A stretch of 64,000 nt of DNA from the NCBI RefSeq assembly GCF_900258515.1, contig NZ_LT984884.1, forward strand, positions 131,246 to 195,245, written 5' to 3'. A program made the position numbers and the translations under genes. Shown here piece after piece: positions 1 through 64,000 of this stretch (the stretch's first letter is position 1; each line of letters begins with the position of its first letter). The notes below the pieces were generated by a model that was given only the letters and a program-made list of their open reading frames with translations, did no database searches and was not told where the DNA came from. Source of the DNA: Lentibacillus sp. Marseille-P4043 (lineage in GTDB: Bacteria > Bacillota > Bacilli > Bacillales > Amphibacillaceae).

Positions 1-137
1 AAACCTGTAAAAACAGGTAATACATTAGAAATTAAAACAATTGCCTTAAAAAGTTCCTTAAGATCAGAAACAAAGGAATTGTGTTCATTCGGTAATTCAT
101 TCGTCTTCTGTGAAGAAGGTGTATCCGCTTTGTTCAT
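1..137 (-). CDS. ctaB: Probable protoheme IX farnesyltransferase, N-terminal part only
   Basis: A minus-strand frame starts with ATG at 137 after an AAGGGAGA ribosome binding site and stays open to the window edge, giving 45 residues of a longer protein. A polar N-terminus is followed by a hydrophobic stretch containing LFKAIVLISNVLPVFTGF. As I recall the Bacillaceae CtaB (heme O synthase) family, this is how those proteins begin, just before the first membrane helix. CtaB would transfer a farnesyl group to heme B for cytochrome oxidase. The family call rests on a short segment; the rest of the gene lies outside the window. Confidence 0.5.
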   Translation of the reverse strand, partial: MNKADTPSSQKTNELPNEHNSFVSDLKELFKAIVLISNVLPVFTG

Positions 138-308
138 TCAATATCTCCCTTTAACAGTGGAATTCACCTTAAATAATATAAGTGATACACCTATTATAAT
201 GGTTTTAACGTTATAATTTAAGTAAGTTGAACTAGAAAAAATAGTCGCAATATATTTGAAAGTCAAGTTCCCTTGTTTACGTTCAAAGGTGCTAATATTT
301 TGTAGACA

Positions 309-506
309 TTACTCGATTTTTCTTTTAAACACCAGATGATTAAAATCTACCGAAACTGTATTTCCCATACCACCTACTTGAGGAATGATATTAATCAACT
401 CCCATCCTTCCTGGCCAAGGGAATTTAGTTTTTCTTCTAGCTCAGGACTGTCAACGCCGGTAATTGCATATTTCCATGGCTCTACAATATATTCCCATCT
501 TTCCAT
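309..506 (-). CDS. DUF4177 domain small protein
   Basis: This 65-residue protein starts with ATG after an AGGAAGGAG ribosome binding site. It reads as a DUF4177 protein: an N-terminal WEYIVEPW strand, a middle helix ending in LNSLGQEGWELINIIPQ, and a C-terminal strand LVFKRKIE. The GxEGWELV-like core is the hallmark of that small alpha/beta family. Function is unknown. It stands alone, divergent from the lipoprotein at 670 and separate from the gene at 1-137. Confidence 0.75.
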   Translation of the reverse strand: MERWEYIVEPWKYAITGVDSPELEEKLNSLGQEGWELINIIPQVGGMGNTVSVDFNHLVFKRKIE

Positions 507-669
507 TATACCGTCTCCTTCCTATTTTGCTCTTTTATAGCTACGGATAACCAACTAGAATGGTTTCACCAGAATTGCGCACCATTTACAAATTACCGAT
601 TTTATAGAAACTTTCCCGTAATGTTGGACTTCCACTGCATCATATGGTGATGTATGGAGGTGAAATTAT

Positions 670-1152
670 TTGAAAAAAGCGTTAATCGGCATACTCCCCA
701 TTATATTCCTACTCGTCGGATGTTTCAGTGACCCTGTAAAAGATGATTTGCTTCGCTATGTTAACCATGAAATGAACACTGCCTTTGAACTGGAGGATAC
801 TGCTATATCTGCTTATAATAATGTTTCCGGAGTCAATTATTCGGATGATGAAACGATGTATGCCGCATTAGTTGATGATGTTATCCCTAATTACAATGAA
901 TTTATCAAGGAACTAAATTACGTAAGTGTAGAAACAGACGAGTTAAGTGAAATACATGAAATATACATTGAAGGTGCCGACATTCAATACAACGCATTTG
1001 TTAAGATTACGATGGCATTGGAGGAACAAGATGCAAGCATAATAGAGGAAGCCAATGGAATGCTTGATGAGGCAAAACGGCATCTGCGTAACTACCGAAG
1101 TAAACTGAACAAATTGGCTGATGAACATGATGTAGAATGGGAAAAAGAGTAA
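670..1152 (+). CDS. Putative exported lipoprotein of unknown function
   Basis: The start is TTG at 670, chosen because a GGAGGTGA ribosome binding site sits just upstream. The 160-residue product begins with a lipoprotein signal peptide (KK, hydrophobic core, then LLVGC, with Cys18 the predicted lipidated residue). The mature part is acidic and helix-rich with no motif I recognise. Its make-up suggests a small membrane-anchored helical bundle outside the cell. A strong hairpin terminator follows at 1209-1252. Function cannot be assigned from sequence alone. Confidence 0.75.
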   Translation: MKKALIGILPIIFLLVGCFSDPVKDDLLRYVNHEMNTAFELEDTAISAYNNVSGVNYSDDETMYAALVDDVIPNYNEFIKELNYVSVETDELSEIHEIYIEGADIQYNAFVKITMALEEQDASIIEEANGMLDEAKRHLRNYRSKLNKLADEHDVEWEKE

Positions 1153-1208
1153 TTTATCCCTCCCAGCCACACTCAGTTTATTCAGCAACTTAACTTTTTA
1201 TATAAGGC

Positions 1209-1252
1209 GAGAGACTAAAGTGAATGGGCCACCTTTAGTCTCTCACCTTTTT
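1209..1252 (+). terminator. Intrinsic terminator after the lipoprotein gene
   Basis: GAGAGACTAAAG (1209-1220) pairs perfectly with CTTTAGTCTCTC (1233-1244), followed by ACCTTTTT. It ends the plus-strand lipoprotein gene and lies 20 bases beyond the convergent chemotaxis receptor gene. Confidence 0.9.
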
Positions 1253-1271
1253 AACTCTTTCCGATAAAAAC

Positions 1272-2966
1272 TTAAAGCTTAAACTTTCCGACCAATTTAT
1301 TCAGTTCTTCTGCCAATTTTGCAAGATGTTGTGAACTTCCTGCAACTTCTTCCATCGATCCACTTGCTTGTTGGCTCGATGCAGCCGTTTGTTCAACACC
1401 TGCTGCTGATTCTTCCGAGACGGAGGCAATCTCTTCAATTGATCCATTCATTTCCTGACTATTTGCTGCAATGTCAGATAAGTTAGCCGATACTGTTCTA
1501 ATATTTTGGACCATTTCCTTTATTGATGTACTGATTTTATAAAAAGTATCACTAGTAGTTTTAATTTGCAATGTCCCTTGCTCTACTTCTGAATATCCTT
1601 CTTTTAACGATTCAGCAACAACTCCTGACTCATTTTGTATAGTAGAGACAATTCCTGTAATATCATTTACCGAAGTTGATACTTGTTCAGCAAGCTTTCT
1701 TACCTCATCGGCAACAACGGCAAACCCTTTTCCATGCTCGCCGGCTCTGGCTGCTTCAATCGCTGCGTTTAGTGCAAGCAGATTTGTCTGATCCGCGATA
1801 TCTTTTATCACCTGGACTAATTTAGATATTTCTTGCGCCTGATTGTCTAAGACATTCATTTTCTCAACAGCTGTACGAACAATTTGATCAATTTTAGTCA
1901 TTTGCGTGGTAGATGAATCCATTAGTTGTGTACCTTGATCTGCCATTCCTAACATATCCGTTGAATGTTTTTGCACACGTTCCCCGTTTGCATTTGCTTC
2001 TTCAACCTTAGTAGTAAATGATCCCATAATAGATGCCAATTCACTTGCATGATTAGACTGCGTTTCAGAACCTGTTGCTAATTCTTCCATCGTTGCAGCA
2101 ACTTGTTGTGTCCCGGATTTCACTTCATCAGCTGCTTGTGTTAATTCTTCACTATGACTAGATAATGTTCCGGAAACAGTGTGTATCTCCATAAGCAGCT
2201 CTCTTGAGTTATGATTCATTTCATTTACGGCTTCTACTAATTGGCCAATCTCATCGTTTGATTTTTTCTCTAATGGTTCGTGACTAAAATCACCACTAGC
2301 AACAGATTTCATACGCTGCATAATCGCCACAATCGGGGTTGATATCACCCGAGCAATAACAAGTGACACAATGATTGCTATTGCTAAAACAACAACTGAC
2401 ACAATGATATCCACAATTAGCGAGGCTTTTCCATATGATTGGAGATCCTCCCCGGTATTTGTGATTTTATCTTCCCTCATTGTAGCCATTTCAGCAAAAC
2501 CATCCGTTAATTCATCTGCTAATGGTTTTACATTTGTAGCCATCATTTCCATTGCCGATTCTTCATTACCATTATCATATTCTTTGATAACTTTGTTGAT
2601 TGTTTCTCCCCATTGTATCTTTTTCTGAACTAGCTCCTTAACTTTTTCTGAATTGCTAAGTTTAATTACTTTCTCCTGTAGTTCGATTCCATCATCCGTA
2701 CGAGCTTGAAATTCTTTTTTCAGCTCCTGATCACCATATAACAAATAACCACGTATTAACGATGTTCGTTGTGCGATGTTTAATGTTATTTTTTCGTCCA
2801 AAATTAATAGTGGCTGTTGTTCCTCGACGATCTCATTTGTATTACTATTCAATTCTTTGATTGCAAGAAAATTATAAACTCCCAAAAGGATAATTAATAG
2901 AAGAACGAAAGAAAATCCAAACAATATTTTCTTCTTCAAGCTATTAAATTGAAATAGATTTTTCAT
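1272..2966 (-). CDS. Methyl-accepting chemotaxis protein, classic two-TM type
   Basis: I place the start at ATG 2966, where GAGGTG lies 7 bases upstream; an in-frame codon at 2981 is less well supported. The 564-residue protein has a membrane helix at about 14-34, an extracellular four-helix-bundle ligand domain (about 35-182), a second helix at about 183-207, a HAMP linker, and a long cytoplasmic coiled coil. The highly conserved receptor tip is intact ([20 protein letters not shown], then [14 protein letters not shown]). It would signal through CheA/CheW to the flagellar motor. The ligand is unknown. It is a single gene. Confidence 0.95.
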
Positions 2967-3320
2967 TTTTATACACCTCATTTTCTTGTTGTTATTTAAA
3001 ATCTCTTTTGCTTTTGAAAAAAAATACTTCTACATTATATATCGGAATTATAGTGGCATACCATAAGTAGTTATCAATAATTTTTATAGAAGTCTATTTT
3101 CTAAAAGTTTATTATTCAAATGAGATAAAACAACATTTTAGAAGCACTAAGCATCTAGAATACACGTAAACTCCTTAAAAATAATTTATCACCCCCAGAC
3201 CAACCCTACCAATTTCCAATTCTACAAAAATATATTGCCTAACTATGTTTAAACCTTACTTCTCTTGGACATGCTATTTTACTAGTTTACTAATTTAGTA
3301 GGAATAGAAGGTGACGACGG
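2967..3320. other. Intergenic region between divergent genes
   Basis: This 354-base AT-rich spacer separates the divergent chemotaxis receptor and amidase genes and must hold both promoters. I see no riboswitch, small gene or repeat in it. A sequence resembling a sigma-D minus-10 box lies at 3039-3046 but lacks a matching minus-35 element. Confidence 0.5.
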
Positions 3321-4493
3321 ATGATAAGGAATGGCAAAGTTATTACGGCAACATTGATTATGGTTGGTTTATTCATTTTTGGTTCAGCTTCAATCGTCCA
3401 AGCTGATAGTGAACAATTATATAAGGTGGATACATCGCAATTAAATATGCGAACCGATCCTTCAGATGAGGCGAAGATCGTTGGCAATCTTGTTGAAGGA
3501 GATAAAGTCATGGTTTTTGAGGAACAGGATGGATGGGTTAAAACCTTCTATACAGGAGAGCCTGTTTGGGTAGCCTCGCACTTTTTAACATTAATCAATG
3601 ATGAACCACAAACTGAACAAGCAACCGAACACAAGAATAAAGATACAGAAACAGGTGCAAATACAAATTTAGATAAGGAAAAGACGGCGGCTTCTGAAAA
3701 TGAAGCTACAGACGAAACAAAAACAGAAGCGAAAGAGTCACTCACAGAACAAGAAACAAAAAAGGAAACAAAAGAAGAAAAGGACCAGGGTAAACGAAAA
3801 GAAGGATCAGTAAAATATTGGCATTCTTTCCCTAAGGAAGCTGATATTCAAGTTGAGGAAGAGGTTAAAAAGAAAAAGATAGCGGAACAAAAGAAATATA
3901 AACTATCAAAAAACTCTATCACTATTACACAATCTACTGATCAACCATTAGATGGATACAACATTGTAGTTGATGCTGGCCATGGCGGAAAAGATTCAGG
4001 GGCTGTTGTAAATGGTGATGTTTACGAAAAGAACATAACGTTGAAAACCGCAAACACTGTCGCAAACCAATTACAGAATGCAGGAGCAACTGTTACTCTA
4101 ACTAGATTGCAAGATAATTTTATTTCCCTTGATAAGCGTGTCGGTATTAGTAATTCAGATGAGGTTGATGCATTTATTAGTATCCATTTTAATGCATTTA
4201 AAGATTCCGCTGTTAATGGCATCAGTACGCACTATTATGATGATGAAGTGAGTAAGGGTCTGGCAAATAATCTTCATTCTTCGATTATGAAGCAAATAGA
4301 TATGCATGATCGCGGAATTAGGAAATCGGATTATCTTGTTCTGCGAGAAAATGACAATCCGGCTACTTTGATAGAGCTAGGTTTCATGACAAATCCCGAT
4401 AATTTGAAAATGATACAATCAGAAGACTATCAAAATCATGTGGCCCTAGCAATAAAAGAGGGACTGGAGAATTATTTTAATAGAACGTCTTAA
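3321..4493 (+). CDS. Exported N-acetylmuramoyl-L-alanine amidase with SH3b domain
   Basis: This enzyme cleaves the bond between N-acetylmuramic acid and the stem peptide of peptidoglycan. The 390-residue protein has a signal peptide with a likely cut after IVQA (residue 28), one bacterial SH3 domain (about 34-92) for wall binding, a highly charged Glu/Lys/Thr-rich linker (about 95-200), and an Amidase_3 domain (about 213-388). The zinc and catalytic positions are visible: the His in DAGHGG, the Glu in YEKN, the His in ISIHFNA and the Glu in LIELGFMTN. A decayed LCP-family fragment follows directly. Confidence 0.93.
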   Translation: MIRNGKVITATLIMVGLFIFGSASIVQADSEQLYKVDTSQLNMRTDPSDEAKIVGNLVEGDKVMVFEEQDGWVKTFYTGEPVWVASHFLTLINDEPQTEQATEHKNKDTETGANTNLDKEKTAASENEATDETKTEAKESLTEQETKKETKEEKDQGKRKEGSVKYWHSFPKEADIQVEEEVKKKKIAEQKKYKLSKNSITITQSTDQPLDGYNIVVDAGHGGKDSGAVVNGDVYEKNITLKTANTVANQLQNAGATVTLTRLQDNFISLDKRVGISNSDEVDAFISIHFNAFKDSAVNGISTHYYDDEVSKGLANNLHSSIMKQIDMHDRGIRKSDYLVLRENDNPATLIELGFMTNPDNLKMIQSEDYQNHVALAIKEGLENYFNRTS

Positions 4494-4556
4494 GAAACAG
4501 TAAAGATTAATGGGGAATCCATACACCGAGGCTGGGACAATTCAGCCGTATATTGA

Positions 4557-4757
4557 CACAACGTAGAAAAGAAACTTATATTATCCGCAGCTACAAGCTT
4601 TATTTCAGCTGACATTAGTGTTGAATCATTTAGAATACCTGTCGATGATGGATATATGGATGCCAGTGTCATGATAAGCGGATACAATAGTGCAGTACTT
4701 AAGTTGGATTTAGAGAAGAATCGTTCAGCTTTAAATGATTTCTTGAAACACAACTAA
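4557..4757 (+). pseudogene. C-terminal fragment of an LCP (LytR-CpsA-Psr) family protein
   Basis: A plus-strand frame is open from 4557 (just after an in-frame TGA) to TAA at 4755 but has no start or ribosome binding site. Its end reads ESFRIPVDDGYMDASVMI, then LDLEKNRSALNDFLK. This resembles the C-termini of LytR/TagU-type wall-polymer ligases, where a RIPVDG-like strand precedes a DLEKN-like final helix. The catalytic LCP core is absent, so this is a remnant left beside a cell-wall amidase gene. The family call is from pattern recognition only. Confidence 0.5.
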
Positions 4758-4761
4758 AAAT

Positions 4762-4798
4762 GAACAAAAGGTTTCCGTGTAGGAGAAACCTTTTGTTC
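4762..4798 (+). terminator. Strong intrinsic terminator
   Basis: A 14-base stem, GAACAAAAGGTTTC paired with GAAACCTTTTGTTC, ends the amidase and LCP-remnant segment. It can also serve the convergent permease gene. Confidence 0.8.
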
Positions 4799-4842
4799 AG
4801 AAACATAATATTGCTGTTGCGTAGGCTGATTTATCATGTATT

Positions 4843-5943
4843 TCAACTTTTCTGTCGCACTTTCTTTCTATTCATCATTTTGTACATCAATTTAAATAAA
4901 GGCGGTACTGCGAAATAAATAAAGAAGGTTCTAAATAGCTGATAGCCCGATACAATAGATAAGTCCGCATGGATCTCATGGGCGATAATCCCCATCTGAT
5001 CCATCCCTCCAGGGGCCATACTTAATAGCGACGTCGCTTTTGATATAGGGTGAAGCTCTGTAAGGATTATGCTTAATGCGACGGAACCAATCACAAGCAT
5101 AATGCCACTTCCAAGCGCAAGACTAATTGTCCTCAACTTTCTCTGCAGTTGATCCGTTTTGAGCATCAACCCTACATGGGTCCCGATCATCAGCTGAGCG
5201 GCATCGATCAGCATCGGTGGCAAATGCGGCCCTTCCATGCCAGATAATTGAAGGATACTTGTGCCAATAATTGGTCCAAGTAAGTAGGCTGTTGGAAATT
5301 TTATTTTGGTACCGACAAGTGCGAACACAATACTTACCAATGCAAATATAAAAATATTAGGGTATAAGCCCGCCCAATTTGCTGATGTTGACGCAGGAAT
5401 TGAGGCATCTGTAGTTGCCCCGCCTTGCCCAAACATGGGGATGGAGACTAGCAATGGCATAACTATGATAATAATCATTAAACGACAAACTTGTGTAACC
5501 GTAACGACAGCTAGGTTAATCCCTTTCGTTTCTTCAGCCAGCATAATCACCTGTGTAAGCCCACCAGGAATACTACCTAACAATGATGTACCATAATCAC
5601 TATCAGAAAGCCTAGAAACAATATAAGCAATCCCCGAACAAAGCAGCAACAGCAATACAGTCATAAATAGCATAGATGGTAATTGAAGTGCCATTTTATG
5701 CAAAGCAGTAGACGTCATGGACAATCCGATCGTATATCCAACAATGATCATGCCTGCATTACGAATAGAACTAGGCCAAACATAATCTCGTTTCATCGCA
5801 TTTGTTCCAATTAAAACAGCAATCATTGGTCCTAGAAGCCAGGGAACCGGAATATGGAGTAACGTAAAAATCACACCACCAATGACAGCAGTAAGAAGCG
5901 TTGGCATGATTTGTTTGGTTGTATTCGATGCATGTTGTTCCAT
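4843..5943 (-). CDS. AbrB-family membrane protein (putative permease)
   Basis: The 366-residue protein is almost entirely hydrophobic with about ten membrane segments. It contains two related halves, each with a glycine-rich signature: LLGSIPGGLTQVIMLAEE in the first and LLSMAPGGMDQMGIIAHE in the second. This duplicated PGG motif is typical of the AbrB membrane family, often labelled 'ammonia monooxygenase' by historic error. It is not the AbrB transcription factor. The substrate is not established. The start is ATG 5943 after AGAGGGA. It is a single gene, with the terminator at 4762-4798 downstream. Confidence 0.85.
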   Translation of the reverse strand: MEQHASNTTKQIMPTLLTAVIGGVIFTLLHIPVPWLLGPMIAVLIGTNAMKRDYVWPSSIRNAGMIIVGYTIGLSMTSTALHKMALQLPSMLFMTVLLLLLCSGIAYIVSRLSDSDYGTSLLGSIPGGLTQVIMLAEETKGINLAVVTVTQVCRLMIIIIVMPLLVSIPMFGQGGATTDASIPASTSANWAGLYPNIFIFALVSIVFALVGTKIKFPTAYLLGPIIGTSILQLSGMEGPHLPPMLIDAAQLMIGTHVGLMLKTDQLQRKLRTISLALGSGIMLVIGSVALSIILTELHPISKATSLLSMAPGGMDQMGIIAHEIHADLSIVSGYQLFRTFFIYFAVPPLFKLMYKMMNRKKVRQKS

Positions 5944-6044
5944 ATTATGTAATCCCTCTTTGGTTAAAATGTTGTAGGTATACCGTGGTCTCGATCAAAA
6001 ATTCCAATGACTCCATTCTAATGCTCACCCATCAGCAACACAAG

Positions 6045-6073
6045 TGAGACGTGGGGACAGGTCCCTTGTCCCA
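6045..6073. repeat. REP-like GGGACA palindrome, single copy
   Basis: A short imperfect palindrome of the form GGGGACAGGTCCCTTGTCCC. The same family recurs at 6924-6953, 8736-8765, 11217-11325 and 17686-17775, always between genes. Confidence 0.7.
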
Positions 6074-6228
6074 GGAGAAAGAAAACCAATGAAGGAATTT
6101 GCAGCCTCTCGTTTGGTAACATTTTAAACATCCTCTAAAAAAGAAAAAACATTCAATCCAAAGGGACCAAATGTGGGAAATATCAATGTGAATTATTCAA
6201 AAATAATGCTTCATAAAGAGTTATAGTC

Positions 6229-6735
6229 TTAATTGTTTAATCTAAGAAGTTGATTTTTTATTTGTTCCACTTCGGATTCTAAACGATCTATCCGATCAAG
6301 CTCGTATCCTATATTTAGTTGGTTATTACGTTCAAATTGAGATTCGCGACCCAGGTGAAATTCCGCTTCGTCGTGTGATAAGAGGAAATATTTCTTTAAT
6401 ACATCAAACAAATTTTCTTTCTCTATCAGACTTAAATTATTAATCTGAGCTAAAATATGATCTATTTTACGATCTGAATATGAAAGAGCCATATCCTCTT
6501 CTTCTGCAGTAAACACCACTTCTGGCATTTTTTTCGTAACCTCATAAATTGCATCCTTCACTAAAGAAATATATCTCATTTCCAGCCAATCTTTTGCAAA
6601 TTCATTTGAGGTAATAATTAACCAGCTTGTTTGTTCTATTTTTAATTTGCTTGGCTTAAACCAAGTCTCAAAAGTTGGCTTACTAATGCGGTCACTTATT
6701 ACATCCAATACTTCTTTCCATACGTCATTTTCCAT
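6229..6735 (-). CDS. Stand-alone DnaA domain I-like protein
   Basis: I start this gene at ATG 6735 because GAGGAGG lies 8 bases upstream; the upstream in-frame extension lacks such a site. The 168-residue product begins like the replication initiator DnaA: a helix with VWKEVLDVISDRISKPTFE, then TWFKP, and the strand and helix with ITSNEFAKDWLEMRYISLV. These match DnaA domain I, which binds DnaB and regulators such as SirA. No Walker A/B AAA+ core or DNA-binding domain IV follows. Instead residues about 85-168 form charged helices ending in a coiled coil (RIDRLESEVEQIKNQLLRL). Inference: a DnaA-interaction mimic or regulator. Confidence 0.75.
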   Translation of the reverse strand: MENDVWKEVLDVISDRISKPTFETWFKPSKLKIEQTSWLIITSNEFAKDWLEMRYISLVKDAIYEVTKKMPEVVFTAEEEDMALSYSDRKIDHILAQINNLSLIEKENLFDVLKKYFLLSHDEAEFHLGRESQFERNNQLNIGYELDRIDRLESEVEQIKNQLLRLNN

Positions 6736-7098
6736 GCTAAATCCTCCTCGTTTAGCGATTTTTTGTTTTTCCGACTTTACTGTGGAGATATTTATACAAC
6801 TATCTCTGCCCAATCTCTTCTGCACATGACCGGGGTCAATCAGGCGTTAAATTTCTCCCGATTAACACTCCCTAAACCACACCGTCGCATACATATTATT
6901 GATGTCATTATACCATATCATAATGGGACATGAGGACAGGTTCCTTGTCCCGCAAAAGCTGTCAAAACTAACCGAAAAATGCTCCCTTCTCCTCTACCGC
7001 CATCCCATCAGCACTCCGAAATTGACACTAGTGAGACCGAGTGAAATAATAAAAATGGTAGATACTTTATAGTAAAGGGTTAAAAAAGGAGAATTGCT
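6736..7098. other. Intergenic region with REP-like copy and a possible promoter
   Basis: This spacer between divergent genes holds a REP-like palindrome (6924-6953, GGACAGGTTCCTTGTCC core). A candidate sigma-A promoter for the downstream dehydrogenase is also present: TTGACA at 7022-7027, a 17-base spacer, AATAAT at 7045-7050. I see nothing else. Confidence 0.45.
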
Positions 7099-7998
7099 AT
7101 GAATTTTAAAAATATCACTGTTGCTGGTAGTGGTGTATTAGGTAGTCAAATTGCGTATCAAATTGCTTTTAAAGGATTCCATGTCTTTGTATACGACATT
7201 AATGATGAAGCATTAGCTAGTGCAAAAGAAAGAATTATGAAACTGAAACAAAATTATCAAGAAGATTTAGGCGCTACTAAGGAAGATGTCGACACTGCGT
7301 ACAATCGTATTTCATTCAACTCTAATTTATCAAAAGCAGTTCAAGATGCAGACCTTGTGATTGAAGCAATTCCTGAAGTTGTCCAAATCAAAACGGACTT
7401 TTACAAGGAATTAGGGAAGGTATCTCCTGAAAAAACAATTTTTGCATCAAATTCTTCTACATTATTACCAAGCCAATTTGCCGAAGCGACAGGCCGGCCA
7501 AAAAAATTCTTAGCCCTACACTTCGCTAACGAAATTTGGAAAAACAATACAGCAGAAATTATGAAACACCCGGGTACGGACATGAACGTATTTGATGAAG
7601 TAATCGAATTTGCCAAAGCCATTGGAATGGTCGCTTTACCATTATATAAAGAACAACCGGGCTATATTTTAAATTCTTTATTAGTTCCTCTCTTAGATGC
7701 TGCTCAGATGCTTTTATTAAAAGAGGTTTCTGATGTCGAAACAATCGATAAAACATGGATGGTCGCAACAGGAGCACCCCAAGGCCCATTTGCTATTTTA
7801 GACGTTGTAGGAATCACCACGGCGTATAACATTACACTCGCAAAAGCCGAAGCAACAGGTGATCAAGACTATAAAAAATTAGCTGAGTTATTGAAAACAG
7901 AATACATCGATAAAGGAAAACTAGGTAGGGCAACAGGAGAAGGATTCTACACCTATCCAAACCCAACCTTTATGAAATCAGACTTCTTAGAAGGCTAA
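7099..7998 (+). CDS. 3-hydroxyacyl-CoA dehydrogenase family protein
   Basis: The 299-residue protein has an N-terminal Rossmann fold with the NAD-binding GSGVLG motif (about residues 10-16) and an acidic residue ending the second strand (YDIND). The family's SNSS motif is present at about 116. The active-site His lies in LALHFANE rather than the usual HFFNP. The C-terminal helical domain (about 190-299) matches the hydroxybutyryl-CoA dehydrogenase type, ending in GRATGEGFYTYPNP. The likely reaction is NAD-dependent oxidation of an L-3-hydroxyacyl-CoA or a related 3-hydroxy acid. No thiolase or crotonase neighbours are present, so the true substrate is open. The start is supported by AAAGGAG. 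Confidence 0.85.
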   Translation: MNFKNITVAGSGVLGSQIAYQIAFKGFHVFVYDINDEALASAKERIMKLKQNYQEDLGATKEDVDTAYNRISFNSNLSKAVQDADLVIEAIPEVVQIKTDFYKELGKVSPEKTIFASNSSTLLPSQFAEATGRPKKFLALHFANEIWKNNTAEIMKHPGTDMNVFDEVIEFAKAIGMVALPLYKEQPGYILNSLLVPLLDAAQMLLLKEVSDVETIDKTWMVATGAPQGPFAILDVVGITTAYNITLAKAEATGDQDYKKLAELLKTEYIDKGKLGRATGEGFYTYPNPTFMKSDFLEG

Positions 7999-8109
7999 CG
8001 AGGACGGGGCAGAATAACTGTCCCCGTGCCTTTGTCCTTTTAAACCATAAAATGAGACATCTTTCCTTGTCCCTGCTATCTCCACTTAATTCCCCTTTCT
8101 CTAACTTAT

Positions 8110-8664
8110 TTAGTTTGGTGCTCCGGGCGGGTGATAGTAGGGCGGGATTTTAAGCCATCCTTTCTTTTGCATTAAATCTCTTGCTTGATACCCAAGGGAC
8201 AATTTATCCATTTGGAATTTGACAAACATTAAACCAACATCCGTTCGAAGGCTTTGGCTTGCTGATGCTGCACACATATCTGCAGCGGTAACAAAATTTA
8301 TAAGTAAAGTATTAATTATTTCATCTTCTGTTAACTTCGCACCTAATGGTATGGAGCTTGACTCAGACATAGGCTTATCTTCAGGCAAAGTCGGTAACGT
8401 AACCCCTTCATTCCTCATGAAATCGGACAGTTGCTTTTTATGAGATTTAGCAATTTTTAATGCCTCCTGGATCATTTCTTGTAGTTTAGGATCTGTTACG
8501 GTGTTAAGACCAACCTGTTCATATGTAACAATTCCACCCACAAAGGCAAGGTATGTCCAGCATGCCATTGTCTCACCTACATGAAGTGGCATCTGACTAT
8601 TATCCGTTAATGACTCTATGATCTTTGTTGCGGACTGAAACATATTTGTGAATTTGTTTGCCAT
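8110..8664 (-). CDS. DUF3231 family protein
   Basis: This protein of about 184 residues is helix-rich and reads as one DUF3231 unit, a Bacillales family with a ferritin-like four-helix layout. Features are HVGETMACWTYLAFVG near the start, IAKSHKKQLSDFMRNEGV in the middle, and a YQARDLMQKKGWLKIPPYYHPPG ending split here at QKKG. The Pro-rich WLKIPPYY tail is characteristic. There are two consecutive ATG codons; the second (8664) is better spaced from GGAGGG. Many family members occur in spore-formers, but the role is unknown. It stands alone. Confidence 0.85.
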   Translation of the reverse strand: MANKFTNMFQSATKIIESLTDNSQMPLHVGETMACWTYLAFVGGIVTYEQVGLNTVTDPKLQEMIQEALKIAKSHKKQLSDFMRNEGVTLPTLPEDKPMSESSSIPLGAKLTEDEIINTLLINFVTAADMCAASASQSLRTDVGLMFVKFQMDKLSLGYQARDLMQKKGWLKIPPYYHPPGAPN

Positions 8665-8735
8665 CATGACCCTCCAAAAAAATCTTTTTCTTCACTGATA
8701 TCATTTACATCCGCTTCGAAATTATTCAACTACAT

Positions 8736-8765
8736 GGGGACATGGAGACAGGTCCCTTATCCCGC
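8736..8765. repeat. REP-like GGGACA palindrome, single copy
   Basis: GGGGACATGGAGACAGGTCC followed by CTTATCCCGC. The 30 bases after it (CAAAACTGGCCAAAAATGC) resemble those after the copy at 6924-6953, so the repeated unit is longer than the palindrome itself. Confidence 0.65.
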
Positions 8766-8814
8766 AACAATCAGCAAAACTGGCCAAAAATGCGAATCAA
8801 ATCCCAAGCTTAGT

Positions 8815-8867
8815 TTAAAAAAATGAACAGCTTTTTCACAAAAGTGATAAAAGCTGTTCATTTTTTT
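8815..8867 (-). terminator. Bidirectional intrinsic terminator
   Basis: AAATGAACAGCTTTT pairs with AAAAGCTGTTCATTT, flanked by A-runs and T-runs on both sides. It lies 12 bases past the stop of the Rpn-family gene on the minus strand. Confidence 0.9.
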
Positions 8868-8878
8868 GCCAATTTTAT

Positions 8879-10144
8879 TTACCTATCAAGCTGCTGATTT
8901 TTAATATTTTCTAGCCGCGTAAGGCTTTTTTTCTGTTGCTCTAAATCTCTTTTTTTATGCTCTATTCCTTCTTTTCTTTGTTCAAAATCCTTTTTCTCCT
9001 GATCAAGTTCCCTATCTGGTTGTTCCCTTTCCTGCCTCAATAGTTCCCTCTCTTGATTCAATAGCTCCTTCTCTAGTGTTATTAATTCTTTCTCTTGCGC
9101 AAATATCTTCTTTTTCTGTATGAATATTTCCTTCTCCTGCGTAAACACTTTTTTCTCCTCCGTAAGTTCTTCCTCCTTCTCTGTAAATTTCTTTTTCTTC
9201 TCTATAAAATCGTTCTTTTCCGCAGCAAACATCTCTTTCTCCTGTGCGAATAATTCCTTATTACGTTGATACGCCTCTTCGTCCAACACTTGCTTCAACC
9301 TTGATTCATAAGCAAGACGTTGTTCTTCTTCCATACTTAACTCTTCCCAGTTTTGAAATGCTGAACGTAGTGATTTATCCTTCATGGAAATCTCCTCCAG
9401 CTCATTAAATATATCGTCATAAACCTTCCTATTCCTGTGGTCAACCATGCCAAGCATCAAGAGCCACCTTGCCAGCGCATCGTTCCATGGATCAAGTTTA
9501 TCATCTTTCCAATCCCTTATTAACTTAGTCATTTCAATAAAATGAAATTCCATTATATCTGTCAATTTGTATTTATCCTCATCTTCGTACAAATGATATG
9601 TGGTATGCAATCGTTCTGTTTGACTAAACACATCAAAATTAAGAATGTTTATTGAAATAACCGGTCGCAACTCTTTGTAGTCCATATTCTTCTTCAAAAT
9701 ATTGTCATAAATCCTGGACCAATAATATATTGAGCGCTTAACCATATCATATTTATCCGTAAATTGAATCTCTACATTAATCCTTTCTTCAGCATCTGTA
9801 ATAACAAGCAAATCCAATCTAGAAAGTTTATCATCAACATATTCCCTGCCAGATTCTGTATTCATAAATGCAACATCCTTAATTCGGCCTCTATCCGTTT
9901 TCTGAAGAATGGCATTCAGTAACACAACAGTTATATCCTTATTTCTTTCATTTCCAAAAAGCTGTTTGAAAGCATAGTCAATTTTCAAATCCATCAACCG
10001 TTCAAGTGGTACTCGTTTTAGTAGCTTTGTTCTTGTATTCTCTTTTGCTTCTTGTTTGTGTTTATTATAATTTGGAAAATCTTCTCGTACGTTACTTGCA
10101 GTGTATACAGTGGAATTTTCATAGTGTAGTTCAGTTAACGCCAT
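8879..10144 (-). CDS. Rpn-family PD-(D/E)XK nuclease with heptad-repeat tail
   Basis: The 421-residue protein belongs to the Rpn/YhgA-like group (recombination-promoting nuclease/putative transposase). Residues 53-80 (KIDYAFKQLFGN, then VVLLNAIL) are the typical opening. The nuclease core has D111 in RLDLLVIT and E126-x-Q128 in NVEIQF, followed by RSIYYWSRIY. From about residue 290 to 400 the protein is an unbroken series of 7-residue units such as FAQEKEM, FTQEKEI, FAQEKEL and LNQEREL, forming a long coiled coil. Rpn proteins are DNA endonucleases that stimulate RecA-independent recombination. The variable tail is a likely product of 21-base tandem duplication. It stands alone. Confidence 0.85.
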   Translation of the reverse strand: MALTELHYENSTVYTASNVREDFPNYNKHKQEAKENTRTKLLKRVPLERLMDLKIDYAFKQLFGNERNKDITVVLLNAILQKTDRGRIKDVAFMNTESGREYVDDKLSRLDLLVITDAEERINVEIQFTDKYDMVKRSIYYWSRIYDNILKKNMDYKELRPVISINILNFDVFSQTERLHTTYHLYEDEDKYKLTDIMEFHFIEMTKLIRDWKDDKLDPWNDALARWLLMLGMVDHRNRKVYDDIFNELEEISMKDKSLRSAFQNWEELSMEEEQRLAYESRLKQVLDEEAYQRNKELFAQEKEMFAAEKNDFIEKKKKFTEKEEELTEEKKVFTQEKEIFIQKKKIFAQEKELITLEKELLNQERELLRQEREQPDRELDQEKKDFEQRKEGIEHKKRDLEQQKKSLTRLENIKNQQLDR

Positions 10145-10282
10145 ATGAACACGCCCTTTATGTTTATGAGGACTTACTGAGGAGTATTTCTAATCTAATT
10201 ATAGCAGATCCCGATATCACAAACAAGTGTTCCCGTTATCTTATTTTAATCTCCTACCTCATTTGAGATAGAACCTTCAGCA

Positions 10283-10318
10283 AAGGCTAATATCCTAATA
10301 GAGTTGGATATTGGCCTC
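10283..10318 (-). terminator. Intrinsic terminator after the MBL-fold hydrolase
   Basis: GGCTAATATCC pairs with GGATATTGGCC, with a short T-rich tail on the minus strand. It lies about 35 bases past the stop at 10351. Confidence 0.7.
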
Positions 10319-10350
10319 TACTTTATCATCACCATTTCAAATCGTAGCTT

Positions 10351-11151
10351 CTAAATTTCATCCGAAAGAATAGAGGTAATAATATGCAATGAGTCCCATT
10401 CCCCGCCAGATCTTGAAATAATTGAATACTTTTTAGGGAAAATCTTCTCTCTGATTTCAGTTATAGATAGCCTGCTATTATACAAATATTTCACTTCTCC
10501 GCTAAGATTCTCAAGGTAATCCAATTTTTGTTTCAGCATACTTTTCCCGTTCTTTATGTATCCAGCATGACAGCAAAACATCGATCCAACATCATAATTC
10601 AGTACCGCTCGAATGGATTCCATAATCGTTGGAATGGATTCACTGTTCATAATTACTTTTGTTTTCGGTGCAACAAATAGGTCCCCGGAAAATAATGTAC
10701 CTGTTTCTTCATTAAAAAAGGAAACATGATCATCTGCATGACCTGGTGTATATATTACCTTCCACTCATTGTTTGCAGATTGAATCGTATCCCCAAGCGG
10801 CGAAGCTTCAAATCCTTCTCTTTTTCCCCAAAATATTTGCCGGTATTTGGGATAGTTATATTTTTCCGCACAAATTTCAATTCCTTTTTGATGAACATAA
10901 ATAGGAACTTCCCGATTTTCTTGAATCCATGGGGCTGTTCCAGTATGATCCTCATGGCTATGCGTAAGAGCTACGAAATCAAATGAGTGCTTATCATAAA
11001 AAGGAGTTAATTCAGCTTCAAGGCTTTGGGGCCCTGTATCCACTAACATCCCATCTACCAAAAAAGCATATACGGTATTTGCCTTCTTACCGCCCAGCAT
11101 AATATCCATTTTCACACAAGTAACATCTTCTTCTTTCGATACGTGCATCAT
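10351..11151 (-). CDS. Metallo-beta-lactamase-fold hydrolase
   Basis: The likely start is ATG 11151, 9 bases after AGGGGTG; the GTG at 11163 overlaps that ribosome binding site. The product of about 266 residues has the MBL zinc motif THSHEDH, a later YTPGHADDHV, the FSGDLF bridging-Asp motif and CCHAGY, so both metal sites look intact. The closest general resemblance is to the glyoxalase II/YobT-like hydrolases of Bacillaceae. The substrate is unknown. It is a single gene; the spacer upstream carries a paired REP-like element. Confidence 0.85.
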   Translation of the reverse strand: MMHVSKEEDVTCVKMDIMLGGKKANTVYAFLVDGMLVDTGPQSLEAELTPFYDKHSFDFVALTHSHEDHTGTAPWIQENREVPIYVHQKGIEICAEKYNYPKYRQIFWGKREGFEASPLGDTIQSANNEWKVIYTPGHADDHVSFFNEETGTLFSGDLFVAPKTKVIMNSESIPTIMESIRAVLNYDVGSMFCCHAGYIKNGKSMLKQKLDYLENLSGEVKYLYNSRLSITEIREKIFPKKYSIISRSGGEWDSLHIITSILSDEI

Positions 11152-11216
11152 CGATACTTTCACCCCTTCTATAATAATTAGATTCTAGAAAAGTATTGAA
11201 ATCCCTCCTTTTGAAT

Positions 11217-11325
11217 GGGACACGGGAGAATGGGACACGGGGACAGGTTTCTTGTCCCAGGCTGTATAGGCGTAGTGGCAAGGTTAGCGGGTGGGACACC
11301 TAACCTGTCCCCACGTCCCACCACT
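11217..11325. repeat. Paired REP-like element (inverted pair)
   Basis: GGGACACGGGGACAGGTTTC at the left is mirrored by CACCTAACCTGTCCCCACGT at the right, with CTTGTCCCAGGCTG and a short loop between. The unit is nearly identical to the one at 17686-17775. This arrangement of inverted palindromes resembles REP/BIME elements mobilised by Y1 (RAYT) transposases. No such transposase gene is in the window. Confidence 0.8.
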
Positions 11326-11481
11326 GCCAATGATCGTTACCACAGCCGATTCCGAAGCCAAGAAAAACGGACAAGACGGTTTATTTACGACCTGCAGCAG
11401 ACAATGTGGTGATAAAATGAAAAATACCCTTTCAAAAGAGATGAATACTTTTAAAGGGTTTTCGGATACGGAATGATATAG

Positions 11482-11527
11482 GTTTCCCAAATCCCATCTG
11501 TTTTGGGATTTGGGAAACAGATTTTTT
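11482..11527 (+). terminator. Strong orphan terminator-like hairpin on the plus strand
   Basis: GTTTCCCAAATCCCA (11482-11496) pairs perfectly with the inverse ending GGGATTTGGGAAAC (11518), followed by AGATTTTTTA. The U-run is only on the plus strand, yet no recognised plus-strand gene precedes it. Confidence 0.7.
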
Positions 11528-11721
11528 ATCAATAAACCTTTATACATTTTGTTCATGAAATTTATACCTTATTCCATAGAAACTCTAGTTCCAGCTCCTG
11601 GTCACATATCCCTCAAGAACCGGACACGAAAAAGGCGGAGAAGGAGAACAGGTTTAACGTGCCACTTCGCTTTTACCTTGAATTGGGACACTTCCCCGTC
11701 CCCTTATCCATCAACATTTCT

Positions 11722-12678
11722 TCACTCAAAGTTATCAAGCAATGCACGCACTTCATCTGTTGACTCTGTGCTCATCAATCGATTTCTTAATTCACTTGCC
11801 CCTCGAAAGTCACGGACATATATCTTAAAAAAGCGACGTAGAGGCCTGAATGGACGTGGCTCGAATTCTTTTGAATATTTATCATGAAGATCAAGTTGCA
11901 ATCTTAAGAGATCAAGCAATTCCTTACTGTTATGGTCTTTCGGTTGTTTTTCAAAGGCAAATGGATTTTTAAAAACACCACGCCCAATCATAACCCCATC
12001 AACACCATATTGATGAGCGAGTTCTAAGCCAGTTTGACGGTCAGGAATATCTCCATTGATCGTCAAAAGTGTATCTGGTGCCACATGGTCACGAAGTTTC
12101 TTAATCTCCGGAATCAGCTCCCAATGTGCATCTACTTTGCTCATTTCCTTTTTTGTACGAAGATGAATGGAAAGATTAACAATGTCTTGTTGCAATAAAT
12201 GTGTTAGCCAGTCACGCCATTCGTCAACATCCGTGTAACCTAGCCTTGTCTTCACACTTACAGGCAATCCTCCTGCTTTTGCTGCTTGGATAATATCTGC
12301 TGCAACTTCTGGACGACGGATAAGGCCGCATCCCTTCCCTTTGGGTGCCACGTTAGGTGCAGGGCAACCCATATTGATATCCACACCCTTGAACCCTAGT
12401 TTCGCCAAACCAGTACTCATTTCCCGAAAGTATTCTGGCTTATCCCCCCAGATATGGGCCACCATTGGTTGTTCATCTTCTGTAAAAGTCAATCGCCCAC
12501 GTACACTATAGATTCCCTCTGGGTGACAATAACTTTCTGTGTTTGTAAATTCTGTAAAAAACACATCAGGTCTGGCTGCTTCACTTACTACATGGCGAAA
12601 AATAACATTTGTCACATCTTCCATTGGTGCCAGTACAAAAAACGGTCGTGGTAAATCACGCCAAAAATTATCTATCAT
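11722..12678 (-). CDS. dus: tRNA-dihydrouridine synthase
   Basis: This FMN enzyme reduces uridines in the tRNA D-loop. The 318-residue protein has the N-terminal barrel strand with LAPMEDVTN, the catalytic Cys in [18 protein letters not shown] (around residue 103), VSVKTRLGY, and the phosphate-binding [14 protein letters not shown]. It is closer to the second Bacillus Dus paralogue (YfjN-like) than to DusB beside folB. The start is ATG 12678 with GAGAGG 8 bases upstream; an in-frame TTG two codons earlier is unlikely. It stands alone. Confidence 0.92.
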
Positions 12679-13119
12679 ATTCAAAACCTCTCATTATGGG
12701 ACTCCAGGTCAAACCCTTGTCCCCAAAATAAAAAGCAAAGATGTCCCTGCTTCATTTTTACTTATCCCAAGCTTAAGTACTTTTTATCAAACTAAAGTAA
12801 ATCTTGACCATTATACATTTTAATATTATTAAATAAAAAGTGCAAAGAAATTTTAAGTAAGAGGAAATGATTGGAGACAGAGGAGCAGATACATTGCTGT
12901 TAATTTCCAATTCGTATATAAAGGAAAGTTTGAGGCCCATCTTAATATAAACCTTTTGTTCCGCCATAACCTAAAAAGCCTAAACCCTCTAATTTTATGA
13001 GGAATTAGGCGTTTGGTCTTCCACGAAAGCACCTTTTATGGAAGAAACTTATTGAAGGATTTTTTTATTGATAAGACCACTGCCTTTGTTTCAATTAATA
13101 TCCAATTGCAACTTCTTAA
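12679..13119. other. Intergenic region
   Basis: Contents: a decayed REP-like string near 12700-12725, a plus-strand promoter-like pair (TTGACC near 12808 and TATTAA 17 bases on) with no recognised gene behind it, the minus-strand terminator at 12973-13010, and a second hairpin (TCTTCCA with TGGAAGA) near 13017-13047. I identify no coding sequence. Confidence 0.4.
12973..13010 (-). terminator. Intrinsic terminator after the NSS symporter segment
   Basis: GCCTAA plus CCTC pair with GAGG plus TTAGGC, followed by TTTTTAGG on the minus strand. It ends transcripts coming through the symporter and the truncated decarboxylase. Confidence 0.75.
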
Positions 13120-13428
13120 CTAGATATCAGTTATGAGGGGGGCTGCATTGGCTACATAGTTTCTATTGACATACCTTTGCCCTTCTACCAATTTTAGAAG
13201 CTTTTGAATCACTTTTTCCATAGAAATACCCGTTTTCGGAACGTCTGCCTTTTGAATAATGCGATTATAGTAATCCTCCGTATACTCAGGCATGTCCCCT
13301 AACGTTAGTTTGTTAGGATCCTTTAATTCATCTATTTTCGTTAAAATCGTCTTAAAGTAGGACAATAATTCCTCTCTTTGAAAGTCATTCCCATCCATAC
13401 TAGGAAACAATTTTTGTATTTCCTTCAT
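13120..13428 (-). pseudogene. Truncated PLP-dependent decarboxylase (N-terminal fragment)
   Basis: This 102-residue frame has its own AAGGAGG-type ribosome binding site. It matches the beginning of group II pyridoxal-phosphate decarboxylases (glutamate/tyrosine/aspartate type): LFPSMDGND at the start, then VEGQRYVNRNYVANAAPL, the segment that normally leads into the large PLP domain. Here the frame ends five residues later at a TAG, and the following DNA is unrelated. The PLP lysine and the whole catalytic domain, more than 400 residues, are missing, so it cannot be an active decarboxylase. It follows the symporter gene closely, suggesting a former transporter-decarboxylase pair. Confidence 0.7.
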
Positions 13429-13464
13429 TATTTGACCTCCTTGATGTCTGTACTAAAAGTAGTT

Positions 13465-14829
13465 TTATTTAAAGAAACTTAGAATCCAGTCAGATAGCCC
13501 TGCTGCATCTAAGAAAACAATGATGATAGCGATTGGAACGATGTATTTTAAAAGAAAATAACAGATGTAAAAGAATACGTATCCTATATTCGATCCTTGT
13601 TTTAATTCGTTAAACAAATCTTCTTTTGAAATTTTCCAGGATACAAAAATTGAAATTAATAAGGCACCTAAAGGCATTAAAATATTACTGACTGCATAAT
13701 CCATCAAATCAAAAATCGTCTTATTAAAGAACTGGACATTTGCTAATACACCGTACGAAAGACAGGCTGGGACCCCAACAATAAATATAAGAATACCAAT
13801 CACCCAAGTACTTTTCTTGCGTTTACTCGGATCATTTTTAGTAACTGCCGCCACAATAATTTGAATCATAGAAAATGCTGAAGTGAAAGCAGCAAATAAA
13901 AATAATATTAAAAACGCCAAAAAGAATAGCATTCCATAAGGCATTTGTTCAAACACGGCCGGTAAAACAGCGAATATTAAAACAGGTCCAGCATCCGGTT
14001 CAATCCCAAATGAAAAAACCCCTGGGAAAATGGCTAATCCTGCCAATAAAGCAATGACAATATTTAAGATAATGATAGAAATTGCTGACCGAGGTAGATT
14101 TTGCGTCTTAGGTAAATAAGAAGCATATGTAAGCATTACCGAAACACCTAATGACAGCGTAAAGAATGCTTGTCCAAGTGCAAATAAGATACTCTCAGAA
14201 GTCAACTTTGAAAAATCTGGTACTAGCAGAAATTTCACACCTTCAATCGCACCATCTAGGCTCAAGGAACGAATCACTAATATCAAAAATAAAAAAACTA
14301 AGGCTGGCATCATGACTTTACTTGCTGATTCAATACCTTTTTGAATACCTTGAGAAACGACAAGAATTGTGATGAGCATAAAAACAAGCTGGGCCGCAAT
14401 CACGGAAAACGGGTTAGAAATAATTTTGCCAAATAGCTCCCCATACTGATCCTGCGTCAATCCATTTAATTCGCCGCTCAAAGTTTTAACAATGTATAAA
14501 ATGATCCATCCACCTACAACACTGTAAAACGATAGAAGTACAAAGCTTGTAAAGACACCGAGTTTCCCTATAATATTCCACTTCTTTGATGCTAGTTTGC
14601 CATATGTTTGTACAGGATCACTTTGGCCCATTCTTCCTATCATAAATTCTCCTAATAATAAGGGCATTCCCAAAACTAGTGTGAAAGCTAAAAATATGAA
14701 TAAGAAAGCTCCCCCACCACCAGTTCCGGCAACATAAGGGAATTTCCAAATAGCCCCAAGCCCTATCGCCGAACCAGCTGCTGCTAAAATAAATCCTATT
14801 TTTGATCTCCATTGCTCTTGTTGTGACAT
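13465..14829 (-). CDS. Neurotransmitter:sodium symporter (NSS/SNF family)
   Basis: The 454-residue membrane protein has the NSS signature at its N-terminus ([19 protein letters not shown]), with the unwound first helix that binds Na+ and substrate, and 11-12 predicted helices in a LeuT-like fold. These carriers move amino acids or related amines with Na+. The truncated PLP decarboxylase next to it hints that the substrate was the amino acid it decarboxylated, perhaps glutamate, tyrosine or aspartate; this is inference. The start is ATG 14829. No MetS-like small subunit frame is seen after it. Confidence 0.93.
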
Positions 14830-14931
14830 TACTACTCCCTTTCCGATTGAATACCATTCCTTCTACAACAACTGCTGTTTTTGAAAGATTTTTATAAAAA
14901 ATGATTTTCACACCTATAAAGTTACAAATGA

Positions 14932-14966
14932 AAGCTTCTCACAAGTTTGATCAACTTATGAGAAGC
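14932..14966 (-). terminator. Terminator of the STAS/GNAT/chemotaxis receptor operon
   Basis: GCTTCTCA (14934-14941) pairs with TGAGAAGC (14959-14966), with a T-rich tail on the minus strand. It is about 70 bases past the receptor stop. Confidence 0.7.
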
Positions 14967-15032
14967 ATTCTTATCTATATCAACGATCTTTATGCTGTTC
15001 GACTGATCTTATCTTCCACCGCTTGATCCATC

Positions 15033-16184
15033 TTAAGCTTCCTCTGTTCCAGCACCATCTAATAGTATATTGTTGACGTCATTTCTTAATTCTGAAAGGC
15101 TCTTTGCTTCCTGAACTAATTTTTGTATTGTATCTAGCTCATCATCACTAATTTCTACAAGTTCCTCGAACATTTCAACAGATTCCTGAGAGATAGAAGT
15201 TATCTCTACCATTGATGCCATTATCTGCTGAGAAGCAGAAGATAATTCTTCTGTACTTGCAGAAGAATTTGCATTGTTTTCAGCAATAATCTTTGTAGCA
15301 GATAGAATCTTTTCAAACATAGTTCCAATCTCTTCAACGGTCGTATTTGCATCTTTAAATTCTTCTATTCCCTGTTGCATCGAATTAACTACTATTTCCG
15401 TTTCTCCTTGTATATTCTTTACAATATCTGATACTTCAGAAGAAGACTGACGAGATTGTTCAGCCAATTTTCGTACCTCGTCGGCAACAACCGCAAAGCC
15501 TTTACCGTGCTCACCTGCACGTGCTGCTTCTATTGTCGCATTCAATGCCAATAGATTGATTTGTTCTGAAATCCCTGTAATCACTTTTACAATCGTATCG
15601 ATTTCGTGAGAACTTTCTCCAAGTTTATTTATTGCACCAAATGTTGTATTTACCGTTTGATTAAACTGCCCCATTTTCTCCAAAGAATCTTTTAGCTTTA
15701 CATTTCCTTCTTGCGTCAATTCTAAGGTAGTATTCGATTGTTCCGAAATTTGATTTGACCTCACCGAAAGATCTTCGATAGACTGTGTCATTTCTTCCAT
15801 AGACATTGTACTTTCTTCTGTAGCTACTAATTGTTTCTTTAATCCTCTACCTACCTCATCGATTGCTGCTCTTACAATATCGGCTTTCTCGGTTGCGTAT
15901 TCACCGACTTCAGCAAGATTTTCTCCTTTTTTATGAACACTTGTTGAAAATGAATGAAACTTCTCCCTTACATGGCCAAAGAATTCGATTAGTTGATTAA
16001 ATACAGTATGATCGGCGCTTTTTTCATCAACTTTACTACCGATATTACCTGCCGATATTTCTCTCATTCCATTTAAGATTTCTTTATTTATATGGGGTTG
16101 ATGCTTCAGTGAAAAATATTGATAAGCAAAATACACTGTTGTCCCCAATAAGATAACAATAATAACTAACATTATGGCTTCCAT
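15033..16184 (-). CDS. Chemotaxis receptor with no extracellular domain
   Basis: The 383-residue protein starts with one membrane helix (about residues 4-24) and goes straight into a cytoplasmic region ([15 protein letters not shown], a HAMP-like start), then the receptor coiled coil. The conserved tip is present ([16 protein letters not shown], then [16 protein letters not shown]). No outside ligand domain exists, so it must sense an internal or membrane signal. It is the third gene of an operon with the GNAT-like and STAS-like genes, 53 bases after the former, and lies downstream of the cyclic di-GMP-I riboswitch at 17493-17577. That context suggests a link between c-di-GMP level and taxis. 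Confidence 0.92.
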
Positions 16185-16237
16185 GATTAATAAATCCCCT
16201 GCTTTTTTATTATTTGATTCGATCTATAATGAAAATC

Positions 16238-16948
16238 TTAAAGTTCCCTAATCAATACATAAGTTCCATCGGCTGTATTTAAAGGAATATCATTCAACCT
16301 ACTATTATCTTGATATTTATGAACAATATAATTTCCTTCAACATCTGTGTATTTCTTCATATTATGATACTTTTCCAAAACACGTATCGATTTCGGATTT
16401 GTCGCTTCAACCAAAACAGCCTTCAACCCTTGCGAAGATGCCTTTGTTATCAGTCTATTTCCTAATTGCTGAATAATTTCGTGACGGTTATGTTCAGCTG
16501 TTACCCCTATCATGAATAGGTGGAATATCTCTCCGTCATTAAGTTCTTTTCCGTTTCGTTCTTTATAATCCTCCAAGAAGCGTTTATCCACATCTTCCAA
16601 AGCATGCACAATAACATTCATATCATAAAAAGAACCTTCAAATACATCTTCCCCGATAATCTCTGGCGCATTTGTATCACCGGCAAAGACACCGACAACC
16701 TCATTATTACTATCTTGAGCGACTGCGCAGTATCCCTGATCAACTATAGTGTTTAAATAATCCTTGGTAAACTCGAAGAAATCTTCATAATTTATATTTA
16801 ACTGACCTACCATCGGTTCCTGTACCCATTTGCCTGAAACATCCACTCCAACAAATGAACGTGCTAGACACTCAGCTGCTCTCTGAATTAAATCTGTTTG
16901 TTCCTTCGTTATAATTTCGTATGTATATAACTCTAATGTTGTTTGCAC
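16238..16948 (-). CDS. GNAT-fold acetyltransferase-like protein
   Basis: The 236-residue protein begins at GTG 16948 after AAGGAAGT. The fold of GCN5-related N-acetyltransferases is recognisable: an N-terminal helix with AAECLARSFVG, a central strand pair around YCAVAQDSNNEVVGVFAGD, a strand FHLFMIGVTAEHNRHEIIQQLGNRLI with the acetyl-CoA-binding bend, and VLVEATNPKSIRVLEKYHNMK. The usual Q/RxxGxG/A loop is altered to NRHEIIQQLG. Substrate unknown. It is the middle gene of the riboswitch-led operon, 48 bases after the STAS-like gene. It could modify a protein partner of the receptor, which is inference. Confidence 0.75.
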   Translation of the reverse strand: MQTTLELYTYEIITKEQTDLIQRAAECLARSFVGVDVSGKWVQEPMVGQLNINYEDFFEFTKDYLNTIVDQGYCAVAQDSNNEVVGVFAGDTNAPEIIGEDVFEGSFYDMNVIVHALEDVDKRFLEDYKERNGKELNDGEIFHLFMIGVTAEHNRHEIIQQLGNRLITKASSQGLKAVLVEATNPKSIRVLEKYHNMKKYTDVEGNYIVHKYQDNSRLNDIPLNTADGTYVLIREL

Positions 16949-16996
16949 TTATTAACTTCCTTTCACATTTAAAAATTCCTAATTAGAAACCTAACA

Positions 16997-17365
16997 TTAC
17001 ACAGAACGAGGTACATCATCGACAATTGTACCTGAGAAATCTATTCTTTCAAGTACATTCCTAATTTGCACTTGAGCAATCTTAGATGAAGGATTTACTA
17101 CAAGGACATCCTTAAAACCCAAGGTGGAATAAAATTGCATCGTTTCTTCCAACTGTGGTACCACTTTTGATGGAACCGGCGTTTGGTAAGTTGCATCGAC
17201 AACAAATGTATAATTTTGTCTTGATACTTTATTAATTGTATCCTGTAAATCTGTCATATAACCTTCTACATCTTCCTCTCTCATCAATCCATGCACCTGT
17301 ACATGTACTTCCTTGACGGGTTCATTTACCGCCATTTTATATTTCTTTTTATCTACAACTATCAT
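16997..17365 (-). CDS. STAS/SpoIIAA-like small protein
   Basis: The 122-residue protein starts at ATG 17365 with a strong AAAGGAGG site. Its layout fits a STAS or SpoIIAA-like fold: strand (KEVHVQVHG), helix (DVEGYMTDLQDTINKV), strand (YTFVVDATYQT), helix (LEETMQFYSTLGF), strand (KDVLVVNP), helix. No clear phosphorylatable Ser/Thr of the anti-anti-sigma type is obvious to me, although a DA-T segment occurs after the central strand. First gene of the operon, directly downstream of the riboswitch terminator. Function unknown; a partner-binding role beside the GNAT-like protein and receptor is plausible. Confidence 0.65.
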   Translation of the reverse strand: MIVVDKKKYKMAVNEPVKEVHVQVHGLMREEDVEGYMTDLQDTINKVSRQNYTFVVDATYQTPVPSKVVPQLEETMQFYSTLGFKDVLVVNPSSKIAQVQIRNVLERIDFSGTIVDDVPRSV

Positions 17366-17439
17366 CTCTAATCCTCCTTTTTTCCTATAATCCGCTACAT
17401 TTCGTTGTTGCAGTTTGTATGGTTTTTTCGTAAGAGCAT

Positions 17440-17476
17440 AAAAAAAGACTATCCCATATGTAGACAGGGATAACCA
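17440..17476 (-). terminator. Terminator of the c-di-GMP riboswitch
   Basis: On the minus strand TTATCCC pairs with GGGATAG, followed directly by TCTTTTTTT. It lies 16 bases after the aptamer and 75 bases before the STAS-like start codon, so it can decide whether the operon is read. The sense of control (on or off with ligand) cannot be read safely by eye. Confidence 0.82.
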
Positions 17477-17492
17477 AATAATCCTTCACATA

Positions 17493-17577
17493 ATACTGGC
17501 AACCCGACTATCATTATCCATAGGGATTTTAGACTCGTAGCTTTGTGTCCTTACCTTTCGATAAGTTTACCTTTTTC
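17493..17577 (-). promoter_or_regulatory. Cyclic di-GMP-I (GEMM-I) riboswitch aptamer
   Basis: Read on the minus strand, the aptamer opens with AAAGGTAAAC, then a perfect 6-bp stem CTTATC/GGTAAG closed by a GAAA tetraloop, then GGACACAAAGC, the family's near-invariant core. A second stem follows (CGAGTCTAA, inner ATCC/GGAT hairpin, GATAGTCGGG), ending in GGGTTGCC. Order, tetraloop and core sequences all match the GEMM-I class that binds cyclic di-GMP. It sits between a consensus promoter and a terminator, ahead of the STAS, GNAT and chemotaxis receptor genes. Confidence 0.93.
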
Positions 17578-17625
17578 AATTTTTATAAACATAGGACTAA
17601 ACTCATGCTCATATATTACTATATC

Positions 17626-17654
17626 ATTATAAACATTTTGTCGATTTTTGTCGA
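17626..17654 (-). promoter_or_regulatory. Sigma-A promoter of the c-di-GMP-controlled operon
   Basis: On the minus strand TCGACA (17649-17654), a 17-base spacer and a perfect TATAAT (17626-17631). Transcription would begin near 17619, about 40 bases ahead of the aptamer. Confidence 0.8.
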
Positions 17655-17685
17655 TTATAGAGTTTTTTTCCAAAATTGGATATAT

Positions 17686-17775
17686 GGGACGCGGGGACAG
17701 GTTTCTTGTCCCAGGCTGAATTGGCATAGTGGCAAGCTTGCCGCGCGGGACACCTAACCTGTCCCCACGTCCCGC
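17686..17775. repeat. Paired REP-like element (inverted pair)
   Basis: GGGACGCGGGGACAGGTTTC is mirrored by CACCTAACCTGTCCCCACGT, with GGCATAGTGGCAAG in the loop. It is nearly the same as the unit at 11217-11325 and lies just upstream of the riboswitch promoter. Confidence 0.8.
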
Positions 17776-17944
17776 TTATCAACGGCTGTTCCATTTATAT
17801 ATTCTCCCCACAATGTCCCTATTTCAGTAGATGTGAGCTTCAAACCTTCTATTGAAAAATAATCATTGATCTATTAAACAACACATATATTATCCATGCC
17901 ACACTAATAAGGCAAATCCATCGCAAATACTTGGTAAAAAGCCA

Positions 17945-17981
17945 TAAAAAATAGTGCTTGTCCCTAATGCCGACAAGCACC
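17945..17981 (-). terminator. Terminator of pepF
   Basis: On the minus strand GTGCTTGTC pairs with GACAAGCAC, followed by TATTTTTT, 12 bases after the stop codon. Confidence 0.9.
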
Positions 17982-17992
17982 ATTCCTATTCT

Positions 17993-19804
17993 TTAGTTTT
18001 TACCTACTTCATTTGTCAAACGAATAAATTCATCCACATCTTTTGCCATTAATTGAATTCCTGCTGCCCAGAAATCTTGTTTGGTTACATCAACACCTAA
18101 ATGTTTTTCTGCTAAATTTTCTACTTTCATAGAACCTGTATCTTTTAATAGAGCAATGTACTTTTCTTCAAAGCCTTCTGGGTGTTTTAAGTATTCGGCA
18201 TAAATTCCTAAGCTAAACAAATAACCAAACGTATAAGGGAAGTTGTAGAACGGCACTTCATCAATAAAGAAGTGTAATTTGCTGCACCAGAAATGCGGAT
18301 GATAGCTGGATAAACTATCGTTGTATGCATCCTTTTGTGCTTGAACCATTAATTCATTCAGCCTTTTTTCCGAAACAATCCCTTCTGTTCGTTCCTTATA
18401 GAAGGCATTTTCAAATAAAAATCGTGCATGAATGTTTAAAAACATTGCCGTAGCATTTTCCAATTTGGAATTTAATAAGGCAATTTTTTCCCCAGCGTTT
18501 TTTGCATTTTCTACCGTTGCATTCCCGATAATTGTTTCTGCAAATGTACTTGCCGTTTCCGCTACATTCATGGCATACCCTTGATTTATATAAGGTAAAT
18601 CCTTCATAACATGACTATGAAACGCATGACCAAGTTCATGGGCTAGTGTGCTAGTATCGTTTGGCGTACCAGTGAATGTCATAAAAATTCGTGATTCCTC
18701 AAATTCTGGAAGTCCTGTACAATACCCACCTGGTCGTTTGTTTGGACGATCCTCTGCCTCTACCCAACGATTTTCAAGCGCATGTTTGGCAAAACCTGAA
18801 AGCTTTGAACCAAAGGAAGCGAAATGGTCAATCACAAAGTCACATGCTTCATCATATGTAAATCGGGTCGGTTTCTCATCACCTAATGCTACCGGAGCAT
18901 CCACGTCTTGCCAGCCCAGTTTTTCCATACCGAATAGGTCAGCCTTTTGATTCAAAAAGTCAATGAAAGGCTGTTTATTAGCGGCAACTGCTGACCACAT
19001 CGCATCAAGCGTTTCTTTAGACATACGATTATATTCCAATGGTTCGTCCAAATAATTCTTGCGGTCATGTGCCTCTTGCAACGTAATCCGATAACCATCC
19101 AAATGATTGATGGTATCGGCAAAAATTGGTGCATATTTCGTCCATGCTGCTTCCCAATTTCCAAACAGTGTTTTGCGTACTTCCGGGTCTGGATCCGTAT
19201 ACATCCGGTTCATAGCTTGACCAACTGACAATTCTGTTTCTTTTCCATCTTTATCTGTGAATGGAATCGTCATAATCGAGACAACGGAATCATATAAACT
19301 GCTCCATGCAGATAAACCATCTTTATTTAATTCAGCGATGAGCTTTTCTTCCTCTTCAGATAAAAGCCGTTTTCCTTGATCACGCATTTCATTTAAAACA
19401 AAAGAAGTTTCCTTTAACGCTTCATCTTCCAAAAGATTTTGCCAATCGTTATCCGAAATCGCCACAAGTTTTTTGGTAAAAGTATTCGAAAGCTTTTGCA
19501 CTTCGCTATATAAATCCATCACTTGTCCCATCACTACATTGGCATGTTCATCATTCATGTATGCATCATGACACATTTGCACAAATGTGGCGGATTGACC
19601 TAACCCTTTACCAATTGCTTCTTGTTTTTGCAAAATAGTTTTAAAGGTTATTGCAGATTGATCTGTGCTAAAATCCCATTCGTTCAACAAATGTTGATAT
19701 GCCTGGATTTCCTCTTGAATCGCTTTCAGTTTAGCCTGTAATTCCGCTGATTTTGTACCTCCAGGAAAAATGCTTTCTAAATCCCAAGTATCTACATATT
19801 TCAT
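17993..19804 (-). CDS. pepF: Oligoendopeptidase F (M3 zinc metallopeptidase)
   Basis: This cytoplasmic enzyme cuts short peptides. The 603-residue protein has the M3 zinc site TLAHELGHAFHSH (around residue 388; HExxH plus a downstream Glu in ETASTFAE) and the family ending with FYNFPYTFGYLFSLG. I use ATG 19804 because AGGGGGAG precedes it by 5 bases and the protein then begins MKYVDTWDLESIFPGG, as family members do. It has its own terminator. The next gene upstream, pepV, is also a peptidase and only about 70 bases away, so the two may be co-transcribed. Confidence 0.95.
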   Translation of the reverse strand: MKYVDTWDLESIFPGGTKSAELQAKLKAIQEEIQAYQHLLNEWDFSTDQSAITFKTILQKQEAIGKGLGQSATFVQMCHDAYMNDEHANVVMGQVMDLYSEVQKLSNTFTKKLVAISDNDWQNLLEDEALKETSFVLNEMRDQGKRLLSEEEEKLIAELNKDGLSAWSSLYDSVVSIMTIPFTDKDGKETELSVGQAMNRMYTDPDPEVRKTLFGNWEAAWTKYAPIFADTINHLDGYRITLQEAHDRKNYLDEPLEYNRMSKETLDAMWSAVAANKQPFIDFLNQKADLFGMEKLGWQDVDAPVALGDEKPTRFTYDEACDFVIDHFASFGSKLSGFAKHALENRWVEAEDRPNKRPGGYCTGLPEFEESRIFMTFTGTPNDTSTLAHELGHAFHSHVMKDLPYINQGYAMNVAETASTFAETIIGNATVENAKNAGEKIALLNSKLENATAMFLNIHARFLFENAFYKERTEGIVSEKRLNELMVQAQKDAYNDSLSSYHPHFWCSKLHFFIDEVPFYNFPYTFGYLFSLGIYAEYLKHPEGFEEKYIALLKDTGSMKVENLAEKHLGVDVTKQDFWAAGIQLMAKDVDEFIRLTNEVGKN

Positions 19805-19877
19805 ATTGCTCCCCCTTTTTTTCACTATTTTAAACCTTTTGAGTGAATTTAGAAACTAAAATGAAAATGACATCACT

Positions 19878-21290
19878 TTAAAGATCCGCTTTTGCCAATT
19901 CATAAATAGCTTGTGCGTAAATCGCCGTTGCTTTTAATAAATCCTCCACAATAGCATATTCATCTTTTTGGTGCATCACATCTTCACGTCCCGGGAATAG
20001 TGCACCAAAGGCAACCCCATGTTCTAATGCACGTGCATAGGTTCCGCCACCGATAGCAAGTAGTTCTGCGTTTTCCCCAGTTTGTTCTTCATATACTCTT
20101 TGTAATGTTTGGATAAGCGGGTCATCTTTTTTGACATAAGCAGGCTTGGAATCGGTGAAGTTTTCCAGTTGCAGTTCATTTTCCTGTACCACTGCTTGAA
20201 TTTTTTCCTTTCCTTCATCAATATCAAATGTAACAGGATAGCGCATATTTAATCCAATCCGACCGCCAGTTTCCTTATTGTAGTTCATTATTCCGGCATT
20301 AATAGTCAAATCTCCAGATACCTCATCTTGATAAACAATGTCAAATATCTCTCCACGGGATTGGTTAAAAAATGAAGCAACTGTATCAACGAATTTCTTC
20401 CCCTGAACATCCAACTCCAACGCTTGTAAAAATTGCGCCATAAAAATACCAGCATTTTTCCCGTTTCGTGGTTCTGCACCATGGGCACTAACCCCAACCA
20501 GTGTCAAAATGAGTTCATCTTCATTTTCTGAGGCATCTCCATCTAATCCTGATTCTTTAAGAAATACCTGATACTTTTGTATAATATCCTCGGCTCCACT
20601 ATGTAATTTCAGGCGAACTTCAGCAAAATCTGGTACCATATTATACCTTCGTCCGGATTGGAACGACCGCAATTGAAGTTTTGCATCGGATTCAGTATGG
20701 ACAGGTTGAACAATATCGTAATCTGATATCCCTTTTTCCGCATAAATGATTGGAAAGTCCGCATCTGGGACAAACCCTACACTTGGCATTTCTTCTTTTT
20801 CAAAATAATGATCGACACCTCTCCAATCACTTTCTTCATCTGTTCCAATAATCAGCCTAACTCTTTTTTCCAGGGGAAGTCCCAGCTCTTTAACAATTTT
20901 CATACCATAATATGCAGCAATCGTTGGCCCTTTATCATCACTTGAACCACGGGCATAAATTTTTCCATCCTTTATTACTGCACTATACGGATCAACGCTC
21001 CAGCCATCGCCCTCCGGCACAACATCAACATGCCCTAAAATACCAAAAAGCTCGTCTCCTTCTCCCATTTCGAGATGACCTGCTAAGTCTCCAACATTTT
21101 TGGTGATAAACCCATCTTTCTTTCCCAAATCCAACATATAATCTAAGGCATCTTTAACCCCTTGTCCAAGTGGAGCGTCTGGTTTAGCAGCCCCTTCGTC
21201 CAATACACTTCTAATTTGCAAAAGTCCTTTTAGATCCTTTAAAAAATCTTCCTTTCTTTTTAACACTTCATTCATCCAATTGATACTCAT
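19878..21290 (-). CDS. pepV: Dipeptidase PepV (M20 family)
   Basis: A two-zinc M20 peptidase that hydrolyses dipeptides in the cytoplasm. I start at ATG 21290 (AAAAGGAG upstream), giving 470 residues beginning MSINWMNEVLKRKEDFL, as in Bacillus PepV. The metal motifs are present: GILGHVDVVPEGDGW, ARGSSDDKGP, GTDEESDWRG, FVPDADFP, and a C-terminal GGGTYARALEHGVAFG. It sits upstream of pepF in the same direction. Confidence 0.95.
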   Translation of the reverse strand: MSINWMNEVLKRKEDFLKDLKGLLQIRSVLDEGAAKPDAPLGQGVKDALDYMLDLGKKDGFITKNVGDLAGHLEMGEGDELFGILGHVDVVPEGDGWSVDPYSAVIKDGKIYARGSSDDKGPTIAAYYGMKIVKELGLPLEKRVRLIIGTDEESDWRGVDHYFEKEEMPSVGFVPDADFPIIYAEKGISDYDIVQPVHTESDAKLQLRSFQSGRRYNMVPDFAEVRLKLHSGAEDIIQKYQVFLKESGLDGDASENEDELILTLVGVSAHGAEPRNGKNAGIFMAQFLQALELDVQGKKFVDTVASFFNQSRGEIFDIVYQDEVSGDLTINAGIMNYNKETGGRIGLNMRYPVTFDIDEGKEKIQAVVQENELQLENFTDSKPAYVKKDDPLIQTLQRVYEEQTGENAELLAIGGGTYARALEHGVAFGALFPGREDVMHQKDEYAIVEDLLKATAIYAQAIYELAKADL

Positions 21291-21429
21291 ATTGCAAATC
21301 ACTCCTTTTTGTTTAGGTCTATTATGCCACAATGATTGTTATATATGGCATTATTACTTAGTCCTCATAATAGACTTTATGTTTTATCACTTATTTTAAA
21401 CTTCATGAATTATCATTTTACTTATGGTT

Positions 21430-21990
21430 ACTCGATAGTAGGTTCTCATTGCTATAACAACCAATCCAATGATGAAAATAATCATCATCGCAGCTAGTCA
21501 AAGTCCGAATGCATCTAACGTTGTTCAACTATTATCCTTTTAAGTTGGGACAATAAGGAAAATTGCTCCAATGCCTACGACAGCCACCAATTGAGAGATT
21601 AACCACAGATAAAATCTCCAAGCAGGATGTTATTTGCGTTTACCCGACCATCGAATACCTTTTGTGATGGCATTTTGTATCCGAACGAAGCAATCACTAC
21701 TCCCGCAAAGGCCGTGGATGTCACATATTATATACATTGATTATCGACAAAAATGCCCTTCATGTGTTTGATCATGGCTATTTTGACTCCAGTTGATCCT
21801 TCTTCTAATATCCACTCACTCGGGATGCGATTGTAAAGATCGGCGCGATGAAGTATCCCTTACACTTGGTAGAAACATCGGATAGCAAAGAAAACATAAT
21901 AATGATCGCGTGTAACGATGCCTAAGTAAGTGCACAAGAAATAAGCAACCTTTACCGCTTTGGCAAATTGAATTGTTATTTAATTGGATA
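21430..21990 (-). pseudogene. Decayed membrane protein gene (probable transporter)
   Basis: No intact frame covers this stretch, but minus-strand pieces in several frames read like a broken membrane protein: AVKVAYFLCTYLGIVTRDHY, FAGVVIASFGYKMPSQKVF, PAWRFYLWLISQLVAVVG with IGAIFLIVPT after it, and AAMMIIFIIGLVVIAMRT. They run in order along the minus strand and are separated by stops and frameshifts. I cannot name the family with confidence; a multi-helix permease is likely. This explains most of the 740-base gap between pepV and rlmCD. Confidence 0.5.
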
Positions 21991-22011
21991 AAACAACATT
22001 TAATGGAAGGC

Positions 22012-22047
22012 AAAAAAGATTGAGGAATTATTCCCTCAATCTTTTTT
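22012..22047 (-). terminator. Terminator overlapping the 3' end of rlmCD
   Basis: AAAAAAGATTGAGG (22012-22025) pairs with CCTCAATCTTTTTT (22034-22047). The stem includes the rlmCD stop codon at 22036-22038. Confidence 0.9.
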
Positions 22048-23412
22048 CAAAATCAACTGCGTCACACACTCCACATGCCCCGTCATCGGAAACATATCCA
22101 CCGGTTGCACTTCCTGTGTCTTAAACCCTCCATCTTCCAATATCCGTAAATCCCTTGCCAATGTACTTGGGTTACACGACACATACACAATCCGCTTCGG
22201 CTGCATGTCCAGCATTGCTTTTAATAGCTCCTCATCACAGCCTTTACGCGGCGGATCGACTACAATCACATCAGGATCAAGCCCTTGTGCTTTCCACCAT
22301 GGCATAATCTTTTCCGCTTCACCAACGAAAAACTCCGCATTTGTCATACCATTTAATTTGGCATTCTTCTTCGCATCACTGATCGCTTCTGGAACAATTT
22401 CCACTCCATAAACTTTCTTTGCCTGCTGTGCCAGGAATAATGAAATTGTTCCAATCCCGCAATAAGCATCAATCACATTATCATTGCTGTCGATTTGTGC
22501 GTATTCTAGTGCCTTATCATACAGTGTCTTTGTTTGCACTGGATTCACTTGATAAAATGACTTCGCTGAAATAGCAAATGTCAGATCACCAATTCGGTCA
22601 TAAATATATTCCTCGCCCCACAACAGCTTAGTTTTTTTACCTAAAATAACATTTGTCCGCTTTTCATTTACATTTTGCATAATTGATTTGATGTTCGGAA
22701 AGGCTTCCGTCAGTTCAGCGATCAAAACATCCTGATTCGGCAGTTTTTCTGTTCTTGTCACTAAAACAACCATGATTTCATCCGTGGCATGGCCTGTCCG
22801 CACCATAATATGTCTTAATACGCCCGTATGCTTTTCCTCTTGATAGGCCTTGATGCCAAGCCGATTCGCAATACTTCTAACCGCCTTAACAACCTCGTTA
22901 ATCACTTCATTATGGGTGACACACGTTTCGGTATTCTCCATAATACGATGGCTGCGCTTTTGGTAAAATCCGGTTATCAGTTCTCCGTCTTTTTCTCCAA
23001 CAGGAATTTGAACCTTATTCCGGTAATGCAATGGATCGTCCATCCCAATAATCGGATGGATTGGTACCTCTTCCAAATGGGCGACTTTTTTCATCGCGTT
23101 TTTCACTTGATTTTGTTTCATTTCTAGTTGCAGCTGATAACTCATATGCTGAAGACCGCATCCGTTACAATCAACGTGGCATAAGGGATCCACTCGTTCC
23201 GGACTTTCACTTATCAATTCCAGCACTTTGCCAAAACCGAAATTTTTATTTACTTTTACTACTTTCACCTTTGCTTCTTCATCAGGTAATGCATTCGGGA
23301 CAAACAATGGATAGCCATTGATTTTGCCAACGCCATTTCCTTCATGCGTCAAATCCTCAAATTTAAGTGTTATGATTTCATTCTTTTTCACTGGTGCCGT
23401 CTGTTTGGGCAT
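22036..23412 (-). CDS. rlmCD: 23S rRNA (uracil-C5)-methyltransferase RlmCD type
   Basis: This SAM-dependent enzyme makes 5-methyluridine in 23S rRNA; in B. subtilis one enzyme (YefA/RlmCD) serves U747 and U1939. The 458-residue protein has an N-terminal TRAM RNA-binding domain (about 10-65), an iron-sulphur Cys cluster ([11 protein letters not shown]), a central [12 protein letters not shown] motif, the SAM loop [14 protein letters not shown], and the catalytic Cys in [13 protein letters not shown]. Its place next to dagK and gatB is the B. subtilis order. Its 3' end forms a terminator. Confidence 0.95.
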
Positions 23413-23532
23413 TGTTATCTTCCTTTGCGTTCGTTTATTCTGATTACTATCTTATCATATCCGGTTTGTACATTTCATAAAAACATAACTGGTATCTTGA
23501 TCGTCTAATTGTGTTACTAACTTTCACCCATC

Positions 23533-23567
23533 AAAAAAGCCACATAACATCTAAAAGTCATGTAGCC
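23533..23567 (-). terminator. Terminator after the Uma2-family gene
   Basis: On the minus strand GGCTACATGAC pairs imperfectly with GTTATGTGGC, followed by TTTTTTGATG. It begins 12 bases past the stop. Confidence 0.85.
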
Positions 23568-23579
23568 ATTATTTCAGAT

Positions 23580-24152
23580 TTATTTTTCAAAAACCAGTCG
23601 CAAATCAATAGCCAACTCATCAAAAATGGATACCTGTACTTGATCTTCATCCGTGTACAGATCCGGTCGTCCATAATGCTGATTTTCCTGGAGAATAAAA
23701 ACACTAACAATCTTTTCCAGGGGCTCGACTATCCAATATTCTTTAACACCTGCTTGCTCATATTTATTGAATTTCTTAATTTTATCTATTCTGGCAGTAG
23801 AAGGTGAAATAATTTCCACGATCATATCCGGATTTCCTTTACAACCACTATCATCTAGTTTTGATTCATCACAAACAACTGTTATATCTGGTTCAAAAAC
23901 GTCTTCTTTATTTTCTTCCCTACTGCTTTCGTCTTCAAGGTCTAATACAACATGAAAAGGCGCTGGATAAATCTCACATTCTTTTCCAACTAAAAAGTTT
24001 GCAATTTGACGATGTAATTCTGATAGAACCTTTTGATGAATTCTGGAAGCTGCAGCTTGTAGATATGGAATCCCATCAATAATCTCCGCTCTTACATCCT
24101 CAGGCCATGATAAATAGTCAGCATACGTATACTTACGATCATCTTTTGGCAA
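23580..24152 (-). CDS. Uma2 family (DUF820) PD-(D/E)XK-fold protein
   Basis: The 190-residue protein starts at TTG 24152 after GGGGTGAT. The Uma2 pattern is complete: YADYLSWPEDVRAEIIDG at the start, the acidic residue in FEPDITVVCD, the VEIISPSTARIDKIKKFN strand-helix, and KYEQAGVKEYWIVEP. The fold is that of restriction-type nucleases with a D...ExhxSPS core. These proteins are abundant in cyanobacteria and scattered in Bacillales. Their role is unknown, possibly nucleic-acid cleavage. It is inserted between rlmCD and dagK, which are neighbours in B. subtilis, so it is probably an acquired gene. Confidence 0.85.
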   Translation of the reverse strand: MPKDDRKYTYADYLSWPEDVRAEIIDGIPYLQAAASRIHQKVLSELHRQIANFLVGKECEIYPAPFHVVLDLEDESSREENKEDVFEPDITVVCDESKLDDSGCKGNPDMIVEIISPSTARIDKIKKFNKYEQAGVKEYWIVEPLEKIVSVFILQENQHYGRPDLYTDEDQVQVSIFDELAIDLRLVFEK

Positions 24153-24224
24153 CGGTATTTAATCACCCCAGAACCAAATATTTATTATTTTCATTATACC
24201 ATGGAAACTACAGCTAACAAGAAT

Positions 24225-24254
24225 TAAAAAATGACTGCCTGTAATCAGCAATCA
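24225..24254 (-). terminator. Terminator overlapping the dagK stop
   Basis: On the minus strand TGATTGC pairs with GCAGTCA, followed by TTTTTTAATT. The dagK stop codon (24245-24247) lies in the loop. Confidence 0.75.
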
Positions 24255-25153
24255 TTCTTCTCTACAAATTCATCTGGAACGAACAATTCCACATGTTGTT
24301 TTAAATTGGCAAATTCGCCTGGCAGCAATCCGCCAAATTCACCGTCAATATTCAATTGCATTTTTTCGGCTGTTTCCACTTTAATATGCTTTGCTTTCGT
24401 GTAAATAACATTTTTATGATCAAGGTGTACACCTCTTAAAGCCAATGTTGCAATGTGAATAAACTCTGCCAAGTTCGTCTTTTTCAAAATAATCACGTCA
24501 AAATAACCATCATCAAGTTTGGCGGTTGGGGCTAGTTTTTCAAAGCCACCAATTGAATTCGTATTGGAGATTAAAAACAGCATAATGTCGTCTTCCAATA
24601 CTTCACCATCATATTCGATTCGTACACTTGTCGGTTTCAATGAGGGAAGCATTTCAATACCCTTCATATAGTACGCAAGCTGTCCAAGCATGGTTTTTAA
24701 CTTGCTTGGTACCTCATACGTTAACTCAGTAAGCTTTCCTCCACCAGCGATATTGATAAAATAATGCTCATTAACTTTACCGATATCCAATGGCATCGAA
24801 TGATCATCTAAAATAATGTCGACAGCTTTCATGATGTTGCGGGGAATAGATAATGCACGTGCGAAATCATTTGTTGTCCCGACAGGTATGATACCTAGTT
24901 TAGGACGAAAATCCTGTTCTGCTAATCCATTAACGACTTCATTAATCGTTCCGTCTCCACCTGCTGCAACAACCACATCATAGCGTCTCTCAACAGCTAT
25001 CTTTGCTGCTTCAGTCGCATCCCCTTCACAAGTTGTTGCATGTGCAGAAGTTTCATACCCAGCGATTTCAAACCGCTCTAGTACATTTGCTAATTCTTTT
25101 TTAAATGCCTCGCGTCCAGATGTAGGATTATAAATGATTCTTGCTCGTTTCAT
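24245..25153 (-). CDS. dagK: Diacylglycerol kinase (soluble DgkB/DagK type)
   Basis: The enzyme phosphorylates diacylglycerol released by lipoteichoic acid synthesis, returning it to phosphatidic acid. The 302-residue protein opens RARIIYNPTSGRE, has the nucleotide-binding AAGGDGTINEVVNGL (around residue 65), GIIPVGTTNDFARAL, the catalytic-region LDIGKVNEHYFINIAGGG, and a C-terminal NIDGEFGG. All LCB5/DagK hallmarks are intact. It lies downstream of gatB as in B. subtilis (YerQ), with its own terminator. Confidence 0.95.
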   Translation of the reverse strand: MKRARIIYNPTSGREAFKKELANVLERFEIAGYETSAHATTCEGDATEAAKIAVERRYDVVVAAGGDGTINEVVNGLAEQDFRPKLGIIPVGTTNDFARALSIPRNIMKAVDIILDDHSMPLDIGKVNEHYFINIAGGGKLTELTYEVPSKLKTMLGQLAYYMKGIEMLPSLKPTSVRIEYDGEVLEDDIMLFLISNTNSIGGFEKLAPTAKLDDGYFDVIILKKTNLAEFIHIATLALRGVHLDHKNVIYTKAKHIKVETAEKMQLNIDGEFGGLLPGEFANLKQHVELFVPDEFVEKNDC

Positions 25154-25360
25154 TATATCCCCCTCCTATTCACATCAACAAATTTATATATGTCCATTTC
25201 ATTCAATTATTTTTTGTCCAAAGACTATCATAGACCTTTTTCCCATTTTTGAAAAGTCTATTTAGAAATTAGTTGACATAATTAGTCGGATCTCGTTGCT
25301 TGGAATGAATGTCCAGGAAGATATAACAGAAGATCCCCATACCATTATTTACTAGTAAAA

Positions 25361-25396
25361 AATGAACCATTCCAAAAGCATTTGCCTCTGGAATGG
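25361..25396 (-). terminator. Terminator of the gatCAB operon
   Basis: On the minus strand CCATTCCA pairs with TGGAATGG, followed by TTCATTTTTTAC, 12 bases past the gatB stop. Confidence 0.88.
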
Positions 25397-25408
25397 CCTT
25401 ATCACAAT

Positions 25409-26839
25409 TTATCTTTTGTCCATTTCTTCCTTAAGAATCTTATTAACCATTGGCGGATTTGCTTGCCCTTTTGTTTGTTTCATCACTTGTCCAACTAAAA
25501 AGCCAAGCGCACGATCCTTACCATTTTTGTAATCAATAATCGATTGTTCATTCACATCAAGAATTCCAGTAATGATTTCCTTTAATTGACCTTCATCGGA
25601 AATTTGTACAAGACCCTTTTCTTTAACAATATTCTCTGGGTCTCCGCCTTTATCAACTAATTCGGCAAATACTTTTTTAGCAATTTTAGATGAAATGGTT
25701 CCATCCTCAATCAGCGTAATCATTTTGCCTAGTGACTCTGGAGTAAGTGCAAGATCATGCAGTTCTTTCAAATGTTTGTTCATATACCCTGATATTTCAC
25801 CCATCAACCAGTTGGATGCTTGCTTTACATCAGCGCCATGTTCCACAGTCGCTTCAAAAAAGTCGGCCATTTCCTTTGATCCTGTTAAATTGGATGCATC
25901 ATACTCGGATAAGCCAAGTTTTTCGATAAAACGTTTCTTGCGCGCATCTGGAAGTTCCGGAATTTGACTACGAATTCGCTCTTTCCAGGCATTGTCAATA
26001 TACAATGGGACAAGATCAGGCTCAGGGAAATAACGATAATCATCCGAACCTTCTTTAACACGCATTAAGATGGTTTCTTTCGTCTTTTCATCATAACGAC
26101 GTGTTTCTTGTAAAATTTCTCCACCTGAAAGCAATTCTTTTTCCTGACGTTTTTCCTCGAATTCAAGCCCTTTTTGTACATAAGTAAACGAGTTCAAGTT
26201 TTTCAGCTCTGTTTTAACGCCAAATTCATCTTGACCAATCGGACGGATGGATAGGTTAGCATCACAGCGCAGAGAACCTTCTTCCATTTTACAATCAGAA
26301 ACACCCGTATACTGGATGATGTTTTTTAATTTTTCCAGGTATGCATAAGCTTCTTCTGGTGAGCGCATATCCGGCTCAGAGACGATCTCGATTAATGGTG
26401 TGCCTTGTCGGTTAAAGTCGACTAGCGAGTACCCATCATCACCATGGGTCAATTTACCTGCGTCTTCTTCTATATGCAGGCGAGTAATCCCGATCCGTTT
26501 CTTTTTCCCACCTACTTCAATTTCAATCCAGCCATGCTCACCAATTGGTTTATCAAACTGGGAGATTTGATATGCCTTTGGATTGTCCGGATAAAAATAG
26601 TTCTTACGGTCAAATTTAGTATCTGTTGCGATTTCACAATTTAGAGCCATTGCTGCTTTCATTGCAAAGTTAACTGCTTCTTCGTTTAAAACTGGCAATA
26701 CACCTGGATACCCTAAATCAATCGGGTTCACATTTGAGTTTGGTTCCGCACCAAAAGCGTTCGGGCTGGGACTGAAAATTTTCGAATCTGTTTTTAATTC
26801 CACGTGTACTTCAAGTCCAATAATTGTTTCAAAGTTCAT
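25409..26839 (-). CDS. gatB: Asp-tRNA(Asn)/Glu-tRNA(Gln) amidotransferase subunit B
   Basis: GatB activates the glutamate or aspartate on misacylated tRNA and accepts ammonia from GatA, so that the cell makes Gln-tRNA(Gln) without a glutaminyl-tRNA synthetase. The 476-residue protein shows the family start [20 protein letters not shown], the [16 protein letters not shown] segment, [25 protein letters not shown] and the C-terminal YqeY-like domain ending [15 protein letters not shown] ([15 protein letters not shown]). It overlaps the gatA stop by one base, so the two are translationally coupled. Confidence 0.97.
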
Positions 26840-28311
26840 TATTTTGCACCCCCTAATTGAGGTCGTTTCGTGTGGTGATCTGTTGCTTGTTCAAAAGCAT
26901 GTGCCGTCCGGTAAACAGTACCCTCGTCAAAATTCTTTCCGATGATTTGCAGACCATATGGCAAGCCATTTTCTGAAAGTCCACATGGCACCGAAATGGC
27001 CGGCACACCTGCTAAGTTAACCGGGATTGTTAAAATATCATTGGCATACATTGTTAACGGATCTTCCACTTTCTCCCCAATTTTAAATGCTGGTGTTGGT
27101 GTAGTTGGTCCAATAACAACATCATAATCCTCAAATATTTTGTCAAAGTCATTTTTAATTAAGGTACGTACTTTTTGTGCCTTTTTGTAAAAAGCATCAT
27201 AATAACCTGATGATAATGCATATGTTCCAAGCATAATCCGGCGTTTAACTTCTTCACCAAAACCTTCGCTACGAGACATTTTAAACATGTCTAGCATATC
27301 TTTTGCATTTTCCGAACGCACACCATAGCGCACACCGTCAAATCGCGCTAAGTTGGCAGATGCTTCTGATGACGCAATTATATAATAAGCAGCAACTGCG
27401 TATCTGGAATGCGGTAAGGAAACCTCTTCCCACTCAGCTCCAAGTGATTCGTAAACTTGAAGTGCATCCATTACGGATTGCTTCACTTCAGGGGAAACGC
27501 CTTCGCCAAGGTATTCTTTTGGAACGGCAATTTTTAATCCTTTTACATCTCCAGTTAAAGATTCTGTAAATGCTGGTACATCAACGTTGGCACTTGTTGA
27601 ATCCATTTTATCTTGACCAGAAATTACTTCAAGGACACGCGCATTGTCTTCCACATTTCTTGTAATTGGTCCAATTTGATCGAGTGATGAAGCAAATGCA
27701 ACGAGACCAAAGCGCGATACCCGACCATATGTTGGTTTTAAGCCAACAACACCACAAAACGCTGCAGGTTGACGGATCGATCCGCCAGTGTCAGATCCTA
27801 ATGAAAATAGAACCTCTCCAGCCGCAACAGAAGCAGCTGAGCCACCACTTGAACCACCTGGAACATAATCTGTATTCCAAGGATTTCGCGTTGGAGTAAA
27901 GCTTGAATTTTCATTTGATGAACCCATTGCGAACTCATCCATATTTAGCTTACCAATTGTAATTGCCTTCGCTTCATTTAACTTGTCGATTACTGTTGCA
28001 TTGTATAATGGATCATCGAAGTTTTTAAGGAATTGACTTCCACACGTTGTCCGCAATGCTTTGGTCACAATATTATCTTTGATACCGCTTGGCAAACCAA
28101 ATAAAGGATGGTTGTCGAAATTAGTTGTTTCTTGATCTAACGTTTCCGCATGATTGCGTGCATTTTCTTCGTCTAGCGTTAAAAATGCTTTTACCTGATC
28201 ATCCACTTCCTGTATTCGCTTGTACGATGTATCAACTAAATCACTTACTGTAATTTCTTTATTATGTAGCTTTTGTTCTAATTCTTTGATACTGTAATCA
28301 AACAATGACAT
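26839..28311 (-). CDS. gatA: Asp-tRNA(Asn)/Glu-tRNA(Gln) amidotransferase subunit A
   Basis: GatA hydrolyses glutamine and passes the ammonia to GatB. The 490-residue protein has the amidase-signature catalytic triad: Lys78 in SGIKDN, cis-Ser154 in [11 protein letters not shown] and nucleophile Ser178 in [11 protein letters not shown]. The length is normal for Bacillaceae. It lies 12 bases after gatC and overlaps gatB, forming the gatCAB operon. Confidence 0.97.
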
Positions 28312-28323
28312 GTATTTCCCTCC

Positions 28324-28614
28324 CTACTCCAAAATCGAAGGCACACGGAAGTAATCACCTTTTTTGTCAGGTGCGTTTTTCAGTGCATCTTCTTGTGTTA
28401 TCCATTCTTTAGGTTCATCTTTACGCAAGACATTTTTTAAATCTAAAACGTGTGTTGTCGGCTCTACACCCGTTGTATCCAGTTCATTTAATTGTTCTGC
28501 ATATTCAAGAATCGAACCCAATTGCTTCGTAAACAGCTCTGCTTCTTCATCCGTCATTGCAAGCCTTGCCAAATTAGCAACATGCTTTACTTGTTCCGTT
28601 GAAATATCCGCCAT
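28324..28614 (-). CDS. gatC: Asp-tRNA(Asn)/Glu-tRNA(Gln) amidotransferase subunit C
   Basis: GatC is the small belt protein that stabilises the GatA-GatB complex. The 96-residue sequence has the standard layout: [20 protein letters not shown] at the start, [20 protein letters not shown], then [17 protein letters not shown] and a C-terminal FRVPSILE. First gene of the operon, with AGGAGGTG ahead of the ATG. Confidence 0.97.
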
Positions 28615-28689
28615 TATTACACCTCCATTAAAACTATCACAATACTATTGATAATAGCAGAATTTGGCGTATATAGGCAACTGAATTAC

Positions 28690-28822
28690 AAAAGTGTAAG
28701 TGCCCTTACAAGCTAAAAACGCGACATCCTAGGTTTGTGATTTTTCGACCGATCGAAATATTTGTCACACCACCTGTACTAGCACGATCTGTGTGATGTA
28801 GTGATGTGGCTTGCTGTCATAC
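28690..28822. repeat. Candidate interspersed repeat between gatC and the symporter gene
   Basis: The segment carries CGATCGGTCGAAAAATCACA and CTTGTAAGGGCACTTACACT on the minus strand. From memory these strings recur in intergenic DNA of related Bacillaceae, and the AAGTGCCCxTT part echoes the start of the repeat at 30583-30770. It is GC-richer than its surroundings and has no coding potential. Calling it a repeat family relies on recall. Confidence 0.4.
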
Positions 28823-28823
28823 A

Positions 28824-28897
28824 AAAAAACACTTCACACATAACTAATTCTTGCCAAACAGACAAGTGATTAGCCTTTTGATGTGTGAAGTGTTTTT
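28824..28897 (-). terminator. Terminator of the proline symporter operon
   Basis: AAACACTTCACACAT pairs with ATGTGTGAAGTGTTT across a loop of about 40 bases; on the minus strand it ends in TTTTTTTG. It begins 12 bases past the symporter stop. Confidence 0.85.
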
Positions 28898-28909
28898 ATT
28901 AGGACTGTG

Positions 28910-30430
28910 TTATTCCTTCATTTTTGCAACGGTCTGATCAAATTCAGCTTCAATTTCAGCTGATGGTTTTTCCAACAAACTAACGACAACCGTAACGATT
29001 AAGTTAAATAAGAATCCTGGAAGAATCTCATATAAGTCAAAGATTCCGCCTGATAAAAATCCACCCCAGATGATAACGGTTACAGCACCGACAATGATTC
29101 CTGCCAATGCACCATTACGCGTTGTCTTTTTCCAAAATAACGATAGTAAAATAATCGGCCCAAACGCAGCACCAAATCCAGCCCAAGCATAACTTACTAA
29201 TTCCAATACAGAACTTTCCGGATTTAAGGCGAGTAACGCAGCAATTACCGCAATCACCAATGTTGCAATACGGCCAACCCATACCAGTTCTTTATCAGTT
29301 GCTTCTCTGCGAAAAATTGCCTTATAAAAATCTTCCGCTACTGCTGATGATGATACCAATAATTGTGAGTCAATGGTACTCATAATCGCTGATAAAATAG
29401 CAGCAAGGAGAACTCCAGCTACAATTGGATTAAATAAAATTTGCGAAAAAGCTATAAAAATTTTTTCCGGATCGGCAAGCATCTGCAAACCATTTTCCGT
29501 TACAACATCAATTCCGAATTTGCTTAATACCGATACATCCTGTGTACTAATAAATGCCAGACCAACAAATCCAGTAAAGATTGCTCCATATAGACCTAAA
29601 ATCATCCAAGTTGTACCAATAAAGCGAGCTTTCTTTACATCTTTAGGTGATCGAAGTGCCATAAAACGAACAATAATGTGTGGTTGCCCAAAATAGCCTA
29701 ATCCCCAGGCAACAGATGAAATAATTGCTAACAGTCCAACACCTTCCACCATATTAAGGTGGGTTGGGTCAATTTCACCAACTGCTTGAACTGCCGCATT
29801 CCATCCACCCATTTGGTTAAGTGCAACGATTGGTACAACAATCAGCGCCAAGAACATAAGAATACCTTGGAAAAAGTCTGTCCAAGCAACAGCCAAGAAT
29901 CCGCCTAAAAGTGTGTACGATACAACAACAATCGTCCCTATCCATAGTGCAGAATGATAGGATAATCCAAATGATGCTTCAAACAGCTTTGCACCAGCTA
30001 CCATGCCGGAAGACGTGTAAAAGGTAAAAAATAACAGAATAACCAATGCAGAAATCACGCGAAGGACATGCGACTTATCTCGAAAACGATTTTCTAAAAA
30101 GTCCGGAACAGTAATCGAATCATTTGATACCTCTGTATAAACCCGTAACCGTTTTGCTACAAATTGCCAGTTCAAATATGCCCCAGTTGCCAGACCAATT
30201 GCCATCCATGCTTCCGACAAACCTGAAGCATAAATTGCCCCAGGCAGACCGAGCAATAGCCATCCACTCATATCCGAAGCGCCAGCACTTAATGCAGCAA
30301 CACCCGGGCCAAGCTTACGTCCCCCTAACACATAATCAGATAAATCATTCGTCATACGATACATGATAATACCAATAACAAGCATTCCAATTAAATAAAC
30401 AATAAACGTAATAAGCGTTTCCATTTCCAT
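28910..30430 (-). CDS. putP: Sodium/proline symporter (PutP/OpuE type)
   Basis: This SSS-family carrier takes up proline with Na+. The 506-residue protein has about 13 membrane helices and the family marks LSAGASDMSGWLLLGLPGA, AYLNWQFVAKRLRVYTE, FFTFYTSSGMVAGAKLFE and AILSAIMSTIDSQLLVSSS. Its position next to gatC is that of B. subtilis opuE, the osmotically induced proline transporter. Either osmoprotection or, given pruA nearby, catabolic uptake is possible. It begins 7 bases after a 36-codon membrane protein gene whose stop overlaps its ribosome binding site region, so the pair is coupled. Confidence 0.95.
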   Translation of the reverse strand: MEMETLITFIVYLIGMLVIGIIMYRMTNDLSDYVLGGRKLGPGVAALSAGASDMSGWLLLGLPGAIYASGLSEAWMAIGLATGAYLNWQFVAKRLRVYTEVSNDSITVPDFLENRFRDKSHVLRVISALVILLFFTFYTSSGMVAGAKLFEASFGLSYHSALWIGTIVVVSYTLLGGFLAVAWTDFFQGILMFLALIVVPIVALNQMGGWNAAVQAVGEIDPTHLNMVEGVGLLAIISSVAWGLGYFGQPHIIVRFMALRSPKDVKKARFIGTTWMILGLYGAIFTGFVGLAFISTQDVSVLSKFGIDVVTENGLQMLADPEKIFIAFSQILFNPIVAGVLLAAILSAIMSTIDSQLLVSSSAVAEDFYKAIFRREATDKELVWVGRIATLVIAVIAALLALNPESSVLELVSYAWAGFGAAFGPIILLSLFWKKTTRNGALAGIIVGAVTVIIWGGFLSGGIFDLYEILPGFLFNLIVTVVVSLLEKPSAEIEAEFDQTVAKMKE

Positions 30431-30437
30431 GAACGAA

Positions 30438-30548
30438 TCACTTCCTCTCGGTGAATAAAGTTATAATCGACAGTAAAATTAAAATTGGCATCGGAACAAA
30501 TATCCAAAACCATGTGATGCCGGCAATTGCATATTCGGCTTCCTGCAT
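30438..30548 (-). CDS. Small membrane protein, probable symporter accessory subunit
   Basis: A 36-residue frame begins at ATG 30548 with AAGGGGTGAT 6 bases upstream. It reads MQEAEYAIAGITWFWIF, then VPMPILILLSIITLFTERK: a short polar start, one membrane helix and a charged tail. It ends 7 bases before the symporter start. Small single-helix proteins in this position are known before SSS-family symporters in Bacillaceae and are called symporter small accessory proteins. It probably assists stability or activity of the carrier. It is too short for most gene finders. Confidence 0.8.
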   Translation of the reverse strand: MQEAEYAIAGITWFWIFVPMPILILLSIITLFTERK

Positions 30549-30582
30549 TCGTTATCACCCCTTTCTGAATAATCCTTTAAAA

Positions 30583-30770
30583 CAAAAGCGCAAGTGCCCG
30601 TTTAGCGACGTACGGACTGGACTGAGCCGTAGGAGATAAAGGAAACACGGTGAGCGGATGCGAACCGATGTTGACTTATCGTACGAAGGTGAGGGAAGTC
30701 TCGCTAGTCGCTGGGCGCTGGAGCTGGCCGTGGCTCATCATGCCCACGAATAAACCAGAGCCAAATTTTT
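30583..30770. repeat. GC-rich interspersed repeat (AAGCGCAAGTGCCCG type)
   Basis: It begins AAAAGCGCAAGTGCCCGTTT and contains GCGACGTACGGACTGGACTG, GGAAACACGGTGAGCGGATG and CTAGTCGCTGGGCGCTGGAG. From memory this sequence type is widespread between genes of Bacillus, Virgibacillus and Oceanobacillus. It can fold into several stems. The flank ACCAGAGCCAAAT on its right recurs as ACCAGGGCCAAAT at 44402-44414, where a worn copy may lie. Confidence 0.7.
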
Positions 30771-30907
30771 GTACTTTCTTATCCTTCAAAATAAACATAA
30801 TAGTACTTTAATAATAGCATATATCAGACAATTGCACATCATGTTACTTTTTACAACATTTATTTATTTTTTATGAAACTTTATTCCTACTTATTTAAAA
30901 GTAAACA

Positions 30908-30946
30908 AAAAAAAGGCCTGAAACAGCTTTCCACACTATTTCAGGC
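30908..30946 (-). terminator. Terminator of the RRNPP regulator-peptide operon
   Basis: GCCTGAAA (30916-30923) pairs with TTTCAGGC (30939-30946). On the minus strand it is followed by CTTTTTTTTG. It closes the transcript that ends with the pre-peptide gene. Confidence 0.88.
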
Positions 30947-31001
30947 AAATCATATAGTAATAGGGTAAAAAAAGTTGACTGACTAATTCCTAAAGTAAAG
31001 A

Positions 31002-31145
31002 TTAAAAGAAAGAGCCAGTATTGCTGATTGAAAGAATGCTAGGTTCTCTTTCCATTGTTGAATCATGTTGTGAATCAGAAGAAGATACTAAAAATCCAGT
31101 AACTAATAGAATCCCTAATGCGAATGTAGCGATTAATTTTTTCAC
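31002..31145 (-). CDS. Exported signalling pre-peptide (NprX/Phr-like)
   Basis: A 47-residue frame starts at GTG 31145 with AAGGGGGTG 8 bases upstream, 16 bases after the regulator stop. It begins MKKLIATFALGILLVTGFLV, a clear Sec signal sequence, followed by a short polar part and the C-terminus EPSILSISNTGSFF. A basic start, hydrophobic core and tiny polar C-terminal region directly after an RRNPP regulator is the arrangement of NprR-NprX, PlcR-PapR and Rap-Phr pairs. The mature signal would be a 5-10 residue piece from the C-terminal region. A terminator follows. Not recognised as a known peptide. Confidence 0.82.
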   Translation of the reverse strand: MKKLIATFALGILLVTGFLVSSSDSQHDSTMEREPSILSISNTGSFF

Positions 31146-31161
31146 TATATTACACCCCCTT

Positions 31162-32427
31162 TTAAATATTTACTAATTCATCATAAGTGATATTAGCTAA
31201 CTTGTAATATTTCACCGCGTCTTTATAGCGGTAATTCTCCTCATAGTAGCTTGCAATCATAGTAGAATAAGTCACTAAATTGGCAAAGTCTTTATTCTTC
31301 TTTAAATATGGGATAAATTCATTAGTCACTAAGGCTTCAAACTTATCATTTTCTTGCTTTAGAGCGTAATCATAGGTGTGAATTATATAATAAAAAAGTT
31401 TATACTCATCATTTTTATAACTTGAACCTAATAACTGTAAACTCTTTTCTATCATGTTTCTCGTTTGATCAAGGTTATCAATATTATAGTACTCTTTAAT
31501 CAATGATGTTGTAGCAGCAATTCGTTCTATTAAACTAACATCATTGTCATCTGCTACTTGCTCATAAAAGTGAATTGCTTCCTCGGTATCACCCTTTGCA
31601 GAATGAAGATAGCCTAGATTTTGGTTTACAAGTTGCATAATCTGCTTACTATGATTCAATTTCCCTAAATGTTTAGCCAAATTATGGTTCTTAATGGCCT
31701 TGTCATACATTTTGATTCGGCGGTAGGAAATACCTAACATTATGTGGCATTGTGCACACCTTAAAAAGTGATATTGTCTTTGAAAAACATCCAATGCTTT
31801 ATTCGCATATTCAATCGATTCTAAGGTATTACGCAGTTTACTGTGTGTTACTGAAACAGTATATTGCAGATCTGCTACTTCCTCTTCAGCGAGTTCGAGC
31901 TGATTTAACTTATCCTCAGCAAGCCCATACATCCGAATCGCTTGATTAAACTCACCTGTAAGTGAATAGTAATTCCCCTTAAACTTATACCAATAAAATT
32001 GATGTAGACTATCAAAGGTGCTAGAAATTTCAGCAAGATTATTAATTTGCTCTAATGCGTCTTCATATTTACCCAATACCAGGAAGTATCTAATTTTATG
32101 TATCTCGTACAATACCATACTTTCCGAATGGGTTGTTTCCATCAGTTCCTCAAGCTCTTTGTATCCCCTTACAATTTCCTCTTTGTCATTGACCTCAAAT
32201 AACTGACTGTACCACTCTTGGCATTTATTCTTAATGGTAATGTCCTTTTCATTGTCCAGCTGGATGCCAAGGCGGGTGCATAATAGGCTGATTACTTCTG
32301 GGCTTGCCTCAGTTTTGCCATTCTCAATCTTTGATAAATAGGCAAACGATACAATTCCTTCAGCCAGGTCCGCTTGGGTCATTTCCTGTTTAACGCGATG
32401 TAATTTAATATAAGGCCCTATTTCCAT
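31162..32427 (-). CDS. RRNPP quorum-sensing regulator (HTH plus TPR, NprR-like)
   Basis: The 421-residue protein has an N-terminal XRE helix-turn-helix (residues about 3-60, with MTQADLAEGIVSFAYLSKIE and NGKTEASPEVISLLCTRLG) and then a long series of tetratricopeptide-like helix pairs to the C-terminus (for example KMYDKAIKNHNLAKHLGKLN and GDTEEAIHFYEQVA). Size and layout match NprR, a peptide-controlled transcription factor of the RRNPP group. It would bind DNA when its re-imported peptide is bound or absent. The pre-peptide gene follows after 16 bases. Palindromic candidate operators lie upstream at 32541-32588. Confidence 0.9.
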   Translation of the reverse strand: MEIGPYIKLHRVKQEMTQADLAEGIVSFAYLSKIENGKTEASPEVISLLCTRLGIQLDNEKDITIKNKCQEWYSQLFEVNDKEEIVRGYKELEELMETTHSESMVLYEIHKIRYFLVLGKYEDALEQINNLAEISSTFDSLHQFYWYKFKGNYYSLTGEFNQAIRMYGLAEDKLNQLELAEEEVADLQYTVSVTHSKLRNTLESIEYANKALDVFQRQYHFLRCAQCHIMLGISYRRIKMYDKAIKNHNLAKHLGKLNHSKQIMQLVNQNLGYLHSAKGDTEEAIHFYEQVADDNDVSLIERIAATTSLIKEYYNIDNLDQTRNMIEKSLQLLGSSYKNDEYKLFYYIIHTYDYALKQENDKFEALVTNEFIPYLKKNKDFANLVTYSTMIASYYEENYRYKDAVKYYKLANITYDELVNI

Positions 32428-32540
32428 CTATTTACCCACCTCCCTAGCTGAATTTGAAAAATGAGTTAGCTAAAATTTCTATATTTCTATAATAACATAA
32501 ATTCCAAAAATTCATATTGGGAAAGTTGAGGGGTAAAATA

Positions 32541-32553
32541 GTGGATTATCCAC
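32541..32553. promoter_or_regulatory. Perfect 13-bp palindrome upstream of the RRNPP regulator
   Basis: GTGGATTATCCAC is a perfect inverted repeat lying between the pruA terminator and the regulator start, a candidate operator for the regulator itself. It is placed by position and symmetry only. Confidence 0.5.
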
Positions 32554-32568
32554 CTAAAAACTTGCTTA

Positions 32569-32588
32569 CTTTCCTCAGATTAGGAAAG
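32569..32588. promoter_or_regulatory. 7-6-7 inverted repeat upstream of the RRNPP regulator
   Basis: CTTTCCT and AGGAAAG flank a 6-base spacer. A further AACTTTCC copy lies about 50 bases nearer the gene (around 32519-32527), so the half-site recurs. A second candidate operator; no T-run follows, which argues against a terminator. Confidence 0.5.
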
Positions 32589-32594
32589 TTATGT

Positions 32595-32643
32595 AAAAAA
32601 AGACCTTTTTCTACATAAATCTACTAGAAAAAGGCCTTTTTTG
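32595..32643 (-). terminator. Terminator of pruA
   Basis: On the minus strand AAAAAAGGCCTTTTTCTAG pairs with CTAGAAAAAGG-like sequence on the other arm (CTACATAAATCTACTAG loop region), ending in GGTCTTTTTTTAC. It starts about 20 bases past the pruA stop. Confidence 0.85.
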
Positions 32644-32662
32644 CTAGATTGTGTCTAATTAC

Positions 32663-34216
32663 TTATAACATTTCAGAAGTTGTTTTTCCTTGCATGTGTT
32701 GAATTAGGTAATCTGGTCCACCTGCTTTGGAATCTGTTCCAGACATGTTGAAGCCACCAAATGGTTGGTAGCCGACAATTGCTGCTGTACAGCCACGGTT
32801 AAAGTAAAGGTTACCAACGTGGAAGTCCTGACGTGCCTGTTCTATATGTGAGCGATTATTCGTAATAACTGCACCTGTTAGACCATAATCTGTGTTGTTA
32901 GCAATTTCAATCGCATGATCGAAGTCTTTTGCTTTTGTTAGTCCAACAACAGGTCCAAAGATTTCTTCCTGCATGATGCGTGCTTCTGGATCAAGATCAG
33001 CAAATACAGTCGGATTAACGAACCAACCTTTACTTTCATCACCAGTTCCGCCTACTAGAAGTTCTCCTTCTTTCTTACCGATTTCAACGTAGCTCATAAT
33101 TTTATCATATGCGCCTTGATCAATTACAGGACCCATAAAGATATTTGATGGATCAGAAGTATCTCCGATTGTTAATTCTTTTGTTAATGCTGCAACACGG
33201 TCTTTCACTTGATCGTAAACATCTTCATGAATAACCGCACGTGAACATGCCGAACATTTTTGACCGGAGAAACCGAATGCAGATTGAACAATTGATTCTG
33301 CTGCTAGTTCTAAGTCTGCTTCTTTGTCAACTACAATGGTATCTTTTCCGCCCATTTCAATGATCGTGCGTTTCAACCATTTTTGTCCATCGTGTACTAC
33401 TGCAGCACGTTCGAAAATACGTGTACCAACATCACGCGAGCCAGTGAAACTTACAAAGCGTGTGCGTGGGTGATCAACTAGATAATCGCCGACCTCACTT
33501 CCAGGTCCTGGGATATAGTTGATAACTCCTGCTGGCATGCCTGCTTCTTCTAACACTTCCATCAATTTATATGCGATAACAGGTGTTGTACTTGCTGGTT
33601 TCAACAATACTGTATTACCAGTAACCATTGCTGCAACCGTTGTACCTGTCATAATTGCAAACAGGAAGTTCCATGGTGAAATAACAACACCAACACCTAA
33701 TGGAATATAATTAAATTGATTATGCTCGATTGGACGACTATTTACTTCAGCGCCATCTTTAATTTTCAGCATTTGGCGACCATAGTATTCCAAGAAGTCA
33801 ATACCTTCTGCAACGTCCGCATCGGCTTCTTTCCATGGTTTCCCGCCTTCTTTAACTAAGTGCGCAGTGAACTCCAATTTACGACGACGAACAATTGCTG
33901 CGGCACGGAACAAAATATCTGCACGAAATTCTGGTGTCGATTTTCTCCATGTTTCAAATGTTTCGTCGGCAACTTTCATTGCTTTTTCAGCTAATTCTTT
34001 ATTTGCCTTTGATACATATCCAATAACTTCTTGTTTATTCGCTGGATTTACAGAGGTGATTTTGTCCTCTGTTGTAATACGTTCACCACCAATGATAAGC
34101 GGATATTCCCCACCAAGATCAGCTTCGACTTGTTTAATCGCTTCCTGCATTAATTTCTTGTTCTCTTCTACGGTGAAATCTGTAAAAGGTTCATGCTTGT
34201 ACGGTACTACTGCCAT
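32663..34216 (-). CDS. pruA: 1-pyrroline-5-carboxylate dehydrogenase
   Basis: This aldehyde dehydrogenase oxidises glutamate semialdehyde to glutamate with NAD, the last step of proline and arginine breakdown (RocA/PutC in B. subtilis). The 517-residue protein has the family N-terminus [17 protein letters not shown], the catalytic Asn in [10 protein letters not shown], the Glu in [11 protein letters not shown] and the catalytic Cys in [13 protein letters not shown] (around residue 317). The length matches the Bacillus enzyme. No prodH/putB gene is in the window. It has its own terminator. The proline symporter lies about 2.2 kb away. Confidence 0.96.
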
Positions 34217-34267
34217 AAAAAAACCTCCCCATAAATATCCAATATTACTCCAATGATTGCGTTTTCA

Positions 34268-34297
34268 TAAAAAGATGGATGGAGTGTATCCATCCAT
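34268..34297 (-). terminator. Terminator of the pcrB-pcrA-ligA-camS operon
   Basis: GATGGATGGA pairs with TCCATCCAT; on the minus strand a TCTTTTTATG tail follows. It lies about 45 bases past camS. Confidence 0.85.
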
Positions 34298-34340
34298 ATT
34301 CTAACCGAATTGAAAAAACAGTTCAATAATTTTAAACGAA

Positions 34341-35579
34341 TTAATTAAAAACCCGTACAGTTGGATCACTTTCCCCAGCATTGCGATAAATGATACTTTC
34401 GACCTTATTGTTGGTCATAATTTTGACTTCTATGTCATAATAATCGGGAAACATTTCTTTGATCAATCCGTACGTATACTGGGTGAAGCCAATTACTTCT
34501 CCTTTTCCATAAAATTCAATCGGGATCTCAAGGGTTAAGTTTTTTAGCTCCTCATTTATATAAAATCCCTCACCAATGACACCTACATAGTTAGGAAAAA
34601 ACTTCTGAATTTCTTTACCAAAATCTGCAACTAGCTTGTTATCATCAAAGTACTTTTCTTCTGAATCCTCATTCGGAAACAAAACATTATCCTCTTTGAT
34701 GGTTTCCCATTCGTCAATCGTTGATTCATCACCATTTATAGACGTTTTGGCTACATAATTGCCTGGTACAGGAGAACCTTGATCTTCTTCCCGGTACAGT
34801 GCAATCATAACGGGGACATTTTTTAATTTATCCATTTTCCGTATCCGTTTTAAAATAGTTTGCGCCATCTTTTTCCCTTGTTTAAGCATCTCTTCTTTAG
34901 AGATTTCTTCATGAAAATATGGTCCATACTCCTCTTTTTGGAAACGGTAGACTGATTTTAAAGCAAGGCCGATTGAGATTCCTACTAATTCTGCATTATT
35001 ATCTTTATTCTTCTTGAGATAATTTTGTTCTAAAATATGAGATAAATAAGTTGGATTCGCCCGATTTGCTTTTTCATCGTATTCATCTTCATCTGCCAGT
35101 TTAGGATTCAAACCTTGCTGCAATTCTTTTTCTATTTCTTTTTTATCAATGTTTCTGCCTCTAGCTTTAAGATCGTTTACTTTATCTTTAACTTCTTCCG
35201 CCAACTGATCCTTAGTATATAACCTTTCTAGCCAACTAAATACCGTATCCTCGTCCAAGTATTGTCCTTCTTGAAAATAATACTTTTTGGGGTCGTAAAC
35301 TGCCTTTGAATGGCGTCGTAATCCTTCTTCCATTTCATCAATGTCTAAGCGATTTCCCATCTGTTTGACAATAACCCCTCTAGCCTTACTAACTTTATAT
35401 GGTAGGACCATCTTATACGTCTCTTCAGAAAGTTGATAACTCGGTACAATCGACGGCTCCTTGTTGGTAGTATCATCCTTCTTCTGGACCACTTCATCTT
35501 CGTTCATTTTTGGTGCACAGCTCGCAAGTAAAAGGAGCGTGCATAGGAGAATTGCACATAATTTCTTCACGACTCCCAC
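34341..35579 (-). CDS. camS: CamS family lipoprotein (YerH)
   Basis: The 412-residue protein has a lipoprotein signal peptide with the lipobox LLLASC (lipidated Cys at 21), then a CamS domain. In enterococci and staphylococci, CamS signal peptides give rise to sex-pheromone-like peptides; in Bacillus the protein (YerH) has unknown function. Recognisable family parts are VPVMIALYREEDQGSPVPGN split here at YREE, and the C-terminal VKIMTNNKVESIIYRN. It starts 2 bases after the ligA stop and is the last gene of the pcrB-pcrA-ligA-camS operon, as in B. subtilis. Confidence 0.93.
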   Translation of the reverse strand: MGVVKKLCAILLCTLLLLASCAPKMNEDEVVQKKDDTTNKEPSIVPSYQLSEETYKMVLPYKVSKARGVIVKQMGNRLDIDEMEEGLRRHSKAVYDPKKYYFQEGQYLDEDTVFSWLERLYTKDQLAEEVKDKVNDLKARGRNIDKKEIEKELQQGLNPKLADEDEYDEKANRANPTYLSHILEQNYLKKNKDNNAELVGISIGLALKSVYRFQKEEYGPYFHEEISKEEMLKQGKKMAQTILKRIRKMDKLKNVPVMIALYREEDQGSPVPGNYVAKTSINGDESTIDEWETIKEDNVLFPNEDSEEKYFDDNKLVADFGKEIQKFFPNYVGVIGEGFYINEELKNLTLEIPIEFYGKGEVIGFTQYTYGLIKEMFPDYYDIEVKIMTNNKVESIIYRNAGESDPTVRVFN

Positions 35580-35581
35580 TC

Positions 35582-37585
<2,004 letters not shown>

Positions 37586-37600
37586 TCATCAAGCAACTCC

Positions 37601-39829
37601 CTATTGTTTCGTTATTGGTGCAAATTTTGCTAACAGTCGTTTGATCCCGGTTGGTGCCGGAAAAGCTATATCAAGTTCCATCGCTTCCCCTTCTCCTTGA
37701 ACTTTAACAACGGTGCCAACACCCCATTTTTTATGGTTTGCTTTGTCACCAGGCATCCATGTTTTACTTTCCGCTCCTGTGGTATTCTGTTGTCGCTCTG
37801 CTTTTCGTTTCAAAGGAGGTGTAGGAGTATTACTAGTATTCTTCTGGGCAATTGATCCACCGAACATTGATTGGCGCGCTTGTTCAATTCCATCAATTAG
37901 ATCTTCTGGAATTTCATTAATAAACCGGCTGATCGGGTTCATATTCGTGCGACCATATAGTGTACGCATTTTAGCATGGGTCAAATAAAGTTCCTTCTCT
38001 GCCCGGGTTATCCCTACGTACGCAAGACGACGCTCTTCTTCCATTTCATCATTATCAAACATCGAACGGCTATGCGGAAAGACATTTTCCTCCAATCCGA
38101 TTAGAAAGACAACCGGAAACTCCAGTCCTTTTGCCGCATGTAACGTCATCAGCGTAATTTTTTCTTCGTTATTTGGATCTTCCTCATCAACCTTGTCAAT
38201 ATCAGCGATTAACGCCAAATCGGTTAAGAAAGCAACAAGTGTCTTATCCTCATTCACCTTTTCAAAATCTTGAGTAACCGTCATAAACTCTTCTAAGTTT
38301 TCCAGACGGCTTTGTGATTCAAGTGTGTTCTCAGTTTTAAGCATTTTTTCATAGCCTGTTCGCTCAAGCACTGCTTCAACCATATCTGTAGCCGTTAAAA
38401 ATTCTTGTTGCTGTGTTAACGTACGAATGAGTGTAGCAAATTCATCCAATGCATTCGCAGCTTTTTTAGAAACGCCGGTAAAATCAACTTCCTTCACCGC
38501 TTCAAAAAATGACAAATCGTGTTTTGTTGCATATTCCCGCAAGCGATCGATCGACGTTTTTCCAACTCCTCGCTTCGGTACATTCACTACCCGCTCAAAA
38601 CTGATGTCATCATCTGGGTTAGTAATTAAGCGTAAATACGATGTTAAATCTTTAATTTCTTTACGCTCATAGAACTTTTGTCCACCAACCATTTGATAGG
38701 AAATATTTGATTTCATCAAGGTTGCTTCAATAGCACGAGATTGGGCATTTGTCCGATACAAAATTGCAACGTCATTAGGGGAAATGCCGCTCTCTCTTGT
38801 TAATTCCTGGATTTTATCCGTAACAAATAATGCCTCTTCTTGTTCGGTTGCTCCTTGGAAATAATTAATATGTTTCCCGTCGTCATTCTCCGTCCAAAGG
38901 GTTTTCGGTTTACGTCCAGGGTTATTTTGAATGACTTTATTTGCTGCTTCCAAAATGGCCTTCGTTGAACGATAGTTTTGTTCTAAGAAAACGGTTCGTG
39001 CTGTTGGGTAGTCCTTCTCAAAGGATAAAATATTTTGGATATCTGCCCCGCGCCAACGGTAAATTGATTGATCGGAATCACCGACAACACAGAGATTCTG
39101 AAAACGATTCGCTAGTTGTTTTACTAAATAGTATTGTGCGTGGTTCGTATCCTGATACTCATCCACATGAATATATTGAAACCGGCGCTGGTAATATTCC
39201 AATACTTCCGGAATACGTTTAAACAAATGAATGGTTTGCATGATCAAGTCATCAAAATCAAGCGATTGGTTTTTTTGCAGCATTTTTTGATAAGCTGCAT
39301 ATATCTCCCCTACTTGTCGTTCATAAAAGTTACCAACCTCTGCATTAAATGCTTCCGGTGTGATCAGTTCATTTTTTGCCGAACTAATTTGTCCCAGCAT
39401 TGCCCGCGGATCAAATTTTTTTGGGTCGATATTAAGATTCTTTATGATTTGTTTAATGACGGATAGCTGATCGCTACTATCCAAAATCGTAAAGTTACGA
39501 TTGTAGCCAATTCGATCAATATCACGACGCAAAATTCGTACACACATCGAGTGAAAAGTTGATACCCAAATTTGCTCACTATCCATTCCAACTAATCGTT
39601 TTACACGGTCTTTCATTTCTCGTGCTGCTTTATTGGTAAACGTAATCGCCAAAACATTTCTTGGTGCAACGTCTTTTTCACTTAGTAAATAGGCGATGCG
39701 ATGGGTCAGCACCCGGGTTTTTCCACTACCTGCACCTGCCATAATTAATAACGGTCCATCTGTATGCTTAACAGCCGTTTGCTGTTCTTTATTCAATCCT
39801 TTGAGTAAGTCATCTATTGTTTGACTCAC
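37601..39829 (-). CDS. pcrA: ATP-dependent DNA helicase PcrA
   Basis: A UvrD/Rep-type 3'-5' helicase that removes proteins from DNA and acts in repair and plasmid replication. The 742-residue protein has Walker A AGAGSGKT at residues 31-38, the Walker B region VDEYQDTN, the NYRSTKAIL and [13 protein letters not shown] motifs, and a C-terminal Tudor-like RNA polymerase-binding end ([15 protein letters not shown]). I choose GTG 39829 as the start: AAAGGTGG lies 8 bases before it, and the resulting N-terminus has the same distance to GLN as B. subtilis PcrA. It lies 14 bases after pcrB. Confidence 0.97.
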
Positions 39830-39843
39830 ATCTAACACCACCT

Positions 39844-40530
39844 TTAATCGTTTACAGCTTTAACTGTCTTTAATGCCTGTTTAAAATTCGTATAAATACT
39901 GTTTCCAACAATAATGGCATCCGCATGTTCTTTCATTTCAGCTGCCTGCAAACTATTTTCAATTCCGCCACCATAGAAAAGCAATGTGTCGTTCAATTGA
40001 CTCTTCACTTGTTTAACAAGCTCGGGATCACCGTATGTCCCACTATATTCCAAATAAAAAATCGGTAAATGAAATACATGCTCTGCCATATAAGCATACG
40101 CAATCACATCATCCATATTAGGCAGTTCGCACTTTGTTTTGGTGAAGGCTTTTGCTTGTTCATTTAAAATACAATACCCTTCAACAAAAATTTCGTCCCA
40201 ATTCATAATCTCTTTATACTGTTTAATGGCTTGATGTTGTATATCCATCATCCATTTTTTCTCGGTTGAATTCATCACCATGGGAATATAATAATAATCA
40301 AACCCAGGTGTTAATGCATCCATTGTCGATATTTCCAATATACATGGAACAGTGTGCCGACGTATTCGAGACAACAGATCTAACACACCATCCAATGTGA
40401 CATGATCCGTACCTCCGACAATGATCGCATCTGTTCCGGATTCACATAACTTATCCAACTGTTCATCAGATATATCTTTAGCTGGATCCAACTTAAATAA
40501 ATGCTTCCATTCGTTCATTTCATTATACAA
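39844..40530 (-). CDS. pcrB: Heptaprenylglyceryl phosphate synthase
   Basis: PcrB joins heptaprenyl diphosphate to sn-glycerol-1-phosphate, making an archaeal-type ether lipid precursor in Bacillales. The 228-residue TIM-barrel protein shows [19 protein letters not shown], the [14 protein letters not shown] strand, [18 protein letters not shown] and the phosphate-binding LFYGGGI and [11 protein letters not shown] loops. First gene of the pcrB-pcrA-ligA-camS operon. Confidence 0.96.
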
Positions 40531-41011
40531 AGGTCTAATCCTCCATTATCATAATCCATTAGTTTATTATAGCAAAAATCAAGCATGAAATTTAGGATAA
40601 AGGGAAATGTTTTTTGCTTCTTGGTGAAATCGGTTGGCAGACAATACATGGAAGGTAAAATATGTGGATGTGACAGTGGATTTGAACATCAATCACGAAC
40701 CCCAACTATTAATTTAGCTTATTATGAATACTGGGACACATCATCTAACGTTTTTCTATTCCTCACACAACTTCGCACCAATAAAATAAGATCATACAGT
40801 TAGCTGGGACAAACTTGGAACGGTGGGACAGCAATTTCTTAGTTATGTCGCAGTATATATCAAATGCGATTAATCCACAGTCAACTTGAGCAATGAATCT
40901 CCATCCTTCTTCATTCTATCAAGACTTATTTGTCCATTTCACGATGCGAAAGTTGAATTCCCTAAAAGCAACAACCTCTTATAACTATCTATACGAAAAA
41001 GCCAATTAGAA
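40531..41011. other. Intergenic region between yerC and pcrB
   Basis: About 480 bases with no convincing gene. GGGACA strings near 40732 and 40804 (CTGGGACACATC, GCTGGGACAAAC) look like worn relatives of the REP-like repeats. The pcrB promoter must lie at its low-coordinate end. B. subtilis has yerD here, of which I see no trace. Confidence 0.45.
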
Positions 41012-41040
41012 AGAATGCCGCTACTTTTACAGCAGCGACA
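41012..41040 (-). terminator. Terminator after yerC
   Basis: On the minus strand GTCGCTGC pairs with GTAGCGGC, followed by ATTCTTTC. Immediately past the yerC stop; the U-run is weak. Confidence 0.6.
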
Positions 41041-41043
41041 TTT

Positions 41044-41358
41044 CTATTTATCTTCTTTATCAGCTTCGTCATCTAAAATTCGCTCGAGTACCATTTGATA
41101 CCCATCATTACCAAAATTAATACACCTTCGCACACGTGAAATCGTTGCGGTTGAAGCATTTGTTTCTTTTTCAATCACATTATAAGTATGGCCTTCAATG
41201 AGCATTTTCGCCACTTGCAAGCGTTGAGCAATGGAATGGATTTCAGACATTGTTGCGATATCGTCAAAAAAACGATAGCATTCTTCCCTAGAGTTTAGTG
41301 AAAGGATCGCATCAAATAATTGATCTAATTGCTCCCCACGTAGTTTATCAATTTGCAC
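41044..41358 (-). CDS. yerC: YerC/TrpR-like DNA-binding protein
   Basis: The 104-residue protein belongs to the YerC/YecD group related to the Trp repressor. The helix-turn-helix is IAQRLQVAKMLIEGHTYNVI then ETNASTATISRVRRCI. Before it lies LFDAILSLNSREECYRFFDD, the conserved N-terminal helix pair. It is probably a transcription factor; the regulon is unknown. It lies 20 bases after yerB, the same order as B. subtilis, and is likely co-transcribed with it. Confidence 0.93.
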   Translation of the reverse strand: MQIDKLRGEQLDQLFDAILSLNSREECYRFFDDIATMSEIHSIAQRLQVAKMLIEGHTYNVIEKETNASTATISRVRRCINFGNDGYQMVLERILDDEADKEDK

Positions 41359-41378
41359 GGTATACCACCTGCCTTCTT

Positions 41379-42431
41379 CTAATTTGACACAGTAACGGAA
41401 CTATCAATTCCCGGATTATTTGGAACAACATTTATCCACGTTTTTCCTGGTACGAAGCCAACCGGTTTACCATTTTTCACAGGAATAATTCTACCGTCTT
41501 TGTTTTCCCATTGAACCTGTTGAACTTTTCCTTTTTGTAGTAATAGAGCATCTCCACCAGATTCCATATCAACAGCACGGCGACCAGCATCATCGATAAC
41601 CTCATGATGGGTTTCAACGACAAATACATTATCAACCTGGATGGGTTCATCTGTATTTAATTCGACTGTTTTTTCCCGATCATTGAATCGTGTGTATTTC
41701 TCACTGTCTGCATCATAATCAAATTCAACAATTTCCATTATCTTGTTTTTCGAATAATCAATTTCAACATGCTGTGCAGATTCACCGGCAAGTCCCGCAA
41801 CTTCATCTTTTGTTAAAAATGGTAATGGCTCATATGTTGCAGTTATATCGTAACCCTTTTCCTCAGCTGCATCATAAACTGCATCGAAAAGCAAATAGGA
41901 ATTGTGTGGCGCCTCACGGAAAGATTCCCGCTTGAACAACTTGCCGTCATTATCATGGTGGAAACCGTCTAAATATTCGATTCCACGGTTATCAATCATA
42001 TCATTAACAAAAGCAGCTGCACCATGATAAACATACAAGGCATTGTAGTCATCGGCTAATTCAAAATAATACTCCCGTGCACTACGGACCGGCCCGACTA
42101 CATCCGGTTTTTCACTTTGAAACAATGCCAAAAAACGTGTGATTCTTCCTTCCGCCAGAATTTCAAAAACAATATCCGCTTTGGAGAGACCCGTTTGTGG
42201 TCGTGCATTCGTGTGATTATTAATCATCACACCAACAATCCGGTTATTCGCGGCTTCATTTGTCCCAATACCTGTCAAAGGATAAACGTGCTCCATTTTT
42301 TCTGGCTGATCTGATTTATCTTCCACAGCACTTTCCTTTGACTCATTGTTCTCTGCCTTCTCCTTATCATCGGAACAGCCTACAAGCAAAGCAAAGATTA
42401 CTAGAATCGTACATAAAAGCACTTTTTTCAT
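41379..42431 (-). CDS. yerB: DUF3048 lipoprotein (YerB)
   Basis: The 350-residue protein has a lipoprotein signal with lipobox FALLVGC (Cys19), an acidic low-complexity linker, and then a DUF3048 domain: YPLTGIGTNEAANNRIVGVM, RPQTGLSKADIVFEILAEG, GPVRSAREYYFELAD and a C-terminal KTWINVVPNN. Related domains occur in PcsB-like and secreted proteins of Bacillales, with unknown activity at the cell surface. It sits between adenine deaminase and yerC as in B. subtilis. Confidence 0.93.
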   Translation of the reverse strand: MKKVLLCTILVIFALLVGCSDDKEKAENNESKESAVEDKSDQPEKMEHVYPLTGIGTNEAANNRIVGVMINNHTNARPQTGLSKADIVFEILAEGRITRFLALFQSEKPDVVGPVRSAREYYFELADDYNALYVYHGAAAFVNDMIDNRGIEYLDGFHHDNDGKLFKRESFREAPHNSYLLFDAVYDAAEEKGYDITATYEPLPFLTKDEVAGLAGESAQHVEIDYSKNKIMEIVEFDYDADSEKYTRFNDREKTVELNTDEPIQVDNVFVVETHHEVIDDAGRRAVDMESGGDALLLQKGKVQQVQWENKDGRIIPVKNGKPVGFVPGKTWINVVPNNPGIDSSVTVSN

Positions 42432-42489
42432 TACTCAAACACACCTTTATTAAAAAGTTCTTTTTGATCAACTTCCTTTCTATTATACG

Positions 42490-44232
42490 TTAACGCATTA
42501 TCGCGGGAAAGAGTACCTCCCGTTTTTTTACATCAATTATCCCTTTTTGTGTGATCCGAATATATGGCAAATGGGTCGAGGAAAGAAATAAGATGGAATA
42601 AACCGGGTCACCAAAACGATAGCCAAATTCTTGTAGCAACGTTTTTAATTGCTTTTCTTTCTCTATTAATTGTTCCATTTTACCATCATACATGGTCCCG
42701 CCAAGTTGTAGTGGCAATTCAAAGATAATTTCACCTTGATGAACGAGAACAATACCTCCACCAATTTCTTTTAGGCGCTGCCAGGCAATTAACATATCCT
42801 GTTTACTTTTTCCGATACAAACGATATCACCTGTCGCTGTATAAGAGCTGACAATGGCACCAAGACGCTCTGTAAAACCACGCAATGTCGTATTCACGCG
42901 CCATTCCCCGTTACGGTCAATTAATAACAGGAACGCATCACCATATTGATCAGGCAATACATCAAGCGTCACATCTGTTTCAATTGCATATGGTTTAATA
43001 ATGACATCATTTACCATATCAAGTCCAATCGGAACAGAGAATTGCAGGTCACTCATTTGTAAATCCCAATCAAGTTGTAAGGAACCTATGTTATAGTTAT
43101 TCCAATGGATTTGTGATGGTACCGTTTGTGCTACATTATCCTTTTTTATCCATTTTCCTTTTGCCAACACACTTACAGGATGCGGGTTATTTTTTTCTTG
43201 TAAAATATTAATATGGGCCATGCGACCAGGTGCAATACTTCCTAACTGCTCCGCAATCCCGTAATGTTTTGCTACGTTATAAGTAGCCATACCATAGGCT
43301 TCTTCAAGTGGAACACCCTTGTTAATTGCAATTTCAAGGCAAACATTCATCACACCATGTTCATAAAATGCAGGTGTTGCACCGTCTGTTGTCATAGTAA
43401 CATTTTCAAATGTAGAAATACCTTCTGCGAGTAATTCATCAAACAGCTTCGGCAAGTCCGGCCTGATTGAGGAATGCCTTAGCCCTACCTGATATCCAAG
43501 CTGCAGGCGTTTAATTGCTTCAGCACCTGTCATCGATTCGTGATCAGCTGTTACACCAAGTAGCTTCATCTTCGTTAATGTTCCTTCCGATGCACCTGGA
43601 AGATGTCCCTCGATCGGTTTCCCCTTAAGCTTTGACTCTTGCATCCAATATAGCAATCTATCATCACCGGCAAGTAAACTAGGCCATGATGTTAACTCTC
43701 CTCCCTGAATAACAGCAGGATGAGATAACCAATCCAGTACATCCTCACTATTGAAATAAGCTTCTTCATCTTGTAATGCTGTTTGCGAATCAAAACGTGC
43801 CCACCAATACATAGAAACAGGCATTTGATTAAATTCTTCTAGTAAAGAAAACGCTTTCTTTTTATTAAGTAAAAATTGCCACATTAAATTATCGTTAATT
43901 AATGTTGTCGTCCCGAATTTAGCTGCATGAAGGGCCAATTCTTCAGGATTATATAATTGAAATGGATGTGCATGTGGTTCAATATAACCTGGTACAAGAT
44001 AATAATTCTTACAGTCTATGATTTCTGTTGTGGATTGGTTCTCTGGCATTTTATCACCCACATACACAATTCGATCATTTAAAATCCAAATATTTGCTTG
44101 CAACCATTGTTTCGTAAATGTATTTAAATATGTGCTGTTTTTCAAAACAAGTGTTGGTGCAACCTTGCCATCAATTACAGCAACATGTTCGCGCAGTTCG
44201 CGATTTCGCCAATAATAACCGTTCTCTAACAT
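42490..44232 (-). CDS. Adenine deaminase family protein (YerA-like)
   Basis: Adenine deaminases convert adenine to hypoxanthine for purine salvage. The start is ATG 44232, 7 bases after GGAGAG, giving 580 residues like B. subtilis YerA. The metal-dependent hydrolase barrel shows GYIEPHAHPFQLY (the metal HxH), GTTTLINDN, IEGHLPGASEG, ADHESMTGAEAIKRL and GLRHSSIRPD; the C-terminal domain has IVLVHQGEIIFELPLQLGG. This branch is more distant from AdeC, so the substrate is likely but not certain. The gene lies just beyond the purine operon, which fits a salvage role. Confidence 0.88.
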   Translation of the reverse strand: MLENGYYWRNRELREHVAVIDGKVAPTLVLKNSTYLNTFTKQWLQANIWILNDRIVYVGDKMPENQSTTEIIDCKNYYLVPGYIEPHAHPFQLYNPEELALHAAKFGTTTLINDNLMWQFLLNKKKAFSLLEEFNQMPVSMYWWARFDSQTALQDEEAYFNSEDVLDWLSHPAVIQGGELTSWPSLLAGDDRLLYWMQESKLKGKPIEGHLPGASEGTLTKMKLLGVTADHESMTGAEAIKRLQLGYQVGLRHSSIRPDLPKLFDELLAEGISTFENVTMTTDGATPAFYEHGVMNVCLEIAINKGVPLEEAYGMATYNVAKHYGIAEQLGSIAPGRMAHINILQEKNNPHPVSVLAKGKWIKKDNVAQTVPSQIHWNNYNIGSLQLDWDLQMSDLQFSVPIGLDMVNDVIIKPYAIETDVTLDVLPDQYGDAFLLLIDRNGEWRVNTTLRGFTERLGAIVSSYTATGDIVCIGKSKQDMLIAWQRLKEIGGGIVLVHQGEIIFELPLQLGGTMYDGKMEQLIEKEKQLKTLLQEFGYRFGDPVYSILFLSSTHLPYIRITQKGIIDVKKREVLFPAIMR

Positions 44233-44339
44233 AAAGCAACTCTCCAATTTTTAATTTCTTCTATTTTATCATATAAAACGCTTTCATACTGTAACGTTTT
44301 TGTGAAATGCAGTGAAATTTTTGTGACAATTGCTTGGGA

Positions 44340-44430
44340 GCAGAACCGATAAGATAGTCACGCTACGACTTTAACTCTGGAATCACCCTGTCTGTGAACT
44401 AACCAGGGCCAAATATTATACTCTTTTACC
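44340..44430. repeat. Possible worn copy of the GC-rich interspersed repeat
   Basis: GATAAGATAGTCACGCTACG and ACCAGGGCCAAATATTATAC echo the body and right flank of the repeat at 30583-30770. The match is partial. Confidence 0.35.
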
Positions 44431-44759
44431 CCTTTTGAACAGAGCAGAGCCTTAGCTATTATGGAACATTGATCGCTCACTTAACATCCCAGTTTTCCTC
44501 TATAGAAGCAAAGATTTACCCCACTTTTATTACCTTTTCCATCAGGCCGTTTTCTTGAAGATTGTTATTTTATTACACAACAGATATATAATGCGTAATA
44601 GTGAATATTACAAGGACTTCAATTGTTCTAATTAACAGAGGTGCTTGAATACGCTCCACCAGAATACTTCGCTGATAAGAATTTTCTGGATTGTGAGTAG
44701 TTGTTAATGATTTTAATATTAAGTGGTTTTCTTCTCCCACGGACAGAAAATCAGACTTA

Positions 44760-44881
44760 GGCTTGGGGGAAATGCGAGACTCCTGTGGGAAAGGAACTGT
44801 CTGAAGACCCCGCAGTGAGCGGTATTTGCTCGCGAGGAGGCTGAAGCGTTCCCCACGGAAAGCGAGTATTTCCCCCAAGCC
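44760..44881. repeat. Fold-back repeat A (GC-rich, inverted ends)
   Basis: GGCTTGGGGGAAATGCGAG at the left is the inverse of GAGTATTTCCCCCAAGCC at the right. Inside are GACTCCTGTGGG, CTGAAGACCCCGCAGTGAGC and CGAGGAGGCTGAAGCG. Together it folds into one long hairpin. Related elements lie at 48485-48628, 48696-48938 and 59141-59359, with a shared right flank (CTGCGCATTTTATATCTACT here). Confidence 0.82.
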
Positions 44882-45452
44882 GCGATTTCCACTCATCTTG
44901 TAAAGAATGAGAGGAAGTCACATAAAAGTTACTGCGCATTTTATATCTACTACGAAATATAAAAAGCAACAAACATTGCGAAACCGGTGCTCTTTCGCTA
45001 ATTTGCAATGCGTCTTGTAGATCGTTAATTTCCTTTTGTATCTGTAGGTATCCTTTTTATTTCTGGTATATCCCTTATATTCAATGAATACCCTTGTTCA
45101 CTGGCCTTGGCCATTATTTCAAAAAACTAGTAATAACTGAGCAAGATTAGTATCAGATAGGACAGGCCGATCTGTACGTCGAAGAAGATTCAAGCAAATA
45201 TCCCAATTGCTCAACAGAAAAGATAACAGGCCACACAAACTCTAATACTTTCTTATTGTTCGGTATTTCACCTAATGCCGTTGTATAAACGATTCGCAAA
45301 TCAGATAAATTAGAATGCATTTTGCGCATTTATTTACTATTTTGGGGATCTAATTTAGCTGTTTACTTAGAAAACAACAACATGGTAAATATGTGATCAT
45401 ACATCTTTGCCGGTGTTTTTAATCTCTTAATACTTTTAAAAAACATTCCATA
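44882..45452. other. Unassigned intergenic stretch before the purine operon end
   Basis: Apart from the flank of the fold-back repeat, about 450 bases remain unexplained. No good frame is present. B. subtilis has the Lrp-type yezC in this area; I could not find a clear remnant. A single perfect PurBox match (AATACCGAACAAT, minus strand, 45255-45267) lies here without a partner box. Confidence 0.35.
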
Positions 45453-45454
45453 AA

Positions 45455-45499
45455 AACTAAACAATAGCTGATTAATTGTAATCAGCTATTGTTTAGTTT
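45455..45499 (-). terminator. Terminator of the purine operon
   Basis: AAACTAAACAATAGCTGAT (45455-45473) and its perfect inverse (45481-45499) form a 19-bp stem; on the minus strand a TTTTTATGG tail follows. It is about 55 bases past purD. Confidence 0.95.
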
Positions 45500-45555
45500 A
45501 CTCACTATACTACTATCTTACATTATTTATCAAGAAAGTATGTTACGAAAACTTT

Positions 45556-46818
45556 TTAAAAAGTACCTATGCTTTGTTTTCCTATATCTGTTCGATAAAA
45601 GAATTCATCTATTTGTTCAATTGGTGCTAGCGTTTGGTATACCGCTTCAATTGTACGTTCAAGAGAGGTGCTTTTGGAGCCAACTAACAGTACCCTCCCA
45701 CCATCAGATACAAACCTTTTTCCCACCCGTTTTGTACCTGCATGTGCCACGAAACAATTCCCCCATGTTTGGAATTGCGGTAGCGATATTCCTTTCTTAT
45801 AAGATGCAGGATAACCTTTTGAAGCCACAACTACACCCGCACAGAAATTCTCTTCCCACTCTAGCCGCGGATTTCGTCCATTCATGACATCTACAATAAC
45901 GTCAAGAAGGTTATTCACCAACAATGGTAGTACCACCTGTGTTTCCGGATCACCAAAGCGCGTGTTAAACTCAATTACTTTTGGACCTTCTGCAGTCATC
46001 ATTAATCCGGCATATAAAATCCCTGTGAATGGGCGACCTTCATTGATTAATCCTGCAGCTGTTTTTTGTAAAATTTCACGATAAGTATATACTAATGTTT
46101 CACCTGAAATATCAGAAACTGGTGCAAAGGCCCCCATTCCACCGGTGTTCGGCCCTTTATCATTATCAAATGCACGTTTATAGTCTCGTGCGGGAATCAT
46201 CGGATAGACGTTTCCTTCATGGACAAACGCCATCAACGAAAATTCCGGACCAGTTAAACATTCCTCAATGACGATCGTCGCGCCAGCTTTGGCAAATGTC
46301 TGTTCAACAAGCATTTCATCAACCGCTTGCAATGCCTGTACTTCCGTTTCTGCGACAACAACGCCCTTACCTGCCGCAAGTCCATCAGCTTTAATAACGA
46401 TTGGTGCGCCTTTTTTGATGATATAATTTTTAGCATCATTAGCATCTGTGAACGTTGCATAATCAGCTGTTGGAATATCGTATTTTTTCATAAATTCCTT
46501 TGCAAATTGTTTACTCCCTTCCAGAAGGGCTGCTTCTTTCGTTGGCGCAAATATTGCCAACCCTTCCTCTTGAAAGCGATTCGCAATCCCAGCATTCAAT
46601 GGGTTTTCCGGACCAACCACCGTCAAATCAATAGCTTTTTCCTTGGCAAACTTGATTAAACCGGCAATATCCATTTCATCAATCTTAATACATGTCGCTT
46701 GCCCTGCCATCCCACCATTTCCGGGTGCTGCATAAAGTTTTGTGACCTTCTCATCTTTGGCCAGTTGCATTACAATACTATGCTCACGACCACCACGTCC
46801 AACAACCAATATATTCAT
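45556..46818 (-). CDS. purD: Phosphoribosylamine-glycine ligase
   Basis: PurD (GAR synthetase) joins glycine to phosphoribosylamine with ATP, the second step of IMP synthesis. The 420-residue ATP-grasp protein opens MNILVVGRGGREHSI, and has GPENPLNAGI, VIKADGLAAGKGVVVAE, GPEFSLMAFVHEG, and the metal-binding EFNTRFGDPETQVVLP. Last gene of the operon, 21 bases after purH and followed by the operon terminator. Confidence 0.98.
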   Translation of the reverse strand: MNILVVGRGGREHSIVMQLAKDEKVTKLYAAPGNGGMAGQATCIKIDEMDIAGLIKFAKEKAIDLTVVGPENPLNAGIANRFQEEGLAIFAPTKEAALLEGSKQFAKEFMKKYDIPTADYATFTDANDAKNYIIKKGAPIVIKADGLAAGKGVVVAETEVQALQAVDEMLVEQTFAKAGATIVIEECLTGPEFSLMAFVHEGNVYPMIPARDYKRAFDNDKGPNTGGMGAFAPVSDISGETLVYTYREILQKTAAGLINEGRPFTGILYAGLMMTAEGPKVIEFNTRFGDPETQVVLPLLVNNLLDVIVDVMNGRNPRLEWEENFCAGVVVASKGYPASYKKGISLPQFQTWGNCFVAHAGTKRVGKRFVSDGGRVLLVGSKSTSLERTIEAVYQTLAPIEQIDEFFYRTDIGKQSIGTF

Positions 46819-46839
46819 CTAAACGCCCCCTGTGTGGTA

Positions 46840-48366
46840 TTAATGTTTAAAATGGCGCATGCCAGTAAAAACCATTGCGATTCCATACTCATTACACACA
46901 TCAATCGAATCCTGATCCCGTTTTGACCCACCAGGCTGGATAATGGCTGTAATACCAAATTTAGCTGCAGCTTCCACCGTATCCGGCATTGGGAAAAATG
47001 CATCAGAAGCCATCACAGCACCTTTCGTTTTTTCACCCGCTTGCTCCATTGCTATTTTTGCTGCACCAACACGATTCATCTGCCCCGCACCAACACCGAT
47101 CGTTTGATTATCTTTTGCTAAAACTATGGCATTTGACTTCACATGTTTGACTGCTTTCCAGGCAAATAATAGATTTTCTAATTCCTTTGCTGTCGGTTTG
47201 CGGTTTGTTGCAAATTGCAAATCCGCCTCTCCAACCTTTCCAGTATCATAATCTTGAACGAGAATTCCGCCCACAACACTTGTTATTTTTTGCTTACTAG
47301 TACGATCGTTTGCCATATCTAGTTCTAATAGCCGAATATTTTTCTTTTTCGTTAGTTGTTTAAGCGCATCCTCCGTAAATTGCGGTGCAATCACAATTTC
47401 TAGAAATATGTTGCTTAGTTGTTCTGCTGTTGCTAGATTAATCTCCCGGTTACAAACAACAATTCCACCAAAAATCGAAATCGGATCGGCATCGTAAGCC
47501 CGGGAAAAAGCTGTTTCGATCGTATTGCCAACACCAATTCCACATGGATTCATATGTTTAACCGCAACGGCTGTCGGTTCATCATAATCAGCAATAATTT
47601 CCAGTGCAGCATTCGCATCTTGAATATTGTTATAAGATAGTTCCTTGCCATGGAGCTGTTTAGCTGTTGCCAGACCACCTGCAATGGAACGAGCATCCCG
47701 ATAAAATGCTGCGCTTTGATGCGGATTTTCTCCATAACGTAACGTTTGAACTTTTTCATATGTAGTTGTCAGTACTTCAGGGAAAGACTCTTCCGAAAAA
47801 TAATTCGCAATCATCGCGTCATAGTTCGCTGTATGGCGAAATACTTTTGCTGCTAACTGTTTGCGTTTTGCCTCATCTAAACTAGCATTTTGTAAATTAT
47901 CCAATATAGAATCATAGTCATTCGGGTCAACAACAACCGTAACATGTGCAAAGTTCTTCGCAGCAGCTCTTAGCATTGTCGGTCCACCAATGTCGATGTT
48001 TTCCACAATTTCTGCTTCCGTAACACCTTCTTTTTCAAGCGTTTGTTTGAATGGATATAAATTGACTACAACCATATCTATCGGAGTGATAGCATGCTCA
48101 TTAAGCTGCTCCATATGATGAACGTCTTCTCTGTTTGCTAGTAATCCCCCATGTATAAATGGATGCAATGTCTTAACCCTGCCATCCAAAACTTCCGGGA
48201 ATCCAGTTATTTCTTCGACTGCTTTAGCGTCAATACCAGCGTTTTGAATCGCCTTTAACGTTCCACCAGTCGAAATGATTTCATAACCATGCTCAATAAG
48301 ACCTTTTGCAAAAGTTTCGATGTTTTGTTTATTAGATACACTGATTAAAGCTCGCTTCTTCATCAA
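46840..48366 (-). CDS. purH: Bifunctional AICAR transformylase/IMP cyclohydrolase
   Basis: PurH carries out the last two steps of IMP synthesis: formyl transfer to AICAR and ring closure. The 508-residue protein has the N-terminal cyclohydrolase (RALISVSNKQNIETFAKGL, FPEVLDGRVKTLHPFIHGG) and the C-terminal transformylase (RYGENPHQSAAFY, AVAVKHMNPCGIGVG with the KH-NPCG motif, GAGQMNRVGAAKIA). Complete. It is unusual in being separated from purN by about 700 bases of repeat DNA, while all other joints in this operon are overlaps or gaps of about 30 bases or less. Confidence 0.98.
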   Translation of the reverse strand: MMKKRALISVSNKQNIETFAKGLIEHGYEIISTGGTLKAIQNAGIDAKAVEEITGFPEVLDGRVKTLHPFIHGGLLANREDVHHMEQLNEHAITPIDMVVVNLYPFKQTLEKEGVTEAEIVENIDIGGPTMLRAAAKNFAHVTVVVDPNDYDSILDNLQNASLDEAKRKQLAAKVFRHTANYDAMIANYFSEESFPEVLTTTYEKVQTLRYGENPHQSAAFYRDARSIAGGLATAKQLHGKELSYNNIQDANAALEIIADYDEPTAVAVKHMNPCGIGVGNTIETAFSRAYDADPISIFGGIVVCNREINLATAEQLSNIFLEIVIAPQFTEDALKQLTKKKNIRLLELDMANDRTSKQKITSVVGGILVQDYDTGKVGEADLQFATNRKPTAKELENLLFAWKAVKHVKSNAIVLAKDNQTIGVGAGQMNRVGAAKIAMEQAGEKTKGAVMASDAFFPMPDTVEAAAKFGITAIIQPGGSKRDQDSIDVCNEYGIAMVFTGMRHFKH

Positions 48367-48484
48367 ATCACTCCCTATTTTTTGTCTAAAGTTGTTTTCA
48401 TATGGATTATTATTTTTTAAGTTTGTAGTTGATATATTATGTGCAATAACTAGAAATCAAGTTCGGAGCTTTGACAACCGCTAC

Positions 48485-48628
48485 GGGAAAACACTACGCT
48501 TTCCGCGGGCACGGCTTCAGCCTCCGAAGCGGAAAACCGCCGCTTCGAAGTCTTCGGACACGTGCTGGGGCTGCGCTAACTCGCCCCACCGAAAACCATT
48601 GTTCCCGCAGGAGTCTCCGTGTTTTCCC
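48485..48628 (-). repeat. Fold-back repeat B, inverted copy, between purH and purN
   Basis: GGGAAAACAC (48485) and GTGTTTTCCC (48628) are inverse ends. Read on the minus strand it holds GACTCCTGCGGGAACAATGG, GGGGCGAGTTAGCGCAGCCC and GGAGGCTGAAGCCGTGCCCG, the same blocks as copies C and D. Confidence 0.85.
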
Positions 48629-48695
48629 TTCGCTAGTAGGTGCTATTACTTGATATACATGCTATATCTACACAAAAATTAGGGAACTTCTACTA

Positions 48696-48938
48696 GCGGA
48701 GTCAGAATACGTAGACTCCTTGAAAATACAGTTCGATTTTCTGCGTGCGATGTAACGCTGCCGAAGCATCCCTTGCCCTATGGGAACAGCACGAGTCCGA
48801 AGACCCCGCAGGACAAGGAAAACTTCAGTGGTATTACATCGCACGCAGAAAAAGTGGTTTTCTTTTTCAAGGAAGCGCTCTTTGCTTCCGAGGAGGCTGA
48901 GGCCGTGCCCATGGAAAGCGGAGTATTCTGACGGAGCG
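48696..48938 (+). repeat. Fold-back repeat C between purH and purN
   Basis: Begins GCGGAGTCAGAATACGTAGA and ends GGAGTATTCTGACGGAGCG, inverse of each other around CAGAATAC. Blocks GAAGACCCCGCAGGACAAGG, ATTACATCGCACGCAGAAAA and GGTTTTCTTTTTCAAGGAAG are shared nearly word for word with copy D at 59141-59359. Confidence 0.88.
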
Positions 48939-49072
48939 AACCAAACACTCATATTCCATTGGAACGGGAAGAAAGTGTCACCAAAGAGAACTTCATTACT
49001 GCGCATTATATATCTATTGTGCAAAAAACAACAAATGGCTTCGGTGGGGCGAGTAATCGCAGTCCCAATCTA

Positions 49073-49654
49073 TCAGAAAAAATCCTTGTCTAAAATTTGA
49101 TTGATTATTTCAGGGTACAATCGATGTTCAACCCGCTGGATTCTTTCTTGTAGTGCTTCTTTTGTATCATCTGACAAAATTTCAACTTCCTGTTGGGCAA
49201 TGATTGGACCCGTATCCATTCCAGCATCAACATAATGGACCGTTACCCCCGTTTTCTTTGAACGAGCAGCAAATGCCTGCCCAATCGCATCTTTCCCGGG
49301 AAACTCCGGCAACAAGGATGGGTGGATATTCACAATCCTTTTCACAAACTGGTTACGCAATGTGGGACCAATGATTCGCATATATCCCGCTAGAAAAATC
49401 CATTCCACATCCATGAATTTCAATTTATCCACCACTTCTTGCTCATGTGCCTCTTTAGACGGATACTGTTTTGGATCAAACACAAATGTTGAAACTCCGA
49501 ATCTCTTTGCCTTTTCAATAACACCAGCGTCCGGCTTATCACAAACGAGCAGCACGACATCGCATGCTAGTTTCCCTTCTATCGCAGCTTCCATGATGGC
49601 TTGAAAATTACTTCCCGTTCCAGAGGCAAATACTGCTGCCTTCACATTATTCAT
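49073..49654 (-). CDS. purN: Phosphoribosylglycinamide formyltransferase
   Basis: PurN transfers a formyl group from 10-formyl-THF to GAR. The 193-residue protein has [19 protein letters not shown] (phosphate loop), the catalytic Asn-His-Asp set in [19 protein letters not shown] and [17 protein letters not shown]. It overlaps purM by 4 bases (ATGA). Downstream lies the repeat-filled gap before purH. Confidence 0.98.
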
Positions 49655-50670
49655 GAATCAAAATGCACCCCTTCATTATCCGTCACAATCCCAATAATGC
49701 TTGCTTTTTCTCCGGTAGCATGTAACACGGAAAGCGCACGATCCGTATCTTCTTTGTCAACAACAAGCGCCATGCCAATTCCCATGTTAAATACACCATA
49801 CATTTCATCATCCGATATGTTGTCAAGCTCTTGTAAAAAGGAAAAGATTGCTGGCTTTTCCCAATTTGATTGATGGATGGAAATTCCCACTCCATTCGGT
49901 AGCATCCGTGGTAGGTTTTCGTAAAATCCCCCACCCGTTATGTGGGAAATTCCTTTTATTTCAGCATTTTTCATTAACGAATGAATCGCGTTGGCATATA
50001 TTTTCGTAGGTTCCAATAGCACATCACCTAGAGATTTAGTTAAGCCTCTATACTGTTTAGTAAGATCAAGCCCTTCAACAAGTTTTCTAACAAGAGAATA
50101 CCCATTGGAATGAACCCCACTTGAAGGCAAACCGATGACACGATCACCTGCCTTAATGGATTCTCCGGTAATAAGCTTTGATTTTTCAGCAATTCCAACA
50201 GCAAAACCTGCTAAATCATATTCATTTTTTTGGTACATCCCGGGCATTTCAGCGGTTTCACCACCGATTAAAGCAGCCCCTGCCTGTGTACAGCCTTCCG
50301 CAACACCCTCTACGATACGTTCCATCATAGCTGGATCATTTTTGCCACAAGCAATGTAATCAAGGAAAAATAACGGTTGTGCACCTTGCGCAACGATATC
50401 ATTCACACACATAGCGACGAGATCAATCCCTATGGAATCATGCTTATTAAGTTGATGTGCCAGCTTTAGTTTCGTACCAACACCATCTGTTCCAGAAACA
50501 AGTACAGGTTCTTTATAGTGAAATCCACTTAAATCAAACAACCCTGCAAATGCCCCAACACCGCCAAGCACCTCTTTCCGATTGGTCTTCGCAATGTGCT
50601 TTTTCATTCGTTCGACAGCTTGATAGCCTTTTTCCACATCAACACCAGCATCTTTATAACGATTGGCCAA
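49651..50670 (-). CDS. purM: Phosphoribosylformylglycinamidine cyclo-ligase
   Basis: PurM (AIR synthetase) closes the imidazole ring with ATP. The 339-residue protein shows [82 protein letters not shown] and [16 protein letters not shown], all PurM/PurL-superfamily hallmarks. It is 32 bases after purF and overlaps purN. Confidence 0.98.
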
Positions 50671-50702
50671 TTGGCACCCTCCTTTTTTCGGGATCCACCC
50701 TA

Positions 50703-52115
50703 CTACTTTATCGTTAGTGTAACGGGGGATTGACCCTGATTTTCAACGACTGGATAGTTTCCGGTAAAACAGGCTTTGCAAATGCCTTGGTTAGGTAGTT
50801 CTTCATGTACAATTGCTCGTTCTAATCCACTTTCTGACAAATAAGCTAGACTATCAGCGCTGATCAATTTGGCAATCCCTTCTAATGAATAGTTTGCAGC
50901 AATCAGCTCATCACGAGTTGACATATCAATCCCGTAATAGCACGGATTCGTAATTGGTGGCGAGGCAATGCGCACATGCACCTCTGCAGCACCTGCTTCT
51001 TTCAACATTCGGACAATTCGTTTACTTGTTGTCCCTCTAACAATTGAATCATCGATCATAATGACGCGTTTGCCTTCCACAATCCCCCGAACAGGCGACA
51101 GTTTCAATTTCACCCCTTGTTCACGAAGTTCTTGTGATGGTTGAATAAACGTCCGGCCAACATAACGATTTTTAATTAAACCAATTTCATATGGTAAGCC
51201 GAGCTGTTCCGCATAACCAATTGCTGCGGAAATACTTGAATCGGGTACACCCGTCACAACATCTGCTTGCACTGGTGCTTCCTTCGCTAATTCGATTCCC
51301 ATTTTTTTGCGTGAAGCATGGACGTTCACCTGATTCACATCACTATCCGGTCTTGAAAAATAAACATACTCCATTGCACACATGGTCCGCGGCTCTGGTT
51401 CAGCAAATTTTCTAGCTGACATGCCATTATGATCAACCATAACTAACTCACCTGGGATCACCTCGCGTTCAAACGTTGCGCCAATTAAATCAAATGCACA
51501 CGTTTCCGATGCCACAACATATGCATCCCCAAGCCTGCCAATCGAAAGTGGACGTAAACCTCTTGGATCCGTTGCGATATATAACTTGTTTTCCTTCATG
51601 ATTAAGAATGCATATGCCCCAACTAAACTTCGCAGCGCCTCCATTAAGGCAGTTTCAAAATTAGCTGAACCATTACGTCGAATCAAATGGGCTAGAACCT
51701 CTGTATCTGACGTTGTTTGCAAAATACTTCCCTCATGCTCCAATTCACCACGAAGCTTATACGCATTCATGATATTTCCGTTATGGGCTAAAGCGATACT
51801 CCCTGTCTGCGAGCGAAATAATAACGGTTGAATGTTCGCAATGCCACCATCACCTTGCGTCGCATACCGAACATGCCCAATCGCAGCATGACCTTGTAAC
51901 TCATTGAAGTTAGCATGTTTAAACACATCATTGACAAGTCCCAAGTCTTTATGAATTTTAAGGTTGCTCCCGTCGCTTGTTACAACTCCAGCCCCGTCTT
52001 GCCCGCGATGCTGAAGAGCGTGTAAACCATAATACGTCATTTCTGCTGCTTTCTCATGACCCCAAATTCCAAAAACGCCACATTCTTCGTTTAAGCCTTT
52101 GATTTCAGCAAGCAT
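50703..52115 (-). CDS. purF: Amidophosphoribosyltransferase
   Basis: PurF makes phosphoribosylamine from PRPP and glutamine, the committed step, and is feedback-inhibited by AMP and GMP in Bacillus. I start at ATG 52115, where AAAGGAG lies 7-8 bases upstream, giving [16 protein letters not shown]. The family has an 11-residue propeptide removed to expose nucleophile Cys12, exactly as here. The Ntn glutaminase domain is followed by the PRTase domain with the PRPP loop [13 protein letters not shown]. Cys residues for the Bacillus-type Fe-S cluster are visible near the end ([12 protein letters not shown]). It overlaps the end of purL by 25 bases. Confidence 0.97.
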
Positions 52116-54334
52116 GAAATAGCTCCTTTCCAACGTTTGCAAAGTGTATCGACATTTTCCTCAATGACCTTTTCACCATTTCCGACGACGGTATACGTAT
52201 GATCATCCGTTACAACACCGATTTGACGAGCATCAGCAACCAGTTCTTTAAATTGCTCCTCATCTTCTGGTTTCACTGAGACAAGGAAACGTGATTGGGT
52301 TTCACTAAATAGCTCTACCGTCATGTCCCCAGATAAATAAGCAATTACTCCTAATCCTGTTTTATGAAACACGCTTTCCGCTAACGCTACAGCAAGACCA
52401 CCTTCAGCTACATCATGTGCAGATTGAACAACACCTTGGTGAATAGCCTCCAACAGCTGTGATTGTCGTTTTGCCTCTACTTGCAAATCAATCGCTGGTG
52501 CTTGGCCAGTATAAATTTCATCTGTCGTATCATCCGCCAGCACATTTTGTAGTTCGCTTCCACCAAATTCAGCTTTCGTTTCACCAATTACGAAAATCGC
52601 ATCACCCGCTTGTTGAAAATAGCTTGGTGTAAGGTGTTCCAACGATTCAAGCAAGCCGACCATCCCAACAACGGGGGTTGGAAAAATTGCTTTTCCTTTT
52701 GATTCGTTATATAAGGAGACATTTCCACTGACGACCGGTGTTTTCAAAACACGACAGGCGTCACTCATACCATCAATACTTTTTTCCATTTGCCAAAAGA
52801 TATCAGGCTTCGTTGGATTACCGAAATTCAGGCCGTCTGTAAGTCCTAATGGTTTGGCACCTGAGCAAACAATATTTCGAGCTGCTTCAGCAACAGCAAT
52901 TTTCCCACCAGTTTCCGGATCCAAATAAATATAACGAGAATTGCAATCTGTTGTAATGGCTAGCGCTTTATTAGTTCCTTTGACTCTTACAATCGCTGCA
53001 TCTGATCCAGGTGTTACAACGGTATTGGTTTGCACCATGGAATCGTATTGATCGTAAACCCATTCCTTGCTAGCAATGGTTGGTTGTGAAAGTAATTTTT
53101 TTAGCATTCCGCTATGATCCGTTACTTCCGGCACAATAGGCTTAATATTCTGATATTCTTGGAAATACGCTGCCTCTTCCGATGGCATTTGATAGACCGG
53201 TGCCTCTTCTGCTAGTGCATCAACAGGGATATCAGCAACAACTTCTGTATGATGCAGCAGGCGGAATGTCTTTTCTTCGATCACTTCACCAACGGCAACA
53301 GCTTGCAACCCATATTTTTCAAAAACATCGATAATTTCCTGTTCGCGTCCTTTCTTTACCACAAGCAGCATTCGCTCCTGTGATTCAGACAACATTAATT
53401 CATATGGACTCATATTCAATTCACGCTGTGGTACTAGGTCAAGATTCATTTCCATACCCGTTCCCGCCTTACTTGCCATCTCACTTGCTGATGATGTAAG
53501 ACCAGCTGCCCCCATATCCTGCATGCCAACAAGCGCATCAGAATGAATGATTTCCAAACATGCTTCGATTAATAGTTTTTCCATGAACGGATCACCAACC
53601 TGAACAGCTGGGCGATCTTTATTAGCATCCTCCGCTAAGTCATCTGATGCAAATGTTGCACCGTGAATGCCATCCCGGCCTGTTGGCGCACCTGCATAAA
53701 GCACAGTATTGCCAACCCCCGCTGCAATCCCTTTTTGAATTTCATCATGATTGATCAGCCCAACACACATCGCATTGACAAGTGGATTCCCTTCATAGCT
53801 TTCATCGAATTGCACCTCACCACCAACTGTTGGCACACCAACGCAATTTCCATATCCGGCAATCCCATGAACAACCTCTTGAAACAAATATTTCACACGC
53901 TCTGACGTTAAATTACCGAATCTTAGTGAGTTCATTAAGGCAATCGGACGAGCCCCCATCGAAAATACGTCACGGATAATGCCGCCTACACCTGTCGCAG
54001 CACCTTGATACGGTTCAACTGCCGAAGGGTGATTGTGACTTTCAATTTTGAATACAACGGCTTGGTTATCACCAATATCGATAACGCCAGCACCTTCACC
54101 AGGTCCCTGCAAAACATTTATTGCTTTGGTAGGGAACTTTTTCAATAATGGCTTCGATGTCTTATAACTGCAATGTTCTGACCACATGACTGAAAATATT
54201 CCTGTTTCCGTGAAATTTGGCCGGCATTTTAAAATGGCTTTCACCATGTTATATTCCTTTTCACTAAGCCCCATTTCTTGATAGAGTTTTTCTATTTCGA
54301 TTTGCTCTGGACTTATATCAAACGTTTGCAACAT
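52091..54334 (-). CDS. purL: Phosphoribosylformylglycinamidine synthase subunit PurL
   Basis: The small-type PurL, the synthase subunit that works with PurQ (glutaminase) and PurS. The 747-residue protein has [59 protein letters not shown] and the second half with [22 protein letters not shown] and [16 protein letters not shown]. It overlaps purQ by 17 bases and purF by 25. Confidence 0.98.
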
Positions 54335-55001
54335 GGGATTCCCTCCAATTTTTAACCATTGACTGAAAAACTTTTAACCCGTCATCACTGCCAAGTAACG
54401 CTTCCGCTGCACGTTCAGGGTGTGGCATAAGCCCTAATACGTTACCTTTTTGATTGGTAATCCCAGCAATATTAGCAGCAGAGCCATTCGGATTGTTTTC
54501 ATAGGTAAAGACAATCTGCTTATTTTGCTGTAATTGCTGAAGTGTTGTTTCATCACAGAAATAATTCCCTTCTCCATGTGCAATTGGAAAATGTACAATT
54601 TCATTTTCTGAATACGCACTGGTGAATATCGTCGCATTGTTTTCTACACGTAATGCTTCTTGGTGACACATAAATGTAAGATTTTTGTTTCGTAACATTG
54701 CTCCTGGTAAGAGACCTGCTTCAAGCAAGATCTGAAATCCGTTACAAACACCTAACACAGGTTTTCCTTTTGCTGCATGTGCTTTCACTTGCTGCATTAC
54801 TTCTGATGTTGCCGCAACAGAACCTGAGCGAAGGTAATCCCCATATGAGAACCCGCCAGGTAATAGAATCGCATCATAGTTTTCCAGATTGCTATTTTCA
54901 TACCAGACAAGGTCCGCTTCTTCATTCAAAACATCCTTCACCGCATGATACATGTCACGGTCACAATTTGATCCTGGGAAAACAATCACCGCGAATTTCA
55001 C
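54318..55001 (-). CDS. purQ: Phosphoribosylformylglycinamidine synthase subunit PurQ
   Basis: PurQ is the class I glutaminase subunit feeding ammonia to PurL. The 227-residue protein has [24 protein letters not shown], the nucleophile Cys in [20 protein letters not shown], and the His-Glu pair in [14 protein letters not shown]. It overlaps purS by 4 bases. Confidence 0.98.
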
Positions 55002-55249
55002 AAGCGAACAGCCTCCTCCACTTCAAAACGATAATCTTCAATTACTGGATTGGCGAGCAGCTTTTCACACATGTCGTTCACACGTTCTTCCGTGTCTTCA
55101 TTATCTTCCACATGCAATTCCAGGTATTTCCCAACCCGTGCTTGCTCTACCTCTTGGTACCCTAGTGAGTTTAATGAATCTTGAATTGCCTTTCCTTGTG
55201 GGTCTAGCACACCTTGCTTTAGCGTAATAAACACAGTAACTTTTTTCAT
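54998..55249 (-). CDS. purS: Phosphoribosylformylglycinamidine synthase subunit PurS
   Basis: PurS is the small structural subunit linking PurL and PurQ in Bacillus-type FGAM synthase. The 83-residue protein has [20 protein letters not shown] and [20 protein letters not shown], the complete family pattern. Overlaps purC and purQ by 4 bases each. Confidence 0.98.
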
Positions 55250-55968
55250 CGTATGCCCTCCAGTCGTTGTAAAATAACGTTGTAAACCGTAAGCAAATCA
55301 CCTGTACCTTGACGAAATACATCTTTATCCATCTTTTCCTGTGTGTCCAGATCCCACAGCCTGCATGTGTCCGGCGATATTTCGTCAGCTAACACAATCG
55401 AGCCACATGCTAGCCGGCCGAATTCGAGTTTGAAATCAACTAATGTTAGATTGATAGATTTGAAAAGTTCAATTAATGCATCATTAATTTTTCGTGCCTT
55501 TATTTTGATTTCTTGTAATTCCGATTCGGTTACATTGCTCAAAAATAACGCATGCTCATCATTTATCAATGGGTCGTCTAATTGATCATTCTTATAAAAC
55601 AACTCCACAACTGACGGGTTGAATGATGTCTTTTCCTCAATCCCTAGGCGGTTCGTAATACTGCCAGTTGCCAGATTACGAACCACTACCTCCAAGGGGA
55701 TAATCTCTGTTTTTTGAACAAGCTGCTCTGTTTCATTCAATTTCTCAATAAAATGCGTTTCAATTTCTTTCGTTTTGAGATATGAAAAAATGAGTGATGA
55801 AATTTCATTATTCAATCTGCCCTTCCCTGCGAAGGTCGCTTTCTTTTTACCGTTAAAGGCAGTCGCAGCATTTTTATAAGACAAAATGAGCTGATCCATT
55901 GTTCCTTCCATTTGATAAACTTGCTTTGCCTTTCCTTCATATAAAAGTTCTGCCTTCACTTCATTCAC
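55246..55968 (-). CDS. purC: SAICAR synthase
   Basis: PurC condenses CAIR with aspartate using ATP. The 240-residue protein has [12 protein letters not shown], the [15 protein letters not shown] nucleotide region, [25 protein letters not shown] and [14 protein letters not shown]. Complete. It overlaps purB by 8 bases. Confidence 0.98.
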
Positions 55969-57265
55969 CTCGTTTTAAGCCGATTCGGTCAAAAATTCGA
56001 TCAACATTTTTCAAATGGTACGTGTAATCAAAACAATCATCAATTTCGTCTTGGGATAATTTACTTGTTACTAGTTCATTTTCTTCAAGTAATTGTTTGA
56101 AATGGGTTTCTGTTTCCCATGCTTGCATCGCTTTTGGCTGCACAAGATCATATGCTTCTTCACGTGTCATACCCTTGTCAATTAACGCAAGCAATACGCG
56201 TTGTGAAAAAATAACGCCGTGTGTTTTATCAATATTTCGCTTCATATTTTCCGGAAATACAGTTAGTTTTTTCACGATATTCCCAAATCGGTTCAGCATA
56301 TAATTCAGGGCAATCGTTGTATCTGGCAAAATTATTCGTTCAGCGGAAGAATGTGAAATATCGCGTTCATGCCATAGCGAAACATTTTCATATGCTGTTA
56401 CTACATGACCGCGAACTACCCGTGCCATCCCTGTCATATTTTCCGAACCAATTGGATTACGTTTATGCGGCATTGCTGATGAACCTTTTTGTCCTTTTGC
56501 AAAAAACTCTTCAACCTCACGTGTTTCTGTTTTTTGCAGACCACGGATTTCAGTTGCAAACTTTTCAATCGATGTAGCGAGTAATGCTAATGCTGAAATA
56601 TATGCAGCATGACGGTCACGCTGTAGTGTCTGTGTTGAAACTGGCGCAGGTGTTAAACCTAATTTCCCGCATACATATTCTTCCACAAATGGGTCGATAT
56701 TGGCATATGTACCTACCGCACCTGATAACTTGCCAAATTCAATGTTGTTGGCTGCTAACTCAAACCGCTCCAAGTTACGCTTCATTTCCTCATACCATAA
56801 GGCAAGCTTTAAACCGAATGTTGTCGGCTCTGCATGGACACCGTGGGTTCTCCCCATCATGACTGTATGCTGATGTTCGATCGCTTTGTTCTTGATAATT
56901 TCAATAAAATTCGTGATATCTTTCCGAATAATGTCATTTGCCTGCTTTAGAAGATAAGATAAGGCAGTATCCACTACATCTGTTGACGTCAAACCGTAGT
57001 GCACCCATTTCCGTTCTTCCCCCAAAGTTTCTGAAACCGCCCGTGTGAAAGCAACGACATCATGACGTGTCTCTTGTTCAATTTCATAAATACGGTTGAT
57101 ATCAAACGAAGCATTTTCGCGAATTTTTTCAGCATCTTCTTTTGGAATAATACCAAGTTCGCTCCATGCCTCACATGCCAAAATCTCTACTTCCAACCAT
57201 GCTTTAAATTTATTTTCATCCGTCCAGATAGTTCCCATTTCTTCTCGGGTATAACGATCAATCAT
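55961..57265 (-). CDS. purB: Adenylosuccinate lyase
   Basis: PurB acts twice, on SAICAR in IMP synthesis and on adenylosuccinate in AMP synthesis, releasing fumarate. The 434-residue protein opens [20 protein letters not shown] and has [46 protein letters not shown] (catalytic His) and the flexible signature loop [17 protein letters not shown]. It shares one base with the purK stop. Confidence 0.98.
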
Positions 57266-58401
57266 TACTTTTCCTCCTCATAATTCATAACGAGTTTGCT
57301 AACTTCATCAGACGTTGCTGCAGTGAATGTTACATGGCCCATTTTCCGTTTCGGCTTTCGACCGTCTTTTCCATACAAGTGAACCGAGCCATTTTCTAGT
57401 GTTGGCATCATTCTTAAAACATGCTCCATATCTTCCCCAAGTATATTGACCATTGTCACAGGTCTTAGTAGTTCAACTTTCATTAGCGGCAATCCACAAA
57501 TTGCTCTAATATGCTGTCCAAATTGCGAAATGTTGCACGCCTCAATCGTATAATGACCAGAATTGTGTGGTCTAGGAGCCATTTCATTTAGATAAATTTC
57601 GTCACCTTTTACAAACATTTCAATCGCAAACGTCCCTACAATTTGCATTTTTTCCGCAAGTACAGTAGCAGCCTGGATAGCCTTTATCTTTACTTGTTCA
57701 CTTATTATAGCTGGAGCCACAGTCTGATAAAGGATGTGGTCTTTGTGTGTATTCTCTGCAATCGGGAAAATTTCTAATCCCCCAGTTTGTGTACGTGTAA
57801 AAACTACCGATATCTCCTTTTCAAATGGCACCCACTGTTCAATAATACAGTGCTTATTCTTCTCAGCAAATTCTATTGCCGTAGATTCATCATTTTTTGA
57901 CGTCAACTTGATTTGCCCCTTGCCATCATATCCACCACTACATGTCTTTATCACTGCTGGGTAGGCCATATTTTGCAAAGCTGTCTTGCATTCCTCACCA
58001 TTTGTCACAATCGTGAATTCCGGAATCGGCAAACCTGCTTCCCTCATCAGGGATTTTTCCTTTTCGCGATTTTGCGTCACTTCCAATGCAAAAGATCCTT
58101 GTGGCAGTTTTCCCTTCTCTTCAATATATCTAGCCGCGGTTAGATCCACATTTTCAAACTCATATGTAACAACATCACTAATATCTGTTAGCTTTTCAAT
58201 TGCGTACATATCATCATAAGCTGCGGTTATTTGATGATCGGCAACTTGAGCTGTCGGACAATTTGGCGTTGGATCAAGAACAGCAATTTTATATCCCATA
58301 TAGCGTGCGGCAATTGCCATCATCCGGCCAAGCTGTCCACCACCAATGATCCCAATCGTTTGTGCTGGCAGTATTGTTTGATTATTTTCCGGCAAGATCA
58401 T
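57265..58401 (-). CDS. purK: N5-carboxyaminoimidazole ribonucleotide synthase
   Basis: PurK makes N5-CAIR from AIR, bicarbonate and ATP. The 378-residue ATP-grasp protein has the N-terminal [63 protein letters not shown] and [17 protein letters not shown]. Overlaps the end of purE by 20 bases. Confidence 0.98.
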
Positions 58402-58873
58402 CCCTCATTTCCGCTACTTTAGCTTGCATTTTTTCACGATATGTTTCAAGTTGTGCTGCTATATTTTCATCGGAGGCACCAATTATTTGTGCAGCGAGAA
58501 TTCCCGCATTTGTTGCACCGGATTTCCCGATCGAAACCGTAGCAGTCGGTACACCGCCGGGCATTTGCACAATGGATAAAAGCGAATCAAGGCCGTTCAA
58601 CGCTTTACTCTGAACTGGGACCCCAATAACCGGCAAAGTTGTTTGTGCTGCTACCATTCCAGGCAAATGCGCTGCACCACCTGCTCCAGCAATTATTACC
58701 TTCAAACCACGTCTTCTGGCTGATTTCGCATACGTAAACATTTCATCCGGGGTGCGATGGGCGGAAATAACCTCTTTTTGATAGGAAATATTTAGTTCTT
58801 CTAACACTTCACAAGTATGTTTCATCGTTTCCCAGTCTGATATGCTACCCATAATTACGCCAACTTGTGCCAC
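58382..58873 (-). CDS. purE: N5-CAIR mutase (PurE)
   Basis: PurE moves the carboxyl group of N5-CAIR to give CAIR. The 163-residue class I protein has [46 protein letters not shown] and [20 protein letters not shown]. It starts at GTG 58873 after AGAGGGA. First gene of the operon, but about 590 bases from the riboswitch terminator because repeat D lies between. Confidence 0.98.
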
Positions 58874-59464
58874 TTGAATCCCTCTTTCTATTTAGAATTT
58901 TATTGCATCAACCATGTTATTTTTTCATTAGGCTTTTTCGTACTTAATTTCGTATTTGATAGAAAATGCGATGTAACTAGGAAATTCCTCTCCCGCCGTT
59001 CTGGAAATACACTGGTGTTGTGTTTTAAAACTCATTACCATCAGCTATTGCTTGAGTGAATATCTGTTCAAGGGAGAAAAAGTCCATGTAACGTTAGAAT
59101 CCATGGCTTCTCTCCCGTCGATAATCAGAGCACCACTACCAGCGGAGGCAGAATACGTAGACTCCTGCGGGAACAATGGTTTTCGATGGGGCGAGTTAGC
59201 GCAGCCCCAGCACGAGTCTGAAGACCCCGCAGGACAAGGAAAGCTTCGGCAGCATTACATCGCACGCAGAAAAAGTGGTTTTCTTTTTCAAGGAAGTGGT
59301 TTCCTTCCGAGGAGGCTGAAGCCGTGCCCGCGGAAAGCGAAGTATTCTGCCGGAGCGGAATTCAGGCATTCCATCATTAATGTTACAAAAGGGAATTTTC
59401 ACTGTGTCGCACTTTATAGATATTGTGTAAGGAACAACAATCTTTTATAAAACGGCCTTTCATT
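58874..59464. other. Extended purE leader carrying an inserted repeat
   Basis: Between the riboswitch terminator and purE, 590 bases hold fold-back repeat D (59141-59359) with its flanks. No gene is present. The left part (58890-59130) is AT-rich and includes strings such as GAAAATGCGATGTAACTAGG that resemble repeat-associated sequence. Confidence 0.65.
59141..59359 (+). repeat. Fold-back repeat D in the purine operon leader
   Basis: Begins AGCGGAGGCAGAATACGTAG and ends AAGTATTCTGCCGGAGCGG, inverse around CAGAATAC. It contains the inner hairpin GGGGCGAGTTAGCGCAGCCC and the blocks shared with copy C. The right flank (TTTATAGATATTGTGTAAGG, then AACAACAA) resembles that of copy C (TATATATCTATTGTGCAAAA). 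Confidence 0.88.
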
Positions 59465-59513
59465 AAAAAAGTCTATTCGTCTCCTCCCGCGTAATGAGAG
59501 AAGATGAATAGAC
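59465..59513 (-). terminator. Terminator of the purine riboswitch
   Basis: On the minus strand GTCTATTC pairs with GAATAGAC, extended inside by ATCTTCTCTC and GGGAGGAGAC, followed by TTTTTTAATG. It lies 50 bases after the aptamer and is the expected expression platform for ligand-dependent termination. Confidence 0.92.
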
Positions 59514-59563
59514 ATAGCAAATAAACATGAATTATATCCATAAAACAGCAACAATTCATCCTC

Positions 59564-59633
59564 CCTCATAGTCCAGCATTTACGGTGCTGGGTAGAAACT
59601 TCCAAGCCATATTCTCAGGAAATATATGAGGAA
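59564..59633 (-). promoter_or_regulatory. Purine riboswitch, guanine/hypoxanthine class
   Basis: On the minus strand the P1 arms CCTCAT and ATGAGG enclose the aptamer. The first hairpin is CCTGAGAATATGGCTTGG, then AAGTTTCTACC, the second hairpin CAGCACCGTAAATGCTGG, then ACTAT. The GAATATGG and CCGTAAAT loops form the known kissing contact. The ligand-reading base in J3/1 (GACTAT) is C, as in xpt-type guanine switches; adenine switches have U there. It heads the pur operon. Confidence 0.95.
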
Positions 59634-59654
59634 CCGTATTCGTTTGTTGTCTTA

Positions 59655-59683
59655 AGCATAGCAATGATACACGCATCTGTCAA
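59655..59683 (-). promoter_or_regulatory. Sigma-A promoter of the purine operon
   Basis: On the minus strand TTGACA (59678-59683), a 17-base spacer and TATGCT (59655-59660). Just downstream of the PurBox pair and about 20 bases ahead of the riboswitch. Confidence 0.88.
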
Positions 59684-59686
59684 TAA

Positions 59687-59730
59687 ATAATCGAACGATA
59701 ATATAAAATTTGTTATTAATGTTCGGTTTT
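59687..59730 (-). promoter_or_regulatory. PurR operator (pair of PurBoxes)
   Basis: AAAACCGAACATT (59718-59730, minus strand) fits the Bacillus PurBox consensus AWWWCCGAACWWT fully. The inverted partner ATAATCGAACGAT (59687-59699, plus strand) fits except for a few positions. The 18-base spacing and inverted arrangement upstream of the promoter are those of B. subtilis PurR sites, where PRPP relieves repression. The purR gene is not in this window. Confidence 0.88.
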
Positions 59731-59778
59731 TACCAAACATTTCTTTGTCACTATTAACCTTATTCATGATCATAAATG

Positions 59779-60654
59779 TTAAGAACTAACCATTTCTCCA
59801 CCATTCACATGGATAACCTGACCCGTAACATACGAAGAATCACTGGAAGCGAGATAGACATATGCCGGCGCTAATTCAAATGGCTGTCCGGCGCGTTTCA
59901 TCGGGACATCCGTACCCCACTTGGTTCCAATATACTCCGCCGAAAAACTCGATGGTATTAGCGGTGACCAGATTGGTCCCGGTGCTACACCATTAACCCG
60001 AATACCTTGATTTGCCAAATTCTGTGATAATGCACGTGTAAAACCGACTATAGCTCCCTTTGTTGCACTGTAATCAATTAATTTTTCATTTCCTTCATAC
60101 GCGACAATTGAAGTGGTGTTAATGATCGAACTCCCCCGCTTAAGATATGGAAGGGCAGCCTTTGTCATATAAAAATGACCGTAAATATTTGTTTGGAATG
60201 TTGCATCCCATTGTTCAGCTGAAATATCCAGCAAACTATCCTGTGTAAATTGAACAGCATGATTATTCACCAAAATATCAAGTTTTCCAAATTGATCAAT
60301 CGTTTGTTTAATAACATGTTGACATTGTTGCTGCTCACGCAAATCACCAACAATCAATAGGCAATTGCGCCCAAGCTCCTCAATCCGTTGCTTCGTGCGG
60401 TAAGCATCCCCATTTTCATACGTATAATAATAAGCTATTACCACATCCGCTCCCTCTTTAGCGAAGGCGATTGCAGCTGATGCCCCAATCCCACTGTCAC
60501 CTCCTGTTATAACAGCAACTTTATCCTGCAATTTTCCAGATCCATGGTAATTTGGATCTTCCACAATCGGCTCCGGTACCATAAGGGACTCTATGCCTGG
60601 TTGTTGTGACTGATGCTGTGGTGGGAATGGTGTCTGGTATATATTTTTATTCAC
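59779..60654 (-). CDS. Short-chain dehydrogenase/reductase (general-stress YdaD/YhdF type)
   Basis: The start is GTG 60654, 8 bases after AGGAGG; an ATG two bases off is out of frame. The 291-residue protein has a proline/glutamine-rich N-terminal arm ([13 protein letters not shown]), then a Rossmann fold with [26 protein letters not shown], the catalytic Ser in [19 protein letters not shown] (Tyr and Lys) and [12 protein letters not shown]. This extended-arm group includes B. subtilis YhdF, YdaD and YhxC, mostly general-stress proteins. Substrate unknown. No clear sigma-B promoter was found. Confidence 0.9.
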
Positions 60655-60726
60655 ATAAATTCCTCCTGTACGAAAATCCATTCTTACGTACTATATTCCT
60701 TTTAGTAAGTAGGCGTTCATCGTGAA

Positions 60727-60761
60727 CAAAAAAAGAATAGGCATGATTTGGAACCTATTCT
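60727..60761 (-). terminator. Terminator after the DUF2179 gene
   Basis: On the minus strand AGAATAGG pairs with CCTATTCT, followed by TTTTTTTGTTC. Confidence 0.9.
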
Positions 60762-60773
60762 TAGAAAAGTGAA

Positions 60774-61388
60774 TTATTCTGTTGTCTCCCCAGGTGTATC
60801 TTTTGGTGTTTGCGGAGCACCTGGCATGCTACCAACAGTATTCCGGTTCTTGCCCAGACGTCCCCTCCGTACTTGTTTCACCCAAAAGCCGCCATGAATT
60901 TGTTTCGGCTCATATGAAATAATAAATGCTTTTGGATCAATCGTTTTAATCGACTCATACAGCCTTAGCTCGTATTTTCGAGGTGTGAGAATTTGCATTG
61001 CCAGACGATCTCCATCCATACCATAAGCGAACCAACTCGTCACACCGTATCCTTTATCCCGCAATTTACGGGTGAAGTCAATATCCGGATTGGATGAAAT
61101 AACATTTACGGTTATGTATCCCAGTGCAAGCTTCTCTTCAATTTTTGTTCCAACAATAACACCAAGTCCAAAACCAACCGCATAAGCAATAATATTTTGG
61201 ACTTCATTTAAATTATCGAGCACTAGACCTAAACCTAACACGTAAACAACAATTTCAAACATACTGACAAACGCGGCTAAATACCTACGACCTTTCAGCG
61301 TCAAGATCATCCGCATTGTTGAAAACGTAACATAAACAATATTAATTACAAGAATAATGGCAACCATTACATAAGCATTACTAAGCAA
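60774..61388 (-). CDS. DUF2179/UPF0316 membrane protein (YebE-like)
   Basis: The 204-residue protein has three N-terminal membrane helices (about 3-25, 36-58 and 64-84), the family segment [19 protein letters not shown], the glycine-rich [19 protein letters not shown] and a C-terminal cytoplasmic DUF2179 domain (about 95-180, with [20 protein letters not shown]). It is the counterpart of B. subtilis YebE, which also lies beside purE. Function unknown. The Pro/Thr-rich tail ([14 protein letters not shown]) is an addition. Confidence 0.92.
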
Positions 61389-61517
61389 AACAAGAACCCT
61401 CCCCGATTATTAACGTTGTGAAATTTCCCCAAAACGAAATACTATGATGATATTCACCCAGTCAAACTAACATGCATACCATATTACATAAATTTTAAAC
61501 AGTTAAAAAGAGGTGTT

Positions 61518-61958
61518 ATGATGATGGACCCGTTCAGTCAAATGACCGATTGGAAAAAGAACATGGATAGTTTTTTTGGTGAGAACTTTTGGAACGAATT
61601 CGAAGGCATTATAAAACCTATTATTCCACAAATTAACATGTATCAAACGGAAAATGAAATTATGTGCATTATCAGTATTCCCGGACTAACCGATTTAAAC
61701 AAAGTTGATATCTATGTCGATTATACAAAATTAGATATTAATGGGGTTATTGATATCAGCCAAAGCGGGGGGACTGTAATAAAAGAAGAAATTTTACAAG
61801 GCGTATTTGACAGAACAATTAACTTACCATTTCCAGTACGTTCAGATAAAATGGAAGCACGTTATAAAGATGGACTTGTATTCCTGCAGTTACATCGGTT
61901 ATTTTCGGATGCCAGCAGTAAACATAGAGTTGCTGTAAAATTACTGGAAGAAAATTGA
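61518..61958 (+). CDS. Hsp20/alpha-crystallin family protein
   Basis: The 146-residue protein has an acidic, aromatic N-terminal arm and then an alpha-crystallin-like domain (about 35-130): INMYQTENEIMCIISIPGLT, VDIYVDYTKLDINGVID, FDRTINLPFPV and MEARYKDGLVFLQL. The usual A-x-x-x-n-GVL motif is replaced by ARYKDGLVFLQL, so it is a divergent member, like the GerT/YocM/CotP group of Bacillus involved in spores or stress. Three ATG codons are in a row; the third (61524) is best spaced from AGAGGTG. A long hairpin at 61969-62013 follows. Confidence 0.82.
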   Translation: MMMDPFSQMTDWKKNMDSFFGENFWNEFEGIIKPIIPQINMYQTENEIMCIISIPGLTDLNKVDIYVDYTKLDINGVIDISQSGGTVIKEEILQGVFDRTINLPFPVRSDKMEARYKDGLVFLQLHRLFSDASSKHRVAVKLLEEN

Positions 61959-61968
61959 CTGATTAAAC

Positions 61969-62013
61969 GAGGCTGCCTTCTGATAAATCACGAATCGGTG
62001 ACTTGACAGCCTC
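61969..62013 (+). terminator. Possible terminator after the Hsp20-like gene
   Basis: GAGGCTG pairs with CAGCCTC across a 31-base loop containing a smaller CGAATCGG hairpin. There is no T-run, so the call is weak. Confidence 0.45.
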
Positions 62014-62024
62014 ACCCTAACTAA

Positions 62025-62159
62025 TTATTTCATTTTTTGAGGCAATGCATGAATGGATTCAATTAATAAATTGAGTTTACCCTCGATGCGGTGCAACAAA
62101 TAAAATGTTACCACAATCGGAAAGCCTACCTCTGTTATAAATGATATCCATGCTTCCAT
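62025..62159 (-). CDS. YvrJ family small membrane protein
   Basis: A 44-residue frame starts at ATG 62159 with AGGAGG about 7 bases upstream. It reads MEAWISFITEVGFPIVVTFY then LLHRIEGKLNLLIESIHALP and QKMK: one membrane helix and an amphipathic C-terminal helix, the YvrJ pattern. Function unknown. In Bacillaceae it commonly sits with DUF2922 and DUF1659 genes, as it does here. A terminator-like hairpin separates it from DUF2922. Confidence 0.9.
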   Translation of the reverse strand: MEAWISFITEVGFPIVVTFYLLHRIEGKLNLLIESIHALPQKMK

Positions 62160-62188
62160 AAGCGTGACCTCCTTCTATTTTACTGGCT

Positions 62189-62231
62189 AAAAAAACTGAC
62201 CAGGGCTGCACATTTGCCAAGCCACTGGTCA
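62189..62231 (-). terminator. Terminator between DUF2922 and YvrJ genes
   Basis: On the minus strand TGACCAGTGGC pairs with GCCCTGGTCAG, followed by TTTTTTTAGCC. YvrJ transcription would require read-through or its own promoter. Confidence 0.9.
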
Positions 62232-62311
62232 TTCCGTTAATTAAAATCTAGTTTTCACACTGGCTAAATATCTACGCGGCACCTTTACATTATCGCGGCT
62301 TATTCAACCAA

Positions 62312-62527
62312 TTAATTTAATTCAATTTCGGTTACATTTTGTTCCACAACACGCGCACCTTTAATAGAAACAAGATCGCCACCAGTGGATGTGAACGCAT
62401 TTTGTATCATAATTTCATCCATCGCACTTTTTACAGCAGCTGGATCAATTGGATCAATCGGTTTTTCTAGTGAGTATGTGACAGTTTTACCTTCCTTGTT
62501 CAAAAATTTAAGCTCTATCTTTTTCAT
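62312..62527 (-). CDS. DUF2922 family protein
   Basis: The 71-residue protein has the DUF2922 pattern: KIELKFLNKEGKTVTYSLEK at the start, then IDPAAVKSAMDEIMIQNAF and a GARVVEQNVTEIELN end. Function unknown. It lies 34 bases after the DUF1659 gene with AGGAGG ahead of its ATG, so the two form an operon. Confidence 0.93.
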   Translation of the reverse strand: MKKIELKFLNKEGKTVTYSLEKPIDPIDPAAVKSAMDEIMIQNAFTSTGGDLVSIKGARVVEQNVTEIELN

Positions 62528-62561
62528 CGTTCAACTCCTCCTTTCCATTATCTTGTAAAAT

Positions 62562-62786
62562 TTAGGCTTGCCTAATTTCCGAGCTATCTCTGCGTTCAAT
62601 GTTGTAAAGCGGACGTTCCTGCAATCCAGCAACTGCCTCTGCGATAGCAAACAACTGATCAGCTGTTGCACTTGTCTTCACATTGTTAAAGCTTTTCGTT
62701 TTATAGATTGGCTTTCCAGTTAACACATCCGCCCCATCATCGAGCACTAATCGCAGTGTTGATTGATACGTTTCTGCTACTGCCAT
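62562..62786 (-). CDS. DUF1659 family protein
   Basis: The 74-residue protein shows the DUF1659 pattern: an N-terminal strand STLRLVLDDGADVLTGKPIY, KTKSFNNVKTSATADQLFAI and a C-terminal AVAGLQERPLYNIERRDSSE. Function unknown. First gene of a DUF1659-DUF2922 pair typical of Bacillaceae, with GGAGGGGA before the ATG. Confidence 0.93.
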   Translation of the reverse strand: MAVAETYQSTLRLVLDDGADVLTGKPIYKTKSFNNVKTSATADQLFAIAEAVAGLQERPLYNIERRDSSEIRQA

Positions 62787-62890
62787 GTTTTTCCCCTCCT
62801 TTCACCACTACTATCGAATCATAAGGGAGAAAAGTGGCATCTGATAGTGAATTTATTTTGAATTCGGGAAATTTAGTTGATAGTTTTAGA

Positions 62891-64000
62891 TTTCAGGGCG
62901 ATATTCCTGCTCTCGTGCCGATGTTCCTGCTTTCGTGCCGATGTTTCTGCTCTCGCGCCGATATTCCTGCTCTCGCGCCGATGTTTCTGCTCTCGCGCCG
63001 ATGTTTCTGCTTTCGCGCCGATTTTCCTGCTTTCGTGCCGATGTTTCTGCTCTCGCGCCGATGTTCCTGCTCTTGCGCCGATGTTCCTGCTTTCGTGCCG
63101 ATGTTCCTGCTTTCGCGCCGATGTTGCTGCTTTCGCGCCGATATTCCTGCTCTCGTGCCGATGTTCCTGCTCTCGCGCCGATGTTCCTGCTCTCGCGCCG
63201 ATATTTCTGCTTTCGCGCCGATGTTTCTGCTTTCGCGCCGATGTTTCTGCTTTCGCGCCGATGTTTCTGCTTTCGCGCCGATGTTCCTGCTCTCGCGCCG
63301 ATGTTCCTGCTTTCGCGCCGATGTTTCTGCTCTCGCGCCGATGTTCCTGCTCTCGCGCCGATGTTTCTGCTTTCGCGCCGATATTTCTGCTTTCGCGCCG
63401 ATGTTCCTGCTTTCGCGCCGATGTTTCTGCTTTCGCGCCGATGTTTCTGCTTTCGCGCCGATGTTCCTGCTCTCGCGCCGATGTTTCTGCTTTCGCGCCG
63501 ATGTTCCTGCTTTCGGGCCGATGTTTCTGCTTTCGCGCCGATGTTCCTGCTCTCGCGCCGATGTTCCTGCTTTCGCGCCGATGTTTCTGCTCTCGCGCCG
63601 ATGTTCCTGCTCTCGCGCCGATGTTCCTGCTTTCGCGCCGATGTTCCTGCTTTCGCGCCGATGTTTCTGCTTTCGCGCCGATGTTGCTGCTTTCGCGCCG
63701 ATATTCCTGCTCTCGTGCCGATGTTCCTGCTCTCGCGCCGATATTCCTGCTCTCGGGTCGATGTTTCTGCTCTCGCGCCGATGTTCCTGCTCTTGCGCCG
63801 ATGTTGCTGCTTTCGTGCCGATGTTGCTGCTCTTGCGCCGATGTTCCTGCTTTCGCGCCGATGTTCCTGCTTTCGCGCCGATGTTTCTGCTCTCGCGCCG
63901 ATGTTCCTGCTCTCGCGCCGATGTTTCTGCTCTCGCGCCGATATTCCTGCTCTCGTGCCGATGTTCCTGCTCTCGCGCCGATATTCCTGCTCTCGGGTCG
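62891..64000. repeat. 20-bp tandem repeat array, at least 55 units
   Basis: From 62901 to the window end the sequence is an exact 20-base period without a single insertion or deletion; a worn partial unit precedes it. The unit is ATGTTCCTGCTCTCGCGCCG with changes mostly at positions 4 (G/A), 6 (T/C/G), 12-14 and 17. The array contains no stop codon in any of the six frames. Since 20 is not a multiple of 3, all frames give similar 20-residue repeats, so the open frames are no evidence of coding. It continues past the window. Confidence 0.97.

Follow-up and report, generated by a model that had tools for sequence, protein, structure and literature searches.

A c-di-GMP-I (GEMM-I) riboswitch followed by genes for a STAS-fold protein, a GNAT-fold protein and a chemoreceptor (MCP) is, judging from its recurrence in related genomes, a conserved operon, and we read it as a transcriptional c-di-GMP OFF riboswitch controlling a three-gene chemoreceptor input module, a whole explanation to which we give a probability of about one half. 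The window (the whole stretch of 64,000 nucleotides analysed) carries the operon on the (-) strand; the open reading frame list contains the STAS/SpoIIAA-fold protein (122 aa, 16997..17365), the GNAT-fold protein lacking the acetyl-CoA signature (236 aa, 16238..16948) and the MCP (383 aa, 15033..16184), each with a ribosome-binding-site-like stretch. The scan for terminators placed one 3' of the trio (14934..14966, (-)), so that three close genes and a single terminator were found as the original prediction had described them; similar hairpins lie between the MCP and a decarboxylase gene in many relatives (by eye). The source genome has seven GGDEF, two CheA-type kinase and fifteen MCP matches, and thus both the messenger and the pathway; it also has two further GEMM-I riboswitches besides that of the operon. 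The overall reading proposed originally, a STAS-GNAT-MCP module under c-di-GMP control, is supported: the leader scores above the covariance threshold, the neighbourhood is conserved and the riboswitch is retained with it.

The leader was confirmed by covariance, with a full-length match, as a member of the c-di-GMP-I riboswitch class RF01051; it scores 85 bits where the gathering score is 35 (E 2.4e-15 in 64 kb). The aptamer had been predicted at 17493-17577 and is there, its ends lying a few bases off (17495..17581, (-)). Its helices are paired in 98.7% of the cells of 25 aligned leaders; the window has U13-A36 in place of the C13-G36 of 23/25 aligned sequences, a compensatory change, and G11 at the ligand-contact position (G20 of Vc2, a correspondence taken from the part of the Bc1 study available to us, PMC11218506). 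The folding energy of the leader was not unusual (z -0.51). One relative carries A, not G, at contact position 11 (L029:4342-4428), and its ligand choice may differ. Elsewhere in the window there is a purine riboswitch (59549-59649, (-), 77.6 bits).

Upstream of the aptamer there is a putative sigma-A type promoter (TCGACA-17-TATAAT, 17626..17654, (-)), which agrees with the consensus at 11/12 positions. The original prediction of a consensus promoter holds in that this is the best of 14 matches and that the -10 element recurs in relatives (TATAAT 5' of the aptamer in 18/25 related leaders and TATACT in five more, counted by eye in 70 nt of upstream sequence, with the -35 region at or beyond its limit); the number of matches, however, is not above that of shuffles (13.2 hits), and the match taken alone has little value as proof. 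Two other elements were seen here: a conserved block that separates promoter and aptamer in the window (17582-17625) and in relatives, with an inverted repeat that in many of the relatives reads ATAGTA ... TACTAT; and a long GC-rich palindrome-like stretch (GGGACGCGGGGACAGG ... CCTGTCCCCACGTCCC, window ~17686-17777) directly 5' of the promoter.

The expression platform contains an intrinsic terminator with a T tail (17440..17475, (-), from leader alignment and folding), composed of a stem-loop of nine pairs (17447-17475) and a T tail (17440-17446), as predicted for 17440-17476; the stock terminator scanner, with a loop limit of 8, did not list it, its loop being 11 nt. The alignment of 25 leaders included the window, 23 of the 24 GEMM-bearing loci named below and L067 (L023 was omitted as near-identical to L020). 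A terminator was found in all 25 (23 automatically; by eye in L022 and L029, which have interrupted T runs), with 98.7% of its cells paired and a two-sided change at one pair in four sequences. By alignment and folding, the 5' arm of the terminator and its flank (UUGGUUAUCCC, 17467..17477, (-)) are common to the terminator and to an alternative antiterminator, in which the arm can pair with the aptamer 3' strand (GGGUUGCCAG, 17496..17505, (-)); in most leaders this strand reads GGGUUGCCAA and faces the arm UUGGCUAUCCC. The antiterminator pairing holds in 97.8% of cells in the 25 sequences, compared with 24-66% when the strands are slid by 1-3 columns; two-sided covariation was not found in it among these leaders, the shuffle control being uninformative.

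Equilibrium fold probabilities, which include no ligand term and are not cotranscriptional, give a median P(terminator) of 0.08 for the unconstrained leaders and of 0.73 with the aptamer forced. The gain exceeded 0.2 in 19/25 leaders; there was little change in L018, L025, L026, L032 and L067, and a drop in L019 (0.83 to 0.69). The third GEMM-I leader of the source genome showed no such change (0.99 to 1.00), so the rise on forcing the aptamer is not automatic. The terminator forms without using the aptamer strand, and the two can coexist; this OFF-type (Cd1-like) layout was found in the window and its relatives, and was weak or absent in 6/25 leaders. On this folding evidence, the riboswitch is most likely an OFF switch.

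The GNAT protein alone, used as query with one genome per species, retrieved 25 named Bacillales loci (Fredinandcohnia, Cytobacillus, Viridibacillus, Heyndrickxia, Lysinibacillus, Terribacillus, Ureibacillus, Psychrobacillus, Sporosarcina, Niallia, Oceanobacillus and other genera). A conserved STAS-GNAT-MCP neighbourhood had been proposed as a check, and this order was present in 25/25, the locus of Halalkalibacterium halodurans (L026) matching only MCP residues 1-76. GEMM-I precedes STAS in 24/25, the exception being Oceanobacillus limi (L033); in L025 the best riboswitch model was the GGC variant RF03167. Since the loci were fetched with GNAT only, this recurrence in 24/25 is more than chance would give; some of them are close relatives and the 25 are not independent cases. 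The riboswitch is not kept throughout: in five more diverged loci (L068, L069, L070, L071, L072; STAS 57-72% identical) no GEMM-I was found directly ahead of STAS. L070 has STAS and MCP without GNAT; in L069 the STAS and decarboxylase genes diverge and a GEMM-I lies between them, on the strand of the latter, and in L068 one lies past the decarboxylase 3' end. In the window's own family, 6/146 genomes have the GNAT protein, the source genome included; GEMM-I is common there (110/143 genomes), and a crude motif check found an MCP at most ~1.4 kb downstream in 2/29 of the best GEMM-I loci of the family. A wider search with a STAS profile matched 33/397 genomes of the order. The original prediction did not recognise the trio as a described system, and our literature search likewise found no description of it.

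The 122 aa protein has a SpoIIAA-like fold. Pfam STAS models found no STAS family in it at E up to 1, so it is a 'STAS-fold' protein and not a Pfam STAS member; the predicted STAS-like partner therefore stands by its fold only. The 236 aa protein has the fold of arylalkylamine/polyamine N-acetyltransferases (GNAT), with a GNAT Pfam score just under the cut-off (19.7 versus 20.7 bits). The acetyl-CoA loop of GNAT acetyltransferases has the signature Q/RxxGxG/A. In 66/66 sequences there is neither Gly at position 157 nor Gly/Ala at 159, and position 191, at which many GNATs have a catalytic Tyr, is Met/Leu/Ala/Phe. The acetyltransferase-like partner was thus correctly recognised by its fold, but on the evidence of the alignment it is a GNAT-fold protein without the acetyl-CoA signature. 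The MCP retains the PF00015 signalling domain (141.8 bits) with a conserved tip, and matches the methylation site motif at residues 308 and 315. It was predicted as a membrane-anchored, internally sensing receptor, and the hydropathy profile agrees: there is one N-terminal hydrophobic segment and no extracellular sensor domain.

Downstream of the trio, the window contains a gene for an SNF-family sodium:solute symporter (13465..14829, (-), PF00209) and, by comparison with relatives, the first 102 aa of a PLP decarboxylase (13120..13428, (-)), the remainder of which is missing in the window. Orthologous PLP decarboxylases (PF00282) lie within 2 kb downstream of the trio in 21/25 named loci; none was found in the examined stretches of L010, L019, L026 and L031. 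In L068, L069, L071 and L072 the decarboxylase is divergent and upstream of STAS. Decarboxylase orthologues (E <1e-200) were detected in 13/17 genomes with a close STAS, or 14/17 with the 99-residue fragment of the window's genome, and in 0/16 genomes without one, all chosen from the window's family (Fisher p ~1e-6, not corrected for relatedness); GNAT and MCP were looked for in three of the 17, and one of the 17 (G206, L070) is without GNAT. The window, L030 and L033 have the symporter gene between those for the MCP and the decarboxylase, and in the latter two the symporter orthologue has its own GEMM-I. Other loci retain remnants: part of the symporter gene in L012; the GEMM-I in L029, followed by a symporter gene with an apparent internal deletion; and, by eye, an apparent 3' half of the symporter's aptamer in L017, L018 and L032. 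These arrangements support a wider unit that would include the decarboxylase and, in some genomes, the symporter. H. halodurans fits such a unit as a single case: its MCP frame stops after 80 codons, its aptamer is weak (48.5 bits), and the decarboxylase is among those not found.

The order-wide search gave 23 distant STAS matches, of which 19 were extracted, some sharing one genome. The STAS neighbour in 13/19 of these loci is a KAS III-like protein (Pfam confirms the domain in six of these 13, alignment identifies it in the others). The Cys-His-Asn triad of 3-oxoacyl-ACP synthase III has lost two of its three residues in 13/13 partners (Cys kept, His to Ser/Thr, Asn to Tyr). An MCP follows the KAS III-like gene in L078, L081, L088 and L091, and a GEMM-I precedes STAS in L078 and L081; these two leaders also fold as predicted OFF switches, with P(terminator) rising from 0.16 to 0.93 and from 0.46 to 0.96 when the aptamer is forced. 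In the KAS III-type MCPs the N-terminal membrane part is short and the signalling domain differs in length; two of them have a HAMP match below the cut-off. Two unrelated acyl-CoA-using folds, both without catalytic or cofactor residues, thus stand beside STAS and, in some of the loci, an MCP that has no outside sensor, which suggests that the STAS/pseudo-enzyme pair may be the input of the receptor. More tentatively, and with less confidence than in the reading of the operon itself, a soluble STAS protein with a dead enzyme of an acyl-CoA-using fold might be a general, exchangeable cytoplasmic sensor for sensor-less membrane MCPs, seen twice (pseudo-GNAT and pseudo-KAS III) with two MCP types, members of both versions lying behind putative c-di-GMP OFF riboswitches.

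The insertions that mark the KAS III-type receptors are absent from the trio MCP in the alignment, so the class of the trio MCP is no pointer to a special CheA. We considered whether the trio serves a second, riboswitch-led CheX-CheA-CheW-CheY operon of the source genome, and rejected this as a general rule: CheX relatives (E <1e-20) were found in 6/17 genomes with a close STAS and in 13/16 without, a comparison confounded by the origin of all 16 in the window's family. The second GEMM-I of the source genome lies between motA/motB-like genes and this operon (L085:3490-3592, (+), C1:1175988-1176090), a HAMP/MCP gene lies 3' of the operon, and in G062 and G016 a CheX relative starts ~120 nt after a GEMM-I. 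The third GEMM-I (L086:5107-5191, (-), C1:1414606-1414690) is ahead of the gene for a 64 aa Spo0E-like protein (PF09388), a possible c-di-GMP link to sporulation control.

From the aptamer, the terminator, the alternative pairing and the conserved gene order seen in the sequence, we infer the remaining steps of the mechanism. At low c-di-GMP (motile state), the terminator 5' arm would be engaged by the aptamer 3' strand, allowing transcription of the operon; at high c-di-GMP, the folded aptamer would free this arm, the terminator would form and the operon would be shut, and the receptor would accordingly be built only in the swimming state. An MCP without outside sensor that keeps its kinase-binding tip should report a cytoplasmic state, anchored by its single N-terminal segment, and the STAS and GNAT-fold proteins would be its soluble input: the GNAT fold may bind a metabolite and the STAS protein relay its state to the receptor. 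The linkage to a decarboxylase and an SNF symporter, together with the amine-acetyltransferase fold, suggests an amino acid or an amine made from it as the signal.

Three other explanations were weighed against this mechanism. The GNAT-fold protein might be a working acetyltransferase that disposes of amines made by the decarboxylase, with the MCP merely co-regulated; this is unlikely, given the replacement of the signature Gly and Gly/Ala and the residues at position 191, and given that the KAS III-type relatives have a degenerate partner too. More doubtful still is that STAS and GNAT work with other partners, by partner switching of the stressosome kind or by controlling a diguanylate cyclase in the manner of SiaC, and feed back on c-di-GMP, the MCP being one output among several: the KAS III-type relatives do not conserve Ser66 and the constant neighbour is the MCP, although a kinase or cyclase may exist nearby.

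The remaining alternative concerns the direction of the switch, which would be ON, as reported for the Bc1 riboswitch that precedes mcpE in the B. cereus group. Bc1-mcpE shares the aptamer class and the downstream receptor gene, and is ON in a B. subtilis reporter; in the native host, according to the available part of the same study, c-di-GMP hardly affects McpE (PMC11218506). The terminator in our leaders, however, spares the aptamer strand so that both can coexist, which is the layout of the OFF switch Cd1, where the ligand-bound aptamer and the terminator coexist and compete with an antiterminator, as far as the accessible text describes it (PMC9262584). The class I switches of C. difficile are called 'uniformly' off switches in the part of PMC6200980 available to us. 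Forcing the aptamer, moreover, favours the terminator here, and we regard an ON switch as the least probable of the three alternatives.

We take the C. difficile switches Cd1 and Cdi-1-3 (flgB operon) to be the same RNA. The operon described here shares with it the aptamer class, the coexistence of terminator and aptamer and an antiterminator made from the aptamer 3' strand (PMC9262584, part available), as well as a motility-related target (PMC6200980, part available); the C. difficile OFF switches differ in serving flagellar genes, not a receptor module, and in platform sequence. A c-di-GMP-I riboswitch ahead of an MCP in a Bacillus relative is already known from Bc1-mcpE, which differs in its two tandem terminators, its long platform and its ON behaviour in the reporter; the accessible text names mcpE alone, without STAS or GNAT, and gives a tagged MCP of ~68.6 kDa (PMC11218506). 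The 122 aa protein shares its fold with the STAS-domain-only proteins SpoIIAA, RsbS and SiaC, a class that has been reviewed (PMC8256260, part available); unlike them, it has no Pfam STAS match, and its genomic partners are a GNAT- or KAS III-like protein and an MCP. The GNAT-fold protein resembles A654L, dopamine NAT and agmatine NAT over ~190-200 residues, and lacks their acetyl-CoA signature. What appears to be new is the receptor module that this riboswitch would control.

The signals of many chemoreceptors are not known, and sensor-less receptors are particularly hard to explain. For such a receptor, a conserved operon that also encodes two small soluble proteins offers a concrete, testable input. 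If the reading is true, a protein labelled hypothetical or acetyltransferase in the databases would become a sensor, and the operon would tie the choice between swimming and settling, set by c-di-GMP, to the signals that the swimming cell follows.
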